A DNA stretch of 64,000 nt from Candidatus Thorarchaeota archaeon (lineage in GTDB: Archaea > Asgardarchaeota > Thorarchaeia > Thorarchaeales > Thorarchaeaceae), in the NCBI GenBank assembly GCA_021498125.1, contig JAIZWL010000001.1:323434-387433 (forward strand), read 5' to 3'. The notes under the pieces were generated by a model. It saw only the letters and a program-made list of their open reading frames with translations. It was not told the origin of the DNA and did no database searches. The position numbers and the translations under genes were made by a program. The number at the start of each line of letters is the position of its first letter. Within the stretch, counting starts at the first letter, position 1. This document shows positions 1 to 64,000 of this stretch, piece by piece.

Positions 1-2
1 CT

Positions 3-74
3 AGAGCCGAGCCAATTATTAGACGCATCGAAAGTCGTGCCCGATTTGAAAGTTCGCGCATCTTGACCGACTGA
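3..74 (+). CDS. C-terminal end of a gene cut by the window start
   Basis: The third frame is open from the first base and ends at TGA (72-74). It gives about 23 residues rich in Arg, Glu and Ser (ending SSRILTD). No start is visible and the fragment is too short to assign to a family. An AT-rich, stop-filled stretch follows it directly, as expected after a gene end. The open frame could also be chance. Confidence 0.35.
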   Translation, partial: RAEPIIRRIESRARFESSRILTD

Positions 75-602
75 CTAACTAATTATATCGATTATTGGAG
101 CACTACCTATGGTTTCTCTAGTCGTGTCGTCAAATCTCCTAATAAGGCTAGGACTTTTGCCAGAGAAGATTCGGTAACTAATATTCTTATTTTACCACTG
201 ATAATGTGCCCACATTATATACTAAGATTTCTACTAGATGCATTTTGAATATGACTGCCAAGGGACCGAATTGCACCAAACATTGGTCAGTGGCTTGTAG
301 TAGTGCGAGGTAAATTATATTATTTTCGTATTATGATTATAGGTAGTTTTGAAATCAAGTTTTGAATCATATAATATAAAATTGATAAACATAAATATTT
401 ATAAAGAAATATGATAAAGGAGAAAATTGCTGACTTGCAAGAGATTGAGGCGTCTTGTCTTTTCATGAATCTTGCAATAGTCATTAAAGTGCCTGCCACT
501 ACTTTCTCTAATTTCCATGATATCTTCGAACTGCGTTTCTTCTCCTTGCCGATCAGGATATTCTTCCTTTCGCCACAAAATAAACGTGCAGGGAGTATAG
601 GA
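75..602. other. AT-rich intergenic stretch, no convincing gene
   Basis: This stretch is markedly richer in A+T than most of the window and has stops in all frames. An open frame from 411 runs into the membrane protein at 603, but its first 64 residues look untypical of coding sequence and 603 is the better start. A TATA-like run (ataatataaaattgataaac) near 370-390 could be the promoter of that gene. No tRNA or repeat was seen. Confidence 0.4.
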
Positions 603-1040
603 ATGGCTGGTTCAAAATTAAGTGCTTACTTCTTTGTATTCTCAGGCCTTATGCTGTTGATCCAGACAGCTGTGATTTTGGCAGTATATGAGGATGTGGT
701 CAGTACTTTTATTGCGGCCCTATTTTCGCTCATCATGTTTTATGGTGCTAAATGTGCGGCAACTGGAGTGAAACTGCCGGTCTATAGGTACCTTGGTGAA
801 TATGATATTGGTGGGGATCATGTGGTAGTTTCAGAACGTACGGGCCAATTTACTGACTCTGCGCCTCAATGTGGATGCGTGATCGGTATATTAATTCTCG
901 TCATTGCATATCTCTATGCCGATTTTCTTTCATATGACCTGGGCGATGCTGAAGCAATAGCGCTTGTTAGTCCGTCACTTTTAGCGGGAATATTTGGCAT
1001 ATTTGCTGGAATTATCTATCTCTCTCAAAAGACGGACTGA
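603..1040 (+). CDS. Small integral membrane protein, unknown
   Basis: A 145-residue protein not recognised as any family. Taking ATG 603, the product starts MAGSKLSAYFF. It has two closely spaced N-terminal hydrophobic segments (about residues 6-28 and 32-50), a polar loop of about 45 residues, then two more membrane segments (about 96-113 and 122-140), so probably four helices. The loop carries Gly/Asp-rich turns (LGEYDIGGDH) and one Cys pair (QCGC). The gene stands alone in AT-rich sequence. A hairpin with a T-run lies 39 bases after its stop. The start is a choice; the frame also opens upstream at 411. Confidence 0.6.
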   Translation: MAGSKLSAYFFVFSGLMLLIQTAVILAVYEDVVSTFIAALFSLIMFYGAKCAATGVKLPVYRYLGEYDIGGDHVVVSERTGQFTDSAPQCGCVIGILILVIAYLYADFLSYDLGDAEAIALVSPSLLAGIFGIFAGIIYLSQKTD

Positions 1041-1078
1041 CCTGAAAAGCAATCATTGTTAGAGTGGGACATACGTAT

Positions 1079-1101
1079 CACTTCGCTTGAAGTGTTTTCT
1101 T
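1079..1101 (+). terminator. Hairpin plus T-run after the membrane protein
   Basis: CACTTC and GAAGTG form a perfect 6-bp stem around the loop GCTT, followed directly by TTTTCTT. It lies 38 bases after the stop at 1040 on the same strand, which fits a transcription end. Confidence 0.5.
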
Positions 1102-1369
1102 AGAGGTTTCTGAGCATACCTAGGCAAATCTCAGTTTACAGGACGATTAACTGTCTGCAATCGCTCACCGAGGTATTTTGATAATGTAATGAATGTCATG
1201 TGATTGTGTAGTATAGAGTGAAAGTAACCTTTTGCAGCCATTTCTAATGCACTTTTTGAAAGGTCCTAGATAGTAGTGACACTTCGAGATGCTTAAATGC
1301 GTTGTAAAAAACGATACTTTGTTGCTTTAGCATCTTATATCCGACAACTATTCCCTTGAGTTGCACAAT
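1102..1369. other. Intergenic region upstream of the M24 protein
   Basis: With the preceding terminator this makes about 330 bases without a gene. It has stops in every frame and no recognisable RNA gene. An A/T-rich element near 1290-1320 (cttaaatgcg and the aaaaaacgat run) is a plausible promoter for the gene starting at 1370, but no clear BRE/TATA pair can be fixed. Confidence 0.35.
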
Positions 1370-2497
1370 ATGCAGTTCACATCTCAACGACTCGATCGAA
1401 TTCATAGGGCCATGCAGCACGAAGGCTTAGATGGCCTTATCATCACCCGTCCCTCAAATGTTCAATATCTCACAGGGTATGACCGGCTGAGCGATGAGAT
1501 TCCTTTGGCCTGTGTTGTACCTCTTGATGAAATGCCTGTTCTTATTCTTGCAGAGTCACAGTCTACTGCATTGAATCATGACCCGATTATGGCCAAGATC
1601 CGAACTTACACATGCCACGAATTCAATGACTGGAATTTCCCACAAGGTTCTGACTTCTGGCCTGAGATTGTAGCAGCAGTCAGCGAACTTGGTCTTGCTT
1701 CTAGTAACATTGGCCTCGAGCAAAACTGGCTCTCAATACGTGAATTCGAGGGTCTCAAATCGCTTCTCCCCGAGGCAGCTTTTACAGATTTTTCTCAGAT
1801 GCTTTGGCGTCTTCGTCAGATCAAGGATGCAGCCGAACTAGAAGCAATTCGACATGCGGCCAAGGTTGCAGAGATTGGTATTCGTACAGCCCTTGAGATT
1901 GTAGATGTTGGTAAAACCGAGATTGAGATATCACTTGAGATCGAGTCCGCAATGCGCGGGGCTGGGGGCCAACTAAGAGGTATTCGTGCAGCAGTCTTGG
2001 CTGGTGAGCATGGTAGGCATCCATTTGCAAAACCCGGAATTGGGCGATTGGCAAATGAGAGTACTGTGGTCATTGACATTACAGTGAGCTTCTCAGGTTA
2101 TTTTGCAGAGATCGCTCGAACAATACTGTTGGGTACTCCCACCAGTTCACAGCGCGGGTTGTTCACAATGGCCTCTACTCTTCTTGACCACTTGGAGCAG
2201 AACATAGTACCGGGATCCGATCTTGGCAAGATTGCGACACAATCTCTTGCCTCCATAAAGGCACAAGGATCACTATGCGATGTCTTACTACCTCTAGGCA
2301 ATTCAATAGGTCTTGATCTTCACGAGCCACCCTTTATTGATCCATCTAGCACAAGCGGCGTGCGAGAAGGCCTCGTCTTATCGTTGCGTCCAGTATGTTT
2401 TACACATAGTGTGGGTGTTGTAAAGATGGCTGATGTGATCTTTGTGACCGATGAGGGAATCGAGAACCTGACCACTCTCTCCCGTGAGACCCTCTAG
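1370..2497 (+). CDS. M24 (Xaa-Pro peptidase-like) protein with lost metal ligands
   Basis: A 375-residue protein with the two-domain layout of creatinase/prolidase/aminopeptidase P: an N-terminal domain (YLTGYDR near residue 30, as in the family) and a C-terminal pita-bread domain from about 150. Active M24 peptidases hold two metals with Asp, Asp, His, Glu, Glu. Here the first Asp survives (VVIDITVS), the second is Glu (FAEIART), the His of the GHGxG motif is Asn (GNSIGLDLHE), the first Glu of the EPG motif is Arg (SLRPVCF), and the last Glu is Ala (KMADVIFV). I infer a metal-free, creatinase-like or non-catalytic protein. ATG 1370 is chosen over the in-frame TTG at 1361. The minus-strand gene that follows is convergent, 3 bases away. 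Confidence 0.85.
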   Translation: MQFTSQRLDRIHRAMQHEGLDGLIITRPSNVQYLTGYDRLSDEIPLACVVPLDEMPVLILAESQSTALNHDPIMAKIRTYTCHEFNDWNFPQGSDFWPEIVAAVSELGLASSNIGLEQNWLSIREFEGLKSLLPEAAFTDFSQMLWRLRQIKDAAELEAIRHAAKVAEIGIRTALEIVDVGKTEIEISLEIESAMRGAGGQLRGIRAAVLAGEHGRHPFAKPGIGRLANESTVVIDITVSFSGYFAEIARTILLGTPTSSQRGLFTMASTLLDHLEQNIVPGSDLGKIATQSLASIKAQGSLCDVLLPLGNSIGLDLHEPPFIDPSSTSGVREGLVLSLRPVCFTHSVGVVKMADVIFVTDEGIENLTTLSRETL

Positions 2498-2500
2498 ATT

Positions 2501-3025
2501 TTATGGCATGATTTGCCATCTTCGTAGTTTTTGGAATACCTTTGCAATGGTTTCGGCTCGATCAGTATGGATCTCTACTTCTTCACGTGTGAGGTCTCGA
2601 ATCTGTGAGGCGGGCGCCCCTGAATTCAGACTGCGTGGGGGTACAACAACGTTTGCGGGGATGATAGAACCGGGTGCAAGCATGACGCCTTCTCCAAGAG
2701 TCGCCCCATCATATATGACACATCCATCACCAATGACAACAGAATCTCCAAGATATGCACCATGAATGACCGATGCGGTGCCTATGACGGTCATGTTGCC
2801 AATGATTGTTGGATTGTCGCTCGAATGAGCGTGAATGACCACACTGTCTTGAATACACGAGCTCTCACCAATTCTGACCGATGCTTCATCACCTCTGATT
2901 ACCGCACCCGGCCAGACATTTGCCTTTGGGCCTATCTCTACATTTCCAATGATTGTGGCCTGTGAACTTATGTAAGCAGTCTTATCGATTTTGGGAATAA
3001 CGTCACCGAAAGGCAGTATTGGCAT
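2501..3025 (-). CDS. Gamma-carbonic-anhydrase-like hexapeptide-repeat protein
   Basis: A 174-residue left-handed beta-helix protein of the Cam/YrdA/PaaY/CaiE group, built from hexapeptide repeats such as IIGNVEIGPKANVWPGAVIRGD and the family signature GAPA near the C-terminus. Gamma carbonic anhydrases bind their metal with three His. The first (VVIHAHSS) and third (SVIHGA) are visible, but the middle one, five residues before the third, is Thr (IGTASVIHG). Weak carbonic anhydrase, acyltransferase-like or purely structural roles are all possible. A strong GGGAGG ribosome binding site lies about 9 bases before the ATG. Confidence 0.88.
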   Translation of the reverse strand: MPILPFGDVIPKIDKTAYISSQATIIGNVEIGPKANVWPGAVIRGDEASVRIGESSCIQDSVVIHAHSSDNPTIIGNMTVIGTASVIHGAYLGDSVVIGDGCVIYDGATLGEGVMLAPGSIIPANVVVPPRSLNSGAPASQIRDLTREEVEIHTDRAETIAKVFQKLRRWQIMP

Positions 3026-3087
3026 TTTACCACTCCTCCCCTTACCATCTGCATGGTCGGCTAATAAATCGTCATGTGATTAATAGA

Positions 3088-3462
3088 CTACTCCTTTTGT
3101 AGGAGTTGTTCGACCACTTCCTCATAGACCTCGGCTGGACGTAGACCAATGATCCTATCGGTCTCATCTTTCTCGTCCATCATGGGGTTTGGCATTTTGA
3201 AAGATGCTGGTCGTCCATTATAAAAGACAAGTACACATGGGATTGCATTGATGTTATTCTTCACTGCAAAACTTCGATGATTGTCAACATTCAATTTTAG
3301 AAAGGTGACATCTTTGTTATCTGCGTATTTTTGATCAAGCTCTTCAAGGATTGGTGCAAGGGCCCGACACGGTGCACACCATTCAGCCCAAGTATCAACA
3401 AAGACGATCTTTGTTGTCTTAGTGATTTCATCGAGTACCTCAGGATTAACATCCATAGTCAT
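3088..3462 (-). CDS. Thioredoxin-family protein (CAPC)
   Basis: A 124-residue single-domain thioredoxin: VFVDTWAEWCAPCRALAPIL holds the active site WCAPC in place of the usual WCGPC, followed by the LDQKYADNKDVTFLKLNVDN strand and a cis-Pro (NAIPCVLVFYNGRP). It has no signal peptide, so it acts in the cytoplasm, presumably as a disulfide reductase or electron carrier. An extra Cys directly follows the cis-Pro (IPC), which is unusual and could change redox properties. It lies downstream of a second thioredoxin on the same strand, 96 bases away, with which it shares the C-terminal pattern IIGLRPAEVYE / LVGVMPEEIYT, so the pair looks like a tandem duplication. Confidence 0.93.
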   Translation of the reverse strand: MTMDVNPEVLDEITKTTKIVFVDTWAEWCAPCRALAPILEELDQKYADNKDVTFLKLNVDNHRSFAVKNNINAIPCVLVFYNGRPASFKMPNPMMDEKDETDRIIGLRPAEVYEEVVEQLLQKE

Positions 3463-3558
3463 AACTACGCATCTCCTATCAGCTTGGAGTGTTCATTACG
3501 CATAAATGTATTGAAAAAGAGAATGTGTGGGATTGGCTCCCACGGGCCGTGTTTGTTA

Positions 3559-3921
3559 TTATGCAGCCTCATCGGCCAGTAGGCTCTCGATGATTTGAGT
3601 GTAAATCTCTTCGGGCATTACTCCAACGAGCTTGTCCATCTTTCTGCCGCTACCATCGTCAAAGACCACACGCTTGCCCCCACTGTATACAAGCACACTC
3701 GGTACTCCAGTGATTTGGTTCATAGCGCTGAATTCTCGATTATGGTCAACATCTAGCTTAACAACCTTAAGACCCTGATCGGAATACTTCTCATGAAGTC
3801 CCTCAAGGATTGGGGTAAGTATCTTACATGGATGACACCATACGGCGTGGCAGTCTACAAATACTACCTTGTTCTCTGAAACTATTTTATCCAGTTCGTC
3901 AGCACTGATTTCTTCAACCAT
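3559..3921 (-). CDS. Thioredoxin-family protein (CHPC)
   Basis: A thioredoxin-fold protein of about 120 residues with the active site WCHPC (VFVDCHAVWCHPCKILTPIL) and cis-Pro in TGVPSVLVYSGG. A CHPC centre is typical of more oxidising members such as DsbA-like enzymes, but there is no signal peptide, so the protein is cytoplasmic. An additional Cys sits in the strand before the active site (VDCHAVWC). The first ATG (3930) directly abuts GGGAG, whereas ATG 3921 lies 9 bases downstream of it, so 3921 is taken as the start. It is the first gene of a two-thioredoxin pair reading away from the helicase gene. Confidence 0.92.
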   Translation of the reverse strand: MVEEISADELDKIVSENKVVFVDCHAVWCHPCKILTPILEGLHEKYSDQGLKVVKLDVDHNREFSAMNQITGVPSVLVYSGGKRVVFDDGSGRKMDKLVGVMPEEIYTQIIESLLADEAA

Positions 3922-4138
3922 TGTTTTCATCTCCCGTCACATTGAACAGGCGGTTGTGTAGGACTCGCGCACAACCGTTAAAAAGGCTTACGATATGTAA
4001 CCTTTTCGAGGGCAGACTTCGGCACGTTATTCAGAAGAAAACTGCAGGTTTCCGTCCTCAACGGGAATCCTTCCCCGTAGTAAACCTTGATAAGTTGCGC
4101 GATACCGGAGCTAGTGCTCATGGACTTGGTGGCTTTCA

Positions 4139-6775
4139 ATGCCTGTGCTACACTGTGCTAAATGCGGTTCAAAGCTTGACATCTATAAAGAAGGTGATAT
4201 CTGGACCGCTTGTTGCCACAATTGTAATGTGGAAGTGACCTTACAAGGTCGTTCGTTGACCCTTTTTGATGTGTATGATGCCTTTACAGAGACAATTACT
4301 TCCGGTAAGTTGAGCGGTCTCCCTCCAAGTTCTACAGGAAGTCAGCACTCATCCACTTCAAAGCGAAGCCGAAAGAAAAAGACAAGACCCTTCATGCGAG
4401 TGGAAGCCGTCAGCGACATCAAGCAAAAGGTCGAGGATGGTGGTGGTGACTATAGTTCTCTTCCTGCGGCTGTGAAGGCTCTTGTCAAAGCTGGACGTGA
4501 CTATCTTGTTCGTTACAAATACCTTCCCGCAACAGATGCGGATTATGGCGCCGCTCTTGATGAACTTCAGGTTTCTCCACGACTTCGTGAGGCTCTCAAA
4601 TCCAAGGGTATTGTGCGTCTTTACAAATTCCAAGAAGAAGCATTCAACAAGATCCTTGCTGGGACTGATGTTGTAATAGCTGCGCCTACTGGCCAGGGGA
4701 AGACTGAGGCATTCATTCTCCCCATTATGACCACCTTAGTAAAGACAATTCACGAGTCATTCATGAATCCAGGGGTTCGTGCTCTCCTTATCTATCCCAC
4801 AAAGGCACTTGCGAGGGATCAGTTTGAGAAGATCAATGCTCTGTGCACTAGTGCCAATCTCACGGTTGGAATTTTTGATGGTGACGTGACTCAAGCTCAA
4901 CGCCAGCGCCTCTATGAACGTCCCCCTGATATTCTTCTGACCAATCCCGATGTCTTGCATTATCATCTTGGATGGAATCGATCAAGGTTGGTTCCCTTAC
5001 TCAGGACCGTAAAGATAGTTGTTCTCGATGAGATTCATCTATACACTGGTTCAATGGGAAGCAATGTCTACTACATTCTCAAGAGGCTCGAAATGGAGAC
5101 CGGATCGCTTCAAAAAATTGGTGCGTCTGCTACAGTGTCTAATCCAAAAGAGTTTGCAGACCTGCTCTTTGATAGTGATGTGCATCTAATAGAGTCGGAT
5201 AAGGCACGACGTGGACCAGTTCATTTTATGATGTATTATCCCGGTAACCGAAGCAAGTACAGTATGATTACGGACATTGTCAGGGTTCTGCTCCGTGGAG
5301 GTTTCAAGACACTAGTCTTTGGGAACACTCACACCGAGGCGGAGCTACTTAATGTGCTTCTCCAACAGCAAGGAATCAAGTCGATGGTCCACCGTGCAGG
5401 TCTCTCACGAAAGTATCGAACAAATGTAGAGAATGCCTTTCGCTCCGGTGACCTTCCGGTGATAGTATCTACTCCGACCCTAGAGCTTGGAATTGACATA
5501 GGCGACCTTGATTGTGTGGTGAGTATGATTGTGTCAATCACACGGCTCACCCAGCGAGTCGGTCGGGCTGGCCGGAAGGGCCAAGAGAGTGTAGCCGTGT
5601 TGGCGCTTCGTGAGAAAGATCCCATCTCGTCCTTCTATCGCTACAAACCTGACAAGTATTTCACCGATATCGATGCAGCATACATGGAACCTGAGAATGA
5701 AGTTGTGGGATATTACCAGCTTATTGCAGCAGCCATGACGGGCAAGCTCAACACCTCAATGTTCCCCCGACAGCACAAAATCTTTGAGACCCTAGAGGAA
5801 GACGGGATCATCTCAATTGGTGAGACCGGTAATGTCCGGATTGTCGATGCGAATGAGGCTCGTAAAAAATGGCGAGGCTATAGCATTCGAGGTATTGGCG
5901 ACACTGTCGAAATATTCTGGGAACGTAAGATGTTAGGCTCTCGCAGTATGCCCATGGCTGCACAGGAGCTTCATCCCGGGGCGATCTATCTTCACGGTGG
6001 CAAGAGCTATCTCTCTGTCGAGTTCAGGTACCGTCAAGGTCTTGGTCGCGCGCGGGTCGTTCCACAATCTGACAATCTTTACTATACAAAACCACTCTAC
6101 TTCACTATGCCCCGTATTATCGAGGTTCATGAGACTCGTCAGGTTCTTGGCATGAAAGTCCTATATTGCACACTTGAAATGGTTCAGACCGTGACCGGGT
6201 ATGTGAAGAAGAAGACTGGAACTGGTGAGGTTGTGTCAAAGGAGGATCTGCATGGGGGGCTGCTCGTATACAAATACAAGACTCGTGGTCTCGTATTTCG
6301 AGCCCCCCGCCCGGACTCGGCCGTCTCAAGATACCTTAATGGCGGTAAGAACGAACTCGAAGGTCCCGTGATGGGTATCACAGAACTATATGGTGGCGCA
6401 TTTCATGCCCTTGAACATGTGCTCATCGAGTCAAGCGATATGTTGACTGGCGGTGGCACGCGCGAGATAGGAGGCGTCTCAATGGGCGATTCGGGTGTGA
6501 TCTTTGTCTATGATGGGAGTCCGGGTGGCAATGGGGCATCACGGCTTCTCTACTCACGTCTTCCTGAGGCATTTGCCCGTGCCGAAACTATCTTGTCTAA
6601 GTGCGAATGCAAGACCGTTGACGGGTGTCCGCTCTGTACCTACTCGTATCAATGTGGTAATAATAATCAGCCACTCTTCAAACTCGGCGCACTGGATAGT
6701 ATCCAGCAGATCTTGAAAGGTGTAAAGACCAATATTGAACCCAATGATCACGTTGGGTACGAGCCACTTGTATAA
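4139..6775 (+). CDS. Superfamily 2 DEAD/DEAH helicase with DUF1998-type C-terminus
   Basis: An 878-residue ATP-dependent helicase. An N-terminal zinc ribbon (CAKCG ... CCHNC, residues 6-30) precedes the SF2 core: Walker A APTGQGKTEAF near 180, DEIH near 297, GASAT, then STPTLELGIDIGDLD and the motif VI RVGRAGRKG near 473. The C-terminal part carries the DUF1998 signature, EHVLIE and a four-Cys cluster CECKTVDGCPLCTYSYQC near 822-840. This layout matches the YprA/MrfA family; bacterial MrfA acts in a repair route for mitomycin lesions, and a repair role here is inference. It heads a run of plus-strand genes; ArcS follows within about 20 bases. Confidence 0.9.
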   Translation: MPVLHCAKCGSKLDIYKEGDIWTACCHNCNVEVTLQGRSLTLFDVYDAFTETITSGKLSGLPPSSTGSQHSSTSKRSRKKKTRPFMRVEAVSDIKQKVEDGGGDYSSLPAAVKALVKAGRDYLVRYKYLPATDADYGAALDELQVSPRLREALKSKGIVRLYKFQEEAFNKILAGTDVVIAAPTGQGKTEAFILPIMTTLVKTIHESFMNPGVRALLIYPTKALARDQFEKINALCTSANLTVGIFDGDVTQAQRQRLYERPPDILLTNPDVLHYHLGWNRSRLVPLLRTVKIVVLDEIHLYTGSMGSNVYYILKRLEMETGSLQKIGASATVSNPKEFADLLFDSDVHLIESDKARRGPVHFMMYYPGNRSKYSMITDIVRVLLRGGFKTLVFGNTHTEAELLNVLLQQQGIKSMVHRAGLSRKYRTNVENAFRSGDLPVIVSTPTLELGIDIGDLDCVVSMIVSITRLTQRVGRAGRKGQESVAVLALREKDPISSFYRYKPDKYFTDIDAAYMEPENEVVGYYQLIAAAMTGKLNTSMFPRQHKIFETLEEDGIISIGETGNVRIVDANEARKKWRGYSIRGIGDTVEIFWERKMLGSRSMPMAAQELHPGAIYLHGGKSYLSVEFRYRQGLGRARVVPQSDNLYYTKPLYFTMPRIIEVHETRQVLGMKVLYCTLEMVQTVTGYVKKKTGTGEVVSKEDLHGGLLVYKYKTRGLVFRAPRPDSAVSRYLNGGKNELEGPVMGITELYGGAFHALEHVLIESSDMLTGGGTREIGGVSMGDSGVIFVYDGSPGGNGASRLLYSRLPEAFARAETILSKCECKTVDGCPLCTYSYQCGNNNQPLFKLGALDSIQQILKGVKTNIEPNDHVGYEPLV

Positions 6776-6790
6776 TTGGAGATGACTTTA

Positions 6791-8710
6791 ATGGGAACCC
6801 TGATGATTAAGCGTGGGCATGATGGTCCCGCTCGACAATGTATTTGGAAACGAGATGGGCTCTCCCTGTCCACTCCCCTGTTTGTTGCCGCCCCCACAAT
6901 GCCCCCTGTCAATATCCATTATGTGACTCTGACCCGTGACGAGATACCTCCTACTGATCCCTTTATACTCGTTATTCCATCTCTGATCGAGACCCCTTCA
7001 CCAGTGCTCTCCAGTAATACGGCCCTGATCATCGCTCCAACATTAACCGGAATTGATGGTCTGGATGCCGAAGCTGCGCATCTCGTTCTCAAGGCTCAGT
7101 TAGCACGTATCCGTGAGTGGGGGATCGATGGGGAACATTTCGCAATTCATGTGCCGTCATCCACCACCTCAAACGATCTTCAGGAAGTCATCACGGCCAG
7201 TCAAGAATTCGGTATCCATGCAGCCGTCTTTCATTTGGATGGTTCTCTTGGGCCACGTGATCTTCAAGCCGTGTTGCTCCGGAGTCAGCTCCCTCGCAAT
7301 TGGTTGACCATAGCAACTGGACGGATTGAACCCTCTCTCATTCCTGTTCTGTACTATCTTGGATTTGATATGCTTGATGTGAGTTACGCCGAGGCTGCAG
7401 CTCTTGCTCATCAACGGCTCTGGCGCATGGGTTCTGAAGCAATTACCTCTTCTTTGGATGAGGCGCGCTACTGTAGTTGCTATGCCTGTCGCAATGCTTC
7501 TCCTGAGATTCCTCTCTATTCGGTTCTGATGGCACATAATCTTGAAGTCTATCGTACAGTTCTCTCAGAGGCGATTCAGGCCAGCGAGCACGGTAAATTG
7601 AGATGGTTAATAGAATCGCTCACTCATACCTCCCCTGCAATGACTGCTTTTCTCAGACGTATAGACGCATCAAACTTTGATTTTGTTGAAGAGTTCACAC
7701 CAACTACTGGTTCTGAGGGCGTTCCATTGATCGGTCCCGAGTCCTACAATGCGCCAGCCATCAAACGCTGGCGAAATCGACTTGTCGAGCGGTACACGCC
7801 ACCTCCAAACAAACGTCTCGTGTTATTATTGCCCTGTTCGGCACGGAAACCGTACTCGGATTCGCGTTCGCACAGAAAGTTCATTGAGATAATTGAGAAC
7901 AGTCTTGGTCCTGCTCGACGCACGATCGCAGAGACCATCATCACCTCTCCTCTTGGAGTCATTCCTCGTGAGCTTGAGCGTGTCTATCCCGTGGCAAACT
8001 ATGACATTCCAGTGACTGGTGTCTGGGATGCGGAAGAGATTCATATTGCTGCTGAGGCGCTTATAGCACATATGAAGAAGTTTCCCACAGATGCTGTGGT
8101 TGTCGCACATATGACTGGCGGCTATGCCGAGGTTGTTCAGGCAGCTCAAGACCAGATTGCGCAGACCATTATCTACACAGTTCAAGAGGGATCTGCAACC
8201 TCCCGAGAGGCCCTAGCCGCTCTTGCAGATACCCTTGGTGACATGCGCGAAACCCTTGATCTGAAGGGTGGGCGCCCACAGTTGCTGGAGGAGACTCTGC
8301 GTGCAACTGCTGATTTTCAGTTCGGGGCTGGTGCTGGAGATATTCTTGTTCCCAAGGGTTCACGTGTGACCGGCAAGCTCTATCGAACAGTCATTTGTCG
8401 AGACCATGGCGAACAGCTTGCCTCTTTTATTGCAGAGAGCGGACTGTTGTCACTCACTCTTGAGGGTGGACGCCGACTTGCAGAACACGGGAACTACTGG
8501 GTTCGCTTTGATGGAGAGGTCCTCAAAGGAGGTTCTCTCTTTGCAGTGGCTGTGACAGACGCTGACTTGCAGATACGCCCCGGTGATGAGGTCATCGTTT
8601 TGAATCAGAGTGATGAGGTCGTTGGTGTGGGGCGAAGTGAGATGTCAGGTCGTGAGATGTGCGATTTTACTAATGGCCGGGCGGTCTCAATCCGACATAG
8701 GAGGAAGTGA
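6791..8710 (+). CDS. arcS: Archaeosine synthase alpha subunit ArcS (TGT-like, PUA domain)
   Basis: A protein of about 639 residues of the TgtA2/ArcS family. ArcS, with RaSEA, converts preQ0 at position 15 of archaeal tRNA to archaeosine by way of lysine addition. Visible features are a TGT-like N-terminal region, a zinc-site pattern YCSCYACRNA near residue 227 with a His 22 residues later, the ArcS hallmark LPCSARKPYS near 347 followed by SRSHRKF, and a C-terminal PUA RNA-binding domain (about 530-639). The frame opens at TTG 6776, but GGAG at 6778-6781 sits 9 bases before ATG 6791, so that start is preferred. The gene overlaps or directly abuts the radical SAM partner gene, as in other archaea. 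Confidence 0.9.
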   Translation: MGTLMIKRGHDGPARQCIWKRDGLSLSTPLFVAAPTMPPVNIHYVTLTRDEIPPTDPFILVIPSLIETPSPVLSSNTALIIAPTLTGIDGLDAEAAHLVLKAQLARIREWGIDGEHFAIHVPSSTTSNDLQEVITASQEFGIHAAVFHLDGSLGPRDLQAVLLRSQLPRNWLTIATGRIEPSLIPVLYYLGFDMLDVSYAEAAALAHQRLWRMGSEAITSSLDEARYCSCYACRNASPEIPLYSVLMAHNLEVYRTVLSEAIQASEHGKLRWLIESLTHTSPAMTAFLRRIDASNFDFVEEFTPTTGSEGVPLIGPESYNAPAIKRWRNRLVERYTPPPNKRLVLLLPCSARKPYSDSRSHRKFIEIIENSLGPARRTIAETIITSPLGVIPRELERVYPVANYDIPVTGVWDAEEIHIAAEALIAHMKKFPTDAVVVAHMTGGYAEVVQAAQDQIAQTIIYTVQEGSATSREALAALADTLGDMRETLDLKGGRPQLLEETLRATADFQFGAGAGDILVPKGSRVTGKLYRTVICRDHGEQLASFIAESGLLSLTLEGGRRLAEHGNYWVRFDGEVLKGGSLFAVAVTDADLQIRPGDEVIVLNQSDEVVGVGRSEMSGREMCDFTNGRAVSIRHRRK

Positions 8711-8714
8711 TGCA

Positions 8715-9800
8715 TTGAAGGAAGAACTCACCGATTTTGCTGCTCATATTCAACGGTTCTCTCTGAGGTCTCGTGGTACCTCAATTGATCAAAGACGCAA
8801 GCGCGACCCAAAACGTCCCGCAGCATCATGGGTCACTACAGCCCGCATCGGTTATGATACAGGTACTGCCATCTCTATTGTCCTCTCCACAATTGGTTGC
8901 TCATATGCACGCAGTCCTCTTGGTGGTTGCACTATGTGTTCCTATCTTCTTGATGGTACGAGCGAGCATGTTTCCACAGAGGACCTGATGACTCAGTTCG
9001 AGACCGCTATGACGAAAGTAGCAGACGCCACTGCTCCTCTCTCTGTGAAGATCTATACCAGCGGAAGTTTTCTCGATCCGGCCGAGGTTCATCCCGAGGC
9101 TCGCCAGAAGATTCTCTTGCTTCTTGCCGCAGATGATCGTGTGACTCAAGTCGTCCTTGAATCTCGACCAGAGTATGTGACCGAAGAGGTGATGTCGGAG
9201 ATACACGAGATTCTCGGGGATCGAGATGTCGAGATCGGAATTGGTCTAGAGAGCAGCAATGACACAGTCCGACTGATGTGTATCAATAAAGGGTTCACAC
9301 TTGATGATTTTGAGCGCAGTGTGATGATTGCCCGACGCTATGGTATCGGCACACGCGCCTATGTTCTCGTCAAAGCTCCATTTCTCACCGAGCGCGATGC
9401 TTTGTTTGATGCACTTGACACAATGAGTACTGCTGCTCGCCTTGGGGTCACAACGATCTCGGTCAATCCCATTGATATTCAGCGGTATACTCTTGTAGAG
9501 CGTCTCTGGAAAAATGGGCAGTATCGTCCTCCATGGCTTTGGACCGTTGTACAGGTCTTGCATCAAGCGCGCAGAGCGATTCCTGCAAATGTCATCATCC
9601 TCTGTGATCCTGTGGCTGCTGGAAAACAGCGTGGAACGCATAATTGTGGCAAATGCGATAAGGCACTTGTTTCGGCAATCCGCAAGTTCTCTCTGACACA
9701 GGATAGTAGGGACTTGGAAGGAATCACCTGTGATTGTCGTGCTGAGTGGGAGCACGCACTTGCCCACGAAGATCTCGCCCTCATCGTCCACGACCGATAA
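8715..9800 (+). CDS. Radical SAM archaeosine synthase beta subunit RaSEA
   Basis: A radical SAM enzyme of the Elp3-like RaSEA group. The cluster-binding motif is STIGCSYARSPLGGCTMCSY near residue 60: the Cys residues follow C-x9-C-x2-C, as in RaSEA. Further conserved parts are IYTSGSFLDPAEV, VVLESRPEYV, IGIGLESSND and the C-terminal Cys pairs NCGKCD and CDCR. With ArcS just upstream, the role is cleaving the preQ0-lysine intermediate in tRNA to give archaeosine. The frame opens inside arcS and ATG 8673 is possible, but GGAGG at 8700-8704 lies 10 bases before TTG 8715, the start chosen here. Confidence 0.9.
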   Translation: MKEELTDFAAHIQRFSLRSRGTSIDQRRKRDPKRPAASWVTTARIGYDTGTAISIVLSTIGCSYARSPLGGCTMCSYLLDGTSEHVSTEDLMTQFETAMTKVADATAPLSVKIYTSGSFLDPAEVHPEARQKILLLLAADDRVTQVVLESRPEYVTEEVMSEIHEILGDRDVEIGIGLESSNDTVRLMCINKGFTLDDFERSVMIARRYGIGTRAYVLVKAPFLTERDALFDALDTMSTAARLGVTTISVNPIDIQRYTLVERLWKNGQYRPPWLWTVVQVLHQARRAIPANVIILCDPVAAGKQRGTHNCGKCDKALVSAIRKFSLTQDSRDLEGITCDCRAEWEHALAHEDLALIVHDR

Positions 9801-9862
9801 TAATTCTGGATGCTCGAATCCAATTAATTACGGGAATAAATACTCTGAGACATAGTTGGAAT

Positions 9863-11245
9863 ATGGCGGAATCCAACTCCGTACAGGTTTCAATTGAAGG
9901 TAATTTCTTGACCGTTACTCAGACTGAAGAACAGATGGTACAGACCCCCGAGAAGACACGACCATCAACCCGTGAGGCTCTCTCGGTGATCTTCTCTTGG
10001 CATAGTTATACTCTATTTCTCATCACAACTTGGATATTTTATGCATTCGACTCATTGATGCTCTTCTATAATCTGTACCTTCGAGACCTTGGTTGGAGTT
10101 TTGTGGTCATTGGCGCGCTAAGCGGAATCAATATGATTATAGCCGCCTCTTCAAGGATAGTTGGCGGATACATTGGAGATGTGGCAGATCGTAAACTACT
10201 TGCAACCATTGCCATGTTGTTTGCTTCTATGTTCTTTCTCCTTTCAGCACTGTTCATCCATCCCGCCATCATTGTCCTGGCGCTGCTCATCTATTCATCT
10301 ATGAACTTGGTGAAGAGTGGTTCATCCGCCTATATCATGGATAATGTGCCTCGGGAACATAGTGGGCTTGCTCTCTCTCTGTTTAAAGCAGGCAGGGTCA
10401 CTGGAGTTGCTATGCTCTTGGCCTTCAACGTGCTCGTAGCGACAAGCGGTTTTGGAGCGGGCTATCGCATACTTATGCTTGTGGGTGGTCTATGTCTACT
10501 TGCAAGCACAATAGTTCGTGCATATTGGCTCACACCGAGTCCGCCTCAACAGCGAACACGAACAGTTAGTATCTCGCGTGATTTCATCCACGAGAACTGG
10601 AAGGCCTTTCGCCTCCTCATCACAACACTTCCTGGTGCTATCATCATTGTGATCTTGGATGCAATTAATGATGGTCTGTTCAAATTCGGAGCCCTGCTCT
10701 ATGCAAATGAGTATCTGGGAATTTCTATCCCTGGAATCGGAACTATTTTGATTGCCACTCTGCTGATCTCGGTTCCACTACTACTCAAAGTGGGACGCCT
10801 TGCTGATACACGTGGTCTCAAACGAGCGTCCTTAATGGTATATAGCCTCATGCCTATCTCTACGACACTCATTCTCATCGCCCCATTCCTTCCAACTTGG
10901 GCACCACAATCAATCATTACCGGGGCGGAATCCATCTTTCCGGGTCTAGGATCGGTATTTACAACTGTATTCATAGGCATTGTCTTGAAGTATGTGAACG
11001 ATGGTCTCTGGTGGCTTCTATTAATGACAATGATCCGCAAGAGTCTTCCACGTGATGGGACCTCTAAGTTCTTGGCAATCTTCTGGTTCTTTGTCATGGC
11101 ACTTGCATCAATTGGTCCTTTCATCGGTGGTGTGTTGTTCGCGCTCGGAAGCCCTCAACTCATATTTGTTGCATCTTTGATCCTCAATGCACTCATCCTG
11201 TTGTCGATTGCTCGAAATGGACTGGCACGGCATGTTGAAACTTGA
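9863..11245 (+). CDS. Major facilitator superfamily transporter
   Basis: A 460-residue membrane protein with about twelve hydrophobic helices and a polar N-terminal tail of about 45 residues. The loop after helix 2 reads GGYIGDVADRK, the MFS motif A (G-x3-D-x-x-D-R/K), and the second half repeats it as KVGRLADTRGLKR. The substrate cannot be told from sequence; drug or metabolite export are the usual guesses. ATG 9863 is preferred over the upstream opening of the frame, which overlaps the RaSEA gene. No terminator hairpin is evident after it. Confidence 0.87.
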   Translation: MAESNSVQVSIEGNFLTVTQTEEQMVQTPEKTRPSTREALSVIFSWHSYTLFLITTWIFYAFDSLMLFYNLYLRDLGWSFVVIGALSGINMIIAASSRIVGGYIGDVADRKLLATIAMLFASMFFLLSALFIHPAIIVLALLIYSSMNLVKSGSSAYIMDNVPREHSGLALSLFKAGRVTGVAMLLAFNVLVATSGFGAGYRILMLVGGLCLLASTIVRAYWLTPSPPQQRTRTVSISRDFIHENWKAFRLLITTLPGAIIIVILDAINDGLFKFGALLYANEYLGISIPGIGTILIATLLISVPLLLKVGRLADTRGLKRASLMVYSLMPISTTLILIAPFLPTWAPQSIITGAESIFPGLGSVFTTVFIGIVLKYVNDGLWWLLLMTMIRKSLPRDGTSKFLAIFWFFVMALASIGPFIGGVLFALGSPQLIFVASLILNALILLSIARNGLARHVET

Positions 11246-11552
11246 TTATATCCTCAAATTTCGGAAAGATACATACATACAATTTGGTGTTAGCTCAAAT
11301 ATTTCGCATAGTGATAAATAATTATTCTCTCGGCTCTGTGTGAAAAGTCAGTATTATAGTGATTATGAAACGTATGAACAATATTTTGTGTCCGAATCCA
11401 AGACTCTTCAGAACCTATGCTGACATAAACGATCTATCCGAGTGGACTTTTCACACAGCTCCTATTCTCTCAGCAAATTTATATACAATTCAATCGGTAG
11501 TTGAATTGTGCTTAATTCATAAGCACACATATGGGGGAAAGGGGAAAAAAAA
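11246..11552. promoter_or_regulatory. Control region upstream of the secreted clan CD protein, with inverted repeat
   Basis: This 307-base gap holds a perfect 14-bp inverted repeat: CTGTGTGAAAAGTC at 11336-11349 and its complement GACTTTTCACACAG at 11445-11458. A TATA-like run (aatttatatacaattc, about 11477-11492) follows the right arm, and a purine-rich ribosome binding stretch (gggggaaagggg) ends just before the ATG at 11553. The arms are about 95 bases apart, so they look like paired binding sites rather than a tight hairpin. An open frame of 66 codons inside the gap overlaps the repeat and looks non-coding. Confidence 0.5.
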
Positions 11553-12605
11553 ATGTTAACATCTCAATCGAGAACCAAAGTATTTTCGATTTATGTTGCA
11601 ATTCCTCTTGTTGTCTTGTCGTTCTTGGTTTCAACCTTTGTTTTTGTTGAAGCAGCAACGACACAACAGAGAATAATGGATAATGCCCGTGTTGCGGCTT
11701 TTCGTACGCTATCGGTCAGTAAACATCCCTTGGGATTAATGAGCTATGATTCGTCTGGAGATCTTTACAAGGAAATGAACTCTGTCAAGGGTGTCTTTGA
11801 TGAGCAGAATGATCGGAATCTCCAACAATATGGGGAAACTCCATTGACGATTAGTGTCGCTAAAGGGAGCTATGCGACCCTAGCAACACTCAAATCGTAC
11901 TTGAATTCAAAAGAACGCGTGCATGTGGCTTCACATGGGTACATCGATTCAAAAATCGAAACATTACCTAATGGGGAAACAACCATAATAAAGTATCCTG
12001 CGGTGAGAATGCATGGAGATCAAGATTTCTCTGTCCAAGAGATTAAAAAATGGGGCACGATTAATGGTCGTTGCCAATTACTGTATCTAAGTGCATGCTA
12101 TAGTATGGGATCGTCAAGCAATGGTGCAATAAATAACAGACTGGCCCAAGCCATTTTTGATAAGACGAATGTCTATACTATCTTGGGCTTCAAGGGACCT
12201 GTTGATATTCTAGCAGCTACTATCCTTAGTCAAAAATTCTGGAAATATCATATTGCATATGCCACTACAGGTGGAATCTCTGCGGGTCGCTCCTATCAAC
12301 ATGTTCGGGATGTGCTCAATGCCTGTCTAGCTGCTCTGCCTATCCTAACTGGAACAAGCATAGGTACAGTTGCTGCACTCATTATTGGTCTTGGTGCAAG
12401 TGGTGTTGGTAGTGTATTTATTGCTGGTCTAGTGGCTGAATTTAGCAATGTGTTGCTTTGGGAAACAGCATTGGCAGGTCTTCGAGATGCTCTCAAAGGC
12501 TGGGTAATGTTGGATGACGGTGTTGCAGTTCCCGGGCTCAGCTGGACGTATGGTACTGGTGGCGGTGGCGGTAGCAGTTCGAGACCTGTTGTGACAGTAT
12601 GTTAG
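11553..12605 (+). CDS. Exported protein with caspase/CHAT-like (clan CD) His-Cys pair
   Basis: A 350-residue protein with an N-terminal signal or anchor helix (about residues 12-34, ending VFVEAATT). The middle part has the clan CD cysteine-peptidase layout: a hydrophobic strand then VHVASHGYID (His128), and about 54 residues on another strand then LLYLSACYSMG (Cys182), as in CHAT, gingipain and caspase-like proteases. After this comes GFKGPVD and a long hydrophobic, Gly/Ala-rich segment (about 255-305), then a Gly/Ser-rich tail (GTGGGGGSSSRP) ending in Cys. I infer a cell-surface or exported protease-like protein. Catalysis is not proven by motif alone. A hairpin terminator follows the stop at once. 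Confidence 0.72.
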   Translation: MLTSQSRTKVFSIYVAIPLVVLSFLVSTFVFVEAATTQQRIMDNARVAAFRTLSVSKHPLGLMSYDSSGDLYKEMNSVKGVFDEQNDRNLQQYGETPLTISVAKGSYATLATLKSYLNSKERVHVASHGYIDSKIETLPNGETTIIKYPAVRMHGDQDFSVQEIKKWGTINGRCQLLYLSACYSMGSSSNGAINNRLAQAIFDKTNVYTILGFKGPVDILAATILSQKFWKYHIAYATTGGISAGRSYQHVRDVLNACLAALPILTGTSIGTVAALIIGLGASGVGSVFIAGLVAEFSNVLLWETALAGLRDALKGWVMLDDGVAVPGLSWTYGTGGGGGSSSRPVVTVC

Positions 12606-12630
12606 GAGGGGTTCCCCCTCCTGTTTTTTT
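12604..12630 (+). terminator. Hairpin terminator after the clan CD protein
   Basis: AGGAGGG and CCCTCCT form a strong GC-rich stem around GTTCC, followed by G and seven T. The stem begins within the TAG stop codon context at 12603-12605, a classic intrinsic-type signal on the plus strand. Confidence 0.75.
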
Positions 12631-12650
12631 ATGATATGGTGATGATCGGT

Positions 12651-14012
12651 ATGAAACGTTCTCAATCTTTTACTTCACATGCAATCCTCTTGGTTTTGTT
12701 AATAATAATTATAATGCCTCGCCCTTTATCTTTTAGTCAGGTTCAGGTGTCCTTACGAACACCATTCAGCCCCACATCATATGCACTGACACGCAGAGAG
12801 GCAATTATTAATTATACATTTGCGCTCTATGATACGTACAGTGATGACTGGTATAGTGATCTCGGGTACTTTCATAGTTACTTGAGAGCAACCCCTCCTG
12901 ATCCTCGATTAGGGACCTATCCAGGCTTGGGTGAATTTGTCCCCTTCTTTGAAACACTGCATACTCTTAATGCAACTACTAATTTCAATTGGTCCGGATG
13001 TATCAAGCTCTTGAATGCTCTAGTTGTACGTAACAAGACCAATCCCTATTATGGACTCGTCCTAGACTCAACAGTGGATTCTTCTAGTGTGTTCGCGTGT
13101 AATGATGCAATTAAGATATACCCCCTGTTGAATATAAGCCTCGATACTAATATCATTGCACAGTATGTTGCCAGTCTACAGGGCTCAAGTGGTGGCTTTA
13201 TCGTTGATGCGTTTACAATTAGTCCAAAACCAGAACCCAATTTACTTTATACTTGCTTTGCACTTGATACTCTTGCTCGTCTTGGACGTTTAGACCTAAT
13301 CGATACAACTGCTGCTCTAGATTATGTTGAACGTTGTTACAAAACAGATGGGGGCTTTGCATATGCCCCTGCCACTGAATATGATAGTAGTTACAATTAT
13401 GTTCCATTAGGGTTGCTCTCACTAAAGGCCCTAGGCAGGACCGATCTATTTCGGATAAATGACACCACCAATTTTTTGCTTGCCAGTTGGGATAATGCTA
13501 CAGGTTGTGTTCCTGGTGGAACACCCGTTGACACTGAACGAATAATCTGGTCTCTTACCCTACTCGGAACCGAAGACAGAATTGATATCGAGAAGGCAAT
13601 AACATGGATTCTCTCCTGTCAATCGAGTATGCGCGGAGAATTTTTACCGTATCCTGGTGCTAATTATGATGATGAACGTTTCGAGTGGGCTCGTGCGGCA
13701 GTACACACTCTAGATCTACTTAATTCTCTTCAACGACTGGATGAAATGTATTCTATAGAACTGTATGCCAAGTATTCTGTCAATCAGTGGTATATCAACT
13801 ACATCAAGGAACATTTTGGTACTACAACAACGCAAGGATCACCCTTCGTGTTACCTGCGATTAACATTGATTTCGTTGGAATCATACGCACAATGGCTCC
13901 CGGTATTGCTGTTCTTAGTGTTATCGCTCTTCCACTAATATACCTTGGATGGACTGACCGCCAGAAAAAGATACAACGGCGAGAGCGACTTCGTAAACGA
14001 CGGCCTAAATAG
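12651..14012 (+). CDS. Exported, C-terminally anchored protein with prenyltransferase/squalene-cyclase-type repeats
   Basis: A protein of about 453 residues. A hydrophobic signal segment (about 8-28) is followed by a large extracellular domain and one C-terminal membrane helix (MAPGIAVLSVIALPLIYLGW) with a strongly basic cytoplasmic tail (KKIQRRERLRKRRPK). The external part contains alpha/alpha-barrel repeats of the prenyltransferase/squalene oxidase type: QGSSGGFIVDAFT, CYKTDGGFAYAP and LLSLKALGRTDL, each a GGF core with flanking helices. In archaea such repeats occur in surface proteins without known enzymatic activity, so no reaction is proposed. It lies 46 bases after the clan CD gene but beyond a terminator. 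Confidence 0.7.
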   Translation: MKRSQSFTSHAILLVLLIIIIMPRPLSFSQVQVSLRTPFSPTSYALTRREAIINYTFALYDTYSDDWYSDLGYFHSYLRATPPDPRLGTYPGLGEFVPFFETLHTLNATTNFNWSGCIKLLNALVVRNKTNPYYGLVLDSTVDSSSVFACNDAIKIYPLLNISLDTNIIAQYVASLQGSSGGFIVDAFTISPKPEPNLLYTCFALDTLARLGRLDLIDTTAALDYVERCYKTDGGFAYAPATEYDSSYNYVPLGLLSLKALGRTDLFRINDTTNFLLASWDNATGCVPGGTPVDTERIIWSLTLLGTEDRIDIEKAITWILSCQSSMRGEFLPYPGANYDDERFEWARAAVHTLDLLNSLQRLDEMYSIELYAKYSVNQWYINYIKEHFGTTTTQGSPFVLPAINIDFVGIIRTMAPGIAVLSVIALPLIYLGWTDRQKKIQRRERLRKRRPK

Positions 14013-14216
14013 ACGCAAGATTGTATTGCTTGGTGAAACATCTTTCATATCTGTGTGTGCGCATCATTTATTGATTGGTTCACTCTGCGACTTTCACACA
14101 TCGTTGAAGTGATCTGACCTCTTACAATCTTGCTTATTGCCTTTGCACACAGCTCTATACTAGGAAACTCTTAAACGGGAACTGGCAGTGGGGTCATCAT
14201 CTATTGATGGTGGTCT

Positions 14217-14558
14217 ATGATGAAGTACATCACACGTGTCAGTATATGGTTTTATAGTGAAGGGGCCTCTCCGGCAAAAGTCATTCAGAAATTACTGGAA
14301 CTAGGATTCACCCCGGTTCGAGGTGCCTATGATTTCGTGTACGAGCATCAACAGAGCGATATGACTGAGAAGGATCTTGGCGGTGCTATTATTGAAATCG
14401 CTAATGCACTTCATATTGCGCTTAAGGGATTCAAGGTCTGGTTCAATCTCGACACTCACCCCTCAGAAGACGATCCTGAGTATGTGCCTCTGGAGGCAAT
14501 CGATGCCGAGCTTGAGGCTACTAGAAAAGAAATATCCGAACTTGAACGTGAGATGTGA
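14217..14558 (+). CDS. Small conserved-looking protein, unknown
   Basis: A 113-residue soluble protein with no family I can name. It starts MMKYITRVSIWFYSEGASPAKVIQKLLELGF, an alpha/beta pattern, and ends in a charged helix (LEATRKEISELEREM) likely to form a coiled coil. A strand-turn-strand (GFKVWFNLDTHPSEDDPEY) lies in between. The composition and codon use match neighbouring real genes, and it is flanked by a long hairpin at 14583. Its downstream neighbour is convergent. Confidence 0.6.
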   Translation: MMKYITRVSIWFYSEGASPAKVIQKLLELGFTPVRGAYDFVYEHQQSDMTEKDLGGAIIEIANALHIALKGFKVWFNLDTHPSEDDPEYVPLEAIDAELEATRKEISELEREM

Positions 14559-14582
14559 GCAAGAATTAGGTGTGGGGCGATA

Positions 14583-14606
14583 GAGAAGGGGAAGATTCCC
14601 CTTCTC
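14583..14606. terminator. Perfect hairpin between convergent genes
   Basis: GAGAAGGGGAA and TTCCCCTTCTC form an 11-bp perfect stem with a two-base centre. It sits 25 bases after the plus-strand stop (14558) and 29 bases beyond the minus-strand stop (14635). No T-run follows on either side, so a terminator or mRNA 3'-end role is inferred from position. Confidence 0.5.
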
Positions 14607-14634
14607 CTTGGGAGGATGAATTTGTAGGCGTGCC

Positions 14635-16416
14635 CTAGTCAGATGTGACCTCTGGTTCACGGCGTTCGTATTCGCCCTCGCCTCTGACGGTCACATTGAG
14701 CTTCTTTTTGTCTTCGGGATTCATTCGTGGCCATACCCAGACCATGTTGGTCCCGTCATCTACTGTATCCAGTCGAGGTGCATCATCGGCAGGATCACAC
14801 GATACAAACTCAAATCCCTGTGGAATCCAGTCTGAGACGACGACGTTCTCGACTGTGACCTCACCACGGTTCTCCACGGCTAGCATGACCACATACTCAC
14901 CAGGATTACTCCCGCGATTAATTGCCTTCTTTGCAGTGAGGCGTCGTTTCTTGTAGACAATACCGATTTTGTGGCCATCCTCTGGGCTCTCCACATCCGT
15001 GATGGTTCCCGCAGGATAGATGTTGGCCTCACAGTGAATTGGGCTCGGATACTCTTTCTCCGGTCTGCTTTTCCATGCCATGATTGCATAATTGATCTTG
15101 ATGCTCTGACCGGGCTCGAGTTCACCAACAGAGTCCTTCAAGTCCTTGAACTTGAACGTGAGGGTATGAGTGGTCTCGGGATTTTGATCATCCGGATCTA
15201 TCACGAACTCGTACTCGCCAGTATACTCTTGTCCTGCAATCCAGACAGAGATGTGTTCCGCCTTTGGTGGCATTACATCATCAGGTAGATGATCGACTAC
15301 AGTGATCTCATTGAGTCGGGCAGTACCTGCATTCTTGACCTCTATGTTGACTTCGACCGGGGTCTTGTCAAAGCTGCTCACTTCTGGAGGATCAAACTCC
15401 TTTGTGTATGTGATCTTGTAGACCGGAATGCTCTGTGGCACCTTCTCTACAGTTCCCAATACTCGTTTGGTGACTGTTCGTACGGGTGTGTAGATGACTT
15501 CTTGCGTTACCTTTGGCGGGCTCTTACTATCGATCTCAAATTTAGCACTCCATTCCTCACCCGGCTTGAGTTCGATTGCGGGTGCCTCATCTATCTTCTT
15601 GATCTTCTCACCGCCGTCTTCTGGAGCAAGGTACACCTCCGCCTTGTCAATGCGTACAACAAGATCGCTCTCATTACTGCACTCCAAGGTGCACTCCCAA
15701 TGGTTCGGTGAAGTTTCTGCGGTGTCCACTCCAGTAAGGAACTCTGTCAGAGCAGTCATATCAGGATCGAGTGATGACCTCTGTTGATCCTGTGCTCTGT
15801 ACGTCACGACTATCTCTCCACCGTTGACAATCTCGGTGTCTTCCATATTGGTGGTACCCTTGATCACCAGAGTTGCCTCTTCATGTGGATAGATGATGAA
15901 GTCTTTCCAGACCACCTGACGTGTGCCATCATCATATTCTGCATTCCCGACCCCCACTGACTCAAAGGTGACATCGTTCACTTCTGGGGGAATCGTCTTG
16001 TTTAGGACTATCTCGTCGATCTGTCCATCGGTCTCGTTCTTGAGAGTGATTGTGATCTTTACCGGATTTGTCTTGCCATGTGCATACGCCCAGTGCGGCT
16101 CCTCAGTGGCAATATCTCCGCACGTGTCGAAGATCTCTTTGACAGTGAGAAGTGGTGCTTCGATGTCCATGGTGTAATCGTATTCCCATTTTCCGCCAGC
16201 CTCGATCTCTCCGGCGTTTAGGGTATCTTCCGAAATGTTTGTTCCATCACGAGATTCTCCTAACAGGACCCTCACATTCCAGATTCTGCTTCGTTCCGAC
16301 ACATTGTTGACACTGAGGACTCCTGTGCAGCTTGCTGACAGGGTCTCGCTCAGTTCACCGATCTGTGTCTTTTCAGACTCTTCAAGGTCTATTACGACTC
16401 TTTTTTCCTCGCTCAA
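14635..16416 (-). CDS. Cytoplasmic DUF11/Ig-like repeat protein
   Basis: A 593-residue protein made of tandem beta-sandwich modules. Two modules have clear DUF11-type (conserved repeat) sequences: VEVNIEVKNAGTARLNEITV then DHLPDDV (about 340-380), and VVMLAVENRGEVTVENVVV then DWIPQGFEF (about 510-545). Earlier parts show related patterns (TLECSNESDLVVRIDKAEV). DUF11 proteins are usually exported and wall-bound, but no signal peptide, membrane helix or anchor is visible here, and the start MSEEKRVVIDLEESEKTQ is highly charged. It is the second gene after a metallo-beta-lactamase-fold gene (67-base gap), so the two are probably co-transcribed. Function unknown. Confidence 0.75.
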   Translation of the reverse strand: MSEEKRVVIDLEESEKTQIGELSETLSASCTGVLSVNNVSERSRIWNVRVLLGESRDGTNISEDTLNAGEIEAGGKWEYDYTMDIEAPLLTVKEIFDTCGDIATEEPHWAYAHGKTNPVKITITLKNETDGQIDEIVLNKTIPPEVNDVTFESVGVGNAEYDDGTRQVVWKDFIIYPHEEATLVIKGTTNMEDTEIVNGGEIVVTYRAQDQQRSSLDPDMTALTEFLTGVDTAETSPNHWECTLECSNESDLVVRIDKAEVYLAPEDGGEKIKKIDEAPAIELKPGEEWSAKFEIDSKSPPKVTQEVIYTPVRTVTKRVLGTVEKVPQSIPVYKITYTKEFDPPEVSSFDKTPVEVNIEVKNAGTARLNEITVVDHLPDDVMPPKAEHISVWIAGQEYTGEYEFVIDPDDQNPETTHTLTFKFKDLKDSVGELEPGQSIKINYAIMAWKSRPEKEYPSPIHCEANIYPAGTITDVESPEDGHKIGIVYKKRRLTAKKAINRGSNPGEYVVMLAVENRGEVTVENVVVSDWIPQGFEFVSCDPADDAPRLDTVDDGTNMVWVWPRMNPEDKKKLNVTVRGEGEYERREPEVTSD

Positions 16417-16483
16417 CTGGCCTCACCTACCTGTGATCTTCACCCTCCCGGGTGACTTCTGGCTTGCTGGATCATGCCTGGGT

Positions 16484-17179
16484 TCAAGAGAGTGTGAATC
16501 GAAACTCATATCCCGCAGACCATTCAGCCGACAATGTCTGATTGGGTTTCATCACGACTGGTGTGCACTCTCGTGCAAACTGATCAACGTACTTTGAGAA
16601 CTTGGCTGTCTGCTCCTCTGAGGTCCATCGCATTGCAATCCCGACTTTGGGCTTTGCATCGATGCAGAGGCTCACAGCATCTTTCACAGGAAATACGCCC
16701 TCTCCGCTGACTGGCGCGATTAAGATGTCGGTCTCAAATTGACCGAAAGGTCCCCGCACCATCGCATCACCGAGATATGCGACGCGCATCTTCCCCATCT
16801 CTATGTATAGACCGAGGTTCTCGATCTTCTCCCCTGTGTCTGGAATCGCACGTTTGAGTGGGTGCGCTGTCACCTTAAATCCTGGAATCTCATATGGTGT
16901 ATCGGATTTCAGAACATGCAAGAGCCACGGCTTGCCTCCCTGTGATTTGACCTTCTCGATGGTGATCTCATTTCCAAGAATCCATGCCTTGGACTGCTCT
17001 GCAATTGCAGTTGCATTTCCAAGTGCATCATCAAGATGGTGTGTCGCTATGATGAGCCTGACATTAATATCATCAGGCACAACTGGCGTGCCATCCCATA
17101 TTCCTGGATTCAACAGGACCGTGTTTTCTCCTGCTTCTAGCAGGAATGTTGTATGTCCAAAGTACGTGATCTTCAGCAA
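16484..17179 (-). CDS. Metallo-beta-lactamase-fold protein (UlaG/UPF0173-like) with altered metal motif
   Basis: A 231-residue protein with the MBL beginning MLKITYFGHTTFLLE, as in UPF0173/UlaG hydrolases, and later conserved points: a strand with His (FKVTAHPLK), Asp in AYLGDAM, and IAPVSGEGVFP. The central metal motif HxHxDH appears as THHLDDALG, so only part of it survives: one His shifts and the final His is Ala. This suggests a single-metal or inactive member. It is first in a two-gene minus-strand unit with the DUF11-like protein. The start MLKITYF is supported by family length. Confidence 0.8.
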   Translation of the reverse strand: MLKITYFGHTTFLLEAGENTVLLNPGIWDGTPVVPDDINVRLIIATHHLDDALGNATAIAEQSKAWILGNEITIEKVKSQGGKPWLLHVLKSDTPYEIPGFKVTAHPLKRAIPDTGEKIENLGLYIEMGKMRVAYLGDAMVRGPFGQFETDILIAPVSGEGVFPVKDAVSLCIDAKPKVGIAMRWTSEEQTAKFSKYVDQFARECTPVVMKPNQTLSAEWSAGYEFRFTLS

Positions 17180-17472
17180 TGAATCACATCCCTTTATCCG
17201 GGCTTGGTTCCCTCTGAGCCAGAATACTTGCTTACTCTCAATGAGGACTTGATGACTTAATAAGATAATTGGGCGTGAATAGCAACGGCGCTTTTCTCCT
17301 TTTATATAATTATACTCTCTGTATTATCTATTAAAATAGAACCGTATAATATATGAAAATCTTCTGGCGCCAAACTGTATAGGAATTGACTACTCGATAA
17401 GCACGAGTGTCGAGTTTTTAAATGCCCTCAGATAATAAGAGGTAGCGTCCTATAATCATCGAGGGCAGGTCT
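17180..17472. promoter_or_regulatory. Divergent promoter region before the NurA operon
   Basis: This AT-rich gap separates the minus-strand MBL gene from the nurA operon. A dyad ACTCGA (17392-17397) and TCGAGT (17410-17415) is joined by a third copy of the half-site, CGAGT at 17404-17408. The right arm runs straight into a TATA-like box TTTTTAAATG (17414-17423), about 50 bases before the nurA ATG. The placement over BRE/TATA suggests a regulator site. A second AT-rich run (17300-17360) may serve the opposite gene. Confidence 0.5.
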
Positions 17473-18762
17473 ATGATTGAGCGTATTCTGGAGAAAGAAT
17501 TCCGTAATCTGGTCAAGTATGTCTTTAAGGACATAAGGAACCACCAAAAAAGGGAGGAGACCAAATCTTTCAGGCAGGACGCGGAACGCATCAAGCGTGA
17601 TCTCCTTGCCGCAATTGATACCTATAGCAAAGATGCGCGATTTGATGATTTTCTTGTAGCGGGCATCGATGGTTCGGGGAGCTCCCTCTTCATGAGATTT
17701 GATGATGCTAAGGTGCACCTGCTCACAAGTGCGACAATTGTTTTGAATACTGGTACAGCCGATGGGCGTCTTCTTCACTCAGTAGACTCGGTCGAATTAA
17801 TAAAAATATATGAGACGCGACAGCCTGTTATCGATATGCATTGGCACACGGGGGAGCGAGACGATGCACGTAAGAAGATGGCTGAGTCACTAGGAAAAAT
17901 CTATCCTGTCAAGGACATACACAAGATTGTTCTTCCATTCTTTGAGGACCAATTGGGTAGAGTTGTTTCGTCCCTTGAAGATCTCAAAGACACAGACTAT
18001 AGGCCCTATGTTAAGGATCTCTCGTCCATGGACTCGTTAATTACACGAGGTCAATCTTTGACCAACGACGCGATCCATGACGAGTTACGAAAAGTCTTCG
18101 AGTATTCTGCTGCGCGACGACTTTTGGGAAGCGATCTGACACCACGATACCTACTCATCGATGGGGCTCTATCCACATTCATTCATTATTCTCGTGGCTA
18201 TCCTTCTATGCCAAGCGGCTTCATTCTTCGTGAACTCTGCAAGACTGCGCGTGAACAGGGGACCATTATTTGTGCAATTAGCAAAGAGCATACCGTTCCA
18301 TTTGCCCACCAAATTGCGGAGCTCGCCAAAGAGACCTTTGGCGGTTACAAGAAATGGTTCTGCCGGCTTCCGGCTGGTGGCAAGAGCGGTTCCCGTTTAC
18401 GAATCTATGAAGATCGGACCTATATCCCCCCGAAGTTGGCTATTCCCTATCTGTTCAGTTTCTCGCAGGACAATCGGCCATCTAGAATCGACTTTGATAT
18501 TGTATGGTGGGAAGAGCATATCTATGACGAAGATTCTGTCAAGCTTCGGGAGAACGAACAGGCTCTCTTCCGTGACCTTGAGTTTATCTCGCGCGATGCT
18601 CGCTGGTATGGATATCCTGTTCCTCTCGCACTTGCTCATGAGAAATGTGTTCTTACCTATAAGGATCTTAAAATTGCCCGTGATATTGCACGAACTACCC
18701 TTCCAGAGGTGGGCTTCAAGGGACGCGATTCGACCAGTCAACGTTCTGATTACAATGTATAA
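17473..18762 (+). CDS. nurA: NurA-type nuclease
   Basis: A 429-residue member of the NurA family, the 5'-3' nuclease partner of HerA in DNA end resection. The RNase H-like core begins with the metal-binding Asp in LVAGIDGSGSSLFMR (near residue 64), followed by strands around LLTSATIVLN. A second acidic strand is YLLIDGALSTF near 235, and the conserved C-terminal WWEEHIYD lies near 352. It is the first gene of the operon NurA-HerA-Mre11-Rad50; HerA begins 13 bases after its stop with a good ribosome binding site (aaggag). Confidence 0.9.
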   Translation: MIERILEKEFRNLVKYVFKDIRNHQKREETKSFRQDAERIKRDLLAAIDTYSKDARFDDFLVAGIDGSGSSLFMRFDDAKVHLLTSATIVLNTGTADGRLLHSVDSVELIKIYETRQPVIDMHWHTGERDDARKKMAESLGKIYPVKDIHKIVLPFFEDQLGRVVSSLEDLKDTDYRPYVKDLSSMDSLITRGQSLTNDAIHDELRKVFEYSAARRLLGSDLTPRYLLIDGALSTFIHYSRGYPSMPSGFILRELCKTAREQGTIICAISKEHTVPFAHQIAELAKETFGGYKKWFCRLPAGGKSGSRLRIYEDRTYIPPKLAIPYLFSFSQDNRPSRIDFDIVWWEEHIYDEDSVKLRENEQALFRDLEFISRDARWYGYPVPLALAHEKCVLTYKDLKIARDIARTTLPEVGFKGRDSTSQRSDYNV

Positions 18763-18775
18763 GGAGAGTTGTGAA

Positions 18776-20542
18776 ATGAGTAATATTGACAAGACCAAAC
18801 TCGGTAAGTTATTTGGACGAGTGAGTTCTGGTAATCAGACCGCTCTTGAGATCATGTGTGATAACCGTGATGTGAGTATTGGTGAGGTCTTCCTCATCTA
18901 TTCATCACGGGATAATCATGAGAGCATCTTTCTCTTCAGGGTTCTAGAGCTTCAGAACTATATCCGGAATATCGATCGGATGGATGGCATTGCTGGTACC
19001 CTTGTTGTTGAGCAGGATGCATATCTCTCGGACATCGAACATAATATGCTTCTCTCAGTGGGTGGCCGAATGCTGGGCTATGCGGACTATGATTTTAAGG
19101 CGAAAAAATGGGTGTTCAAGGCTCCACGTCGTCTACCCGCTCATCTTGCGGAGGTCTATCGTGCAGAACCTGGTAAGGTGGATGCATTCGTGTCAGAGAT
19201 TCTTGGCGATCAGATTACTGGCGAGATCTATATCGGGGACCTTCAAGTAGGTGAGGAGGCTCTTGATGTGCCTGTCCACATACCCTCTGAGTTTCTTCCC
19301 ATGCATGTTGCCATTTTCGGGGCGACTGGCTCGGGTAAGAGTAACCTCATGATGGTGCTGATAAAATCGCTTATGGACAACAATATGGCTGTTCAGCGGG
19401 GTTCTAGTGAGGGCACGACGGTCTCAGCGTTCTGTATCGATCCACATGATGAGTTTGCAAAGGGTGTTGACACATACGGGATTCAAAGTATCGTGGATGC
19501 CATGGATGATGACACACGGAAACGAGTGATCGGTGACTGTTATTATCTCACAACTCACAAGAATGCAACACCCCGCGAGATAAAGCGATACACGAAAGAG
19601 ATCCGCATCCTCTGGACCGAAATCCAGCCCCGTGATCTTTATTCTATCATGGACTTCTCTCCACAGATGTCTGCACTCATCGACACCGTCTATTCAACCA
19701 GTCACGAGACGTGGGTCTCGGATATTCTTGCAATGGACGAGTCTATGAGTCCTGCACCCGCAGGTACCCTTCATGCAGTTCAACGACGGCTCAGATTCTT
19801 AGAGCGTTCATCGATATTCATTGACAAGGGGGTCTCTATTCTTCCTGATATCTATACCGCGATGGAGACTGGTCGTGTCCTTGTTGTGAACACGAGTCTC
19901 ATGAGCGATATGGAGCAGTTCTTACTGACCACGATTGTGACCCGTACGCTCTCGGATATGCGTAGAGCCCTGAAGAGTAGCGGAACACTTGGTAATCTTG
20001 ATACACAGGCACAGGCGAGACTGCCCCATCCATTCTATTCAAAGATCAAGCAGAAGGCACACGGGTTCTATGGCCATGGAGGTACACAAGGTACCACTCC
20101 GGTCAAGTCGCCACGTGAATTGCCCGCCATCCTCATAACGGTCGAGGAGGCTCCTTCAATATTAAATCCGGAGCTGATGAAGGGTCGATCTGTCTTCAAA
20201 GATATCTCTCGCCAAGGCCGAAAGTTCGGTATTGGTCTTCTTGTAGTGAGCCAGCAGGTCAGTGTTCTCGATAATGTCATTCTCTCACAGACAAATACGC
20301 AGATCAATCTCAGATTAGGGAATGAGCGTGAGATTCAATCCAGCATAGATAATGCGAGTGTCAACATCAGTGGCTTTGAGCAGGAGTTTAGGGTCATGTC
20401 ACGAGGTGAGGCAATGATCACGGCCTCTTACAGGGATATGCCTCTCCCTGTCCGAATCCCCCTCTTCGATGACATCTTTGAACGCGATATGCATCACTAT
20501 AAGAAAAAGAATGCACGTAAGAAAGAAGTTCATAACATATGA
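18776..20542 (+). CDS. herA: HerA hexameric DNA translocase/helicase
   Basis: A 588-residue HerA-FtsK ATPase. The N-terminal HAS-barrel region (LGKLFGRVSSGNQTALEIM, near 6-25) precedes the ATPase core, with Walker A FGATGSGKSNLMMVLIKS near 181, an acidic walker-B-like strand ILITVEEAPSIL near 450, and GRKFGIGLLVVSQQ with the sensor and arginine-finger region after it. HerA pumps DNA to NurA during Mre11-Rad50-dependent double-strand break processing. ATG 18776 is chosen because AAGGAG lies 9 bases upstream and the family N-terminus fits; the frame is open further up inside nurA. Confidence 0.93.
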   Translation: MSNIDKTKLGKLFGRVSSGNQTALEIMCDNRDVSIGEVFLIYSSRDNHESIFLFRVLELQNYIRNIDRMDGIAGTLVVEQDAYLSDIEHNMLLSVGGRMLGYADYDFKAKKWVFKAPRRLPAHLAEVYRAEPGKVDAFVSEILGDQITGEIYIGDLQVGEEALDVPVHIPSEFLPMHVAIFGATGSGKSNLMMVLIKSLMDNNMAVQRGSSEGTTVSAFCIDPHDEFAKGVDTYGIQSIVDAMDDDTRKRVIGDCYYLTTHKNATPREIKRYTKEIRILWTEIQPRDLYSIMDFSPQMSALIDTVYSTSHETWVSDILAMDESMSPAPAGTLHAVQRRLRFLERSSIFIDKGVSILPDIYTAMETGRVLVVNTSLMSDMEQFLLTTIVTRTLSDMRRALKSSGTLGNLDTQAQARLPHPFYSKIKQKAHGFYGHGGTQGTTPVKSPRELPAILITVEEAPSILNPELMKGRSVFKDISRQGRKFGIGLLVVSQQVSVLDNVILSQTNTQINLRLGNEREIQSSIDNASVNISGFEQEFRVMSRGEAMITASYRDMPLPVRIPLFDDIFERDMHHYKKKNARKKEVHNI

Positions 20543-20576
20543 TTCCTGTATTAATTCCTGAGGTGGAACTCAAACA

Positions 20577-21884
20577 ATGACCATACGAATTGCTCATATC
20601 TCCGACACACATCTGGGTTCTAGCCCGCGTGAGGGTGTACGGCATAACATCTGGGGTGTGGAGAACCGAATTCGTCTTCTTGAGAATGATTTCTATGAGC
20701 GATTCAGAGAACTGTTCGACAAGATCGCCGCTCTAGACCCTCCTGTCGATCTGGTCATTCACTCAGGCGATTTGTATGATACCCCCACTGATCGAAATCA
20801 CTCACAGCCTCCGGTCGTGGCCCAAGAGACCGCCATTACTGTCCTGAATGACTTCATATCTCGAACAGGAATTCCTGTTCTTGTCATAGATGGCAACCAC
20901 GGAGTCTATCGCAACCGTGATGTCAGTCTTCTTGATCTCCTACGAATCTCGGTCCCCGGTCTTAAGGTTGCAACTCTAGTTGACATGAAACGTGCTCTTC
21001 GTGAGGGTACTCCCCTCAAGTTCTCCTTTGATGAGTTTGATGTCTTTTGTTTTCCCTACATCGATCGGGCGGTGTTGGAGTCTGCTGATTATCTCCCCCA
21101 GTTTGAAGAGTGGATTACTGATCATCAACAGCCTGACTCTGCTCGACCCTCAATCGCGGTTGCACATGGAATGGAACTGGACAGAAGTCTGTATCACGGG
21201 ATACTCTCTCATCCCTACGACTATATCGCACTCGGTCACGATCATCGAATGGGTAAACTGGCTAAGAACGCATGGTATGCAGGGTCTCCAGAGCGATGGC
21301 GATTTGATGAGTCTAATCTGAAGAAGGGATTTTTGTTAGTAGAGATCGAGCATGGCGTGGACCCTGTTGTCACCCCTCAACTGTTAGACTTCAAGCGCCC
21401 TGTCTTTAATGAGCAGGTGGAGCTATCGTCCAAAGATACACCAAGCACTGCCGTCAATAGAGTCCGTGACTGGCTCACTTCTCATGATCTTATGAGCGAG
21501 TGGAACGATGAGACCGCCGCCCGGGTCCGCTTAATTCTCACTGGTGATGCGCCCAGTATCAGAACATTAGAACTGACCATGGAGCTAGAGGCTCTACGGT
21601 CGGAGGTCTTGCGTGAGGGATCCGGATACAATATTGCTCAGTTTGTCTGGAGCTTTCGGCTTACTGGTGCAGAATGGGATGAACAGGCGCACATTGCGAT
21701 TGAATCAGAATATCTTATCGAGGATCCTGAGACCGATTTCAAAAAGTATCTCGAGACGATTCCTATTGATGAAAAGTACGATGTTGACCAATTGACTCGC
21801 CTTGCTGTGCGAGCTCTTAGAATCGCGGTGTCGCGGACGGGCGAAAAATTATCCCTTGACACTCTGGAGGAGGAAGAGGTATGA
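20577..21884 (+). CDS. mre11: Mre11 double-strand break repair nuclease
   Basis: A 435-residue metallophosphoesterase. All phosphoesterase motifs are visible: AHISDTHLGS (residues 6-15), IHSGDLYDTP near 62, VIDGNHGVY near 103, VAHGMEL near 197 and LGHDHRMGK near 219. The last 60 residues form an acidic C-terminal helix region that in archaea docks on the Rad50 coiled coil. Mre11 makes the first incision at DNA ends. The stop overlaps the rad50 start by ATGA (21881-21884), so the two are translationally coupled. Confidence 0.95.
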   Translation: MTIRIAHISDTHLGSSPREGVRHNIWGVENRIRLLENDFYERFRELFDKIAALDPPVDLVIHSGDLYDTPTDRNHSQPPVVAQETAITVLNDFISRTGIPVLVIDGNHGVYRNRDVSLLDLLRISVPGLKVATLVDMKRALREGTPLKFSFDEFDVFCFPYIDRAVLESADYLPQFEEWITDHQQPDSARPSIAVAHGMELDRSLYHGILSHPYDYIALGHDHRMGKLAKNAWYAGSPERWRFDESNLKKGFLLVEIEHGVDPVVTPQLLDFKRPVFNEQVELSSKDTPSTAVNRVRDWLTSHDLMSEWNDETAARVRLILTGDAPSIRTLELTMELEALRSEVLREGSGYNIAQFVWSFRLTGAEWDEQAHIAIESEYLIEDPETDFKKYLETIPIDEKYDVDQLTRLAVRALRIAVSRTGEKLSLDTLEEEEV

Positions 21885-23971
21885 AGATTATCCGTATTGA
21901 GATTCAAAACTTCAAGCCTTTCAAGGATCTCGTCCTGCCCGAGGACGGCGAGTTACCCGAAGGTCTCATTCTAATACGTGGCCCGAACTCGACAGGAAAA
22001 TCCTCTATCTTTGAGGCGATTCTCTGGGCAATCTGGGGGTCATCGGCAGTCACATTGACCAATGAAGATCTTGTCAACTCCACATCCACGTTTTGTCGAG
22101 TTCAAGTAGTATTTGAGATTGCAGGTGTCAGATACAAGATTGACCGCTCCTACGATCATGCTGACAAGACCAAAGTGGTACTCTACAGGTATAGCGATAA
22201 GGGCTGGCAGAGGATAGCTGATAAGACTCGAACTGTTGAGAGCCAGATCAATGAGATACTTCATCTCGAACTCGATCAGGCACTTAACACGCTTCTTGTC
22301 AGGCAGGGTGAAGTAGCACGCATTGCTGTGGCTCCGCCCTCCGAGCTTCGTGAACTATTGATCAACGTCTACAATATCGAGATTTTGCAAGACACGGAGA
22401 AGCAACTGGAGCATCTGGAGTCAGACTTGGTGAGTAGAGTCAAGGCCCTCGAGGCTGACTTCACTCGGCCGGAGATTCTTCAGACTCAGAAGGATGAGGC
22501 GATCACGCGAACAGAGGGGCTGAAACAGGAAAAGAAAGACAAGGCAAAAGAGTTGGGCAGACTGAAGAAACAATTAGCTGGCCTGCCTGACTTGAAACTT
22601 GTCGATAAGATCGATGCTGCCATCCGTGAGCTGGAGCGAGTCGCTGATAGACTGAAACGTGCACGATCTGAAAAGCAAAATGATCTGAAGACGGCGGGTC
22701 TTCCGGTCGATGATGCAGAGCTAATCGACGAACGCCATAGAGTTCTTGTAAAGCAAGTTGACTCTCTCGAAAAAGAGATCGCTGCGGCTGAGGATGAGGT
22801 TGACCGCCTCAATACTGAGGCCGGAGCCATTAAGGGCATTAACCGTGACCTTGAACAAAAGATCAAGCTGCTCAGTACGGTTTCGGATGGCTCGGGCGAC
22901 TCTCTTCGTTGTCCCACTTGCTCCAAGCCACTTACGATCGATGAACGCGACCAGATTCTCTCTGGATACCGCGGAACAATTGAAGATGGCAAGAAGCAGG
23001 TCAAAGATTACGAAACCAAATCGAGAGAACTACGTGAGGAGATTAAGACCAAACGTAAACGTATCACCTCTCTTCGTTCGGCTATTGAAGCACTTGAGCG
23101 TGCGAAGAGCCGTGATGGCCAGATCGAACCGATACGAGAAACGCATGATCACCTGAAAGATGAGATTCGCGACCTGTACAAACAGTTAGGTGTTGAGGAC
23201 ATCAGTGATCTTCTCAAGAAACACAGTGTCGCTTCGGCCTCGGAGTTCAAGAGGCTATCGGCCACCTATAAGACCAAGATTGAGTCCATTGAGGAGCGGC
23301 TCGAGCGGATAACTGAGGATATGAAAGAGCAGCAGCAAAAGGTCGAGGAACTCGAACGCAAGATCGTGGCCATGACCCAGTTGCGTGCGGAGATGGATTC
23401 CCTCAATGACCTCCATGCTCACGCTCAATATATTCGTCGTAATCTCATCAAGGGTTTTGTTGCAGACTGGGTCTTCCAGAAGCGCCTGGTTGGTATCATC
23501 CAGACCGCAACGGACCGATACATCACAGAATTCACAAATGGGCAATACACTCAGATAGATCTGGTTCCTACCAAGGCCCGAGGTCGGTCCGGTTCGGGAT
23601 TGGCCCTCAAGATCAAAGATATCCGTGACAATCTCATCAAGAGCAAGGAGCAACTCAGCTTTGGTGACCGCACGGCTGTGAGCCTTGCATTACGGCTCGG
23701 TATCAGTCGGACCATGAGCAGTATTCGCCCACTGAAAGATAGCCCCGCCATCTCACCTCGTGTCAGAAGTGTTCTTCTTGATGAGCCTCTTGCCGGACTT
23801 GACAAAGAGCGTCGTGCATCAGTGGTTCGCAATCTCACAAATGATCGAGGCTTCGACCAGATATTTCTCATCACACATACGGATGTCTCAGAGTGGGATG
23901 ATGTCTCTGTCATTGATGTTGAAAAGAGCGGTAAGGCAAGTACTGCAACGCTCCGGCGTGCCAGTGACTAG
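21881..23971 (+). CDS. rad50: Rad50 ATPase, short coiled-coil form
   Basis: A 696-residue SMC-like ATPase. Walker A is GPNSTGKSSIFE (near 34), Q-loop RQGEVARIAV near 143, a long coiled coil either side of the zinc hook CPTC (residue 344, RCPTCSKPL), then the ABC signature, here QLSFGDRTA near 590 rather than LSGGE, Walker B VLLDEPLAGLDKERR near 634, and LITHTD. Archaeal Rad50 is usually near 850-900 residues, so each coiled-coil arm is shorter here. It bridges DNA ends and controls Mre11. It is the last gene of the four-gene repair operon. Confidence 0.93.
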   Translation: MKIIRIEIQNFKPFKDLVLPEDGELPEGLILIRGPNSTGKSSIFEAILWAIWGSSAVTLTNEDLVNSTSTFCRVQVVFEIAGVRYKIDRSYDHADKTKVVLYRYSDKGWQRIADKTRTVESQINEILHLELDQALNTLLVRQGEVARIAVAPPSELRELLINVYNIEILQDTEKQLEHLESDLVSRVKALEADFTRPEILQTQKDEAITRTEGLKQEKKDKAKELGRLKKQLAGLPDLKLVDKIDAAIRELERVADRLKRARSEKQNDLKTAGLPVDDAELIDERHRVLVKQVDSLEKEIAAAEDEVDRLNTEAGAIKGINRDLEQKIKLLSTVSDGSGDSLRCPTCSKPLTIDERDQILSGYRGTIEDGKKQVKDYETKSRELREEIKTKRKRITSLRSAIEALERAKSRDGQIEPIRETHDHLKDEIRDLYKQLGVEDISDLLKKHSVASASEFKRLSATYKTKIESIEERLERITEDMKEQQQKVEELERKIVAMTQLRAEMDSLNDLHAHAQYIRRNLIKGFVADWVFQKRLVGIIQTATDRYITEFTNGQYTQIDLVPTKARGRSGSGLALKIKDIRDNLIKSKEQLSFGDRTAVSLALRLGISRTMSSIRPLKDSPAISPRVRSVLLDEPLAGLDKERRASVVRNLTNDRGFDQIFLITHTDVSEWDDVSVIDVEKSGKASTATLRRASD

Positions 23972-24023
23972 TAATGATGAATTAGTCGTTAGGTATAAGT
24001 GCCTCCACTATTAGGGTGGGGTC

Positions 24024-25565
24024 ATGTTTCTCCGCCGCCTTGGACGAGGCATACTACACTTCATTCGAGAGTATGGGATCTTTCTCATAATCTTGACTGT
24101 AGGTCTGTATATCTGGGCCAGTGTATTCCAAGCGGCTCTTACAGACTATCTTGACTCTTCGGCATGGAATGGCCGATGCGCATGGTTGGGTACGGGCGAT
24201 TATCAATTCTGGGGCTTTACGATCACGTATCAGTTCGAGGGTTATTCTGATTATTCATTTTTTTATGTTCATTGGGGCAATAACTTTCTCAGGGGGGTCA
24301 TGCCCTACACCGAAGAGTTTGGACAGATCGAACTAGATGGGATCACCAACTCAAATGGTCTGTACATCTTCCCTCCACTCTATGCCATCCTTTACGCGGC
24401 TGGGATCGCCTTGAATCTTGATGGTTATTGGGGGATTGGTCTGCTCCTTGCGATCTTCGGATATCTGACCGTGTTTCCCACCTATGGTATCGCCAAGACC
24501 TTATCTCACAACAAACATATTGGAGAAGCAGCTGCGCTCACATACCTGTTGAGTCCTAATGTTCTCTATCATATTGACTTCATATGGCTCAATACCTCCC
24601 CTTTCATCTTTTTCTTCTTTGCAGGGTTCTTTTTCATAGTGCGTGGTCATCGTCATATTGGCACGCTCCTCATTGTCACAGCCGCGTTGTTTAAGCAGAT
24701 GGCATGGTTTCTAGGACTTCCCTTGGTGATTTACTTACTCTTGGGGCCATATGCACCCTTTGACCGAACCCCTGATTCCGATGAGCCTGACAAAAGAAAA
24801 GTTATCGTCCATCGTCTATTCCAGTTTGTCCTGAGTGTGATCCTTGTTCTATGTTATGCAGGCCCCATCCTTCTCCCCTTTCTTCTGACCCAGCCCGATA
24901 TGTTGAAGTTCATGGGGTTGGCTGGCGGGGCATTCCCACTAGAATCTTTTACCAAGCCTCCTCCCTATGGTGGGACAATGCGAATACAAGTGCTTCCCGT
25001 AGTGGCTGGTCTTCCCGAACTGGCTGAGTTCCTTGATTTTCTTGTCACATCATACTTTTTGATAACACTGGGCGTAGTCTTCTTTGTTGGGATGATGGTC
25101 ATCGGACCCAATCACAAAAGTAGCAGTACCCATTATTTCCGTCGTCTACTCTTTCTCACCATGATGATGATGTTATGGGTGCACCTTACAGGCCCGCGTG
25201 GAGTGTACAAGTATTATTTCACCCTCTTCGCCCCATTCTTCTCGATCTTTTCTTCGGGACGAATGGTCACAAGCAAAGATGATCATGTGGACTTTTCCCC
25301 TATCATGCTCCTTCTGCCTCTTGCGCTGAGCCTGCTCATTGTCATACCTAATAGGAACGTCTATCTTGTTGGGGTCATCCTCATCATGATCGGGTATGCT
25401 ATTGCTGATTTCATTGGTGGCTTCTGGGTTGTTCTCACATCGCCTCTTCGGTGGGTATCTCAGGCTCTGCGAGACCGTATTACCATCCACAGTACGAGGC
25501 TCTCCGAGGTCATCTCTCGTATCTCAAGATTCTCTCCATGGAGTGATGTTCAGGAGGAGTGTTGA
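24024..25565 (+). CDS. GT-C-type multi-membrane glycosyltransferase-like protein, copy 1
   Basis: A 513-residue protein with about ten membrane helices. The first external loop has the acid/aromatic pattern of GT-C mannosyltransferase-like proteins (GYSDYSFFYVHWGNNFLRG, then YTEEF) and the helix entry IFPPLYAILY. Such enzymes move a sugar from a polyprenyl-phosphate donor to a lipid or protein on the outside face. It has a close paralogue directly downstream, overlapping by one base. Family assignment is by layout; the donor and acceptor are unknown. Confidence 0.7.
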   Translation: MFLRRLGRGILHFIREYGIFLIILTVGLYIWASVFQAALTDYLDSSAWNGRCAWLGTGDYQFWGFTITYQFEGYSDYSFFYVHWGNNFLRGVMPYTEEFGQIELDGITNSNGLYIFPPLYAILYAAGIALNLDGYWGIGLLLAIFGYLTVFPTYGIAKTLSHNKHIGEAAALTYLLSPNVLYHIDFIWLNTSPFIFFFFAGFFFIVRGHRHIGTLLIVTAALFKQMAWFLGLPLVIYLLLGPYAPFDRTPDSDEPDKRKVIVHRLFQFVLSVILVLCYAGPILLPFLLTQPDMLKFMGLAGGAFPLESFTKPPPYGGTMRIQVLPVVAGLPELAEFLDFLVTSYFLITLGVVFFVGMMVIGPNHKSSSTHYFRRLLFLTMMMMLWVHLTGPRGVYKYYFTLFAPFFSIFSSGRMVTSKDDHVDFSPIMLLLPLALSLLIVIPNRNVYLVGVILIMIGYAIADFIGGFWVVLTSPLRWVSQALRDRITIHSTRLSEVISRISRFSPWSDVQEEC

Positions 25566-27019
25566 TGATTTCTCCGACCGATATTAGAGAGCGGCTTATC
25601 CATATTGGTCGTGAGCACTTCTTGTTCATCATGATAATGATCGGAGGCGCTCTGATCTGGGGGTTGGTCTTCTGGCGTGCCGCGATGAGCTTTGCAGGAA
25701 CTGCTCCGTTCAGAGGGGTATGGAACGGTTCAGGGGCGCTTCCTATTTTTGGCTATACTGTGAACTTCAATTTTGAGGGTTGGGTGGACTATGATTATTA
25801 CTATGTTGACTGGGCTGATCAGTTTCTGCGTGGATTAGCTCCCTATACGGACCAGTTCAATCAGGTGACTTTTGGAAGCGAGACCTATCAAACCCCTTAT
25901 TTTTTCCCACCATTGTATCTTTATCTGTGTGTCATCGGGCGTCTGCTCCCTATCCAACCATATGGCATTGGCTTGCTTCTGACTATCTTCGGCTATCTGA
26001 CAGCAATACCGATATATGGTATGGCCCGCTACCTGTCTGATCAACCCCTTGTAGGCGTCATCGCAGCTCTCGGCTATCTCTTCAATCCTATGGTGCTGTA
26101 TTATACCGCATACCAATGGCTCAATCCCGCGCCCTTCGTATTTTTTTCAATGCTCGGGTTTTATTTATTAATGAGGAACCATCGTATCGGAGGCGCTTTT
26201 GCCATTGTCACTGCTGTCTTTTTCAAACAAATTGCGATGTTCTTCGGTCTCCCCTTGCTTGTAGTGTTGCTCAAACGCGCTCCCGACCCTGCATCTGCCG
26301 ATTTACCGGATGGTGAGCGACCCCCTGGTGATGCAATAGATGGGAAGGGTTTCCTCCGCATTGTTGCCATCATTATTGTCTATGCACTAGTCCTCTCAAT
26401 GCCCTACATTCTTGAACCATCAAATTATCTCTACTATATTTTTGTCAGACCGGGAATTACCAAGCTCGAAGATCTGACGGTCCCCTCTGAATTTACACTT
26501 CCTGTGACTATGGTCATTCCCTTTATCGTCTTTAATGCGCCTATGTGGTTGCGTGCATTTATTGATTTTATTACGTACTCAGCGCTTGCTATGATAATTG
26601 GTATGGGCATTTTCCTTGTACTGATGCTCATTGAGGTCAAGGATGATTGTAACTTAAGGGAATACTGGAGGCGACTGTTCTATCTGATGTTCCTCCTGCT
26701 GTTATGGATCCATATCTGGTCACCACGTGGCATCTACAAATATTATCTCGTCGCAATTATTCCCTTCCTCTCAATTCTCTCGCTATCCCGAATGTGTTCC
26801 ATTCAGACCGGTCCTGTTCGTGTGAGCCTGCTAATGATAGTCGTTCCCTTACTCTGGTCACTTGTGATCCTCTTCGCCCCTAGAAATCTCTACATCCTAA
26901 TTCTATGTGGTATGTTTGCTGCCTACTTATTGCACAGGCATATTGCCATGATTTGGACTAGACTCACTAGAGTTGTCTATACGCGGATTCCTCGATTGCG
27001 CAGTACTTCTACTCCGTAG
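25565..27019 (+). CDS. GT-C-type multi-membrane glycosyltransferase-like protein, copy 2
   Basis: A 484-residue paralogue of the gene before it. The two share the first loop (FNFEGWVDYDYYYVDWADQF against ITYQFEGYSDYSFFYVHWGN), the FFPPLYLYL helix entry, GIGLLLTIFGYLTAIP and the late segment LWIHIWSPRGIYKYYLV against LWVHLTGPRGVYKYYFT. ATG 25565 shares its A with the TGA stop of copy 1, and AGGAGG lies 7 bases upstream, so translation is coupled. The two may act as successive transferases of one glycan or as a heterodimer; that is inference. Confidence 0.7.
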   Translation: MISPTDIRERLIHIGREHFLFIMIMIGGALIWGLVFWRAAMSFAGTAPFRGVWNGSGALPIFGYTVNFNFEGWVDYDYYYVDWADQFLRGLAPYTDQFNQVTFGSETYQTPYFFPPLYLYLCVIGRLLPIQPYGIGLLLTIFGYLTAIPIYGMARYLSDQPLVGVIAALGYLFNPMVLYYTAYQWLNPAPFVFFSMLGFYLLMRNHRIGGAFAIVTAVFFKQIAMFFGLPLLVVLLKRAPDPASADLPDGERPPGDAIDGKGFLRIVAIIIVYALVLSMPYILEPSNYLYYIFVRPGITKLEDLTVPSEFTLPVTMVIPFIVFNAPMWLRAFIDFITYSALAMIIGMGIFLVLMLIEVKDDCNLREYWRRLFYLMFLLLLWIHIWSPRGIYKYYLVAIIPFLSILSLSRMCSIQTGPVRVSLLMIVVPLLWSLVILFAPRNLYILILCGMFAAYLLHRHIAMIWTRLTRVVYTRIPRLRSTSTP

Positions 27020-28196
27020 TTGCGGCCTGAAGCTTGTCCAGCTCCTTCTGTTTCTTCTTGATATGTTTCTCCAAGCTCTTGATTCGCTCATCAAGTTTCG
27101 CAGTCTGTTCCTCATAGGTTTCACGTGGCATTGCTCCTGACGAGTGCTTCTGTTCAATGTGATCGCGTAGTTGTTTGACCGAGTCCAGCTCCTTGTTAAG
27201 CGAGCGAATGTCTGATTTGATTGAGTCGATCTTGTTCTCTTCAGGGCTCTTGAACTGTCTTGTGGGAATGACCAGCCCAAGCTGCTCTTGGGTCTTTTCA
27301 GCAAAGGTCTGGAACTGGTCTCTCAAGCTCTCTATGTTCTCATCGATGTGGGCGACGCTCTTTGAGAGGGTCTCCATATCCTTCTGCAGGTCAAAGACCA
27401 TATCGATGAGCCTCTTAATGGTGTTCTCCATGTCTTTCACGAATGTTTGGTCGAATGTGGATGGAGCTGGTGATGTGATAGTCTTCCCCGGTGTCTTGGC
27501 CACTTCACTTGGTCTGACTGTTGCTTCCGCCCCACAGAGCCATCTGAAGGCGTTCATGGCAAATTGCTTGTTACCCTCATTCTTCATTCCTCCACTACGG
27601 AATATCTCATAGCTCCCCACGCATATGATTCGGCCCCTCCCATATTCTGCAATAGCCACTATTGGCTGACCTGCTGGATCTGCAACATCTGATGTCTTTG
27701 CAATGACCGTGACATCCCCTGATGTTCTTAGCGTGCATGATGCAGGGATGAGAAGTTCTGATACTCCCTCTGTAATCGGGTGACTTGCAAGGTCCCTGAT
27801 TATCGGCATTGTGGGGACACCCGCATTATTTCGTGTGTCCTTGACGGCAGTGTTCTCGAAGGCAATACCAAAGTCTTTGGATATCTGGCTCATGTTGTTC
27901 ATGAGACCTCGGTCCCCTCCTGATAGGGCGAGAAGCATGAGTCCTCCTCCATTCTTAACATACTTCTTGATCGTATCAATCTCCGAGGGCCGTAATTTTG
28001 AGCTATTAGGGCAGCCAAATACGATCGCATCTGCCTCTTTCAATTTTCGTGGTAGAATCATGTACTCCTTGTACGTTTCCGGTCTGAAACCGTTCTCTTT
28101 CAAGAGATCTGCCAGCTGTGCATACGTTGAATCCAGCCTGCCACGTTCATTCTGAGTCTGATCAAAAAAGATGCGTCTTGTCCTGCCGCTCATCAT
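27009..28196 (-). CDS. GIFT-domain protein resembling IFT52, with coiled-coil tail
   Basis: A 395-residue protein. Residues 1-220 form an amidotransferase-like alpha/beta domain whose order of elements matches the GIFT domain of eukaryotic IFT52: RIFFDQTQ, DAIVFGCPNSSKLRPSEI, TIKKYVKNGGGLMLLALSGG, ISKDFGIAF and RGRIICVGSYEIF, ending FRWLCG. No Cys-His catalytic pair of a working amidotransferase is visible. A Pro/Thr linker follows, then about 140 residues of heptad-rich coiled coil (250-395). GIFT domains also occur in prokaryotic gliding or transport proteins, so homology to IFT52 may be through the domain only. The gene converges on and overlaps the preceding membrane gene by 11 bases. Confidence 0.68.
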   Translation of the reverse strand: MMSGRTRRIFFDQTQNERGRLDSTYAQLADLLKENGFRPETYKEYMILPRKLKEADAIVFGCPNSSKLRPSEIDTIKKYVKNGGGLMLLALSGGDRGLMNNMSQISKDFGIAFENTAVKDTRNNAGVPTMPIIRDLASHPITEGVSELLIPASCTLRTSGDVTVIAKTSDVADPAGQPIVAIAEYGRGRIICVGSYEIFRSGGMKNEGNKQFAMNAFRWLCGAEATVRPSEVAKTPGKTITSPAPSTFDQTFVKDMENTIKRLIDMVFDLQKDMETLSKSVAHIDENIESLRDQFQTFAEKTQEQLGLVIPTRQFKSPEENKIDSIKSDIRSLNKELDSVKQLRDHIEQKHSSGAMPRETYEEQTAKLDERIKSLEKHIKKKQKELDKLQAATTE

Positions 28197-28308
28197 GGTT
28201 CACCTGCTTTTGACGTTGTTTTCAATATGTTCCTGCTCTAATGAGACTTCCGACGACGTTGTGAGCAGAGCCAACTATTTATCTTCGAGCAGTACTATTT
28301 CTTGACTC

Positions 28309-28737
28309 ATGAGCGAACCAGAGGATTGTATCTTTTGCAAGATTGTACGGGGTGAGATTCCCGCTTCTGTAATCTTTGAAGACGATGTGTGTATGGCCTT
28401 TATGGATGTCTTTCCTGTGAAGACTGGGCATTGCCTCTTAATCCCCAAGAAGCACTACACCAACATGTTCGATGTGGATCCGGAGGTCGTGGCTCATCTT
28501 GGCCGGAGGCTGGCGGAACTGACTCAGAAAGTGAATGCGGCCTTCAAACCCGATGGAGTCCTAAACGTTATCGCTAACGGTACCGGGGCGGGTCAAGAAG
28601 TTCCTCATCTTCATATGCACATCATTCCTAGGAACCAAGATGATGAGTTCCGTTTTCAATTTCCAAAGAACTATCGAGAGGAGATGGCCTCTCGTGAAGA
28701 CTTGGATCGTCTCGCCCGCCTGATTGGAGAGTCATAG
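28309..28737 (+). CDS. HIT-family nucleotide hydrolase
   Basis: A 142-residue histidine-triad protein. It begins with CIFCKIVRGEIPA, where two Cys may bind zinc, and has the catalytic triad EVPHLHMHIIPR near residue 105 (H-x-H-x-H). Members hydrolyse AMP-linked compounds such as adenosine phosphoramidates. It stands alone, divergent from the GIFT gene (112-base gap) and convergent to the PPC-domain gene. Confidence 0.93.
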   Translation: MSEPEDCIFCKIVRGEIPASVIFEDDVCMAFMDVFPVKTGHCLLIPKKHYTNMFDVDPEVVAHLGRRLAELTQKVNAAFKPDGVLNVIANGTGAGQEVPHLHMHIIPRNQDDEFRFQFPKNYREEMASREDLDRLARLIGES

Positions 28738-28765
28738 AGCTTTCCATTGGTATGGTGCTCGACGA

Positions 28766-29200
28766 CTATAGCTTGATGAGGTTAAGTCCTGAGGTCTTGT
28801 CTAACGCCCTTCGGATCTCGTCCTGAAACTCGTTTATGACGATCTCAATAGTGACCGACACCTCGGTTCCCTTCAAGAGATGGCCTCCGTATGTTCGCCC
28901 TGTTCTATCTGCAACGACCATATGCGCATGAACAACTGGTGTCCCCTCTGCAAGGCGTGAGATATTTCCCATGCATGATACGACCTCGAGATCCTCCTCG
29001 ACAGTGAAATCAACGTACTGATTCTTCTCCCTATCAAAATAACCCAGATGAGCCCGTGCCACAGCACCAATAAGCTGAAGCTGGCCGCCTCTGATATTAT
29101 GTTCAAGCACAAGTCTCTCTAGGCTCTTGAGAATATCCTCGCCCGGCATCAGTCGCGCAACAATTGTGCGCCCCGTCTTTGTAATACTGCTATCGGTCAT
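28766..29200 (-). CDS. PPC/DUF296 domain protein
   Basis: A 144-residue single-domain protein of the PPC (plants and prokaryotes conserved, DUF296) family. The core features are LMPGEDILKSLERLVLEHNI, GAVARAHLGYFDR and HAHMVVADRTGRTYGGHLLKG, with three conserved His (two in HAH, one in GGH) that in this family coordinate a metal. Members form trimers; some have an AT-hook for DNA binding but none is present here. The molecular function is not known. Confidence 0.85.
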   Translation of the reverse strand: MTDSSITKTGRTIVARLMPGEDILKSLERLVLEHNIRGGQLQLIGAVARAHLGYFDREKNQYVDFTVEEDLEVVSCMGNISRLAEGTPVVHAHMVVADRTGRTYGGHLLKGTEVSVTIEIVINEFQDEIRRALDKTSGLNLIKL

Positions 29201-29286
29201 ATGTCCTCAATTGCGTTCATGGTTAATCAATGCTTCATTGTGGGAAGTGCTTATCAAGCTGAATCGCAAAGAAGAAGTCGAGTCGC

Positions 29287-32148
29287 ATGGCAAAGAAAAA
29301 TGATAATCCGGATCAAGGGCAGGCAAGTCTTGATGATTTCTTTGGCTCGTCTGAGGAGCCACCCATGCAGAGCGAACAGCAGGTTCAAGAGACCAATGAT
29401 CCTCCCCCAGATTTTGGTTCCGATCCCGTTGAACCAACATCTACTGTTGTCATCATAAATAACGATGAACCTGCGGATGAAGACGAAGAGGATGTCGAGT
29501 CTGAGACGCCATCTGAGTCTTCTATTGAGAACGAAGAGATTGCACCGCAATCCGATTACTGGGTCTCTAAGCGTGTCACCCCACAAAATCTTCCTCCCTC
29601 CTTTGTACTATCTATTGATTACAATGGCCAAAAGAACAAGGCCATGGTGCGACTCTACCGTCCTGATACCGAGGACACCGTATTCTGGTTTGACAACACC
29701 AACCATCAACCCTATTGTTATACGGACCTCCCGCCTCAGGCCGCAGAGTACAAGGTGAAACAGAATCGCGGTTTTGTCAGGACCGAGACCGTCCAGCTCC
29801 AAGACCTTCTTCATGATCGACCTGTGACCATGACCAAGGTCATTGCAAACAACCCACTTGCGATCGGTGGTACTCGGGACTCGATACGAGAGCTCTTGAC
29901 CATGCGAGAACGGAGCGGAGACCCTAGTGCCCCTACAGTGACGGTCAATCACGCGTGGGAGGCAAATATTCGCTATAGGAACTGTTACACTTACGATAGC
30001 AACATAGTTCCCGGAATGATGTATCGAATAGAGAATGGCGCCTTACTCCCTTGCCCTCCTGATCTAAATGAATCGGTCCTTGAGAAGTTTCGTGAGACTC
30101 TGGGTGATGATCCTGAACTGGAACGAATCGTTGACCTCTATGCTCCAATGTTCTTTACAGAAGTCCCAGACATCAAACGAATAGCTTTGGACATTGAAGT
30201 CTATTCTCCTATGGCCAATCGTGTCCCTGATGCCAATACTGCACCGTACCCTGTTACTGCAATAGGACTCTCTGATAATGAGGGGTACAATGTCTGTCTG
30301 GTCCTAAAGCGAAAGGGTCACCCTGAGGGCACGAGGGGTCCTGATTATCCAAAGCAATTACGCCTGATTTTCTATGATGATGAGAAACAGATGCTTCTTG
30401 ATGCCTTCAAGAAGATCGAAGAGTATCCAATCGTTCTGACCTTTGTGGGTGACGCCTTTGATTTTAATTATCTCTATCATCGCTCTAGCAAACTTGGAAT
30501 TGATCTCAAGCGCCAGTGTCCGATCTATCTAGGTCGGGATGTTGCCCTTCTACAGACTGGTGTGCATGTAGACCTCTACAAATTCCTCAAGAATGCGTCT
30601 ATCCGACTATACGCACTATCTGGTGCGTATGAACGGACCAATCTCGATTCAATTGCACAGGGGCTCCTCGGTTTCGGAAAACTAGAACGTAGTACTGAGA
30701 TTGCCGATCTGCCCTATTTTGAGTTAGCACACTATTGTTGGCTTGACGCAAATATCACCCTTCAAATCACGACCTTCAATGATAACCTCCTCTTGCGCCT
30801 GATGGTGCTCTTGATGCGTATCTCCCGATTGAGCATGGAGGATGTCACACGGCAAGGTATCTCTTCTTGGATCCAATCACTCTTTCGACAGGAACACCGT
30901 TCTCGTAAGGCATTGATCCCGCGTCAAATCGATATTGCTACTGCAAAAGGGGATGCAGCTCAGACAACTGCTATGATCAAAGATAAGCGGTTCAAAGGGG
31001 CGATCGTTATCGAGCCTGTTCCCGGAGTTCATTTCAATACCTGTGTCCTTGACTTTGCAAGTCTGTATCCCACCATCATGAAGCAACACAACATCAGCTA
31101 TGAGACCGTTGATTGTCCCCATGAGGAATGTCGTCTTGCAACGGATAACCGTGTTCCCGAGACCGAACATTGGGTGTGCAAAAAGCATCGTGGGATGATC
31201 AGCCAGACCATTGGCTTTTTCCGGGATACGCGGGTTCGATGGTTCAAGCGGTTGAGTAAGGACAAGTCCCTTGATGAACGAACACGCGGTTGGTACACGG
31301 TTGTTGAGAAGGCTCTGAAGGTGTTCGTCAATGCGTCCTATGGTGTGACCGGTGCCCAACATTTCGAATTATTCTGCATGCCAGCTGCGGAGAGCGTCAC
31401 CGCATTTGGTCGCCATGCTATCCTCCAGACCAAGAAGAAAGCCGAGTCCATGGGCGTGCGGGTGCTTTACGGGGACACTGACTCCGTGTTTCTTGATAAT
31501 CCATCAAAGGAGCAACAGGAAGAACTTGTCCGCTGGTCTCAGGAAGTACTTGGGATTGATCTTGAGGTGGAAAAGACATTCAAGTATGTTGCCTTATCTG
31601 ACAGAAAGAAGAACTACATAGGTGTATACAAGTCCGGGCATGTTGAGGTGAAAGGTCTCAGTGGCAAAAAGCGAAACACTCCTGACTTTGTGCAGGAGGC
31701 TTTCCGTAAGATGCTTGATGTCCTAAGCAAAGTGGATAATGTTGAGGGGTTCGAGGCGGCAAAGGAGGAGATTCGAGAGATTGTCAATCATGTGTTGGAT
31801 CGGCTCGAAGGCAAGACCGAACCATACTCCCCCGAGGACCTTGCGTTCCGCGTGCAGATGACGAAACCCATTGAGAATTATGGCTCAACTATGCCGCAAC
31901 ATGTTCGTGCAGCCAAGATGCTCAGGGACGCAGGATACGACATTCAGTCTGGGCAGTTGATCGAATATATCAAGACAAAGGACGAGGCTGGTGTTCTCCC
32001 AGTTCAGATGGCAAGGGGCAAGGCATATTGGATCGACACGGACAAGTATGTGGATACACTCCGGTCGGTCTTTGGTCAGGTCCTTGATGCTGTTGGGATC
32101 GACTTTGACGAGCTTCTTGGCTTCACGACACTTGATCAATTCATCTGA
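29287..32148 (+). CDS. polB: B-family replicative DNA polymerase with PIP boxes at both ends
   Basis: A 953-residue PolB. The N-terminal 95 residues are acidic and disordered, beginning with a PCNA-binding box QASLDDFF (12-19). The 3'-5' exonuclease has IALDIEVYSP (Exo I, near 301), GDAFDFNYLY (Exo II) and YCWLDANI (Exo III); the polymerase has DFASLYPTIM (motif A, near 587), KVFVNASYGV (B) and YGDTDSVF (C, near 727). Both activities should work. The C-terminus is LGFTTLDQFI, a second PIP-like box. It is a likely chromosomal replicase, held on DNA by PCNA. Confidence 0.95.
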   Translation: MAKKNDNPDQGQASLDDFFGSSEEPPMQSEQQVQETNDPPPDFGSDPVEPTSTVVIINNDEPADEDEEDVESETPSESSIENEEIAPQSDYWVSKRVTPQNLPPSFVLSIDYNGQKNKAMVRLYRPDTEDTVFWFDNTNHQPYCYTDLPPQAAEYKVKQNRGFVRTETVQLQDLLHDRPVTMTKVIANNPLAIGGTRDSIRELLTMRERSGDPSAPTVTVNHAWEANIRYRNCYTYDSNIVPGMMYRIENGALLPCPPDLNESVLEKFRETLGDDPELERIVDLYAPMFFTEVPDIKRIALDIEVYSPMANRVPDANTAPYPVTAIGLSDNEGYNVCLVLKRKGHPEGTRGPDYPKQLRLIFYDDEKQMLLDAFKKIEEYPIVLTFVGDAFDFNYLYHRSSKLGIDLKRQCPIYLGRDVALLQTGVHVDLYKFLKNASIRLYALSGAYERTNLDSIAQGLLGFGKLERSTEIADLPYFELAHYCWLDANITLQITTFNDNLLLRLMVLLMRISRLSMEDVTRQGISSWIQSLFRQEHRSRKALIPRQIDIATAKGDAAQTTAMIKDKRFKGAIVIEPVPGVHFNTCVLDFASLYPTIMKQHNISYETVDCPHEECRLATDNRVPETEHWVCKKHRGMISQTIGFFRDTRVRWFKRLSKDKSLDERTRGWYTVVEKALKVFVNASYGVTGAQHFELFCMPAAESVTAFGRHAILQTKKKAESMGVRVLYGDTDSVFLDNPSKEQQEELVRWSQEVLGIDLEVEKTFKYVALSDRKKNYIGVYKSGHVEVKGLSGKKRNTPDFVQEAFRKMLDVLSKVDNVEGFEAAKEEIREIVNHVLDRLEGKTEPYSPEDLAFRVQMTKPIENYGSTMPQHVRAAKMLRDAGYDIQSGQLIEYIKTKDEAGVLPVQMARGKAYWIDTDKYVDTLRSVFGQVLDAVGIDFDELLGFTTLDQFI

Positions 32149-32248
32149 TTGCAAGTTAGTCTCGGCAAGAAAGTCTTATAGCATACATCACGCCTATTGC
32201 ACAAAACGGCTTGCAGTTGCTTGTCCGCTTACGACGGGGTTGTTAAAA

Positions 32249-33286
32249 ATGGCCAAGATCGATTTCCGAGAGTTCTTTGGTAAAGAGCCGCTTCTCATCC
32301 TGACACCTGAAGATATTGGGCCTTCAGCACGGGAATTCGTTTCCGTATACGGTTCGTATATGCACGATGTCGGTATTGTGGCAAAACGTGCCAGTGGATA
32401 TGCCACCTATGCGAGTCGAACGGCTCCTGTAGAGAGTGAACATAATGAAATGTTCGAGGAGTGGATCACGCTCCTTGGTAAGTTGAAGATCAAATCTGCT
32501 GTGGCAATGGACTTTTACACTGACAAATGGTTCGCTAAGGACCCAAAATATCAGACCATTAATGCGAAGGGTCAGGCTGTGCAATATCAGGTCTGCCCCA
32601 ATCGTGAAGAGTTCTGGCAATATGGTGCCGAGATCGTCAAAGAGTTGGGGAGCCACAATATTGATGAGATTATAGTCTTTGGTGCAGGGTTTATTCAAGA
32701 TGGCTTCTGTTTTTGCGAACGATGCAAGAACGAGTTTGCCCCAATGGTCGGGCAGGAGCCACATCGTCTGACCTATGCATTTCTAACCGAGAACCCCGAG
32801 CATCATGAGGCTTGGCATAACTGGCGAGTTGAGAAAGTGAGCCAAGGCATTACACAATTGAAGGCAGCAGCTCGTGAGACCGATGACATGCTCGAACGTG
32901 AGACACCGCTCAAGCTCACGATCGAGTTTCCTGTCGATCCGCAAAAAGGATTGACCGATGGTGCACGGGCCGAGACTGGTCTTGACTACTCAAAGATCTT
33001 TGACATCACCGGCAACATTCTCATTAACCTCTATCCATGGACCCCGATACTTCCAAGCCCCGGCTCAAAAGATTATGAGGATCTTCTTGAGGCCCTCTAT
33101 TTCGTCAAGGAGTTCAAGCGACGTGGAGGTAATGTGACCCTCTATAGATGGGGGATGAACGTTCCTGACCGTGTGGACGAGCTGCGCAGAATTGCCAAGG
33201 ATGCAGAGATCGATCGGATCTCGTTCAGTTTCCACTTCCCGGACGACTATGCGGCTCGACGCGAGAGCGCTCTTGGTTCCATGTAG
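32249..33286 (+). CDS. TIM-barrel protein resembling glycoside hydrolases
   Basis: A 345-residue soluble protein. A beta/alpha-barrel pattern is visible (strands ending IIVFGAGF, LKLTIEFPV, NILINLYPW, GNVTLYRWGMN). The motif FCFCERCKNEF near residue 155 is the Cys-x-Cys-x-x-Cys cluster seen in several glycoside hydrolase-like archaeal and bacterial proteins, where it follows a catalytic-site strand. Conserved Glu/Asp in the barrel (TIEFPVD) may be catalytic. The substrate is unknown. The frame is open upstream into polB, but ATG 32249 gives the family-like start MAKIDFREFFG. Confidence 0.6.
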   Translation: MAKIDFREFFGKEPLLILTPEDIGPSAREFVSVYGSYMHDVGIVAKRASGYATYASRTAPVESEHNEMFEEWITLLGKLKIKSAVAMDFYTDKWFAKDPKYQTINAKGQAVQYQVCPNREEFWQYGAEIVKELGSHNIDEIIVFGAGFIQDGFCFCERCKNEFAPMVGQEPHRLTYAFLTENPEHHEAWHNWRVEKVSQGITQLKAAARETDDMLERETPLKLTIEFPVDPQKGLTDGARAETGLDYSKIFDITGNILINLYPWTPILPSPGSKDYEDLLEALYFVKEFKRRGGNVTLYRWGMNVPDRVDELRRIAKDAEIDRISFSFHFPDDYAARRESALGSM

Positions 33287-33300
33287 TACTAGTGATGCCT

Positions 33301-34206
33301 CTACTGAATTGCACCGCAGTAGGGGCATCGTCTTGTATCAAGACTGATTGTGCGTCCACATGAGAAACAGAATCCGCGGCGCTCACCTTTTTCTTTCGTC
33401 TTAGGTTCATCAATAAAGGGTGATAGTTCTCCTTGGCGAAAGAGTGAGCCAAGTCCCTCTACATTCTCACTGGGGGGTAATGTACAAATTCCTGCTGATC
33501 TGTTGCTTGCTCCCGTTGCTCCTCCAGTAATCTCTGTCATTACAGTGCTGTTTCTGGCCGAAGGGATTTGCGGATGATCTGCTGTCGAGGGTTTCCCGCC
33601 TGATAATATTGTTCCGCCCAATGGTGTTTCCGATTTGGTGCCGCCCCATCCCGATCGTGTAGAACTCCTATGTCTTCTATCCGATTGTCGGAGACTCTCC
33701 TCAAGTCTATCAAAGTCCATTCGATAATCGTCACTGCCATAACCCGTATCAATTGCAGGGCGGTTTGCGGCGCGTCGAGGAATCTCTTCGAGACCCCAGG
33801 TATCCCTTGAATGTGGAATCCCCTTTGCCATCTCAAGGAAATCGTGATGTGCTCGCATCTTCATTCGTTCATAGTCTTCAGGAGTCAGACCCAAGACTTC
33901 GAGTGCTCTATCTCGCTCAGGACACCTCTTGGATAGTGGGCAGCAATATGCTAGACTCCCATGGCATAATGACGCAAGAGCACGTTCTTGACGTGATTTG
34001 AAGATCGGTGTGATCCTCTTTCTTCCTAGGACGAGAGCATCTCCTTCGGTTCTTATCTCTGCATAACCGCTCTGGGCCAGGGCAGCGACAACTTCCTTTG
34101 CCGGATATGCCCGACCCTCAATGACCACAACACCTTCAGTCTTTTCAAGTCGAACGGGCCGCTCGTTCTCTCTACGACCATAGCTCTCGTATCGCGTTAT
34201 TGCCAC
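33301..34206 (-). CDS. Zinc-ribbon protein with a central Cys cluster, unknown
   Basis: A 301-residue protein in three parts. The first 90 residues include a small alpha/beta module (GVVVIEGRAYPAKEVVAALA). A Cys-rich segment, CHGSLAYCCPLSKRCPERDRAL (residues about 81-102; four Cys and a His), is followed by a helix that reads TPEDYERMKMRAHHDFL. A long Ser/Gly/Thr-rich disordered region (about 140-275) leads to a C-terminal zinc ribbon FCFSCGRTISLDTRRCPYCG. The cluster is spaced like a metal-binding site. I know no family for it. It converges with the barrel gene upstream and diverges from the membrane gene at 34366. Confidence 0.6.
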   Translation of the reverse strand: MAITRYESYGRRENERPVRLEKTEGVVVIEGRAYPAKEVVAALAQSGYAEIRTEGDALVLGRKRITPIFKSRQERALASLCHGSLAYCCPLSKRCPERDRALEVLGLTPEDYERMKMRAHHDFLEMAKGIPHSRDTWGLEEIPRRAANRPAIDTGYGSDDYRMDFDRLEESLRQSDRRHRSSTRSGWGGTKSETPLGGTILSGGKPSTADHPQIPSARNSTVMTEITGGATGASNRSAGICTLPPSENVEGLGSLFRQGELSPFIDEPKTKEKGERRGFCFSCGRTISLDTRRCPYCGAIQ

Positions 34207-34365
34207 CTCTACTAATTAGCTACTGTACCTTTCTCTGCTGTTCTCACAATACAATATCGTGTATTACGTTCGTATTTCGCTCTATGAGCCAAAAGCTATA
34301 AGATGGGTGTATAGTACTCTGTGACTTGGTAAGGTGGAACCTCCCCTTACTAGGATGAGATACTA

Positions 34366-34734
34366 ATGGGTTGCAAGGCTGAAGGCGCAGCGCAGGGATA
34401 CACAGTTCTTGGCTCGATCATTCTTTTTCTCTTTGCTCTCCAGATGATCATTGGCGGAATCAATGGTGCCATCGGAGGCGATTTTGCCTCTGTCATCAAT
34501 GTGGTATTTGGCATTGCCCTAATTCTCATGGCAATATTGGCCCTTGATGCATGTGGATTCATCTATTGGAAAGTACAGCGAAGTGGATTGCTTCTTGCCA
34601 TTTTCGGACTCGTTTCCATCTTTATTGTTGGTCGGGGTCTCAGTTTTGATATTCTCTCATGGCTGATGAACATCGGAATGCTTGCTGGGCTGATGTTTCT
34701 CATAGCAGGTCTTTTGATAATCATGAAAAGTTAA
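34366..34734 (+). CDS. Small four-helix membrane protein, unknown
   Basis: A 122-residue integral membrane protein with four hydrophobic helices (about residues 14-34, 40-62, 72-90, 96-119) and short loops. A Cys is near each end of the first loop region (MGCKAEG and LDACGF). No family is recognised, and no partner is evident: a 217-base gap separates it from the aminotransferase downstream. Confidence 0.6.
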   Translation: MGCKAEGAAQGYTVLGSIILFLFALQMIIGGINGAIGGDFASVINVVFGIALILMAILALDACGFIYWKVQRSGLLLAIFGLVSIFIVGRGLSFDILSWLMNIGMLAGLMFLIAGLLIIMKS

Positions 34735-34962
34735 TACATCTCTTCGATGGCCGCATACCACTGTGTTGTCGGCCATTACTTTTTCTCATTATCCTTTCGG
34801 CGAGTTGTGTTAGCACTATTCATTGTTACTGGTTCTGCTTCAGTATGCCACATCGAGTCTGCATCTATCTTCTCGGATGTGTTTGATATAGAAGTGGCCT
34901 GCATCGATAATTAGATAATGGGGGCTTGGTGGTGGCGGTCTTGAGATTGATTGCCTATCTGG

Positions 34963-36327
34963 ATGGTCACCTCGATGGACGACAGACATTTGGACATATT
35001 CAAAGATCTTGGTTTTGACGATGTCACTCCCAAGACAATGACTAATGACTACTGGAAGAAGCGTGCAGCAAAATCGCTGGCTTTGACAACCCAGGATCGG
35101 GATGTGTATGGTTGCTTGGATCACACCCGTGGTGAGGGTCTAACGATCTATGATGTTGAGGGCACGGAATATCTCGACATGACTGGCGGTGTCGCGGTGA
35201 GGGCTCTGGGCATCCGCTACAAACCGCTTCTGGAGTTTGAGAATAAGATCAATGATGTGATTCGGGAACTTCCTGGTATGGACTTTGATGCAATTCCACA
35301 GACACTACTTGCCGAGAAGATCGCATCTATCATCCCCGGCGACCATAAAAAGAGGGTTGTGTTCACAACCTCTGGTGGTCGCGCAGTCGAGGGCTGTATG
35401 AAATCAGCAATAGATCTGTCTGGCAAACATCGGTTCGTGGCATTTCGTCCGGCCTTTCACGGGCGTACCGGATATGCTCTATCACTGACCGCTTCTAATT
35501 CCAAACACAAGACTGGCTACCCACAAGGCGTTGATGTGGTTCGTGTGTTCTATCCTTACTGCTATCGCTGTCCCTACGGTCAAGATGAAGAGAGCTGTAA
35601 TCTTGAGTGTGTTGAGGCTCTTCGTTACGCACTTGAAGTGGAAGGGAACGATATTGCGGCTACAGTGATGGAACCGATCTGTGGTGAGGGTGGAATCATA
35701 GTTCCTCCATCCAAGGCAGTTCAGGGTATCTACAAGGTCACCAAAGAGTTCGGTGGTTACTTCATGTCTGACGAAGTACAGGCCGGAATGGGCCGGACAG
35801 GCAAGTGGTGTGCAATGGAACATCATGGCGTTGTCCCCGATTATGTGTCCATGGCTAAGGCACTAGGGGGTGGCTATCCACTTGGCGCCTCAATAGGTCC
35901 TGCTCCTATGTTCACAGGCCCCTCACGTCACTCTGAAACCTTCTCTGCCGAGCCCAAGATGTCTCTTCTGGCCCTTTGGATTCTGAAGCAGATCGAGGAC
36001 AAGGACTTTCTCAAGAAGAATGCAGAGCATGGTGCATACTTGCTGAAGAGGCTAAAAGAACTGGTCGAGAAACACGAGATTGTGGGTGATGCTCGCGGTT
36101 TGGGCCTCATGGTCGGTCTTGAGATCGTCAAGGACAAGAAGAGCAAGGCAAAGGCTCCAAAACTGCGTGATCAGATCATCAAGCATCTTGTTGCCAAGGA
36201 GCATCTTTGGATTCTCGGTGCTGGCCAAAATGCTATCCGATTCACCCCGAGCTATGTGATCACAAATGAGCAGATTGATGATGCCATAGATCGATTGGAT
36301 CGTGCGATCAAGGCCGTATCCAATTAG
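34963..36327 (+). CDS. Class III PLP aminotransferase / amino acid racemase-like
   Basis: A fold-type I PLP enzyme of about 454 residues in the ornithine/4-aminobutyrate aminotransferase group. Visible are TTSGGRAVEGCMKSA (cofactor phosphate), FRPAFHGRTGYALS, EPICGEGGIIVPP, SDEVQAGMGRTGKW and the PLP lysine in SMAKALGGGYPLG. The insertion YCYRCPYGQDEESCNLEC near residue 200 is the Cys-rich segment found in archaeal ornithine aminotransferase and amino acid racemase members, so transamination or racemisation of a basic or branched amino acid are both possible. In-frame starts at 34951 (TTG), 34963 and 34975 (ATG) cannot be separated with certainty. Confidence 0.85.
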   Translation: MVTSMDDRHLDIFKDLGFDDVTPKTMTNDYWKKRAAKSLALTTQDRDVYGCLDHTRGEGLTIYDVEGTEYLDMTGGVAVRALGIRYKPLLEFENKINDVIRELPGMDFDAIPQTLLAEKIASIIPGDHKKRVVFTTSGGRAVEGCMKSAIDLSGKHRFVAFRPAFHGRTGYALSLTASNSKHKTGYPQGVDVVRVFYPYCYRCPYGQDEESCNLECVEALRYALEVEGNDIAATVMEPICGEGGIIVPPSKAVQGIYKVTKEFGGYFMSDEVQAGMGRTGKWCAMEHHGVVPDYVSMAKALGGGYPLGASIGPAPMFTGPSRHSETFSAEPKMSLLALWILKQIEDKDFLKKNAEHGAYLLKRLKELVEKHEIVGDARGLGLMVGLEIVKDKKSKAKAPKLRDQIIKHLVAKEHLWILGAGQNAIRFTPSYVITNEQIDDAIDRLDRAIKAVSN

Positions 36328-36355
36328 ATCTGTTTTGCCACGAAAAAATGAAAAG

Positions 36356-36397
36356 TTGCCCCCCCATTATGGTGGTGGGGGCAATTGGCTTTTATTT
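36356..36397. terminator. Bidirectional hairpin terminator
   Basis: TTGCCCCC and GGGGGCAA form an 8-bp stem with a 13-base loop. On the plus strand TTGGCTTTTATTTT follows; on the minus strand ACTTTTCATTTTTT follows. The element lies between the ends of the aminotransferase gene (36327) and the small membrane-protein gene (36397, minus strand), so it can serve both. Confidence 0.65.
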
Positions 36398-36729
36398 TAT
36401 AAAAGGAGCAGAATTGCACCGATGATTACCAGAATTCCTGGTAGACCTGCTGCAAATACGTACATAATAATCCCCAAAATGAGGATGATTACCCAATTCT
36501 TTTCCAACTTAAGTGCAGGAATCTTGACAACTCCACTTGTTGCCAAAGTGACAAGGGCCAAGATGATCTGGATAATTCCAATTATTAGACCTCCCAATGC
36601 GCCTCCTATGTTGAGACCAGGAAGCAATGCAAATGGGGCGCCAATAATGGTTAATATCCCGTAGAGTAGGCAGAAAATTCCACCTAACAATATGAGAATG
36701 TTAGCGACTTTTGTGGTGTCGGATGCCAT
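36397..36729 (-). CDS. Small membrane protein, unknown
   Basis: A 110-residue protein with four hydrophobic helices separated by short Gly/Pro turns (ILILLGGIFCLLYGILTIIG, LGGLIIGIIQIILALVTLAT, WVIILILGIIMYVFAAGLPG). ATG 36729 gives MASDTTKVAN; the frame opens 9 codons further up. The composition resembles the protein at 34366 in type but not in sequence. No function can be assigned. Confidence 0.6.
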   Translation of the reverse strand: MASDTTKVANILILLGGIFCLLYGILTIIGAPFALLPGLNIGGALGGLIIGIIQIILALVTLATSGVVKIPALKLEKNWVIILILGIIMYVFAAGLPGILVIIGAILLLL

Positions 36730-36940
36730 TTCTATCACTCCAACAGTCATTTTCATTGATGAAGATGACCTTTAGGAAAGTTGTGTTCCGTTCTATTTAT
36801 ACTATTTTCCTCGAAAAATTCCGTTGCGTTCCAAAAATAACAGGTGCGCAACAATATGCTTATCAATCCAAAATTATCTGTTCTCTCATCACAAAAACGG
36901 AGGTACGAATGGATCATGGCGACAATACACTGGGGGAATC

Positions 36941-37174
36941 ATGTTTGCCAGACGCTCATTCTTAGCTCTGCCTCCATCCGCAAAGTTTCTCTATGTTTTG
37001 CTTAAGGCGCGACGAAAGATGTCACGTCAGGAACTGATTGACGAGACCTTTCTGCCGCCTCGAACCGTCAATTACGGCCTTAGTCGGTTAAAGGATCTCG
37101 GTCTTATCCGAGACGATGTTCATGATGAGGACTCGCGGATGGTAGTCTATGAGCTGCTTGATGCCCCCTTCTAA
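36941..37174 (+). CDS. Winged-helix DNA-binding protein
   Basis: A 77-residue winged helix-turn-helix protein of the MarR/TrmB-like type: AKFLYVLLKARRKMSRQELIDET, then the recognition helix PPRTVNYGLSRLKDLG and a wing DDVHDEDSRMVVYELLD. It has no sensor domain. ATG 36941 is preferred over the upstream open frame, with GGGGAA just before it. It is divergent from the small membrane gene at 36729, which it may control. Confidence 0.78.
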   Translation: MFARRSFLALPPSAKFLYVLLKARRKMSRQELIDETFLPPRTVNYGLSRLKDLGLIRDDVHDEDSRMVVYELLDAPF

Positions 37175-37342
37175 CCAGATGCAACAGATTGATCTTGCCT
37201 GACGCGAGTCACGGCAGAGGCAAGAAGTGGTGTTCTTGCCACAGACGACCTTAGTAGTGGATATGCTGTTTTTCAGCCGCGCCAAAAGCCTCATAATGAC
37301 AATGACTTGCAACTTCTCAACGCTCAATTGAGGCATTGACCA

Positions 37343-38701
37343 ATGGATTACTATGCACGAGCAGGCGTCGAGCCTATTGATGGAACTAAGCGGACACACC
37401 TCTCTAGTGATATCACCCCACACCTTGCAGGCCAAGAAGTGACGCTAATGGGCTGGGTCCATATTCTCCGCGATAAGGGGAAGATCAAGTTCCTGATCCT
37501 CCGAGATGAGGGTGGTATCATCCAAGTTGTGATTCCTCAAAAGAAAGTGACAGAAGATGTGTTTGAGGCATCAGGGCGCCTCCACCCCGAGACCGTTGTT
37601 GCTGTGACCGGGAATGTCGTTGAGTCCAAGCAGGCAAAGGCTGGAGTTGAAATACTCCCCACAAAGATCAAGATACTCAACACTGCTGAGCCTCTTCCTA
37701 TTGATGTGGTCGAGGGGAAGGTTTCGATTGAGCTGGATACACGACTGAATAACCGTATTCTAGACCTTCGCAAGCCCACCGTGAATGCAATCTTTCGCAT
37801 ACAACATTCTCTCATTCGCTTCTCTCGTGAATTTCTTGAGACAAATGACTTTGTGGAGATTCATACTCCCAAGATTGTTGCCGAGGCTACTGAGGGTGGT
37901 GCAAACCTCTTCGAGATTGCCTACTTTGACCGCAAGGCGTTTCTTGCACAGAGCCCGCAATTTTACAAACAATTGATGCTCCTTGCCGGGTTTGGTCGGG
38001 TCTTCGAGATCGCCCCCGTATTTCGTGCAGAGAAACACAACACGCGGCGACACATCAACGAGTATACCTCCTTTGACTTTGAGATGGCATGGATCAGTGA
38101 TGTTGAGGAAGTCATGGCGATGGAGGAGCAGATGCTTCACTATGCATTCAAGAAGACCTCAGAGACTCGTTTCCGTGAACTTGAGCTCCTTGGAGTTGAT
38201 TTTAAGATACCCTCAGTTCCCTTCCCCAGAATCAAGTATGTCGAGGCCATTGACCTGCTGAACTCAGAGGGTAAAGAGCTCTCAATCAATGATGATCTTG
38301 ATCCTGAGAGTGAACGGCTGCTTGGCGAGATCTTCCCTGAGAAATATGGGACCGACCTTGTATTCATCACGCATTATCCTCTTGAGTTGCGTCCAGCCTA
38401 TACTATGCCAAGCCTTACAGATGAGGGGATGACCGAGAGCTTTGATCTCACATACAAGGGTATGGAGATCACCACTGGTGGCCAACGTATTCATCTCTAT
38501 GACCTCCTTGTAGAACGATTCAAGGCAAAAGGCTTCAATCCGGACCACTTCACATTCTATCTTGATCCATTCAAGTATGGAGCGCCTCCTCATGGAGGAC
38601 TTGGATTGGGTGTGGAACGTCTGACCATGCAGGTCCTCGGTCTGGAGAATATACGTGAGGCAGCACTTCTTCCACGAGACCGTGATAGAATTACACCATA
38701 G
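37343..38701 (+). CDS. aspS: Aspartyl-tRNA synthetase, archaeal/eukaryotic type
   Basis: A 452-residue class IIb synthetase. The N-terminal OB fold (VTLMGWVHILRDKGKIKFLILRDE) recognises the anticodon; the catalytic domain has motif 1 around FLETNDFVEIHTPKI, motif 2 FEIAPVFRAEKHNTRRHINEY and motif 3 GLGLGVERLTMQVLG. There is no bacterial GAD insertion, as expected for the archaeal type. Such enzymes may also charge tRNA-Asn when AsnRS is lacking; this cannot be decided from the window. Confidence 0.96.
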   Translation: MDYYARAGVEPIDGTKRTHLSSDITPHLAGQEVTLMGWVHILRDKGKIKFLILRDEGGIIQVVIPQKKVTEDVFEASGRLHPETVVAVTGNVVESKQAKAGVEILPTKIKILNTAEPLPIDVVEGKVSIELDTRLNNRILDLRKPTVNAIFRIQHSLIRFSREFLETNDFVEIHTPKIVAEATEGGANLFEIAYFDRKAFLAQSPQFYKQLMLLAGFGRVFEIAPVFRAEKHNTRRHINEYTSFDFEMAWISDVEEVMAMEEQMLHYAFKKTSETRFRELELLGVDFKIPSVPFPRIKYVEAIDLLNSEGKELSINDDLDPESERLLGEIFPEKYGTDLVFITHYPLELRPAYTMPSLTDEGMTESFDLTYKGMEITTGGQRIHLYDLLVERFKAKGFNPDHFTFYLDPFKYGAPPHGGLGLGVERLTMQVLGLENIREAALLPRDRDRITP

Positions 38702-38845
38702 GAACTTTGTATCTGGGATGGCACGCCTCTCGCAGGTCGAGCAATGTCTGTGATCCTGTTCCCATCTACGTAACACTTGCTCTTAAAGAGATAATCGGGG
38801 GAATATTTACATCGCAGTTGACCCTAGACCCGAGGGATTTTCGAA

Positions 38846-39583
38846 ATGAGTGATGTTTACCAATCAGAGCTTTTCGCATCAATTGCCACTTTAGACCAGC
38901 TCAAGCGTCTTTACGATCTGGGCGCGATTAACATCAGATCCTTCCAGCAGGAATCTCAGACTCTCCTCCAAGATGTTCAGCAACACATGGATGAAATGAA
39001 ACGAATGGGTATTGATGTCAACGGTTTCCTTGCAGAAGAGCGAATCATTGATGAGTTTCCTGAGGCAGCTCGGATGATCGGTATAACTCCTCTCCAGACT
39101 CGGAATCTCCAAGGTCTGACCGAGGACGAATACTATGACTATATTGGACTGGCCGTGCTTGATGTGGCAACGGCTAATTCTAACAAGGGTCTCATGGGTC
39201 TTGCAGAACTCATTATTGAGGTCGTCCGCCGTCTGCCAGAGCTTAAATCTGTCAGTTACAATGATGTGATCGAGGCTGTCAACCGTGTATCTCGTGCCGG
39301 GCTAATCCCTGGTATCCGAACACTCAAAGGTGGAGTGAAGATTGTAGAGCTTCGCCCTCTTGAACTACGACGCGATCAGGCCGATGTCATCAATCTTGCC
39401 GCCAGCAAGGGCTATGTCACACTTGAAGAAGTGATGATGGCCCTCAAGTGGTCCGAGGATCATGCGCGCCGCGTTCTCTCCAGCCTTGTCGAGGCAGGAA
39501 TGGCTGTTGTTGACATGAAGTTTAGTACTGGTGGCCGGTATTACTTTCCCGGGCTTCGAAGTAGTACTGAGACCAAAGAATGA
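38846..39583 (+). CDS. vps22: ESCRT-II subunit Vps22 (EAP30/SNF8)
   Basis: A 245-residue homologue of eukaryotic Vps22/EAP30. An N-terminal coiled coil (about 10-60) leads to tandem winged helices. The match to human EAP30 is direct: EFPEAARMIGITPLQ aligns with QFQDMCATIGVDPLA, DEYYDYIGLAVLDVATA with DFYYELGVQIIEVCLAL, and SKGYVTLEEVMMALKWSEDHA with the second-winged-helix segment that begins NGYVTVSEIKASLKW. The ending YYFPGL parallels YWLPAL. In eukaryotes Vps22, Vps25 and Vps36 form ESCRT-II, which nucleates ESCRT-III. It is convergent with vps25, with 14 bases between stops. Confidence 0.9.
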   Translation: MSDVYQSELFASIATLDQLKRLYDLGAINIRSFQQESQTLLQDVQQHMDEMKRMGIDVNGFLAEERIIDEFPEAARMIGITPLQTRNLQGLTEDEYYDYIGLAVLDVATANSNKGLMGLAELIIEVVRRLPELKSVSYNDVIEAVNRVSRAGLIPGIRTLKGGVKIVELRPLELRRDQADVINLAASKGYVTLEEVMMALKWSEDHARRVLSSLVEAGMAVVDMKFSTGGRYYFPGLRSSTETKE

Positions 39584-39597
39584 TTCAGCATTGGTCA

Positions 39598-40335
39598 TCA
39601 GATCGATATGACAATGGCGCCCTTCTTTTTATCCACCCACTTGGCCATGCCCCTCTCGATCAGCATCTCCATTATTTTATACAGATCCTTCTCGGGCAGT
39701 GTTGCAAAAGATTGATGGCTCTCTTGAATGATTAGGGACTTAACATCGATTCGTACATTTCCTGTTGACAGTGCCCATTCGTAGATTATGTCCACCCAGT
39801 CCTCAAGTGGTCGCCAGTAGACCCGGAGTTGTTTTCGTTTCTTGTCCACCCACTTGGCCATGTCTTTGTCCACAAGTAGGCTCGCAATGCGCTTGAATGC
39901 CTCAGTCTTATTGAGTAGAAATTTGAACGGGGTCTCCTTGATGAACGTTGCCACTGAGAACACATGGGTGCTTGTCGCTTCGGCCCATGTGAGAAGATAG
40001 TCCGCCCACTCTTCGGTCCACATCTCAGCGTCATCTTCTCTTGGTGGTATCTGATACATCCATTCGCTCTCTTCAGGTCCGCCCCATGATGGGAATGGTA
40101 TCTGAGGTCTCATCTCGGTCTCATGGATTGCGGGTGCAATGGGATCTGCTGTTGTTGTAGTTGCTGATTGCGTGCTAGTTACAGTTGCCTCTAGCTCCTC
40201 TAACATGGTATCTGGTTCCGTGTCGATCGGTGGTCGAGATACGACTGTTGGAGTGATTCTCTTAGGTGAGGTCTCAGAGCTCTGCTTTTTGGTCTTCTTT
40301 GATTCGGCTTCACGTTTGCGTTCTCGAACGCTCAC
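39598..40335 (-). CDS. vps25: ESCRT-II subunit Vps25 with a disordered N-terminal extension
   Basis: A 245-residue protein. Residues 1-75 are Lys/Ser/Thr-rich and disordered; from about 76 comes a Vps25 core of two winged helices. The PPR motif after the aromatic WMYQIPP matches the Vps25 N-terminal motif that contacts Vps22/Vps36. MAKWVDKKRKQLRVYWRPLE and DWVDIIYEWALSTG align closely with human Vps25 LEWLDKSKSSFLIMWRRPEE and WGKLIYQWVSRSG, and the segment is echoed by a second AKWVDKKKG at the C-terminus. It starts with GTG 40335, with GGAGG 11 bases upstream at the end of vps4, so the two genes are co-transcribed (3-base gap). Confidence 0.88.
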   Translation of the reverse strand: MSVRERKREAESKKTKKQSSETSPKRITPTVVSRPPIDTEPDTMLEELEATVTSTQSATTTTADPIAPAIHETEMRPQIPFPSWGGPEESEWMYQIPPREDDAEMWTEEWADYLLTWAEATSTHVFSVATFIKETPFKFLLNKTEAFKRIASLLVDKDMAKWVDKKRKQLRVYWRPLEDWVDIIYEWALSTGNVRIDVKSLIIQESHQSFATLPEKDLYKIMEMLIERGMAKWVDKKKGAIVISI

Positions 40336-40338
40336 GAC

Positions 40339-41559
40339 TTAGGTCGCCTCCGCCCATTCGATGTATTTTCTGACGTTCTCAGGAGATGTTGCTGGTCGTG
40401 TGTTACTGATGGCTCGTAGAAAGTCTCCGCGCTCGACTGGTCTTACATCCAAGATCTCCTTATCATCATCAAGTCTTCCACTTCTTTGGAGATCACGGAT
40501 TGGTTCCATTGAGGCCTCTCGACATACGATACTGATATCGCGGCCACTGTATCCTGCTGTGAGATCCGCAAGCTCATCGTAATCGACGTTTGCACCAATT
40601 TCAATATCTGTCATGTGGATCTCAAAAATGCTCTTCCGTGCGATCTTGTCCGGGAGAGGTACATGTATCCGTTTCTCAAAGCGAGAACGTAGAGCAAAGT
40701 CGATCTCCCAAGGAAGGTTTGTGGCGCCAATTACAGTAATCCGTTCATCCGGACTACTGGCAAGGCCTTGGAGTTCGGTGAGTAATTGAGTCTTCATTCT
40801 ACGCTCGCCACCCACATCATCACCTGATCTGGCGCCACCAATGGAATCGATCTCATCAATGAACACAATCGCAGGCTGATTTTTCCGGGCCAATTCAAAC
40901 AATGTATGGACGAGCCTCTCTGACTCGCCTAGCCACTTGCTGACGATGTTTGCAGCAGACACGTTGAAGAAGGTTGCCTTGATTTCAGATGCAACTGCAC
41001 GCGCGATCAATGTCTTACCGCACCCTGCGGGGCCATAGAACAATATCCCTCTCCAGGGCTGTCGCACTCGCCCCTTGAACAGTTCCGGATGCTTCATTGG
41101 TGCAATGATCGCATCTTGAATTGCTTGTTTGGCATCTTCAAGTCCTGCCACATCATCCATACGCACATCGGGGACTTCTGTCACAATAGTGTCAGACATC
41201 ATCTCTTGAAGCTTCTTGGTCTCCTCATCAACCTCTATGGTCTCCGCACTGGGTGTTCCCTTATCAGCATCCGCTTCAGTTTCGCTCTCGGGTTCGATAG
41301 GGGTGGGTCTGACAAGTCCAATTGAGGGACTATCTCTCTTTTCGATGCCCGATAGATGGCGAACCCTATCTACGCACTCTTGGGCGCGTTTGAAATATAG
41401 GTCTCGTAATGATGGTAATGCTGCTGCATTAGACATTTTGATGAGAACTTTACTGGCCTTCAGATAATACTGACAGGCCTCTTTTGTCATTCCCCTCTTA
41501 TCAAGGTCAATTGCTTTATCAAGAAGTGCCTTGACCCCTTTATCCAATCTATCTGCCAT
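40339..41559 (-). CDS. vps4: Vps4-type AAA ATPase with MIT domain
   Basis: A 406-residue protein. An MIT three-helix domain (residues 5-70: VKALLDKAIDLDKRG, ACQYYLKASKVLIKM) is linked to an AAA core: Walker A FYGPAGCGKTLIARA (176-183), Walker B AIVFIDEIDSIGGAR, and the second-region motif ERRMKTQLLTELQG with IGATNLPWEID. In eukaryotes Vps4 dismantles ESCRT-III filaments by pulling on their tails, to which MIT binds. ATG 41559 is chosen because AGTGATC sits 4-5 bases upstream; the frame also has GTG 41568. It is divergent from the ESCRT-III gene across a 142-base shared promoter region. Confidence 0.95.
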   Translation of the reverse strand: MADRLDKGVKALLDKAIDLDKRGMTKEACQYYLKASKVLIKMSNAAALPSLRDLYFKRAQECVDRVRHLSGIEKRDSPSIGLVRPTPIEPESETEADADKGTPSAETIEVDEETKKLQEMMSDTIVTEVPDVRMDDVAGLEDAKQAIQDAIIAPMKHPELFKGRVRQPWRGILFYGPAGCGKTLIARAVASEIKATFFNVSAANIVSKWLGESERLVHTLFELARKNQPAIVFIDEIDSIGGARSGDDVGGERRMKTQLLTELQGLASSPDERITVIGATNLPWEIDFALRSRFEKRIHVPLPDKIARKSIFEIHMTDIEIGANVDYDELADLTAGYSGRDISIVCREASMEPIRDLQRSGRLDDDKEILDVRPVERGDFLRAISNTRPATSPENVRKYIEWAEAT

Positions 41560-41701
41560 CGTGATCACTTACTCTCAACAGGAAACAGTAATGAACTTCA
41601 CTCTTTCTAGTCTAAGTGGTCTTCACTCAGACCGAGAGCTACGAAGATTTAAACGATGAGACACTGAGTTATTTATGAAAAGAGTGTTTTGGTGAGATTC
41701 T

Positions 41702-42319
41702 TTGGGTTCCATAAGAAAGGCCTTCACATGGGGGCGAAAAAAGCCCGACGTGTCTGAGATGCTCAGCCGGCTCAGGATACTTGTTCGTCAGCTAGAACGT
41801 GAGCGTAATAAGATGGAGAAAGAAGCCCGTGATGCTAAGGCACGTGCGGTCAAGGCGCGCAAGACCAGCAACCGTGAGGCGTATCAGATGTATGCCACTG
41901 AAATGGTTCGGTTGCGTCGCTCCACTCTAGTCCTTGACAAGACGCGGTTGCGTATCCTTCGTATTATCTCTCATGTTCAACGGGCTCAGACGACTGCAAA
42001 GGTCAGTATGGCAGTAGGTCAGGTCGCAGAGATTATGAAGATGCTGGGTGATGCGACTGAGACCCCCAAGGTGATAGATCATCTAGACGAGATCTCACGC
42101 AGGTTGGAAGAGTTTGAGATCGAGAGCGGAATTGTCGGTGAGGCCTTTGAAGTAACAAGCGATAGTCGTGTCAGTTCTGAAGATCTTACAGCAGCCATGG
42201 CAGAGATTGATGCCGAGGCTGGTGTTGCTACGGCGGTTTCGCCAACACATGTGGTCATCAGTGAGAGCGATAAATTGGAGGACGAGATTCGCGCTCTTGA
42301 AGAGGAACTCGGAAAATAA
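41702..42319 (+). CDS. ESCRT-III (Snf7/CHMP-type) filament protein
   Basis: A 205-residue, almost wholly helical protein with the Snf7 layout. The N-terminus has a basic, amphipathic segment (GSIRKAFTWGRKKP), then the basic helical hairpin LRILVRQLERERNKMEKEAR, then a helix VAEIMKMLGDAT near residue 110 as in CHMP proteins, and an acidic C-terminal part. The last helix, DKLEDEIRALEEELGK, resembles an MIM1 motif that would be bound by the MIT domain of the adjacent Vps4. The start is TTG 41702, with GGTGA 6 bases upstream. Filaments of this family cut or bend membranes. Only one Snf7 copy is in this window; Asgard genomes often carry a second. Confidence 0.87.
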   Translation: MGSIRKAFTWGRKKPDVSEMLSRLRILVRQLERERNKMEKEARDAKARAVKARKTSNREAYQMYATEMVRLRRSTLVLDKTRLRILRIISHVQRAQTTAKVSMAVGQVAEIMKMLGDATETPKVIDHLDEISRRLEEFEIESGIVGEAFEVTSDSRVSSEDLTAAMAEIDAEAGVATAVSPTHVVISESDKLEDEIRALEEELGK

Positions 42320-42323
42320 CCGT

Positions 42324-43901
42324 CTACCACCTGAAGGATCTTCTCCTGTCCTCATAGTGATTATGTAGCCGACGGATCTTGTATTGTTCGCGCATGAGGC
42401 TTCTATACCTACGCACAAAGTCGCTGGGTACGATCATACCCGTCCGGAGCAGTTGAACGGTCTCACGAATATCGTTCTCAATATCCCTAATGGTCTGGTT
42501 CATGTGTATGGCCTCTGCATCCTGTGGTGCAGTAGCTGGCCCATAGCGCCATGTGTTTGCCCTTCCGATAATGTCCTCCAGTTCGTCCCTAAAACTATCA
42601 TAACGGGGGGACATACTTGGACTATACTGGTGATCTGTTTGGGGGCGTGACCAATCAGATGAGTACCTTCTTGGAGGCGAACGGAGTTCAGGTTGTGGTG
42701 TTGAGTAGTGGTTGTTCGACAGCAGTTGATATACAAGTTCGTCGATTCTAAGACGGGCGTCACTTGCGTTCACATCGCAGGCCTGGATCTTTCGTACTCT
42801 CTGCATATCGGTCTGAATATACCTGTCGAACTTCCTTGCAATCTCGATATAATCCGGAAGGACTCTCTGTGTCTGTTCACTACATGAGATCTTTAGAACG
42901 CCCTGTTTGAACTTGAGGACCAGACGTTTTCGGAATCGGCCATCCTCCTCAAACCCGTTGAGATACAGTAATGGGAATTGGAAGATTACCTCGGTCTTTT
43001 TCCTGAAAGTCCCTGTTGTAGCAATAAAGATGAGTCGTCGATTTGTCACGTACAGAGTTCCTGAGGCCTTATCATGCTTGAGAAAATCACTACCCGTCAC
43101 CCGAATCTCCGGGAAGGCACAGACTGGAAGTTCTCCGACATCAAGTTCAACAAGTTCCCCGAACCCTGCGAACTGGCGCTTATAGTAGTCGAGACCCTCA
43201 ATGTGCTTGCGAAGATCTCGTAGTTTCTTGTTGACTTCTTCGAGTGTGTCATCAACATGACGCCTGTATTGAGTTCCCAATTCTGTCATTCGATTTGTGA
43301 CACCAGTGATGAACGGAAACTCCTGTGCCGTCCATGACGGATAGTCCATGAGACCCTTGGTTTCAGCAGCCATCTGGCGGGCGACGATCTCGGCCTGTTT
43401 CACAATCCTGTTCTTCAGAGCTGGCAACTCGTCTTGGATGGCCTCGATCTGTTCTTCAAGCCACTTGTAATGGAGAAACTTGGCCATTCGCAACGAGACC
43501 AGTGTCTGACGTGCATCAGTAAGGTTCCTGACAAACTCGCGCAGCTTGGAGTGCCCATATTGCAGCATCATGATTGTGTGTCTCAGCTCTTGTGCAAGCT
43601 CTCTCCGTTTCTCTTCAATAGGGATCAATCGTGTCGAGCGGCACTTTGGGCAGATGTCCACTGTCCGCTTTCCGATACTCAAATTTTCAGACCCGCACTC
43701 TGGGCATTTCTCAGGTCGAGGTTGCCCTGGTGTGACTGGCCCCAATTTATGATGGCAGTCGCTACAGAAGTAGTACTCAGTCGTCCGATGATCTAGACAG
43801 TCTGAACATAATACTGCCCCGCAGTCCTCACATAGATGCGTTGCATTGCCACTGTGGCATGATTCACAAGAGTTGGGGGATGGTTGATTTTCCACGTTCA
43901 A
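42324..43901 (-). CDS. B-box-like zinc finger, coiled-coil, PH/GRAM-like protein beside the ESCRT genes
   Basis: A 525-residue multidomain protein. Residues 12-51 hold a B-box-like double zinc site (CESCHSGNATHLCEDC, then LCSDCLDH and FCSDCHH); 66-87 a second zinc ribbon (CPECGSENL ... CPKC). A long coiled coil follows (about 100-255), then a beta-rich PH/GRAM-like domain (about 262-370: TLYVTNRRLIFIATTGTF, VIFQFPLLYLNGF). A disordered Pro/Ser/Arg region (390-440) and a helical tail (FRDELEDIIGRA) end it. Its gene ends 4 bases from the ESCRT-III stop. The zinc and PH modules recall Vps36 (zinc fingers in a split PH/GLUE domain), but no winged helices are seen, so an ESCRT adaptor role is inference. 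Confidence 0.65.
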   Translation of the reverse strand: MNVENQPSPNSCESCHSGNATHLCEDCGAVLCSDCLDHRTTEYYFCSDCHHKLGPVTPGQPRPEKCPECGSENLSIGKRTVDICPKCRSTRLIPIEEKRRELAQELRHTIMMLQYGHSKLREFVRNLTDARQTLVSLRMAKFLHYKWLEEQIEAIQDELPALKNRIVKQAEIVARQMAAETKGLMDYPSWTAQEFPFITGVTNRMTELGTQYRRHVDDTLEEVNKKLRDLRKHIEGLDYYKRQFAGFGELVELDVGELPVCAFPEIRVTGSDFLKHDKASGTLYVTNRRLIFIATTGTFRKKTEVIFQFPLLYLNGFEEDGRFRKRLVLKFKQGVLKISCSEQTQRVLPDYIEIARKFDRYIQTDMQRVRKIQACDVNASDARLRIDELVYQLLSNNHYSTPQPELRSPPRRYSSDWSRPQTDHQYSPSMSPRYDSFRDELEDIIGRANTWRYGPATAPQDAEAIHMNQTIRDIENDIRETVQLLRTGMIVPSDFVRRYRSLMREQYKIRRLHNHYEDRRRSFRW

Positions 43902-44047
43902 CTGTCCGCCTCCGGACTAGGCTCCAATTATACCTCTGTCATTTGCTAAGAAAGACCCATGTATTACATGGGTGTTAGTTACTCGGTTTCTGCACCAGAC
44001 CTCAAAGTAGTTATAGGCTCATTTTTTTTGTCTGTCAGGCGATTTTC

Positions 44048-45433
44048 ATGGAAGATCTCGCACAAATGGCCATTGAAGCAGCATTGAATGCTGGGGCATC
44101 CTTTGCTGATGTTCGAGTCGAAAACACGATCATGACCACAATTGAGATGAGTGATGGTGTAACTCGTCGAACTACAGCTGCGCGATTAAAAGGCGCTGGA
44201 ATTCGCGCCTTTATTGATGGTGCGTGGGCTTTCGCCCAGACTACTGATCTCTCTCCTGCTGGAATGCGGGCCACTGGTGAATCCGTGGCACGGCTTGCCT
44301 TGGCCACCAAGAGCAAGGTGATGGAAAAATTCGAGATTGATGGGCCCTCCTTTACTGCTAAGGTGCACCTTGATGTTAAACGTCCCTTTCATGATGTATC
44401 CATGGAAGAAAAGATGGCCTTTGTGAAACAGATTGACTCACAGGCTAGAGCGTTTGATGCCCGCATATCCAATACACGAACGGTCTATGGTGATGTATGG
44501 ACCGAACTCTACATTGTCAATTCTCTTGGGACCTCGGTCTACATGGAAAATGCTCTCCCGCGAATAATTTCAATTCCCACAGCAAAAGAGGGCGGCAATA
44601 GACAACGTGCTTTCAAGTCAGTTGGTGTGCGAGGGGGTTTTGAGATGATGGAGAAGGATGACGCGCAGAATATTGGGGCCTCTGCCGCCAAGCATGCAAT
44701 TGACCTACTTGCATCAGTTGCGGCTAAGGGTGGCGTCTATGATGTGATCATGGATCCGGTTCTCAATGGCGTCATGGTTCACGAGGCATTTGGTCATGCT
44801 TGCGAGGCTGATAATTGGCCTGCCCATACCACTGTTCTCGAAGAGTTGATCGGAAAGTCGGTGGGCCCTGATTTTCTTAATATCAGCGACGATCCCACAC
44901 TACCCGGTCTTCGAGGATCTTTCGAGTACGATTGGGAAGGCACGAGAACACGAAAGCGACACCTTGTCAAAAATGGAGTTCTGACTGAGATTCTTCACAG
45001 TCTTGAGACCGCCTCACGACTTGGAATGGAGCCTAATGGTGCAGCCCGATCGCAGACCTTTTCGCACTTTCCAATCCCCCGGATGAGCAATACTTTCATG
45101 GAGCGAGGTGATTGGGGTGTTGAAGAAATGTTTGAAGACACAAAGCACGGAATCCTCCTGTGCAAATTCAATTATGGATATACTGATCCTGCTAAGGGGC
45201 AGTTCATGTTTCAGGCATCACATGGTTTCTTGATTGAAAATGGAGAGATTGGTCAGATGGTTCGTGATGTTTCGTTGGCGGGTCAGATTCTTGAAGTTCT
45301 CTCAAAGGTCGATGCTGTGGGCAAAGACTTTGAATTGGATGCTGGAACCTGTGGTAAGAATGGACAGTACGTTCCAGATATGAGCGGTGGGCCACATGCA
45401 CGGGTCCGTGAGATCCCAGTAGGAGGTATGTAA
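44048..45433 (+). CDS. tldD: TldD metalloprotease subunit
   Basis: A 461-residue TldD/PmbA-family protein. The metal site HEAFGHACEAD (residue about 245) is the HExxxH motif of active TldD subunits. The N-terminal part (DVRVENTIMTTIEMSDGVTR) and the family C-terminus MSGGPHARVREIPVGGM are intact. With TldE it forms a protease that degrades unfolded peptides and matures some natural products. TldE starts one base after its stop, so they form a two-gene unit. Confidence 0.93.
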   Translation: MEDLAQMAIEAALNAGASFADVRVENTIMTTIEMSDGVTRRTTAARLKGAGIRAFIDGAWAFAQTTDLSPAGMRATGESVARLALATKSKVMEKFEIDGPSFTAKVHLDVKRPFHDVSMEEKMAFVKQIDSQARAFDARISNTRTVYGDVWTELYIVNSLGTSVYMENALPRIISIPTAKEGGNRQRAFKSVGVRGGFEMMEKDDAQNIGASAAKHAIDLLASVAAKGGVYDVIMDPVLNGVMVHEAFGHACEADNWPAHTTVLEELIGKSVGPDFLNISDDPTLPGLRGSFEYDWEGTRTRKRHLVKNGVLTEILHSLETASRLGMEPNGAARSQTFSHFPIPRMSNTFMERGDWGVEEMFEDTKHGILLCKFNYGYTDPAKGQFMFQASHGFLIENGEIGQMVRDVSLAGQILEVLSKVDAVGKDFELDAGTCGKNGQYVPDMSGGPHARVREIPVGGM

Positions 45434-45434
45434 G

Positions 45435-46784
45435 ATGAAGCAGGATGCACAGAATGCCGCAGAGTTCGCAGTCAAAAAAGCAGAGGAACTTGGTGCTCAA
45501 CAGGCCGAGGCCTATGTTGGGATCTCCCGGTCTTTCTCGATTGATGTGGAAAACAACTCGATCAAGAGCGCATCGGAGATGCGGGATGCAGGTTGTGGGA
45601 TCCGCTGTGTTGTAGATGGGCGTGTGGGATTCGCCTATGTGACCACCATCGATCATGATGATATAGTCGCAGCCGTCCGTGATGCCATCTCTCTTGCAAA
45701 GGTATCAGTTCCCGATCCCGACTTTGTGAGCCTACCAAGTGTCACAGGCTCCTATCCTACAATCAAGGGGCTATATGACAAAGAAATGGCAGAAGTTGGT
45801 CCTGATGTGGCTGCTGAGATTGTTTCGACTCTGCTTGAGTCCACCCAGGCCAAACTAGATGGCAAACAACATGCGATTGAGGCTGAACTAGAGGTTGTTT
45901 CTGGGGTCGTGGCCATTGCAAACACTCTTGGTGTTGATGCCTTGAGCCAAGGGACTACCGGAGTGATCTATTCCATACCCACTATCAAAGTGGATGGTGA
46001 GCAGACCTCAAGTTATGATTATGAGTTATCTTGTGCATTGAAGGACCTTCATCCAGAAAAGGTTGGGTCAACAGCAGCAGAGATGACCCTCTCTCTTCTT
46101 GGAGCAAAGACGGTCGAGAGCGGGACGCTTCCTGTCATCCTCTTACCGACTGCGGTTTCTACGATTATCGGTAGTGGTTTTGCCGGAGCTGTAAATGCAG
46201 AGGAGGTTCAGTTTGGACGATCGTACATCAGTGATGCGATAGGTGACAGTATTGCCTCCCCCGATTTGACGATCATCGATGACGCGCTCTTGGAGGGCAG
46301 TACAGGGTCTCGTCCCTTCGATGCAGAGGGTGTTCCCTCGCGGAAGACTCCCGTCTTAGAGGCGGGTGTTCTCAAGAATCTGCTTCACAACTCTTACACG
46401 GCACAGAAGGATGGTGTGGAGAACACTGCTAACGCAGTACGTGCCTCCTATTCTGGTATTCCGAATATTGGCACAACCAATTTCATAGTCCAACCCGGAC
46501 GAGGCACTCTTGATGATCTCATTGCCGAAGTCGGTCGTGGTATTATCTGTCGCAATACTGGGGACCGGCCCAACATGACCACTGGTGATTTGAGTGCTAT
46601 GGTGATGGAAGGGTTCTACTTCGAGAATGGTGCGATTCAATACCCTGTAAAGAACACACTAATTGGTATCAATATGCGCGACCTTCTCAAGCGTGTGATG
46701 CTAATTGGCAGCGATGTGCGACGTACATCCCGCGTGATCACGCCATCCATTGTCATCGAGTCTGCTACCATCACATCCGGTTAA
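45435..46784 (+). CDS. tldE: TldE/PmbA protease partner subunit
   Basis: A 449-residue partner of TldD. It shares the N-terminal fold (AEAYVGISRSFSIDVENNSIKS) but lacks the HExxxH metal site, as TldE subunits do. Conserved C-terminal features are VPSRKTPVLEAGVLKNLLHN, RAS YSGIPNIGTTNFIVQPG in two parts, and VMVEGF-like MVMEGFYFENG. It is co-transcribed with tldD, and its 3' end overlaps the convergent argS by 14 bases. Confidence 0.93.
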   Translation: MKQDAQNAAEFAVKKAEELGAQQAEAYVGISRSFSIDVENNSIKSASEMRDAGCGIRCVVDGRVGFAYVTTIDHDDIVAAVRDAISLAKVSVPDPDFVSLPSVTGSYPTIKGLYDKEMAEVGPDVAAEIVSTLLESTQAKLDGKQHAIEAELEVVSGVVAIANTLGVDALSQGTTGVIYSIPTIKVDGEQTSSYDYELSCALKDLHPEKVGSTAAEMTLSLLGAKTVESGTLPVILLPTAVSTIIGSGFAGAVNAEEVQFGRSYISDAIGDSIASPDLTIIDDALLEGSTGSRPFDAEGVPSRKTPVLEAGVLKNLLHNSYTAQKDGVENTANAVRASYSGIPNIGTTNFIVQPGRGTLDDLIAEVGRGIICRNTGDRPNMTTGDLSAMVMEGFYFENGAIQYPVKNTLIGINMRDLLKRVMLIGSDVRRTSRVITPSIVIESATITSG

Positions 46785-48672
46785 CGACTGGAATGCCTAA
46801 GAGCCTGAGGCAATTGGCCATAGTCTGCTTGAAGGCTCGAACAAGTTCAAGTCGGGCTGCCCGTAGATCGCCATCCGCCTTCAATACGGGGCAGTTGTCA
46901 TAGAACTTGCTGAACAGCGTACCAAGCTCGAAGCCATAGGTCGTCAACCTGTTCGAACTGAATGTGGTTCCACGCGGTTGTCTATTAAGCCCTCTTACAA
47001 TCTCAAGAACCTCATTCGGAAATCTACCGATGGCCTTGATGAGTGCATACTCCTGAGGTGCGGTAAGGATGGCAAGATTCGGATTACCATTGTCAACTCC
47101 TGCTTTTTCTAAGATCCTCTGGGCACGTGCATGAGAGTATTGTAGATATGGTCCTGCATCGCCATCAAAGTCGAGAGCCTCTGACCACCGAAACGTGATC
47201 TTTCTATCTGGTGAGGCATTAAGCATGAAGTATCGCAGTGCTCCAACTGCGACTTGGGTAGCAACTTTCTCGACAAACTCGTCATCTGCATCCGGATTGC
47301 GTTTCTTGACCTCTTCAGTGGCCAGTTCACGGGCCCTATCCAGTACATCGTCAGTCGTGTAGCCAATCCATGTGCCTTTCCGTCCAGAAAAGCCGGCTTC
47401 CTCAAGGCCTACGAATTCATATGCCACATGATGAGAGTTCTTGCTGGCCTTTTTGTATCCAAGAAGGTCGAGAATATTGTAGATCAGCCGTTGAGGGTGT
47501 GCCTGAGCAGCAGCGATCACATTGAACACATCATCGATCTTTCCGAGATCGTGTTTCTTCCCTTTAAGGGATGACCTATAGACGACCTCTCCATTAGGTT
47601 GGGTTTCAAACTCCGTATAATGAAATGGGTCTTCTATGATCCTGTGCTTCCACATCTGAAATGCGACATCTGCACCTGTATACGTTCGAGTACCATCTGA
47701 CCTGAAGAGCACCTTATACGGATCCTTCATACCTTTGAACTCATCAAGGTCGTCAAGCTTTGCTACGATGCAGCCTGCCTTCTCCCCCTCTTTCATCTTG
47801 AAGATGCTGTCGCACTGAAGCATCATCTTACGTGCTCTCTCTAATAATCCACTGTGAGCAATTGAACTCTCCCAGATTTGGTAATGATGGTAGATCTCCA
47901 ACTCATATGCGGTCTTGTTCTGTGACTTGACACATTCTGTGACCATTTTGGTTCCGAGTTTGAATGCTTCCGAGTTGGGGTCTTCTAATTGCTGGCCGAT
48001 CTCTCTGACCTGTCTCTCAACATTCTCGTCTTCAAACGCCTTCTGAACATCAACATAGAGACGACCCAAAAAATGATCATATTTCTCTCCTTTCTTGGGC
48101 TCCTCCGAATCTTGCATAAGCTTCCAAATCAGTTGAGCGATTTGGAGTCCCAGATCATTGATGTAGTCTATCCTGATGACATCATAGCCCGTGGCCTCAA
48201 GTACATTTGACAGTGTATCTCCAAGGATTGCATTCCGTGCATGACCTATATGCCACGGTTTTGATGGATTGACCGCTGGAAATTCTATCATTGCGCGTCT
48301 TCCAGCATTTTCACCGGTTCGCCCATAGCTCTCTTTTCTCTCTCGGACTGTGTCTAGTACTATCTTGGCCATCTCGCCCGGTTCAAAGAAGATATTGATG
48401 TATGGCCCCTTTGCTTCAACAGTGCGAATGAGTGGATACTTCTGTATTTGTTCTCTCAGTTGCTGCACGAGATCATTGGCAATTATTGCCGGGCTCTTTC
48501 TGAGTTGCTTTGCTAGTTGAAATGAGATCGTTGTCGCCACATCGCCAAGCTGTGGGTCTGGTGGGATCTCGATGAACTGTTTGACCGTCTCAGTATCAAC
48601 ATTAGCGACTTCTGATATCATATTTACAGCCAGATCTTCACAGTAAATCCATGGGTTCTCCATTGCATTCAT
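46771..48672 (-). CDS. argS: Arginyl-tRNA synthetase
   Basis: A 633-residue class I synthetase. The N-terminal tRNA-binding domain (residues 1-110) leads to the Rossmann core with HIGH motif KPWHIGHARNAILGD near 140, and the KMSKS region is the ArgRS-typical degenerate form, here GFSGRKGTWIGY. The C-terminal anticodon-binding helices (QYSHARAQRILEKAG, then DALRALR-like DLRAARLELVRAFKQ) end with the family LLGIPVVNRM. ATG 48672 and ATG 48663 are both possible starts. Confidence 0.95.
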   Translation of the reverse strand: MNAMENPWIYCEDLAVNMISEVANVDTETVKQFIEIPPDPQLGDVATTISFQLAKQLRKSPAIIANDLVQQLREQIQKYPLIRTVEAKGPYINIFFEPGEMAKIVLDTVRERKESYGRTGENAGRRAMIEFPAVNPSKPWHIGHARNAILGDTLSNVLEATGYDVIRIDYINDLGLQIAQLIWKLMQDSEEPKKGEKYDHFLGRLYVDVQKAFEDENVERQVREIGQQLEDPNSEAFKLGTKMVTECVKSQNKTAYELEIYHHYQIWESSIAHSGLLERARKMMLQCDSIFKMKEGEKAGCIVAKLDDLDEFKGMKDPYKVLFRSDGTRTYTGADVAFQMWKHRIIEDPFHYTEFETQPNGEVVYRSSLKGKKHDLGKIDDVFNVIAAAQAHPQRLIYNILDLLGYKKASKNSHHVAYEFVGLEEAGFSGRKGTWIGYTTDDVLDRARELATEEVKKRNPDADDEFVEKVATQVAVGALRYFMLNASPDRKITFRWSEALDFDGDAGPYLQYSHARAQRILEKAGVDNGNPNLAILTAPQEYALIKAIGRFPNEVLEIVRGLNRQPRGTTFSSNRLTTYGFELGTLFSKFYDNCPVLKADGDLRAARLELVRAFKQTMANCLRLLGIPVVNRM

Positions 48673-48988
48673 TCACCTGTTTCAATGAGACCCCCCTCTA
48701 TTGACTCATAAATCCCGCGATAGTTCTCCTCTCTCATATCGCGTCGCGCGCATCCGACTAAGCGATGTATATACTTATAGTGTTATTTTTAATCAATGAA
48801 GAATTTGAGAAACCGTGCAAACCATTATATATGTTTGTTGCTTGTAGATGTTAATTGTTCTCTAAATAGAGAATAATCCCTTCCGTCCGCGTCGCCGAGT
48901 GCTCTCCCACACGCCATGGGGGATACTCAAGCATTGGTTCATTGACGACTCTGACCGCAGGTCCCTCACAGAGAGGGCCTGAAGGGAG
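48673..48988. promoter_or_regulatory. Control and leader region between argS and tfb
   Basis: A 316-base gap between divergent genes. A near-perfect dyad ATTGTTCTCT-AAAT-AGAGAATAAT lies at 48854-48877; only one position deviates and that is a G-T wobble. Closer to tfb, AGGTCCCTC and GAGGGCCT (48959-48980) form a hairpin with one bulged base, ending just before the AGGGAG ribosome-binding stretch. An AT-rich region (48770-48850) with TATA-like runs may hold both promoters. These hairpins suggest regulation of tfb at transcription or translation. Confidence 0.45.
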
Positions 48989-49954
48989 ATGATTGGACTG
49001 GCCAGCAGACAAGAAAAGACCCGGACTCACAGGGAGAGTGGCCTTGGCACACCAAAATACGTCTGTTCTGCGTGTTCCTCAACTGACGTGTATATCGATT
49101 CCACCCGTGGGGAGGTCATTTGTGCAAATTGTGGACTCGTTCTTTCTGACCATTCTATTGATATGGGGCCTGAATGGAGGGCCTTTACCGCTGACGAACA
49201 AAACGCTCGCCAGCGTGTAGGAGGTCCCGCTGATTGGAGTAAATTCGATCAGGGGCTCACGACAATAATTGGTCGGCAAAACGTGGATGCAGCAGGGCGA
49301 AAGCTCTCATCAACACGACGCGCACAGATTCACCGCCTACGAAAGTGGCAGATACGTACAAAGGTTCACTCCTCTGATAAACGCAACCTTGCAGTTGCGA
49401 TGACGGAGCTTCACAGAATTAGTTCACAACTCAGCATTCCCTATTCAATTCGAGAGACCTCTGCTGTGATATACAGAAAGGCACTCCGAAAGCGATTGAC
49501 TAGGGGGCGCACAATTCTTGGTATGGTTGCTGCCTCACTGTACCTTGCATGCCGCGTACATCAGGTCCCACGACCTCTTGAGGAGATTGTTGAGCAAATT
49601 CATATCACTCGAAAAGAGCTCAGCCTATGTGTACGCCTGATTTTGAGATATCTCAATCTCAAGATTCCACACAGCAATCCCATCGAGTTTGTCCATCGGT
49701 TTGGAACTGAACTGAATCTTCCTGGTGAGACCAAGAAGAAAGCAATTGACATCCTTGAAAAAGCACGAGCAGAACGGCTCACGATTGGAAAAGATCCCAA
49801 GGGCATGGCTGCTGCTGCCATTTATGTGGCGAGCATCTTGACAGGCTCTCGGCGAACTCAGCTTGAAATCGCTCGTACCGCAAGAGTGACTGAGGTCACT
49901 GTCAGAAATCGGTACAAGGAGATGGTTGATCGTCTGGGGATCTCCACGATGTGA
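48989..49954 (+). CDS. tfb: Transcription factor B (TFIIB homologue)
   Basis: A 321-residue TFB. It has an N-terminal zinc ribbon (CSACSSTDVYIDSTRGEVICANCG), the B-finger/reader region WRAFTADEQNARQRVGGPAD, and two cyclin-like repeats (SIRETSAVIYRKALRKRLTR and KGMAAAAIYVASILTGSRRT) that bind TBP and BRE. It recruits RNA polymerase to TATA promoters. The recognition helix ARVTEVTVRNRYKEMVDRLG near the end contacts BRE. A hairpin follows the stop at 49980. Confidence 0.96.
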   Translation: MIGLASRQEKTRTHRESGLGTPKYVCSACSSTDVYIDSTRGEVICANCGLVLSDHSIDMGPEWRAFTADEQNARQRVGGPADWSKFDQGLTTIIGRQNVDAAGRKLSSTRRAQIHRLRKWQIRTKVHSSDKRNLAVAMTELHRISSQLSIPYSIRETSAVIYRKALRKRLTRGRTILGMVAASLYLACRVHQVPRPLEEIVEQIHITRKELSLCVRLILRYLNLKIPHSNPIEFVHRFGTELNLPGETKKKAIDILEKARAERLTIGKDPKGMAAAAIYVASILTGSRRTQLEIARTARVTEVTVRNRYKEMVDRLGISTM

Positions 49955-49979
49955 AGTCGAAGGCAACAACAAACTTCGA

Positions 49980-50001
49980 GGACAGGGTTCATTCCCTGTC
50001 C
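49980..50001 (+). terminator. Hairpin after tfb
   Basis: GGACAGGG and CCCTGTCC form a perfect 8-bp stem around TTCATT, 26 bases after the tfb stop. A pyrimidine-rich run (ccggctctatttc) follows. A terminator or 3'-end role is likely from the position. Confidence 0.6.
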
Positions 50002-50038
50002 CCGGCTCTATTTCAAAATTTTAGGTGCGGTTGAAGAA

Positions 50039-50338
50039 GTGCTGCTCGCCGATGTTTTAGTACAGTGTCGCTTGTTCCGTGATGATGCGTGGACTTCTCT
50101 TGGGGAATGTCGTGTTCGGTTGCAACAGGACTCGTTATCACTTGAGGTTCACGATCCACAGGGGCCGTATTGTATTGATATGACGTTCGAACGTATTCAT
50201 ATTGAGATAGAAGAGGCATCAACTGGGCCCATTTTGTTCATCAAATTGGTCATGCGTGATCTCACAGTAGTTGTCGAGGTCAGAGGGGGCCATTCTCAAG
50301 TAACTGCCTTAGCCGAAGCAGTCTTGAGCATAGAATAA
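50039..50338 (+). CDS. Small beta-rich protein, unknown
   Basis: A 99-residue soluble protein beginning with GTG. It is predicted from its sequence to be mostly beta strands (VRLQQDSLSLEVHD, IDMTFERIHIEIEEA, LFIKLVMRDLTVVVEVRGG) with one C-terminal helix (VTALAEAVLSIE), a pattern compatible with a PH-like fold. It sits between tfb and the longin-like gene. No family is recognised; the start is uncertain as no strong ribosome binding site is present. Confidence 0.5.
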   Translation: MLLADVLVQCRLFRDDAWTSLGECRVRLQQDSLSLEVHDPQGPYCIDMTFERIHIEIEEASTGPILFIKLVMRDLTVVVEVRGGHSQVTALAEAVLSIE

Positions 50339-50421
50339 TCGGAATGACTATCGTTCAGTGCATACACATAGAGCTTATCTTATATCGAATAGATAATCAA
50401 CATAGAGGAGCAATCTAGGCA

Positions 50422-51261
50422 TTGACCAATCGTCGATCGATTCTGGGTATATGGGTGATTGAACGCGATACTGGCCGAAACCTTGTGGCCCGAGCCTACG
50501 AAGAGACGGATGTGGATATGGATCTCATTGCACCATTTCTCTCGGCCACTCACACGTTCATAGACCGTGCGTCCAATGAAGCGCTCAAGACTATTGATAC
50601 AGAGAGCTCCCGTTATGTGTGGGTCGGAAACGAGCATCTGTTGTTCGTGATGATCGTCAGCAAGGCTGCACGGATCGGTCACATGCGTTTTCTCCTTGAT
50701 TACGCACTTGAGGAATTCATGAAACGAATGATTCCAGAAGGTGAAGATCTCGGGCAGGTCCTACAGAAATGGCATGGACATCCGCAGACCTTTGCGGCAT
50801 TTGGAAAATTCCTTGATGAGCTCGTTGCACAGTATGAGGTCACTGATGATAGCCTACTCACTGGAAAGTCTATGGACTGTCTTGAGGTACATAATCACAT
50901 CTTTCGCAATCTAATGCGTATGGATATTGACAGTAAGACACGAAAGCAACTTGTAAAGACGCTCAAGAAAGAGATAGAACCATTAATCGAAAAATACCCC
51001 TTTCTTGCAACAGTCCCTATTGACGGTGCAGGAATTGAGGTTCTCGATATTGACATAATCAATCATGACATTCCCTACAAGACATTACGAGAGGCCTTAG
51101 AGGAGCTCTTCAAGACCGTCGCCAACTGTGTTCGCACTACTATCGATAAACGAAAATACCATTCTGTCCTTCTCAACCATGTGATGCCTTACGTCAAAGG
51201 GGATCTACGACGCCTTCAGACCTATGCGATCCTTGATGATGTCATACGGTATCTCTTTTAG
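50422..51261 (+). CDS. Longin-like domain protein
   Basis: A 279-residue protein starting at TTG 50422, with GAGGAG about 11 bases upstream. The first 110 residues fit a longin/roadblock-type fold: strand ILGIWVIERDTGRNLVARAY, helix DLIAPFLSATHTFIDR, strands TIDTESSRYVWVGNEHLLFVMIV, and helix FLLDYALEEFMKRM. Longin domains in eukaryotes belong to SNAREs and vesicle-coat and Rag/MglB-like systems, and Asgard archaea carry many of them. The rest (120-279) is mainly helical with a strand pair (FLATVPIDGAGIEVLDIDI). Role unknown; it may be a small-GTPase partner. Confidence 0.6.
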   Translation: MTNRRSILGIWVIERDTGRNLVARAYEETDVDMDLIAPFLSATHTFIDRASNEALKTIDTESSRYVWVGNEHLLFVMIVSKAARIGHMRFLLDYALEEFMKRMIPEGEDLGQVLQKWHGHPQTFAAFGKFLDELVAQYEVTDDSLLTGKSMDCLEVHNHIFRNLMRMDIDSKTRKQLVKTLKKEIEPLIEKYPFLATVPIDGAGIEVLDIDIINHDIPYKTLREALEELFKTVANCVRTTIDKRKYHSVLLNHVMPYVKGDLRRLQTYAILDDVIRYLF

Positions 51262-51263
51262 TC

Positions 51264-52604
51264 TTAGCCGCGGCCCACAACAATAATGTCTCGCTGAACG
51301 ACCTGGCCCCGCTTTCTCTCTGGAATTCGTTCGCGTCCGGGCCGTAAGGCTAAGTCTTTACTCTTATTCAAGACAGGTCGAATGACATCTTTTGGGAAAA
51401 ACCTGTAGATCACAAGGCCTGTTCCTTTCAGGAGTGGGCGGGTATCCATTCGAATCGATCCGTCCGTGGAATTGATCACTGGCAGAGTCATTGCGATTCT
51501 TCCGTCAGCTCTGAGTATTTTCACCATGCTTTTGAGAGCGTCATTGTACAACTCAGTCAACTCTTTCATGGTTGCTCTTGCAGATTGAAGATCTGGTTTG
51601 CCAAGGTAGACTGGGCCTAGATGTGGTTCTGTTGCAATACCATCTACGGTCTCTGTGAATATCTCATGGACTTGACGTGCGTCACCACGAGCGATCTCAA
51701 AGTCGATACGCTCATCCAGTTCGTGACCCAACCATCGGAGATTAGTTCGGGCACCTTGCACTGTATCTGGATCTATGTCTACTCCTCGGACTCGTATCCC
51801 TTGGAGTGCGGCCTCCATGAGAAGCGTTCCGGTCCCACAGAAGGGATCAAGCACGACATCACCTTCCTTCACTCCTGCAAAATTCAGAAGTGTCCTGCAG
51901 ATCTTCGGGCTTGTACTGATCTCATTTGTGACATATGGTCTGGCCTCGTCCCTGTATTGTTGTAGCTGTGAATCATAGACCGTTAGGGTGTGGCCGATAT
52001 AGACCTTGGAGTCCATCACACCGATGAGAATCTCCGCATTAGGTGGATGTAACAGGTTATGTTTTGCAATCGTCTGTGGCCATAATGCAGTGGTCGGTCT
52101 ATCTGGATCTCGTCTATCCGGTTCAGCATAGAGATAGTATGCTGCCTTTCGGGCTCCGGCCTCAAGCAGGCGATGTTTCATTGCCTCACTGAGGTTCTTG
52201 ATCAATCTGGTCAGGTCTATCGTATCCCTATTCGACAGGGGGTACGCGCTGACTCCAAATGAGATTCGTTTGGCTCTTGGCTTTGGCCAGACTATGTTCA
52301 GCCATGGACATTTGAGGAATAGGTCCCGATCTCTTTTCTTGTAAGACCCCCTTCTGGGATATGCATGTTGGACAAGTTCTCGATTAAGGACCATGATGGT
52401 GCGCCCGATCTTGTATGCCCCACCAAGAGCGGTCTGTATCTCTGCAATAGACTCGTTGTCCAACTCCTGATCGATGTCTGCAACAACAACTGTCCTAGAG
52501 TGATCCACAATCTTTACGTCAAGACCACGATTCTCAAGGCAGACTATGAGTTCCGCAATGGAGAGAACCCAATTCTTTCCTAGGACAAACATGTATTCTG
52601 TCAT
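51264..52604 (-). CDS. Trm11/TrmG10-type RNA methyltransferase with variant catalytic motif
   Basis: A 446-residue SAM-dependent methyltransferase of the COG1041/Trm11 group. An N-terminal THUMP-like region is followed by a Rossmann methyltransferase domain: DPFCGTGTLLMEAALQGI (SAM binding, near 257), RGVDIDP and FEIARGDAR. The usual catalytic DPPY/NPPY motif is replaced by IATEPHLGPVYLGKP near 337. Family members methylate G10 of tRNA at N2. Loss of the D/N-P-P-Y motif raises doubt about the reaction, though TEP-type variants exist in related families. Its start overlaps the stop of the endonuclease IV-like gene by 4 bases. Confidence 0.72.
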   Translation of the reverse strand: MTEYMFVLGKNWVLSIAELIVCLENRGLDVKIVDHSRTVVVADIDQELDNESIAEIQTALGGAYKIGRTIMVLNRELVQHAYPRRGSYKKRDRDLFLKCPWLNIVWPKPRAKRISFGVSAYPLSNRDTIDLTRLIKNLSEAMKHRLLEAGARKAAYYLYAEPDRRDPDRPTTALWPQTIAKHNLLHPPNAEILIGVMDSKVYIGHTLTVYDSQLQQYRDEARPYVTNEISTSPKICRTLLNFAGVKEGDVVLDPFCGTGTLLMEAALQGIRVRGVDIDPDTVQGARTNLRWLGHELDERIDFEIARGDARQVHEIFTETVDGIATEPHLGPVYLGKPDLQSARATMKELTELYNDALKSMVKILRADGRIAMTLPVINSTDGSIRMDTRPLLKGTGLVIYRFFPKDVIRPVLNKSKDLALRPGRERIPERKRGQVVQRDIIVVGRG

Positions 52605-53452
52605 TCTTCTCTGTTCTCCAGTCCCTCGAACAGGAACTTTGCATAGAGCGCCCCTTTTACTGGCTCAGGAGTTTCGGATATAAACGTGGGCTTGTATCCA
52701 ACTTCTTGAACGATCTCAAGTAGTGGCAGGATGTCAGGACCCCATTCTTCCCCTAATGGTCGATGGGCCTTTTCTCCAGCTTCGGTATATGTGATTCCAC
52801 TGATATGAAAATGCATATTCTTGGTAAAGAGGTCTCCAAGACCCTCTTCGAATCTGTTGAGTACTTCAAGGAAGCTATCGCGGTCATTTATGCCCCCCTG
52901 TGTCCGTGCATATAGATGCGCCCAATCTATGGTCGGGATACACCCCTCAACCTGTTGGCATAACCCAATGATCTCCTCCTGAGACCCAAACATGCTCAGT
53001 TTCCCTGCGATCTCCGGAGCCAACACGACTTCTTTCGGACTCCGATCGCTCTTTGCCCAGACTTCCTGAAGTGCATCTCTCACGACTTTAAAGGCATCCT
53101 CTTTACTGAGACCGCCATAGCCTCCCGGGTGAAATACAATTCTCTTCACACCCATCTTAGGAGCCCAGTGCAATCCATTGATCAAACGCAGCTTGGACTT
53201 CTCTCGCGTCTCAGGGTTTTTTGAGGCTAGGCTGATGTAATATGCTCCGTGCATGGTCATCATCACCCCCGCTCTCTCGGAATGCTCACGGATCTGTTGA
53301 GAACGCTCCTCACTCATACGAAGTCCTCTAACGGCTGCATACTCGAGCACATTGAGGCCAAGTTCCTTTAAAATCGAGAAGACATGCTCGATCTTCCCCT
53401 TTGCTTCGGCTGGGTATCCAGCTGGTCCAAATCTGACAGCGCCCAGTATCAT
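52601..53452 (-). CDS. Endonuclease IV-type TIM-barrel protein (AP endonuclease 2 family)
   Basis: A 283-residue xylose-isomerase-like barrel of the endonuclease IV group. The metal-site strands are visible: MMTMHGAYYISLAS (His), RIVFHPGGYG (His), VVLAPEIAGKLSMFGS (Glu), TIDWAHLYAR (Asp, His), MHFHISGITY and TFISETPEP (Glu). Such enzymes cut abasic DNA sites. ATG 53452 overlaps the stop of the gene upstream as ATGA, hence translational coupling, so it is chosen over the upstream in-frame ATG. Confidence 0.88.
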   Translation of the reverse strand: MILGAVRFGPAGYPAEAKGKIEHVFSILKELGLNVLEYAAVRGLRMSEERSQQIREHSERAGVMMTMHGAYYISLASKNPETREKSKLRLINGLHWAPKMGVKRIVFHPGGYGGLSKEDAFKVVRDALQEVWAKSDRSPKEVVLAPEIAGKLSMFGSQEEIIGLCQQVEGCIPTIDWAHLYARTQGGINDRDSFLEVLNRFEEGLGDLFTKNMHFHISGITYTEAGEKAHRPLGEEWGPDILPLLEIVQEVGYKPTFISETPEPVKGALYAKFLFEGLENREE

Positions 53453-53958
53453 TCCTCCAAAGTAAACTCCCATGAGCAATATGCGTCATCGGGGTGTTCA
53501 TCAGGTGGGCAGAATCGACATCGCGTCTTTATCCGTGGGTCAATAGTCTTGGCAAACTCGGTATACTCAATGATCCCTACCGATTTGCATGGGAAGTCCG
53601 GAAGGCCCTTTCTCTTTCGTGCCACCTGAACCCGGCACGAGTTCATCGTGAATATGAGCTTGTTCTCACCATCCCACTCGGTAGACTGTGTGTTGAGTGC
53701 AGCATAGACTCTGTATCCCAATGCCTTTTCCAGTGCCTTGAGACCACCGCCTTCAGGGATGTTGAACTCACGCATGATCCGTTTGGCCTCGATGGGAGAA
53801 AAAATCCTCCATGCCTCACGATCCATTTCCATTGCTACATCCATGCCATACTTTTTCTCAAGTGAGAGAAAGTAAGCGCCGTCCATTGCCTGCCAGGCTT
53901 TAGCATAGGCATCTATGAGTTTGAGGAGAGTTTCCCTGTCCATATCTTCAAAGGTCAT
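53449..53958 (-). CDS. DUF6125-like Cys-containing protein
   Basis: A 169-residue soluble protein. The second half has a Cys-rich pattern: NSCRVQVARKRKGLPDFPC then KSVGIIEYTEF and RCRFCPPDEHPDDAYCSWEF. This resembles the DUF6125 / ATC-hydrolase-like family in which Cys residues shape a small-molecule site. The assignment is by memory of the pattern only. It overlaps the endonuclease IV-like gene by 4 bases, so the two may work together. Confidence 0.65.
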   Translation of the reverse strand: MTFEDMDRETLLKLIDAYAKAWQAMDGAYFLSLEKKYGMDVAMEMDREAWRIFSPIEAKRIMREFNIPEGGGLKALEKALGYRVYAALNTQSTEWDGENKLIFTMNSCRVQVARKRKGLPDFPCKSVGIIEYTEFAKTIDPRIKTRCRFCPPDEHPDDAYCSWEFTLEE

Positions 53959-54066
53959 GGTTTCTCACGTTCGTCTATCTGGGACTCTCTCCTGAATAAT
54001 ACTTTAGGTTGGTCTCTGATTGTCGGAAGTCTTTAATGACGTATCCGTCCGAGGTATAATGAGGCG

Positions 54067-54996
54067 ATGATAGTGTCTGAAGAACAACCACCGACACAAC
54101 GACGGACTGACCCAAAGGCGTTCATATCCATATTGAGACCCCAGAATTGTATTATTGGTGGTCTCACCGTCATTGCAGGCATTGCGATTGCCTACCGCAT
54201 GAATCCAATAGGTACGATCCATGACTATTGGCTAAACTTTCTCTTTGGTTATATCACCTACTTCTTTGTGGCCGGGGGTGGAAATATTGTCAATGATATT
54301 TTCGACATCGAGATTGACAAGATTAACCGGCCTCACCGAGCACTTCCGAGTGGACGGATGAGTATTCGTCAGGCTTGGGCATATGTAGTCTTTCTGAGCG
54401 CACTGGGCGTGATCTTTGCGGCTCTAAATGGAATCTATGGATCTCTTGTTGTTATGGTGTTTCTTATTGTCGGGTATGCCTATGCCTCAAAGGTCAAAGA
54501 ACTTGGACTCGCCGGGAACTTTCTTGTTGCGTTCTCTTTTGCGTTTGGTGTTATCTACGGTTCTTTTGTCTATGGTGAACTAATCAATTTCTATTTCATC
54601 CCTCTCCCCTCATGGTTATTCTTCATCACTGCTTTTATGATCCTTCAGGCACGTGAAACTATCAAGGGCGCAGAGGATGTCGAGGGTGACGCACTGCGTA
54701 ATGTCCGCACGATTGCGCGTGTCTACGGGTATAAGGCAGCAGCCGCAGTGTCATTTGTGTTCAATCTTATCGGAGTCGTCTGCTACTTTCTCATCTGGTA
54801 TCTGGGTTTTGCGAGCTGGAATCTCTGGCCTCTTCTCGTTCTTGGAATGGCAGTGGTCTTAGGTGCTGCGTTTGCCCCGCTCAAGGATCCATCCAATAAG
54901 AAGGCATTACTCATCGGTAGCACTCTGGATAAGGTGGGGGCACTTGTGGGTCTTATTGCATTCGTAATAATTCCACTCTATGGACTCATCTTCTAG
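54067..54996 (+). CDS. UbiA-family prenyltransferase, likely digeranylgeranylglyceryl phosphate synthase
   Basis: A 309-residue membrane protein with about nine helices. The two acidic motifs of UbiA enzymes are present: GGGNIVNDIFDIEIDKINRP near residue 75 and an altered second motif near the loop GAEDVEGDALRNVRT (residue about 198). In archaea the closest role is transfer of the second geranylgeranyl chain in ether lipid synthesis (DGGGP synthase), an essential membrane enzyme. Quinone or haem prenylation is the alternative in the family. The second motif (EDxxGD) fits DGGGPS. Confidence 0.82.
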   Translation: MIVSEEQPPTQRRTDPKAFISILRPQNCIIGGLTVIAGIAIAYRMNPIGTIHDYWLNFLFGYITYFFVAGGGNIVNDIFDIEIDKINRPHRALPSGRMSIRQAWAYVVFLSALGVIFAALNGIYGSLVVMVFLIVGYAYASKVKELGLAGNFLVAFSFAFGVIYGSFVYGELINFYFIPLPSWLFFITAFMILQARETIKGAEDVEGDALRNVRTIARVYGYKAAAAVSFVFNLIGVVCYFLIWYLGFASWNLWPLLVLGMAVVLGAAFAPLKDPSNKKALLIGSTLDKVGALVGLIAFVIIPLYGLIF

Positions 54997-55327
54997 AGAT
55001 ATAGAGTTGCCAACTGCCACAGAACACTTGGGCATGTATGGACACTGGGGATAGGATCTTACATACTCCCGACCACATCTCACGAATGACCTTAACCATG
55101 ATGGTGAGGTATCTATTGTCCACCGCCGCTAGTGGGCTGACTATGAACCTACTGACCAAGATCGCCCCACTTACAATCAATGTTTCATTGAGAATCCCAC
55201 TTAATGGTGCAGGTGTGGCGGGCACTCGACCACTAGCAATAGTGCATGGGCTTCAAAAAAGAGGTTTATTTATATTAAATAAACGCTAGTATCAAGTGAT
55301 TACCGTGTTGTCATAAGAAGCATCAGA
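54997..55327. promoter_or_regulatory. Gap with TA-operon operator-like palindrome
   Basis: A 331-base stretch with no convincing gene; an 83-codon frame at 55038-55289 looks non-coding (Met/Thr-rich, no domain). At 55264-55284 the perfect palindrome GTTTATTTA-TAT-TAAATAAAC (9-bp arms) lies about 44 bases before the antitoxin start and includes a TATA-like core. Toxin-antitoxin operons commonly bind their own antitoxin at such sites. Confidence 0.55.
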
Positions 55328-55576
55328 TTGAGCATCGATGAAGGCAAAGTTTTTCTTGAAACGATGAGAGATAGAGAGGAGGCATTTAGCTTGCTCACAA
55401 AGGTCAAGGATCTTACAGTAGAGGAGCTACGCACCCTTATCTCAGACGTTTTCAGGGACACATTAGAAGATCTCTCTGGTCTTTCGAGTGACACGTATCT
55501 CCAATCAGTTGAAGAGGCAAGACAGGATTATCGGGAGGGGCGAGTGAAATCATTCGAGGAAGCCTTTGATGTATAA
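55328..55576 (+). CDS. Antitoxin-like protein of a RelE/ParE pair
   Basis: An 82-residue acidic protein beginning with TTG 55328, or ATG 55364 (70 residues). Its C-terminal SVEEARQDYREGRVKSFEEA matches the toxin-binding tail common in RelB/ParD-like antitoxins of prokaryotes. The N-terminal half is helical with no clear DNA-binding motif. It overlaps the toxin gene by 8 bases, as usual for such pairs, and is preceded by a 21-base palindrome. Confidence 0.68.
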   Translation: MSIDEGKVFLETMRDREEAFSLLTKVKDLTVEELRTLISDVFRDTLEDLSGLSSDTYLQSVEEARQDYREGRVKSFEEAFDV

Positions 55577-55817
55577 GATTCTTCTCACTCGTAGGGCACT
55601 CAAAGACTTGAAGAAGTTGGATATTGCAACAAGAAGACGGATTGCTGCCGCAATCAAAGATTATGCACAAGAGCCTCTGTTTTATACCAGAAAACTAATT
55701 CACCCGAAACTTGGAATGTAAAGATTCAGAATTGGGGAATATCGTGTCATTTTTGATATTGATCACGATACGATTGTGATTCTAAGGATTGGACACAGAG
55801 GTACAATATACAAGTAA
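55569..55817 (+). pseudogene. RelE/ParE-type toxin broken by an in-frame stop
   Basis: ATG 55569 opens a frame that reads as a full RelE-type toxin of about 82 residues if one TAA (55719-55721) is read through: RRALKDLKKLDIATRRRIAAA, IHPKLGM, stop, then RFRIGEYRVIFDIDHDTIVI and LRIGHRGTIYK, ending at TAA 55815-55817. The stop stands where family members have Tyr in the G-x-YRxRxGxYR region, so TAT or TAC to TAA is the simplest change. The frame on both sides has intact toxin sequence, so the loss is recent or a sequencing error. The 50-residue product up to the stop would lack the core catalytic strand. Confidence 0.75.
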
Positions 55818-55872
55818 TCGTTGATTGTGATTGCTACCAGAGAACGCCTCTTGTCGTCACGGATGTGGGGCG

Positions 55873-56679
55873 TCAATGCACCTGCCAAAATGTCCACATC
55901 AGCACAATCATACACGCAAGTGAGACAAGAAATGCCCATTCGGTCGAAGTATCGTGCGCCTCTCTAATACCAAATATAAGGAGGAATCCGACCCATGCAA
56001 AGGACGCTGCTGTTGCATAATCTAACATAATCCAGAATCCTGAACTATGTATTGCCATTACTATGGCTGCCCAAGTTCCTGGATTGCTCACGTTAAACGA
56101 TCCTGGTATTGCCAGAAGTACAACAAGTGCCGCCAATCTAAAGAGTACCACTGGGAATATACTATACCCTACTATAGATAGGGTCTTCATCTTGCCTCCA
56201 GTACCACCAGTGATCTTGAAGGCGAGATGTGCAAATCCCGTTCCGAGGATCAAAAACACCATCCCCAGGAGTATGTTCGTCACGATCGAGGCCAACGCCC
56301 CTGCATAAAATGGCATACTATCCGATGTTGATAATACACTCGTGTCAACTATCGTGCCATTGACATTGACTGGAACGTACATCTTGGATGCAATTGAGAG
56401 ATAGTATCCAGTAATGATCAATGCATTGAGAATTATGATAATTAGTGGTCCCGCGGCGTCTGGTTTATGTCCTATATCCCTATAGGTTGGAGCTGGTCTT
56501 CTGATCACGCCCCATAACCGTTCAAGTGGCCCCATCATGCGTACATCTGGTGCCTCAGGTCGCTTGAGCATTGGAAGTAGTCGTTCCAACCGTTCCTCTG
56601 CAATGGTCTCTTTGCAGACTGGACAAACAGTAGCATCAGCAGGAACTGGGCTGCCACAAAAGGCACAACGCCGTACCAT
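55873..56679 (-). CDS. Yip1-domain membrane protein with N-terminal zinc ribbon
   Basis: A 268-residue protein. A zinc ribbon CAFCGSPVPADATVCPVC (5-22) is followed by a linker (LLPMLKRPEAPDVRMMGPLERL) and then about five membrane helices of the Yip1/YIF1-like type; RRPAPTYRDIGHKPDAAGP before the first helix is typical of this domain. Yip1 proteins in eukaryotes act in ER-to-Golgi transport; archaeal ones have no known role. It lies next to an ECF S-component gene and a helix-turn-helix gene on the same strand. Confidence 0.75.
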   Translation of the reverse strand: MVRRCAFCGSPVPADATVCPVCKETIAEERLERLLPMLKRPEAPDVRMMGPLERLWGVIRRPAPTYRDIGHKPDAAGPLIIIILNALIITGYYLSIASKMYVPVNVNGTIVDTSVLSTSDSMPFYAGALASIVTNILLGMVFLILGTGFAHLAFKITGGTGGKMKTLSIVGYSIFPVVLFRLAALVVLLAIPGSFNVSNPGTWAAIVMAIHSSGFWIMLDYATAASFAWVGFLLIFGIREAHDTSTEWAFLVSLACMIVLMWTFWQVH

Positions 56680-56766
56680 GGGAAATACTCCTTGCAGTTA
56701 TGGTATGCAATGTGTGCCTCTTGTGTATTTAACTCAATTGTGAGTGAAGAGTTCTCTCATCGATTT

Positions 56767-57438
56767 TTACCAGAGTCTAAAGTCTTTGAACAATGGAGTC
56801 TTATGGACAATGATGAACGGGACCAGTACATCCCATAGATGTTGGACCGTGTTTAGTAGGATGGTATAGTTGATTATCCATGTGGCATCGTTCACGTGAA
56901 AGAACAGTGGTACTAGTACAAGGTTCGTGGGTATCATGATCACGATTCTAATAATGTACGCAACCACCATCAACGAAATGTACACGGATGTCTTAGAGAG
57001 AAGGTGTCCCTTCTGAAACGCTCCCTTCAGTTTCAGTTGAGTGTAGATTGAGGGAATAATGATCAGTGGTAATGTCGCTAATAGTTTGAATAGCGGTCCC
57101 ACACCAGTCGGATCCGTAAACCCTAATCCTACAGTACCCACGAGTGCAGTGGCGATTCCCACATACGGGCCTCCAACTAGAAATGCTGCTATCCATACTA
57201 AAGAGACTGGGTCGAAGAGTGCGATCCCCCAGTTCAGGCGTGGAAGAAATGTCGCCACAGGTGCAATCGCAATGGACAAAGCTGCAAATACCGCCACTAT
57301 TGCAAACTTCTTGGTATACTCGCTCTCTTTAGATACTTCTTGAAGCTCTAGTTCTTCTTCTCTCTCAATTTGGTCTTGATCATAACTCTGGTCTTGCATG
57401 AGGCGTTGCCTGCTGAACGCCCTTATAACTCTACTCAT
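56767..57438 (-). CDS. ECF transporter substrate-binding (S) component-like membrane protein
   Basis: A protein of about 223 residues with six hydrophobic helices and an acidic N-terminal tail (DQIEREEELELQEVSKESEY). The helix pattern, FAIVAVFAALSIAIAPVATF, then a loop GGPYVGIATALVGTVGLG and LLATLPLIIIPSIYTQLK, resembles ECF S-components such as RibU-type vitamin or metal uptake proteins. The specificity cannot be told. Starts at TTG 57471, ATG 57438 and ATG 57399 are possible; ATG 57438 is taken. Confidence 0.65.
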   Translation of the reverse strand: MSRVIRAFSRQRLMQDQSYDQDQIEREEELELQEVSKESEYTKKFAIVAVFAALSIAIAPVATFLPRLNWGIALFDPVSLVWIAAFLVGGPYVGIATALVGTVGLGFTDPTGVGPLFKLLATLPLIIIPSIYTQLKLKGAFQKGHLLSKTSVYISLMVVAYIIRIVIMIPTNLVLVPLFFHVNDATWIINYTILLNTVQHLWDVLVPFIIVHKTPLFKDFRLW

Positions 57439-57467
57439 TGGTCTGATACTACTCAATAATGAGTAAA

Positions 57468-58085
57468 TCAACTCGACTCGGAACGTTGGGCCTCCCTTAT
57501 GCGTGCACGTGTTAACATCTGCAGAAGGTGTCTTGTGGGATCAAGCCAATCCGGATTAATACGCCACTCAGCCCAATCTATTCCAGAACCAAGTGAGCTT
57601 CGACTTAGGATTAGTCTGGCCGACACTAGTTCATTCAGTCCGCTTAAGATTGTGCCAATTGTCACAGCGCCCATGATTGGTCGTACCTGTCTGGCCACCT
57701 TGAGCAGATCCGTTGTGGTGACCCAGCCACCATCTTCTATAAGAACACGTAGGATCTTTGATCGCATTGGGTCGGACTCGAGTACTCCTTTAAGGGGTGC
57801 GAGATTAATTGGTCTCAGGTGCGTGGCACCACGCTCGGGTGCGATCCATGGACCAGCCTTGGTCTCTCTCTCATGAGGTGGGTCTTCATGACGGGTTCCT
57901 AATGGTCCTATTCGGTCCGAGGAGAGAGTCATTGTTGGTGCTTTTGAGAAGTCCCTCTCAAATTCTTGTATCCACTCATGCTCCCTTCTGTTGTCTTCTC
58001 GTGAAAATAGAAGGTCTTTTTCTGAACTATCGTGAGTTCGTGGATCATGTTCTGATGGTCGAAATACCATGTGTATTGCACCCAT
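57468..58085 (-). CDS. Winged-helix-domain protein, unknown
   Basis: A soluble protein of about 205 residues. A charged, disordered first half (many Arg, Glu, Asp, His) leads to a winged-helix-like segment near residues 110-165: PMRSKILRVLIEDGGWVTTTDLLKVA, then a recognition-like region TIGTILSGLNELVSARLIL. The end is basic. ATG 58085 is taken; the frame also opens at 58148. Its stop overlaps the S-component gene downstream, so they may be one unit. Confidence 0.58.
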   Translation of the reverse strand: MGAIHMVFRPSEHDPRTHDSSEKDLLFSREDNRREHEWIQEFERDFSKAPTMTLSSDRIGPLGTRHEDPPHERETKAGPWIAPERGATHLRPINLAPLKGVLESDPMRSKILRVLIEDGGWVTTTDLLKVARQVRPIMGAVTIGTILSGLNELVSARLILSRSSLGSGIDWAEWRINPDWLDPTRHLLQMLTRARIREAQRSESS

Positions 58086-58188
58086 GTGTTGTAGGACATA
58101 TCCTCTTTTCAAAGGCTGTAATATCGAGTGTGCGATTCCATTGCACAACTCTTATAGGTGTTAATCACTTACACATACGCGGCTGAAA

Positions 58189-58560
58189 ATGACAACTTAT
58201 GATCCTTTGGATGGAATCTTTTCACGTGGTTTCGAGAGTCCATCCGACTTTCTCTGCTGTGCGTGTGGACTCAAGACAACAGAAGTTGATACTTATTTTG
58301 CCCTTCTCACTGGTGAAAAGACTGTGGAGGAGATCCGCACACTTGTTCATCGTGATAGAACCACAGTGCAGCGTGTCTTGAGCAAACTGCATGACAAGGG
58401 TCTTGTGGTACGAGAGGCGCGAACTTTCCCGCGTGGCGGTTACTATTACGTGTACAGAGCGGTCTCGACCGAAGAGGTCAAGGAACGCATACTAAAGCAA
58501 TTGGATGATTGGTACGAGGCAACACGAAGTTTTCTTTTGAGTAAGTGGCCTCAGGACTGA
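58189..58560 (+). CDS. TrmB/MarR-like winged-helix transcription regulator
   Basis: A 123-residue regulator. An N-terminal Cys-x-x-Cys-containing part (LCCACGLK) precedes a winged helix: TEVDTYFALLTGEKTVEEIRT, recognition helix DRTTVQRVLSKLHDKGLVVR and a wing (GGYYYVYRAVS), then a C-terminal helix (RILKQLDDWYEATRSFLL) likely for dimerisation. The Cys pair could bind metal or sense redox. It sits just before hypB (76 bases) and may control it, but this is inference. Confidence 0.8.
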   Translation: MTTYDPLDGIFSRGFESPSDFLCCACGLKTTEVDTYFALLTGEKTVEEIRTLVHRDRTTVQRVLSKLHDKGLVVREARTFPRGGYYYVYRAVSTEEVKERILKQLDDWYEATRSFLLSKWPQD

Positions 58561-58636
58561 TGTTTTCGCACTGATGCCCTCACCCCAAAGCTTGAAAGCG
58601 AAATGTTAGCTCTCCGAAATCGGAGGCCATTCTATT

Positions 58637-59287
58637 TTGACCGACAAGGCAATAACGATTGATGTGAGAAAAGACCTATTTGGTGCGAATGAAGAGGCCG
58701 CATCTATCAATGCGTCCATCTTCAAGGAACATGGTATCAAAGCTATCGACATCATGGGATCTGTCGGAACTGGAAAGACACAGTTAATTGAGGCACTCTG
58801 TGAACGGCTCTCTTCGAAATATAATATTCTCATGGTGGCTGGCGACCTTGCAACGACAATTGATGCTGATCGTGTGGCCTCTCATGGTGTAGACACTGTA
58901 CAGATCAATACGGGAACGGCGTGTCATCTCGATGCGCGTATGGTGCGAGTTGCACTAAAAGAAGTCGATCTCTCAAAGTATAGTCTGGTGTTCATCGAAA
59001 ATGTTGGAAATCTGATTTGCCCTGCCGGATATCCGCTTGGTGTTGACAAGAAGATAGTGGTGGTGAGCATTACCGAAGGCCCCTACATGATTCGTAAGCA
59101 TCCCTTGACGATTAAACGGTCTGACATGGTCGTCATCAATAAGGTAGATCTTGCTGAGGCACTTGAGTTCGATGTTGATGCACTTGTTCGTGATATTCGT
59201 GAAGTTGATGCCAAGATTCCAGTTGTGAAAGTGAGTGGAAAGACTGGTGACGGAATAGATGACTTGGTGAAAGCACTAGACCTCTAA
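58637..59287 (+). CDS. hypB: HypB, nickel-handling GTPase for hydrogenase maturation
   Basis: A 216-residue SIMIBI GTPase. G1 is IMGSVGTGKTQLIEALC, followed by LMVAGDLATTIDADRV, FIENVGNLICPAGYPLGVD (the Cys here is a HypB metal site), and the G4 motif MVVINKVDLAEAL. HypB uses GTP to insert Ni into [NiFe] hydrogenase or urease. It begins at TTG 58637, with GGAGG 10 bases upstream at 58622-58626. The His-rich N-terminal tail of some HypB proteins is absent. The nickel transport genes lie 3 kb downstream. Confidence 0.93.
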   Translation: MTDKAITIDVRKDLFGANEEAASINASIFKEHGIKAIDIMGSVGTGKTQLIEALCERLSSKYNILMVAGDLATTIDADRVASHGVDTVQINTGTACHLDARMVRVALKEVDLSKYSLVFIENVGNLICPAGYPLGVDKKIVVVSITEGPYMIRKHPLTIKRSDMVVINKVDLAEALEFDVDALVRDIREVDAKIPVVKVSGKTGDGIDDLVKALDL

Positions 59288-59970
59288 CTTGCTGACTCTT
59301 GCTGAAGTAACGTCCGAAGACGTTTCTTGACTCCCTCAATGTGACCAGCGCCCAAGACGGCAACAATCTTGCCATCCACATCTCCTAAGATAGTCTTGAG
59401 AGCGCGTGCAATATACTCATCCCGCTCGTCAATCAGCGCTCTACTGATATTTGGGAACTCTTTACGGAACTGGCTCATGATCTCAGAGACCCCTTCTTCT
59501 TCTTTGAGGGACTCCATGATCTCGGTAGCATCCTCTCCTTCCTCGTCATCGGTCAGTTCAGGAATCATTCCCGCCATTCGGTATAGTTCATCAAGTGGGA
59601 CTTGCATGAGTGCCTGCATGGTGACCTGAATTGGTCGATCGATGAGAGCCGTCTTTGCTCCTATTGCCTTTCCCTCCTCGATAGCGGCCATCATCTCTGC
59701 GCCGGCATCGGAACCAACCATATCCCCCAAGTTCTTTTCGAGAAGCGCAAATTGTTGCATCAGGTTCTGAACCATGTCCCCTGTTGGAATTGCCTCTACA
59801 CTTGCCTGTTCCTCTGGTGGATTGAGCATGAGTTCATAGCGTTGTCTGTCAAGTTCAACAGCCACAACATCTGGTCTGTGCTCTCGAATGGTGTTTCTGA
59901 CCCTCTGAACGCTCTCCGCATCGGTATGGATGACTGGCACAAAGATCACTCTATCAAAGTCCGAGTTCAC
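59284..59970 (-). CDS. TraB/PrgY-domain protein without membrane part
   Basis: A 228-residue soluble protein of the TraB family (PrgY/TIKI superfamily): FVPVIHTDAESVQRVRNTIREHRPDVVAVEL, then DRQRYEL, GAKTALIDRPIQVTMQAL and ARALKTILGDVDGKIVAVLGAGHIEGV, where the His and Glu are the conserved active-site candidates. Full-length PrgY proteins have four C-terminal membrane helices; these are missing here, so this is the soluble-only form. Its 3' end overlaps hypB by 4 bases on the opposite strand. Confidence 0.85.
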   Translation of the reverse strand: MNSDFDRVIFVPVIHTDAESVQRVRNTIREHRPDVVAVELDRQRYELMLNPPEEQASVEAIPTGDMVQNLMQQFALLEKNLGDMVGSDAGAEMMAAIEEGKAIGAKTALIDRPIQVTMQALMQVPLDELYRMAGMIPELTDDEEGEDATEIMESLKEEEGVSEIMSQFRKEFPNISRALIDERDEYIARALKTILGDVDGKIVAVLGAGHIEGVKKRLRTLLQQESAS

Positions 59971-60150
59971 TGCATTTCACACCGTGTTGGACTTTCACTT
60001 CCTTATTGTGGTTACGGTTGTGCAGCTACACTGCGCATCTAGTACACGTGTAATTTTGATGGTGTCGTGGCGACGGTGTTCTTCGAAACAAGAGGACGAG
60101 TACAAAGGTTTTTCATTTGAATTACGTGTACTCGGTTCGGTTGACCTCTC

Positions 60151-60504
60151 ATGCGACCTGATATGGATGTAGCATTCTCGAAATTAGCCAGCCCGAGAAT
60201 GAGAACTGGGACTATTGTTCTTCATGCGCTCTTAGAAAACATTGTAGGTCCTGTCGCGGCACCAAAAGAGATCCGTGACATGATTGAAGCTCTTCCAGGC
60301 GAGGAGACCCTCTCCAAGCAATCAATTACCAATGCTGCTCGACGACTGGAGGAACTGGGCCTCCTTGTTCGCCCTACCTCTGGGGGTTATGCCGTTCGGT
60401 ACGGGTATTTGGTGTCTGTGCTCGTCGCAGCATTGATGGATCTTTGGAAACGTGTAGAAGAACTTGAGGATGAGGTCGATTCACTGAAACGCCCCAAGAA
60501 GTGA
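60151..60504 (+). CDS. Small winged-helix-like protein with coiled-coil end
   Basis: A 117-residue protein. The middle shows a helix-turn-helix pattern (TLSKQSITNAARRLEELGLLVRPTSGGYAVRYGYL), i.e. a winged helix with the wing around SGGYAV, and the C-terminal helix WKRVEELEDEVDSLKRPKK should form a coiled coil. It probably regulates transcription, target unknown. Its stop lies 2 bases from that of the convergent mfnA-like gene. Confidence 0.72.
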   Translation: MRPDMDVAFSKLASPRMRTGTIVLHALLENIVGPVAAPKEIRDMIEALPGEETLSKQSITNAARRLEELGLLVRPTSGGYAVRYGYLVSVLVAALMDLWKRVEELEDEVDSLKRPKK

Positions 60505-60506
60505 GT

Positions 60507-61688
60507 TCATGGCGGAATGGTCGTAGAGACGTCATCTAGGTCGTTGAAGAATGCATTAATCGAGCCACGTGTGACATGTGGCATGACTACAATTCTCATT
60601 GTGGGAGGTAATGGTGAGGCGGCCATTCGCCAGCCTCTCTTTTCCATCAAGTCAATGATCGTACTCACAGGCACCTCTCTGCTCTCAATCCCCACTATGT
60701 TCATGATTGGCTCAATTGCCGCTTGTAGCATTGGATTGTGCCTCACTCGCTCCATGATATGATCTGTCTGCTCCATGCAGCCTCGTACTATCTCTCGATA
60801 TCCCTCTCGGCCAAGATGTCTCATGACGGCCCATGTTGCAAGAATTGATGCTGCGGGTCTAGTTCCCAGAATGGATATCTGTGTCGAACTTGCGCCCCTA
60901 AGATATGGCACAGTATTCGTGATGACCTTGACATACTTCTTGTCACGAAAGAGAATTGTTCCTGCTGGGATCGGGGCAAGGCCCATCTTGTGTGGATCCA
61001 CACTGACACTTGTGACTCCATTGACCTCAAATGCGAATCGAAACTTGCCACGGCCAATCTCATTCAGAAATGGGATGACGAACCCGCCAAATGCCGCATC
61101 AATATGCAACGGTATCTTGTGATCCCTTGCTATCTCTGCCACTTGTTCAATCGGGTCAATTTGGCCCAAGTAGGTCGTTCCAGCCGTCAGAACGATTCCA
61201 ATAGTATTCTCGTTGATCTTTTTCTCAATCGCTCTCGGAATCGCCTTGAACTCCTTGTCGACCCGTGTTCTCTTGACCTTCACGCCAAGTAACCATCCCG
61301 CCTTATCTACTGACGAATGAGCTGTCTTTGGTGCTATTATCTCCGGGGTCTTGGTTTTTTTCTTGGCTCTCTCTCGATAGGCCAGTATGGCAAGGATATT
61401 TGATTCAGTCCCTCCAGATGTGGTCGTGCCGAATGCTTGAGACTCCAGATTGAGCAGATCCCCAATCATCTCTAGGACTTCTCTCTCGACGTGTGCTGAT
61501 CCTTGAAATGTGTGCAGGCGTCCAGCATTTTTTTCAAGTGTCCTCGCAAAGACCTCGGTCCCAAGGCTATGTGGAATTGTGGACATTGAAGCAACAGGAT
61601 GTCCGCTGCTATAGGTGGAATCCGCCTCTAACAATTGGTCCAGTCTTCTCAGGACCTCATCTCTGCTCGTGCCATGTTCTTCAAGCAT
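60507..61688 (-). CDS. mfnA: PLP-dependent tyrosine/aspartate decarboxylase (MfnA-like)
   Basis: A 393-residue group II decarboxylase. The PLP-binding lysine is in SVSVDPHKMGLAP near residue 232, with the preceding HIDAAFGGFV and the gatekeeper segment TTTSGGTESNILA. In archaea MfnA makes tyramine for methanofuran or beta-alanine for coenzyme A from aspartate; non-methanogenic archaea use mainly the second reaction. The window shows no methanofuran genes, so beta-alanine supply is the better guess. Confidence 0.9.
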   Translation of the reverse strand: MLEEHGTSRDEVLRRLDQLLEADSTYSSGHPVASMSTIPHSLGTEVFARTLEKNAGRLHTFQGSAHVEREVLEMIGDLLNLESQAFGTTTSGGTESNILAILAYRERAKKKTKTPEIIAPKTAHSSVDKAGWLLGVKVKRTRVDKEFKAIPRAIEKKINENTIGIVLTAGTTYLGQIDPIEQVAEIARDHKIPLHIDAAFGGFVIPFLNEIGRGKFRFAFEVNGVTSVSVDPHKMGLAPIPAGTILFRDKKYVKVITNTVPYLRGASSTQISILGTRPAASILATWAVMRHLGREGYREIVRGCMEQTDHIMERVRHNPMLQAAIEPIMNIVGIESREVPVSTIIDLMEKRGWRMAASPLPPTMRIVVMPHVTRGSINAFFNDLDDVSTTIPP

Positions 61689-61827
61689 CGACTCGACTCC
61701 GTAGTTACCTTCGAGCGCAGTACGAACTACTAACAGTTTAAATCATTGTGGCATGGAGCGGATCTTGATGGCTCGTTCTCTCTATAGTCAAGTACTGCTG
61801 CCTGTCTGATCAGAAATAGAGAAGAGA

Positions 61828-61934
61828 TGGGGCCCGAGGCGGGAATCGAACCCGCCGCTAGAGATCCACAGTCTCCAAGGTTCAAGTGGGTCCTTCATCT
61901 TCCGATGTGGACCAGCCACTACCCCACTCGGGCC
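61828..61934 (-). tRNA. tRNA-His (GTG) with an apparent D-loop intron
   Basis: Read on the minus strand: acceptor GCCCGAG pairs with CTCGGGC, a G precedes it (G-1) opposite discriminator C73, and CCA is encoded at the 3' end. The T-arm is GCGGG-TTCGAAT-CCCGC, the anticodon stem GGAGA/TCTCT with loop CTGTGGA gives anticodon GTG (61867-61869). Between D stem GGGT and ACCT there are 39 bases instead of about 10. The extra 29 bases (about 61887-61915) fold as an intron-like hairpin: GGTCC/GGACC, then CATC-GGAA-GATG. Mature tRNA would have D-loop AGTGGCTTGA. Boundaries are uncertain by 1-2 bases. A TATA-like box lies about 30 bases upstream. Confidence 0.9.
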
Positions 61935-61961
61935 ATTGCTGATTGTGGCACATTGTTGATG

Positions 61962-61976
61962 GCTTTAATAATTTTC
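61962..61976 (-). promoter_or_regulatory. TATA-type promoter of tRNA-His
   Basis: On the minus strand GGAAAATTATTAAAGCC has a TATA-like TTATTAAA about 30-36 bases before the tRNA 5' end, with A-rich sequence upstream as in a BRE. Position fits an archaeal tRNA promoter. Confidence 0.55.
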
Positions 61977-62078
61977 CGCTACTAAGATTTTCATGGCGCT
62001 TTGATTCTGCAAGCCCTCATAATTCGCAATTATGTGATCTTAGTAATCCGCTGTATTCTACATGTTCTCACTTGCTGC

Positions 62079-62531
62079 TTAATAGTGATGGTGATCAATC
62101 TCGTGATCATCATCCGGCAGTGAGAATGTAAATAGCCGTGCATACTCTATACCTGTGAGCCCCTCAATTTTATTTGCGAGGTCTTCGATGTCCTTTCTAT
62201 CTCCACGAATAGTGAGTGCTTCAAAGCAATGACTATGTGTCAGGTGGACATGAACGGTCGAGATCACATGTGCCTTTGAGCTATGCTGGACCCGGATCAG
62301 CTCGGCCATCAGTCTGGGCTGGTGATTGTACACTATGTTCAGTGTCGCAAGATGTCCCTCTTGTTTGGACTCCCACTCGCACTGATTAATGAACACTCTC
62401 ATAGCATCTCTGATCGCCTCGGATCGCCCAACATATCCACGAGCACGTACAATCTCGTCAAAACGTTCCAAAAGATCTTCCGGGATGGAGACTCCAAATC
62501 TCTTCAGGTCTTTACTCTCTTGTTCGGTCAT
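62079..62531 (-). CDS. nikR: NikR nickel-responsive repressor
   Basis: A 150-residue ribbon-helix-helix regulator. The N-terminal RHH (KRFGVSIPEDLLERFDEIVRA) leads to the ACT-like nickel domain with QHSSKAHVISTVHVHLTHSHC, containing the four nickel ligands (His, His-x-His, Cys). The C-terminal DDDHEIDHHHY is His-rich, an extra possible metal site. NikR represses nickel uptake when nickel is abundant. It is divergent from the nikM gene across a 129-base region with repeated half-sites. Confidence 0.95.
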   Translation of the reverse strand: MTEQESKDLKRFGVSIPEDLLERFDEIVRARGYVGRSEAIRDAMRVFINQCEWESKQEGHLATLNIVYNHQPRLMAELIRVQHSSKAHVISTVHVHLTHSHCFEALTIRGDRKDIEDLANKIEGLTGIEYARLFTFSLPDDDHEIDHHHY

Positions 62532-62660
62532 TGCATTTTCTCTCGCGGTAGGTTACTAGTGACACAACCGTGTTGTAATCGTAGCACAAATTTACAATAA
62601 GTAACACTCTTAAGTAGCTTTGGTTTGGCCCGACTTGACGAACACTTGGAGTAACTAACT
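62532..62660. promoter_or_regulatory. nikR-nikM intergenic region with candidate NikR sites
   Basis: Half-site repeats lie in both directions: GTTACTAGTGAC (62552-62563, near-palindromic), an inverted repeat ACAAC-CGT-GTTGT (62564-62576), AGTAACAC (62600-62607) and AGTAACTAAC (62650-62659) just before the nikM start. Between divergent nikR and nickel-uptake genes these are likely operators, but their role is inferred from position only. Confidence 0.45.
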
Positions 62661-63356
62661 TTGCATGTACCTGATGGCGTATTTCCATTATGGCTGCAGA
62701 TCCTGATGTGGATTGTGAGCGGTAGTATGATTGTCATATCCGTTCGGCAGCTGAACAAAAAATTCGACGAGCGGACAGTACCCTACCTTGGGGTCTTAGC
62801 GGCTGTGATCTTCGCAGCACAGTATGTCAACTTTCCAGTGCCCCCCTCGAGTGGGCATCTCGTTGGGACAACACTGATTGCGGTGATGCTCGGGCCTTGG
62901 GCGGGTATCTTGGTCATTGCCCTTGTGCTCTTTGTGCAGGCATTATACGGTGATGGCGGAATGCTGACCTACGGCATCAATCTGTTCAATATGGGCGTCT
63001 TTTCCAGTTTCTTTGGCTGGTTCCTAGCGATAGTATTGTTCAAGGCTCTCAAAAAGAAGATGAGCGAGAAGAATGCGGTTCTCATTGGTGCATCGGTCGC
63101 ATCCTACATCACGGTCGTTGTTGCAGCGATGATTCTTGGTCTTGAATTGCAGACAGTACCCGGCTTCGGAGTGGCCGGTCTGGTCGCAATCACTGGCATT
63201 CATGCACTGATCGGGATTGGTGAGGCGATTCTGACCTTTGTCATACTGCTGTACTTTGTGAAGGCGCATCCACAGGTCATCTCATTTTTGACCGGAAGCG
63301 AGGTCTCGGAGATGGCAAGTGTGACTGAGGCACCATGGGCAAAGCCTGCGGAATAG
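62661..63356 (+). CDS. nikM: NikM/CbiM-type substrate-specific component of a nickel ECF transporter
   Basis: A 231-residue membrane protein starting at TTG 62661 so that the protein begins Met-His-Val-Pro-Asp-Gly, the metal-coordinating N-terminus conserved in NikM/CbiM, which supports this start strongly. About seven helices, with conserved VNFPVPPSSGHLVGTTLIAVMLGPWAG and the second metal His in SSGHLVG, follow. Divergent NikR and nearby HypB argue for nickel rather than cobalt. It forms a unit with the PDGLE protein and the T-component downstream. Confidence 0.92.
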   Translation: MHVPDGVFPLWLQILMWIVSGSMIVISVRQLNKKFDERTVPYLGVLAAVIFAAQYVNFPVPPSSGHLVGTTLIAVMLGPWAGILVIALVLFVQALYGDGGMLTYGINLFNMGVFSSFFGWFLAIVLFKALKKKMSEKNAVLIGASVASYITVVVAAMILGLELQTVPGFGVAGLVAITGIHALIGIGEAILTFVILLYFVKAHPQVISFLTGSEVSEMASVTEAPWAKPAE

Positions 63357-63367
63357 GAGGTCTAAGA

Positions 63368-63655
63368 ATGGAGAAAGATGAACTCACTAAATTTGTACTT
63401 CCTGTTGTAGTCGTTGTGATTGTGATTCTTGCTGTGGTGATTCTAGCTGGTCTTGCTTCAAGCAATCCCGATGGCTTTGAATGGGCACTGTTCGTCTTTG
63501 CTGGCGCGCCCGAGCCCTCGGGTGGCTTCGAGGGGATCTGGACCTTTTTGGGAGAGGGCCCAATCATAGAGGCTATAACCGGAATCATCGGCGTCGTGAT
63601 TGTATTGGTTATCGGTATGTTGTGCTTCAAGGTCCTCTCTCGCCAGAGCGCATAA
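63368..63655 (+). CDS. nikN: NikN/PDGLE-type small subunit of the nickel transporter
   Basis: A 95-residue membrane protein with two helices (about 8-28 and 72-90) and an external loop holding SSNPDGFEW, the PDGLE-like motif of NikN/CbiN small subunits. ATG 63368 with AGGAGG about 12 bases upstream. It lies 11 bases after nikM. Confidence 0.85.
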   Translation: MEKDELTKFVLPVVVVVIVILAVVILAGLASSNPDGFEWALFVFAGAPEPSGGFEGIWTFLGEGPIIEAITGIIGVVIVLVIGMLCFKVLSRQSA

Positions 63656-63714
63656 TGCCTACCGAAACCATCACTATGAATTGAGTCTACTGAAATGTAA
63701 TGGAGCTTGGACAG

Positions 63715-64000
63715 ATGAGTAAGTTTCTCCTCCCGTTTGCCGAGGGACAAATACAAGCATCGGTCTTTTCGCCTGCTGCAATGCTTGTGGCGGCGGTAGT
63801 CACTGGTGCGCTCATATCTGTCCAAGGCTCCCCCACTATTGTTGCAACACTACTTCTCTTCATATTCATCGGCGGTTCTCTTGTGAGGACTCGTTGGAGA
63901 GTGGTGCTATCTCTTGCAGCTCGCTTTGAGTTTGTCATTCTATTTTGGATCTTTCTCGAGCCCTTTCTGTATGGTTCTACTGTAGTCACTACACTTGTGA
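63715..64000 (+). CDS. nikQ: CbiQ/NikQ-type transmembrane (T) component, cut by window end
   Basis: The frame from ATG 63715 stays open to the window end (95 codons): MSKFLLPFAEGQIQASVFSP, then hydrophobic helices (AAMLVAAVVTGALISVQG, TIVATLLLFIFIGGSLV, FVILFWIFLEPFLYGS). Helix order and position after NikM-NikN match the ECF T-component. GGAG lies about 9 bases upstream; ATG 63700 is an alternative start. The ATPase is expected just past the window. Confidence 0.75.
   Translation, partial: MSKFLLPFAEGQIQASVFSPAAMLVAAVVTGALISVQGSPTIVATLLLFIFIGGSLVRTRWRVVLSLAARFEFVILFWIFLEPFLYGSTVVTTLV

Follow-up and report, generated by a model that had tools for sequence, protein, structure and literature searches.

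One open question in eukaryogenesis is how the ESCRT machinery was brought to membranes before there was Vps36 or ubiquitin-dependent sorting; in eukaryotes, the membrane tethering that nucleates ESCRT-III is the job of the GLUE domain of Vps36 together with the link between ESCRT-I and ESCRT-II. The question arises at a locus of a Candidatus Thorarchaeota archaeon, where the 64,000-nucleotide stretch of DNA that we analysed (the window) carries an ESCRT cluster in which the gene for a 525-amino-acid (aa) protein converges on that for ESCRT-III. The original prediction took this protein for a possible stand-in for Vps36, and suggested that it may be an undescribed membrane or ubiquitin adaptor. 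Our analysis indicates that the protein probably anchors the ESCRT machinery to the membrane. The genes concerned are:

38846..39583, forward strand: Vps22 (EAP30), its N terminus a fused Vps28-type steadiness box; EAP30 E 6.8e-18, human SNF8 E 9e-19
39598..40335, reverse strand: Vps25; ESCRT-II Pfam match, E 6.9e-11
40339..41568, reverse strand: Vps4 ATPase with MIT, AAA and Vps4_C domains, from Pfam
41702..42319, forward strand: ESCRT-III (Snf7 family), the convergent neighbour; Snf7 E 2.7e-11, tail-to-tail pair conserved
42324..43901, reverse strand: Znr_CC_PH_SB-type ESCRT adaptor, 525 aa; from the open reading frame (ORF), homologues, invariant cysteines and an AlphaFold2 model

A conserved convergent neighbour of ESCRT-III

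The ORF at 42324-43901 on the reverse strand is exact and opens with a TTG start codon; it is a real gene, and a search with its single sequence found homologues in 159 of the 196 phylum genomes. Counted from profile matches at E<1e-20, the family is present in about 160 of the 196 sampled genomes and in 19 of 28 families, and is absent or too divergent for the profile search in the other nine. The closest named homologues belong to Candidatus Thorarchaeota, with up to 82% identity; named relatives come from Thor-, Loki-, Jord- and Sigynarchaeia, and every search that we made returned Asgard matches only. Two genomes titled Lokiarchaeota (L106 and L110) carry Thor-type copies, 50% and 43% identical to the window's own, as well as the Thor-type Vps28-Vps22 fusion described below; they are probably mislabelled or sister to Thor genomes.

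Only four bases separate the gene from that of ESCRT-III, and this arrangement is widely kept. Of 120 testable loci, some of which share a genome, 103 have ESCRT-III downstream in convergent orientation, within 2.5 kb: they comprise the window, every one of the 59 Thor-group loci that had enough sequence, and non-Thor loci of two sets, 25 of 26 in one and 18 of 34 in the other. In 17 non-Thor loci the adaptor gene does not converge directly on an ESCRT-III gene that we recognised, and several of these exceptions (L051, L059, L061 and L065) still lie near an ESCRT cluster. With about 3,000 genes to choose from, chance falls far short of explaining this pairing, and the linkage to ESCRT genes on which the original prediction depended is kept across the phylum.

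Elsewhere in the window, 55873-56679 on the reverse strand encodes a Yip1-domain membrane protein (E 1e-19), of a family linked in eukaryotes to Rab and vesicle traffic.

Domain architecture of the adaptor family

To the Pfam library the window protein alone falls below every cut-off, a PDB search with its single sequence was uninformative, and NCBIfam gave nothing useful. The B-box and PH assignments therefore rest on the family and its profiles, by which the domains were resolved, through an alignment of 49 homologues with 20-64% identity; an AlphaFold2 model on this alignment has a mean pLDDT of 85 and a pTM of 0.63. The domains, all on the reverse strand, are:

43755..43868, reverse strand: eight-cysteine B-box-like zinc module, residues 12-49; eight cysteines invariant in 49 homologues, zf-B_box in 14 of 26 members
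43641..43706, reverse strand: Cys4 zinc ribbon, residues 66-87; four invariant cysteines, DZR E 6.6e-4, under the Pfam cut-off
43170..43619, reverse strand: long helical or coiled-coil region, residues 95-244; AlphaFold2 helices 95-139, 146-180 and 192-244, pLDDT mostly >90
42834..43127, reverse strand: PH (GRAM/GLUE-type) domain, residues 259-356; AlphaFold2, Foldseek, Pfam on family members, basic residues
42531..42713, reverse strand: disordered linker, residues 397-457; low pLDDT in AlphaFold2
42330..42530, reverse strand: Vps23-type steadiness box, a helical hairpin at residues 458-524; profile against the PDB, Vps23_core, AlphaFold2

Twelve cysteines, at positions 12, 15, 24, 27, 32, 35, 46, 49, 66, 69, 84 and 87, are invariant in all 49 aligned homologues. 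The first eight are spaced CX2C-X8-CX2C-X4-CX2C-X10-CX2C; zf-B_box reaches E 1.2e-4 at best, and the module differs from B-boxes in having CxxC at their histidine places. It would hold two zinc sites, which with the CX2C-X14-CX2C ribbon would make three zinc sites in two modules.

The PH domain is a contiguous seven-strand barrel with a C-terminal helix, and the region folded in isolation gave the same fold as in the full-length model. Foldseek against the PDB placed the PH-GRAM domain of MTMR2 first and the GLUE domains of yeast Vps36 and human EAP45 at ranks 2-4 (E 7e-5 to 1e-4, TM about 0.5-0.6); among family members, Pfam matched bPH_3 in 17 of 21, GRAM in 11 and Vps36_ESCRT-II in 11, with the GLUE model below cut-off. 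Judged from the predicted structure the domain is GRAM/GLUE-like, GLUE and myotubularin GRAM being equally near. Conserved basic residues (K275 and K278; R300, K301 and K302; R322, K325 and R326) sit within three loops that connect strands, or at the edges of these loops, and columns with at least 90% lysine or arginine number 9 of 111 in this domain versus 8 of 339 across the four remaining regions counted. Such loops are as expected of a phosphate-binding face and suggest lipid binding. Cysteines, AlphaFold2 and Foldseek thus agree with the two zinc modules, coiled coil and PH/GRAM-like domain beside ESCRT-III that the original prediction had read from the sequence.

That prediction did not include the C-terminal hairpin at 458-524, whose helices span residues 458-486 and 492-524 (pLDDT about 96 up to residue 510, the tip lower). 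Searched against all PDB sequences, its profile put three yeast Vps23 core chains at the top (E 1.4e-7 to 1.4e-6), followed in fourth place by human TSG101 (E 9e-4), with an alignment that spans the whole hairpin. Bacterial PH proteins often end in a SHOCT hairpin, and we considered this class for the C terminus; it was rejected, since SHOCT matched only 2 of 20 family members versus 17 of 20 for Vps23_core. Over the whole 3.1-Mb genome the Vps23_core model finds only the 525-aa protein, at E 0.11, below cut-off. On these profile matches, residues 458-524 are a steadiness box of Vps23 type, the steadiness box being the assembly module of ESCRT-I.

Four other hairpin ORFs in the genome match the steadiness-box profile at E<0.05, and two reach E<1e-3; three of these extra ORFs, scanned against Pfam as a control, gave no Vps23_core or VPS28 match. 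Hairpins of this steadiness-box or SHOCT-like kind in the same genome (L143-L147; G000:C3:74566-74691, C1:155138-155287, C1:664110-664508 and C3:137253-137345) are carried by a protein of 118 aa, by a large membrane protein on its cytoplasmic tail, by a 201-aa protein with a double hairpin, and by a coiled-coil protein with a zinc ribbon. Unrelated Thor proteins thus have such hairpins too, and the pairing of one hairpin with another could be promiscuous.

The linker between the PH domain and the steadiness box has a median of 64 aa in Thor versus about 197 aa in the mostly Lokiarchaeal non-Thor set, in which the long linker is rich in Asn, Gln and Pro (L031-L050, L115-L141); we looked in the linkers for the P[ST]AP motif of UEV recruitment and found none. 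The extreme C termini (42324-42335 in the window, and the homologues) are aromatic and lineage-specific: Trp is the last residue in 23 of 29 Thor-group proteins, as in KLW or FRW, and in most of 20 non-Thor proteins the end is a motif like RFYT or RYYS. From their sequences these tails look like a conserved short binding motif.

Vps22 as a candidate docking partner

For the C-terminal hairpin, a candidate partner lies in the same cluster:

38861..39085, forward strand: Vps28-type steadiness box at the Vps22 N terminus, residues 6-80; profile-profile match to Asgard Vps28, predicted dock for residues 458-524

The Vps22 N terminus aligned with Asgard Vps28 over 75 columns (hhalign, probability score 98.4, E 7.6e-15). 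An Asgard Vps28 profile, built from four sequences and liable to miss a Vps28-BAR fusion, found it as the sole significant match in the genome (E 4e-13, covering positions 6-80 of 202), and a separate Vps28 was not found with this profile. The same Vps28-Vps22 fusion is present in every Thor-group locus with Vps22 in its ESCRT cluster, whereas in other Asgard loci Vps28 is either a full-length protein of its own or part of a UEV-SB-Vps28 fusion (SB, steadiness box). Against the PDB, the Vps22 N-terminal profile matched yeast Vps28 best, weakly (E 0.1), and it shares with the hairpin profile the entries 2f66, 2f6m, 2p22 and 2caz, which contain Vps23 and Vps28 cores together. In these ESCRT-I cores the Vps23 and Vps28 boxes pack against each other, so the simplest reading is that residues 458-524 dock on Vps22 residues 6-80; the profiles of the two boxes are only distantly alike.

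Published interactions bear on this pairing. By yeast two-hybrid assay, a freestanding steadiness-box protein of Lokiarchaea, which may be a member of the 525-aa protein's family, binds Vps22, and Thor Vps22 self-associates (Hatano 2022, PMC9192718). In Thorarchaeia, Vps28 is also reported to be fused to a BAR protein (Vps5-BAR; Eme et al. 2023, PMC10307638), and this Vps28-BAR protein could be the partner instead of Vps22. At one further locus (L150), a Na+/H+ antiporter-like protein with two hairpins at its end (31-1644) is followed by a 256-aa helical protein (1732-2502) that looks BAR-like to the eye, and may be compared with the BAR-Vps28 fusions of Thor (Eme 2023).

The mechanism that we propose is as follows. 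The Vps23-type box of the 525-aa protein would dock on the Vps28-type box of Vps22, giving a mixed ESCRT-I/II head; the PH domain, through its basic loops, would bind acidic lipid; the long helices would form a rod; and the B-box-like and zinc-ribbon modules may bind cargo, a partner or another copy of the protein. Membrane-tethered ESCRT-II (Vps22-Vps25) could then nucleate the neighbouring ESCRT-III, in division or in vesicle release, a role that would equal that of the Vps36 GLUE domain and the ESCRT-I/ESCRT-II link of eukaryotes, here probably without ubiquitin. Taken whole, as an ESCRT-I-type membrane adaptor with its box docked on Vps22, its PH domain on acidic lipid and ESCRT-II thereby tethered, this is the reading that we favour, with moderate confidence.

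Docking on Vps22 must be weighed against the proposal that the protein is an ordinary ESCRT-I subunit whose box pairs with another steadiness-box protein, such as a fusion of Vps28 with BAR or some small hairpin protein encoded elsewhere in the genome. The Vps28-Vps5-BAR fusion reported in Thorarchaeia (Eme et al. 2023, PMC10307638), the interaction of a steadiness box with Vps28 suggested in Loki and Thor (Hatano 2022, PMC9192718) and the further hairpin ORFs would all suit such a partner, yet the Vps28 profile finds only the Vps22 N terminus in this genome and the three scanned hairpin ORFs match neither Vps23_core nor VPS28; we consider it unlikely. A little less probable again is a CdvA-like membrane platform on which, in cell division, ESCRT-III would be recruited directly and independently of ESCRT-II. 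ESCRT-III itself is indeed the most conserved neighbour, the CdvA model of Pfam matches 2 of 26 members weakly, and the similarity of steadiness boxes to CdvA in HHpred and the Zn-coil-CdvA proteins of Thermoproteales, as reported by Makarova 2024 (PMC10936438), point the same way; against this, Vps23_core scores far above CdvA, and Thor Vps22 bears the matching Vps28-type box.

Two further alternatives turn on what the genome lacks, as far as the sensitivity of the profiles reaches. Vps36 was not found, in keeping with the original prediction; the best match to the Vps36 GLUE model of Pfam is the PH domain of the 525-aa protein itself, at a sub-threshold E of 0.39. This match, with the Foldseek ranks of the GLUE domains, would suit an ESCRT-II subunit in the place of Vps36 in the Vps22-Vps36 heterodimer. 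We hold that to be improbable: Pfam and the AlphaFold2 model give the 525-aa protein no EAP30 domain or tandem winged helices, its zinc modules are N-terminal and outside the PH fold, and Thor Vps22 self-associates (PMC9192718). Of the proposed standing-in for Vps36, work like that of a GLUE arm is reasonable, whereas the class is ESCRT-I by the Vps23-type box rather than an ESCRT-II subunit. The order of B-box and coiled coil recalls a TRIM-like ubiquitin adaptor or ligase, which was rejected for this genome and which we regard as very improbable indeed: ubiquitin had no match, UEV had no credible one (the best was a stop-broken frame at E 0.12), and the protein had no RING or NZF match. The UEV model of Pfam also matched none of 47 genomes of the host's family, although it likewise matched none in a large Lokiarchaeal family, and UEV proteins have been published in Lokiarchaea. 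Thorarchaeota have been described as lacking ubiquitin (Hatano et al. 2022, PMC9192718), yet the 12 cysteines are invariant; a ubiquitin-adaptor role is thus unlikely here, so the zinc modules must serve something else, and the ubiquitin half of the original prediction is not supported in this genome.

Relation to known ESCRT systems

The architecture has a published counterpart. According to Makarova et al. 2024 (mBio, PMC10936438), the Asgard-specific Znr_CC_PH_SB protein (cog.011556) has three zinc ribbons, a coiled coil, a PH domain and a steadiness box, and is a likely ESCRT-I component, proposed to be ancestral in Asgardarchaeota; from the analogy with Vps36, its PH domain is expected to associate with the membrane, and Asgard Vps22 is noted as fused to a steadiness box. 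The 525-aa protein has the three zinc sites, coiled coil, PH domain, C-terminal steadiness box and ESCRT linkage; it matches cog.011556 by architecture and context, and nothing contradicts membership. The adaptor is accordingly not undescribed, as had been supposed. Pairing of the steadiness box with the Vps28-Vps22 fusion was not found in the portion of that text considered here (PMC10936438). New here are the assignment of the boxes as Vps23-type (525-aa protein) and Vps28-type (Vps22), their predicted docking, the phylum-wide convergent pairing with ESCRT-III, and a genome in which no Vps28, UEV or ubiquitin was found elsewhere.

With a PH domain and an ESCRT-I steadiness box in one chain, this widespread Asgard protein is a direct candidate for early membrane targeting. 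In Thorarchaeia, the fusion offers a two-protein test (residues 458-524 with Vps22 residues 6-80) in an apparently ubiquitin-free system, which would separate membrane targeting from cargo ubiquitination. More tentatively, ESCRT-I and ESCRT-II may have merged in this lineage into one ubiquitin-independent complex: the Vps28 head would have moved to Vps22, the remainder of Vps28 and the UEV subunit would have been lost, and the PH protein would supply the Vps23-type head and the membrane arm, for which eukaryotes later used the Vps36 GLUE domain.

Compared with eukaryotic Vps36, the 525-aa protein is alike in its PH domain (Vps36 being among the nearest folds), in its putative service as the membrane arm of ESCRT-II and in having zinc modules in the chain; it is unlike in lacking EAP30 winged helices, in having a coiled coil and a steadiness box that Vps36 lacks, and in a genome with no ubiquitin match. 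Its zinc modules are N-terminal (12-87) and its PH domain contiguous (259-356), whereas in yeast Vps36 the zinc fingers lie inside the PH fold. With Vps23/TSG101 and Vps37 of ESCRT-I it shares long helices and a C-terminal steadiness box, closest in sequence to that of Vps23, but it has zinc modules and a PH domain and, by Pfam, no UEV. Of the RING, B-box and coiled-coil series of TRIM proteins it has only the B-box-like module and the coil, with no RING match. CdvA and the Zn-coil-CdvA proteins of TACK archaea are likewise coiled-coil hairpin proteins adjoining ESCRT-III; the CdvA domain is a PRC barrel, where the 525-aa protein has a PH domain, and its match to Vps23_core is far stronger.
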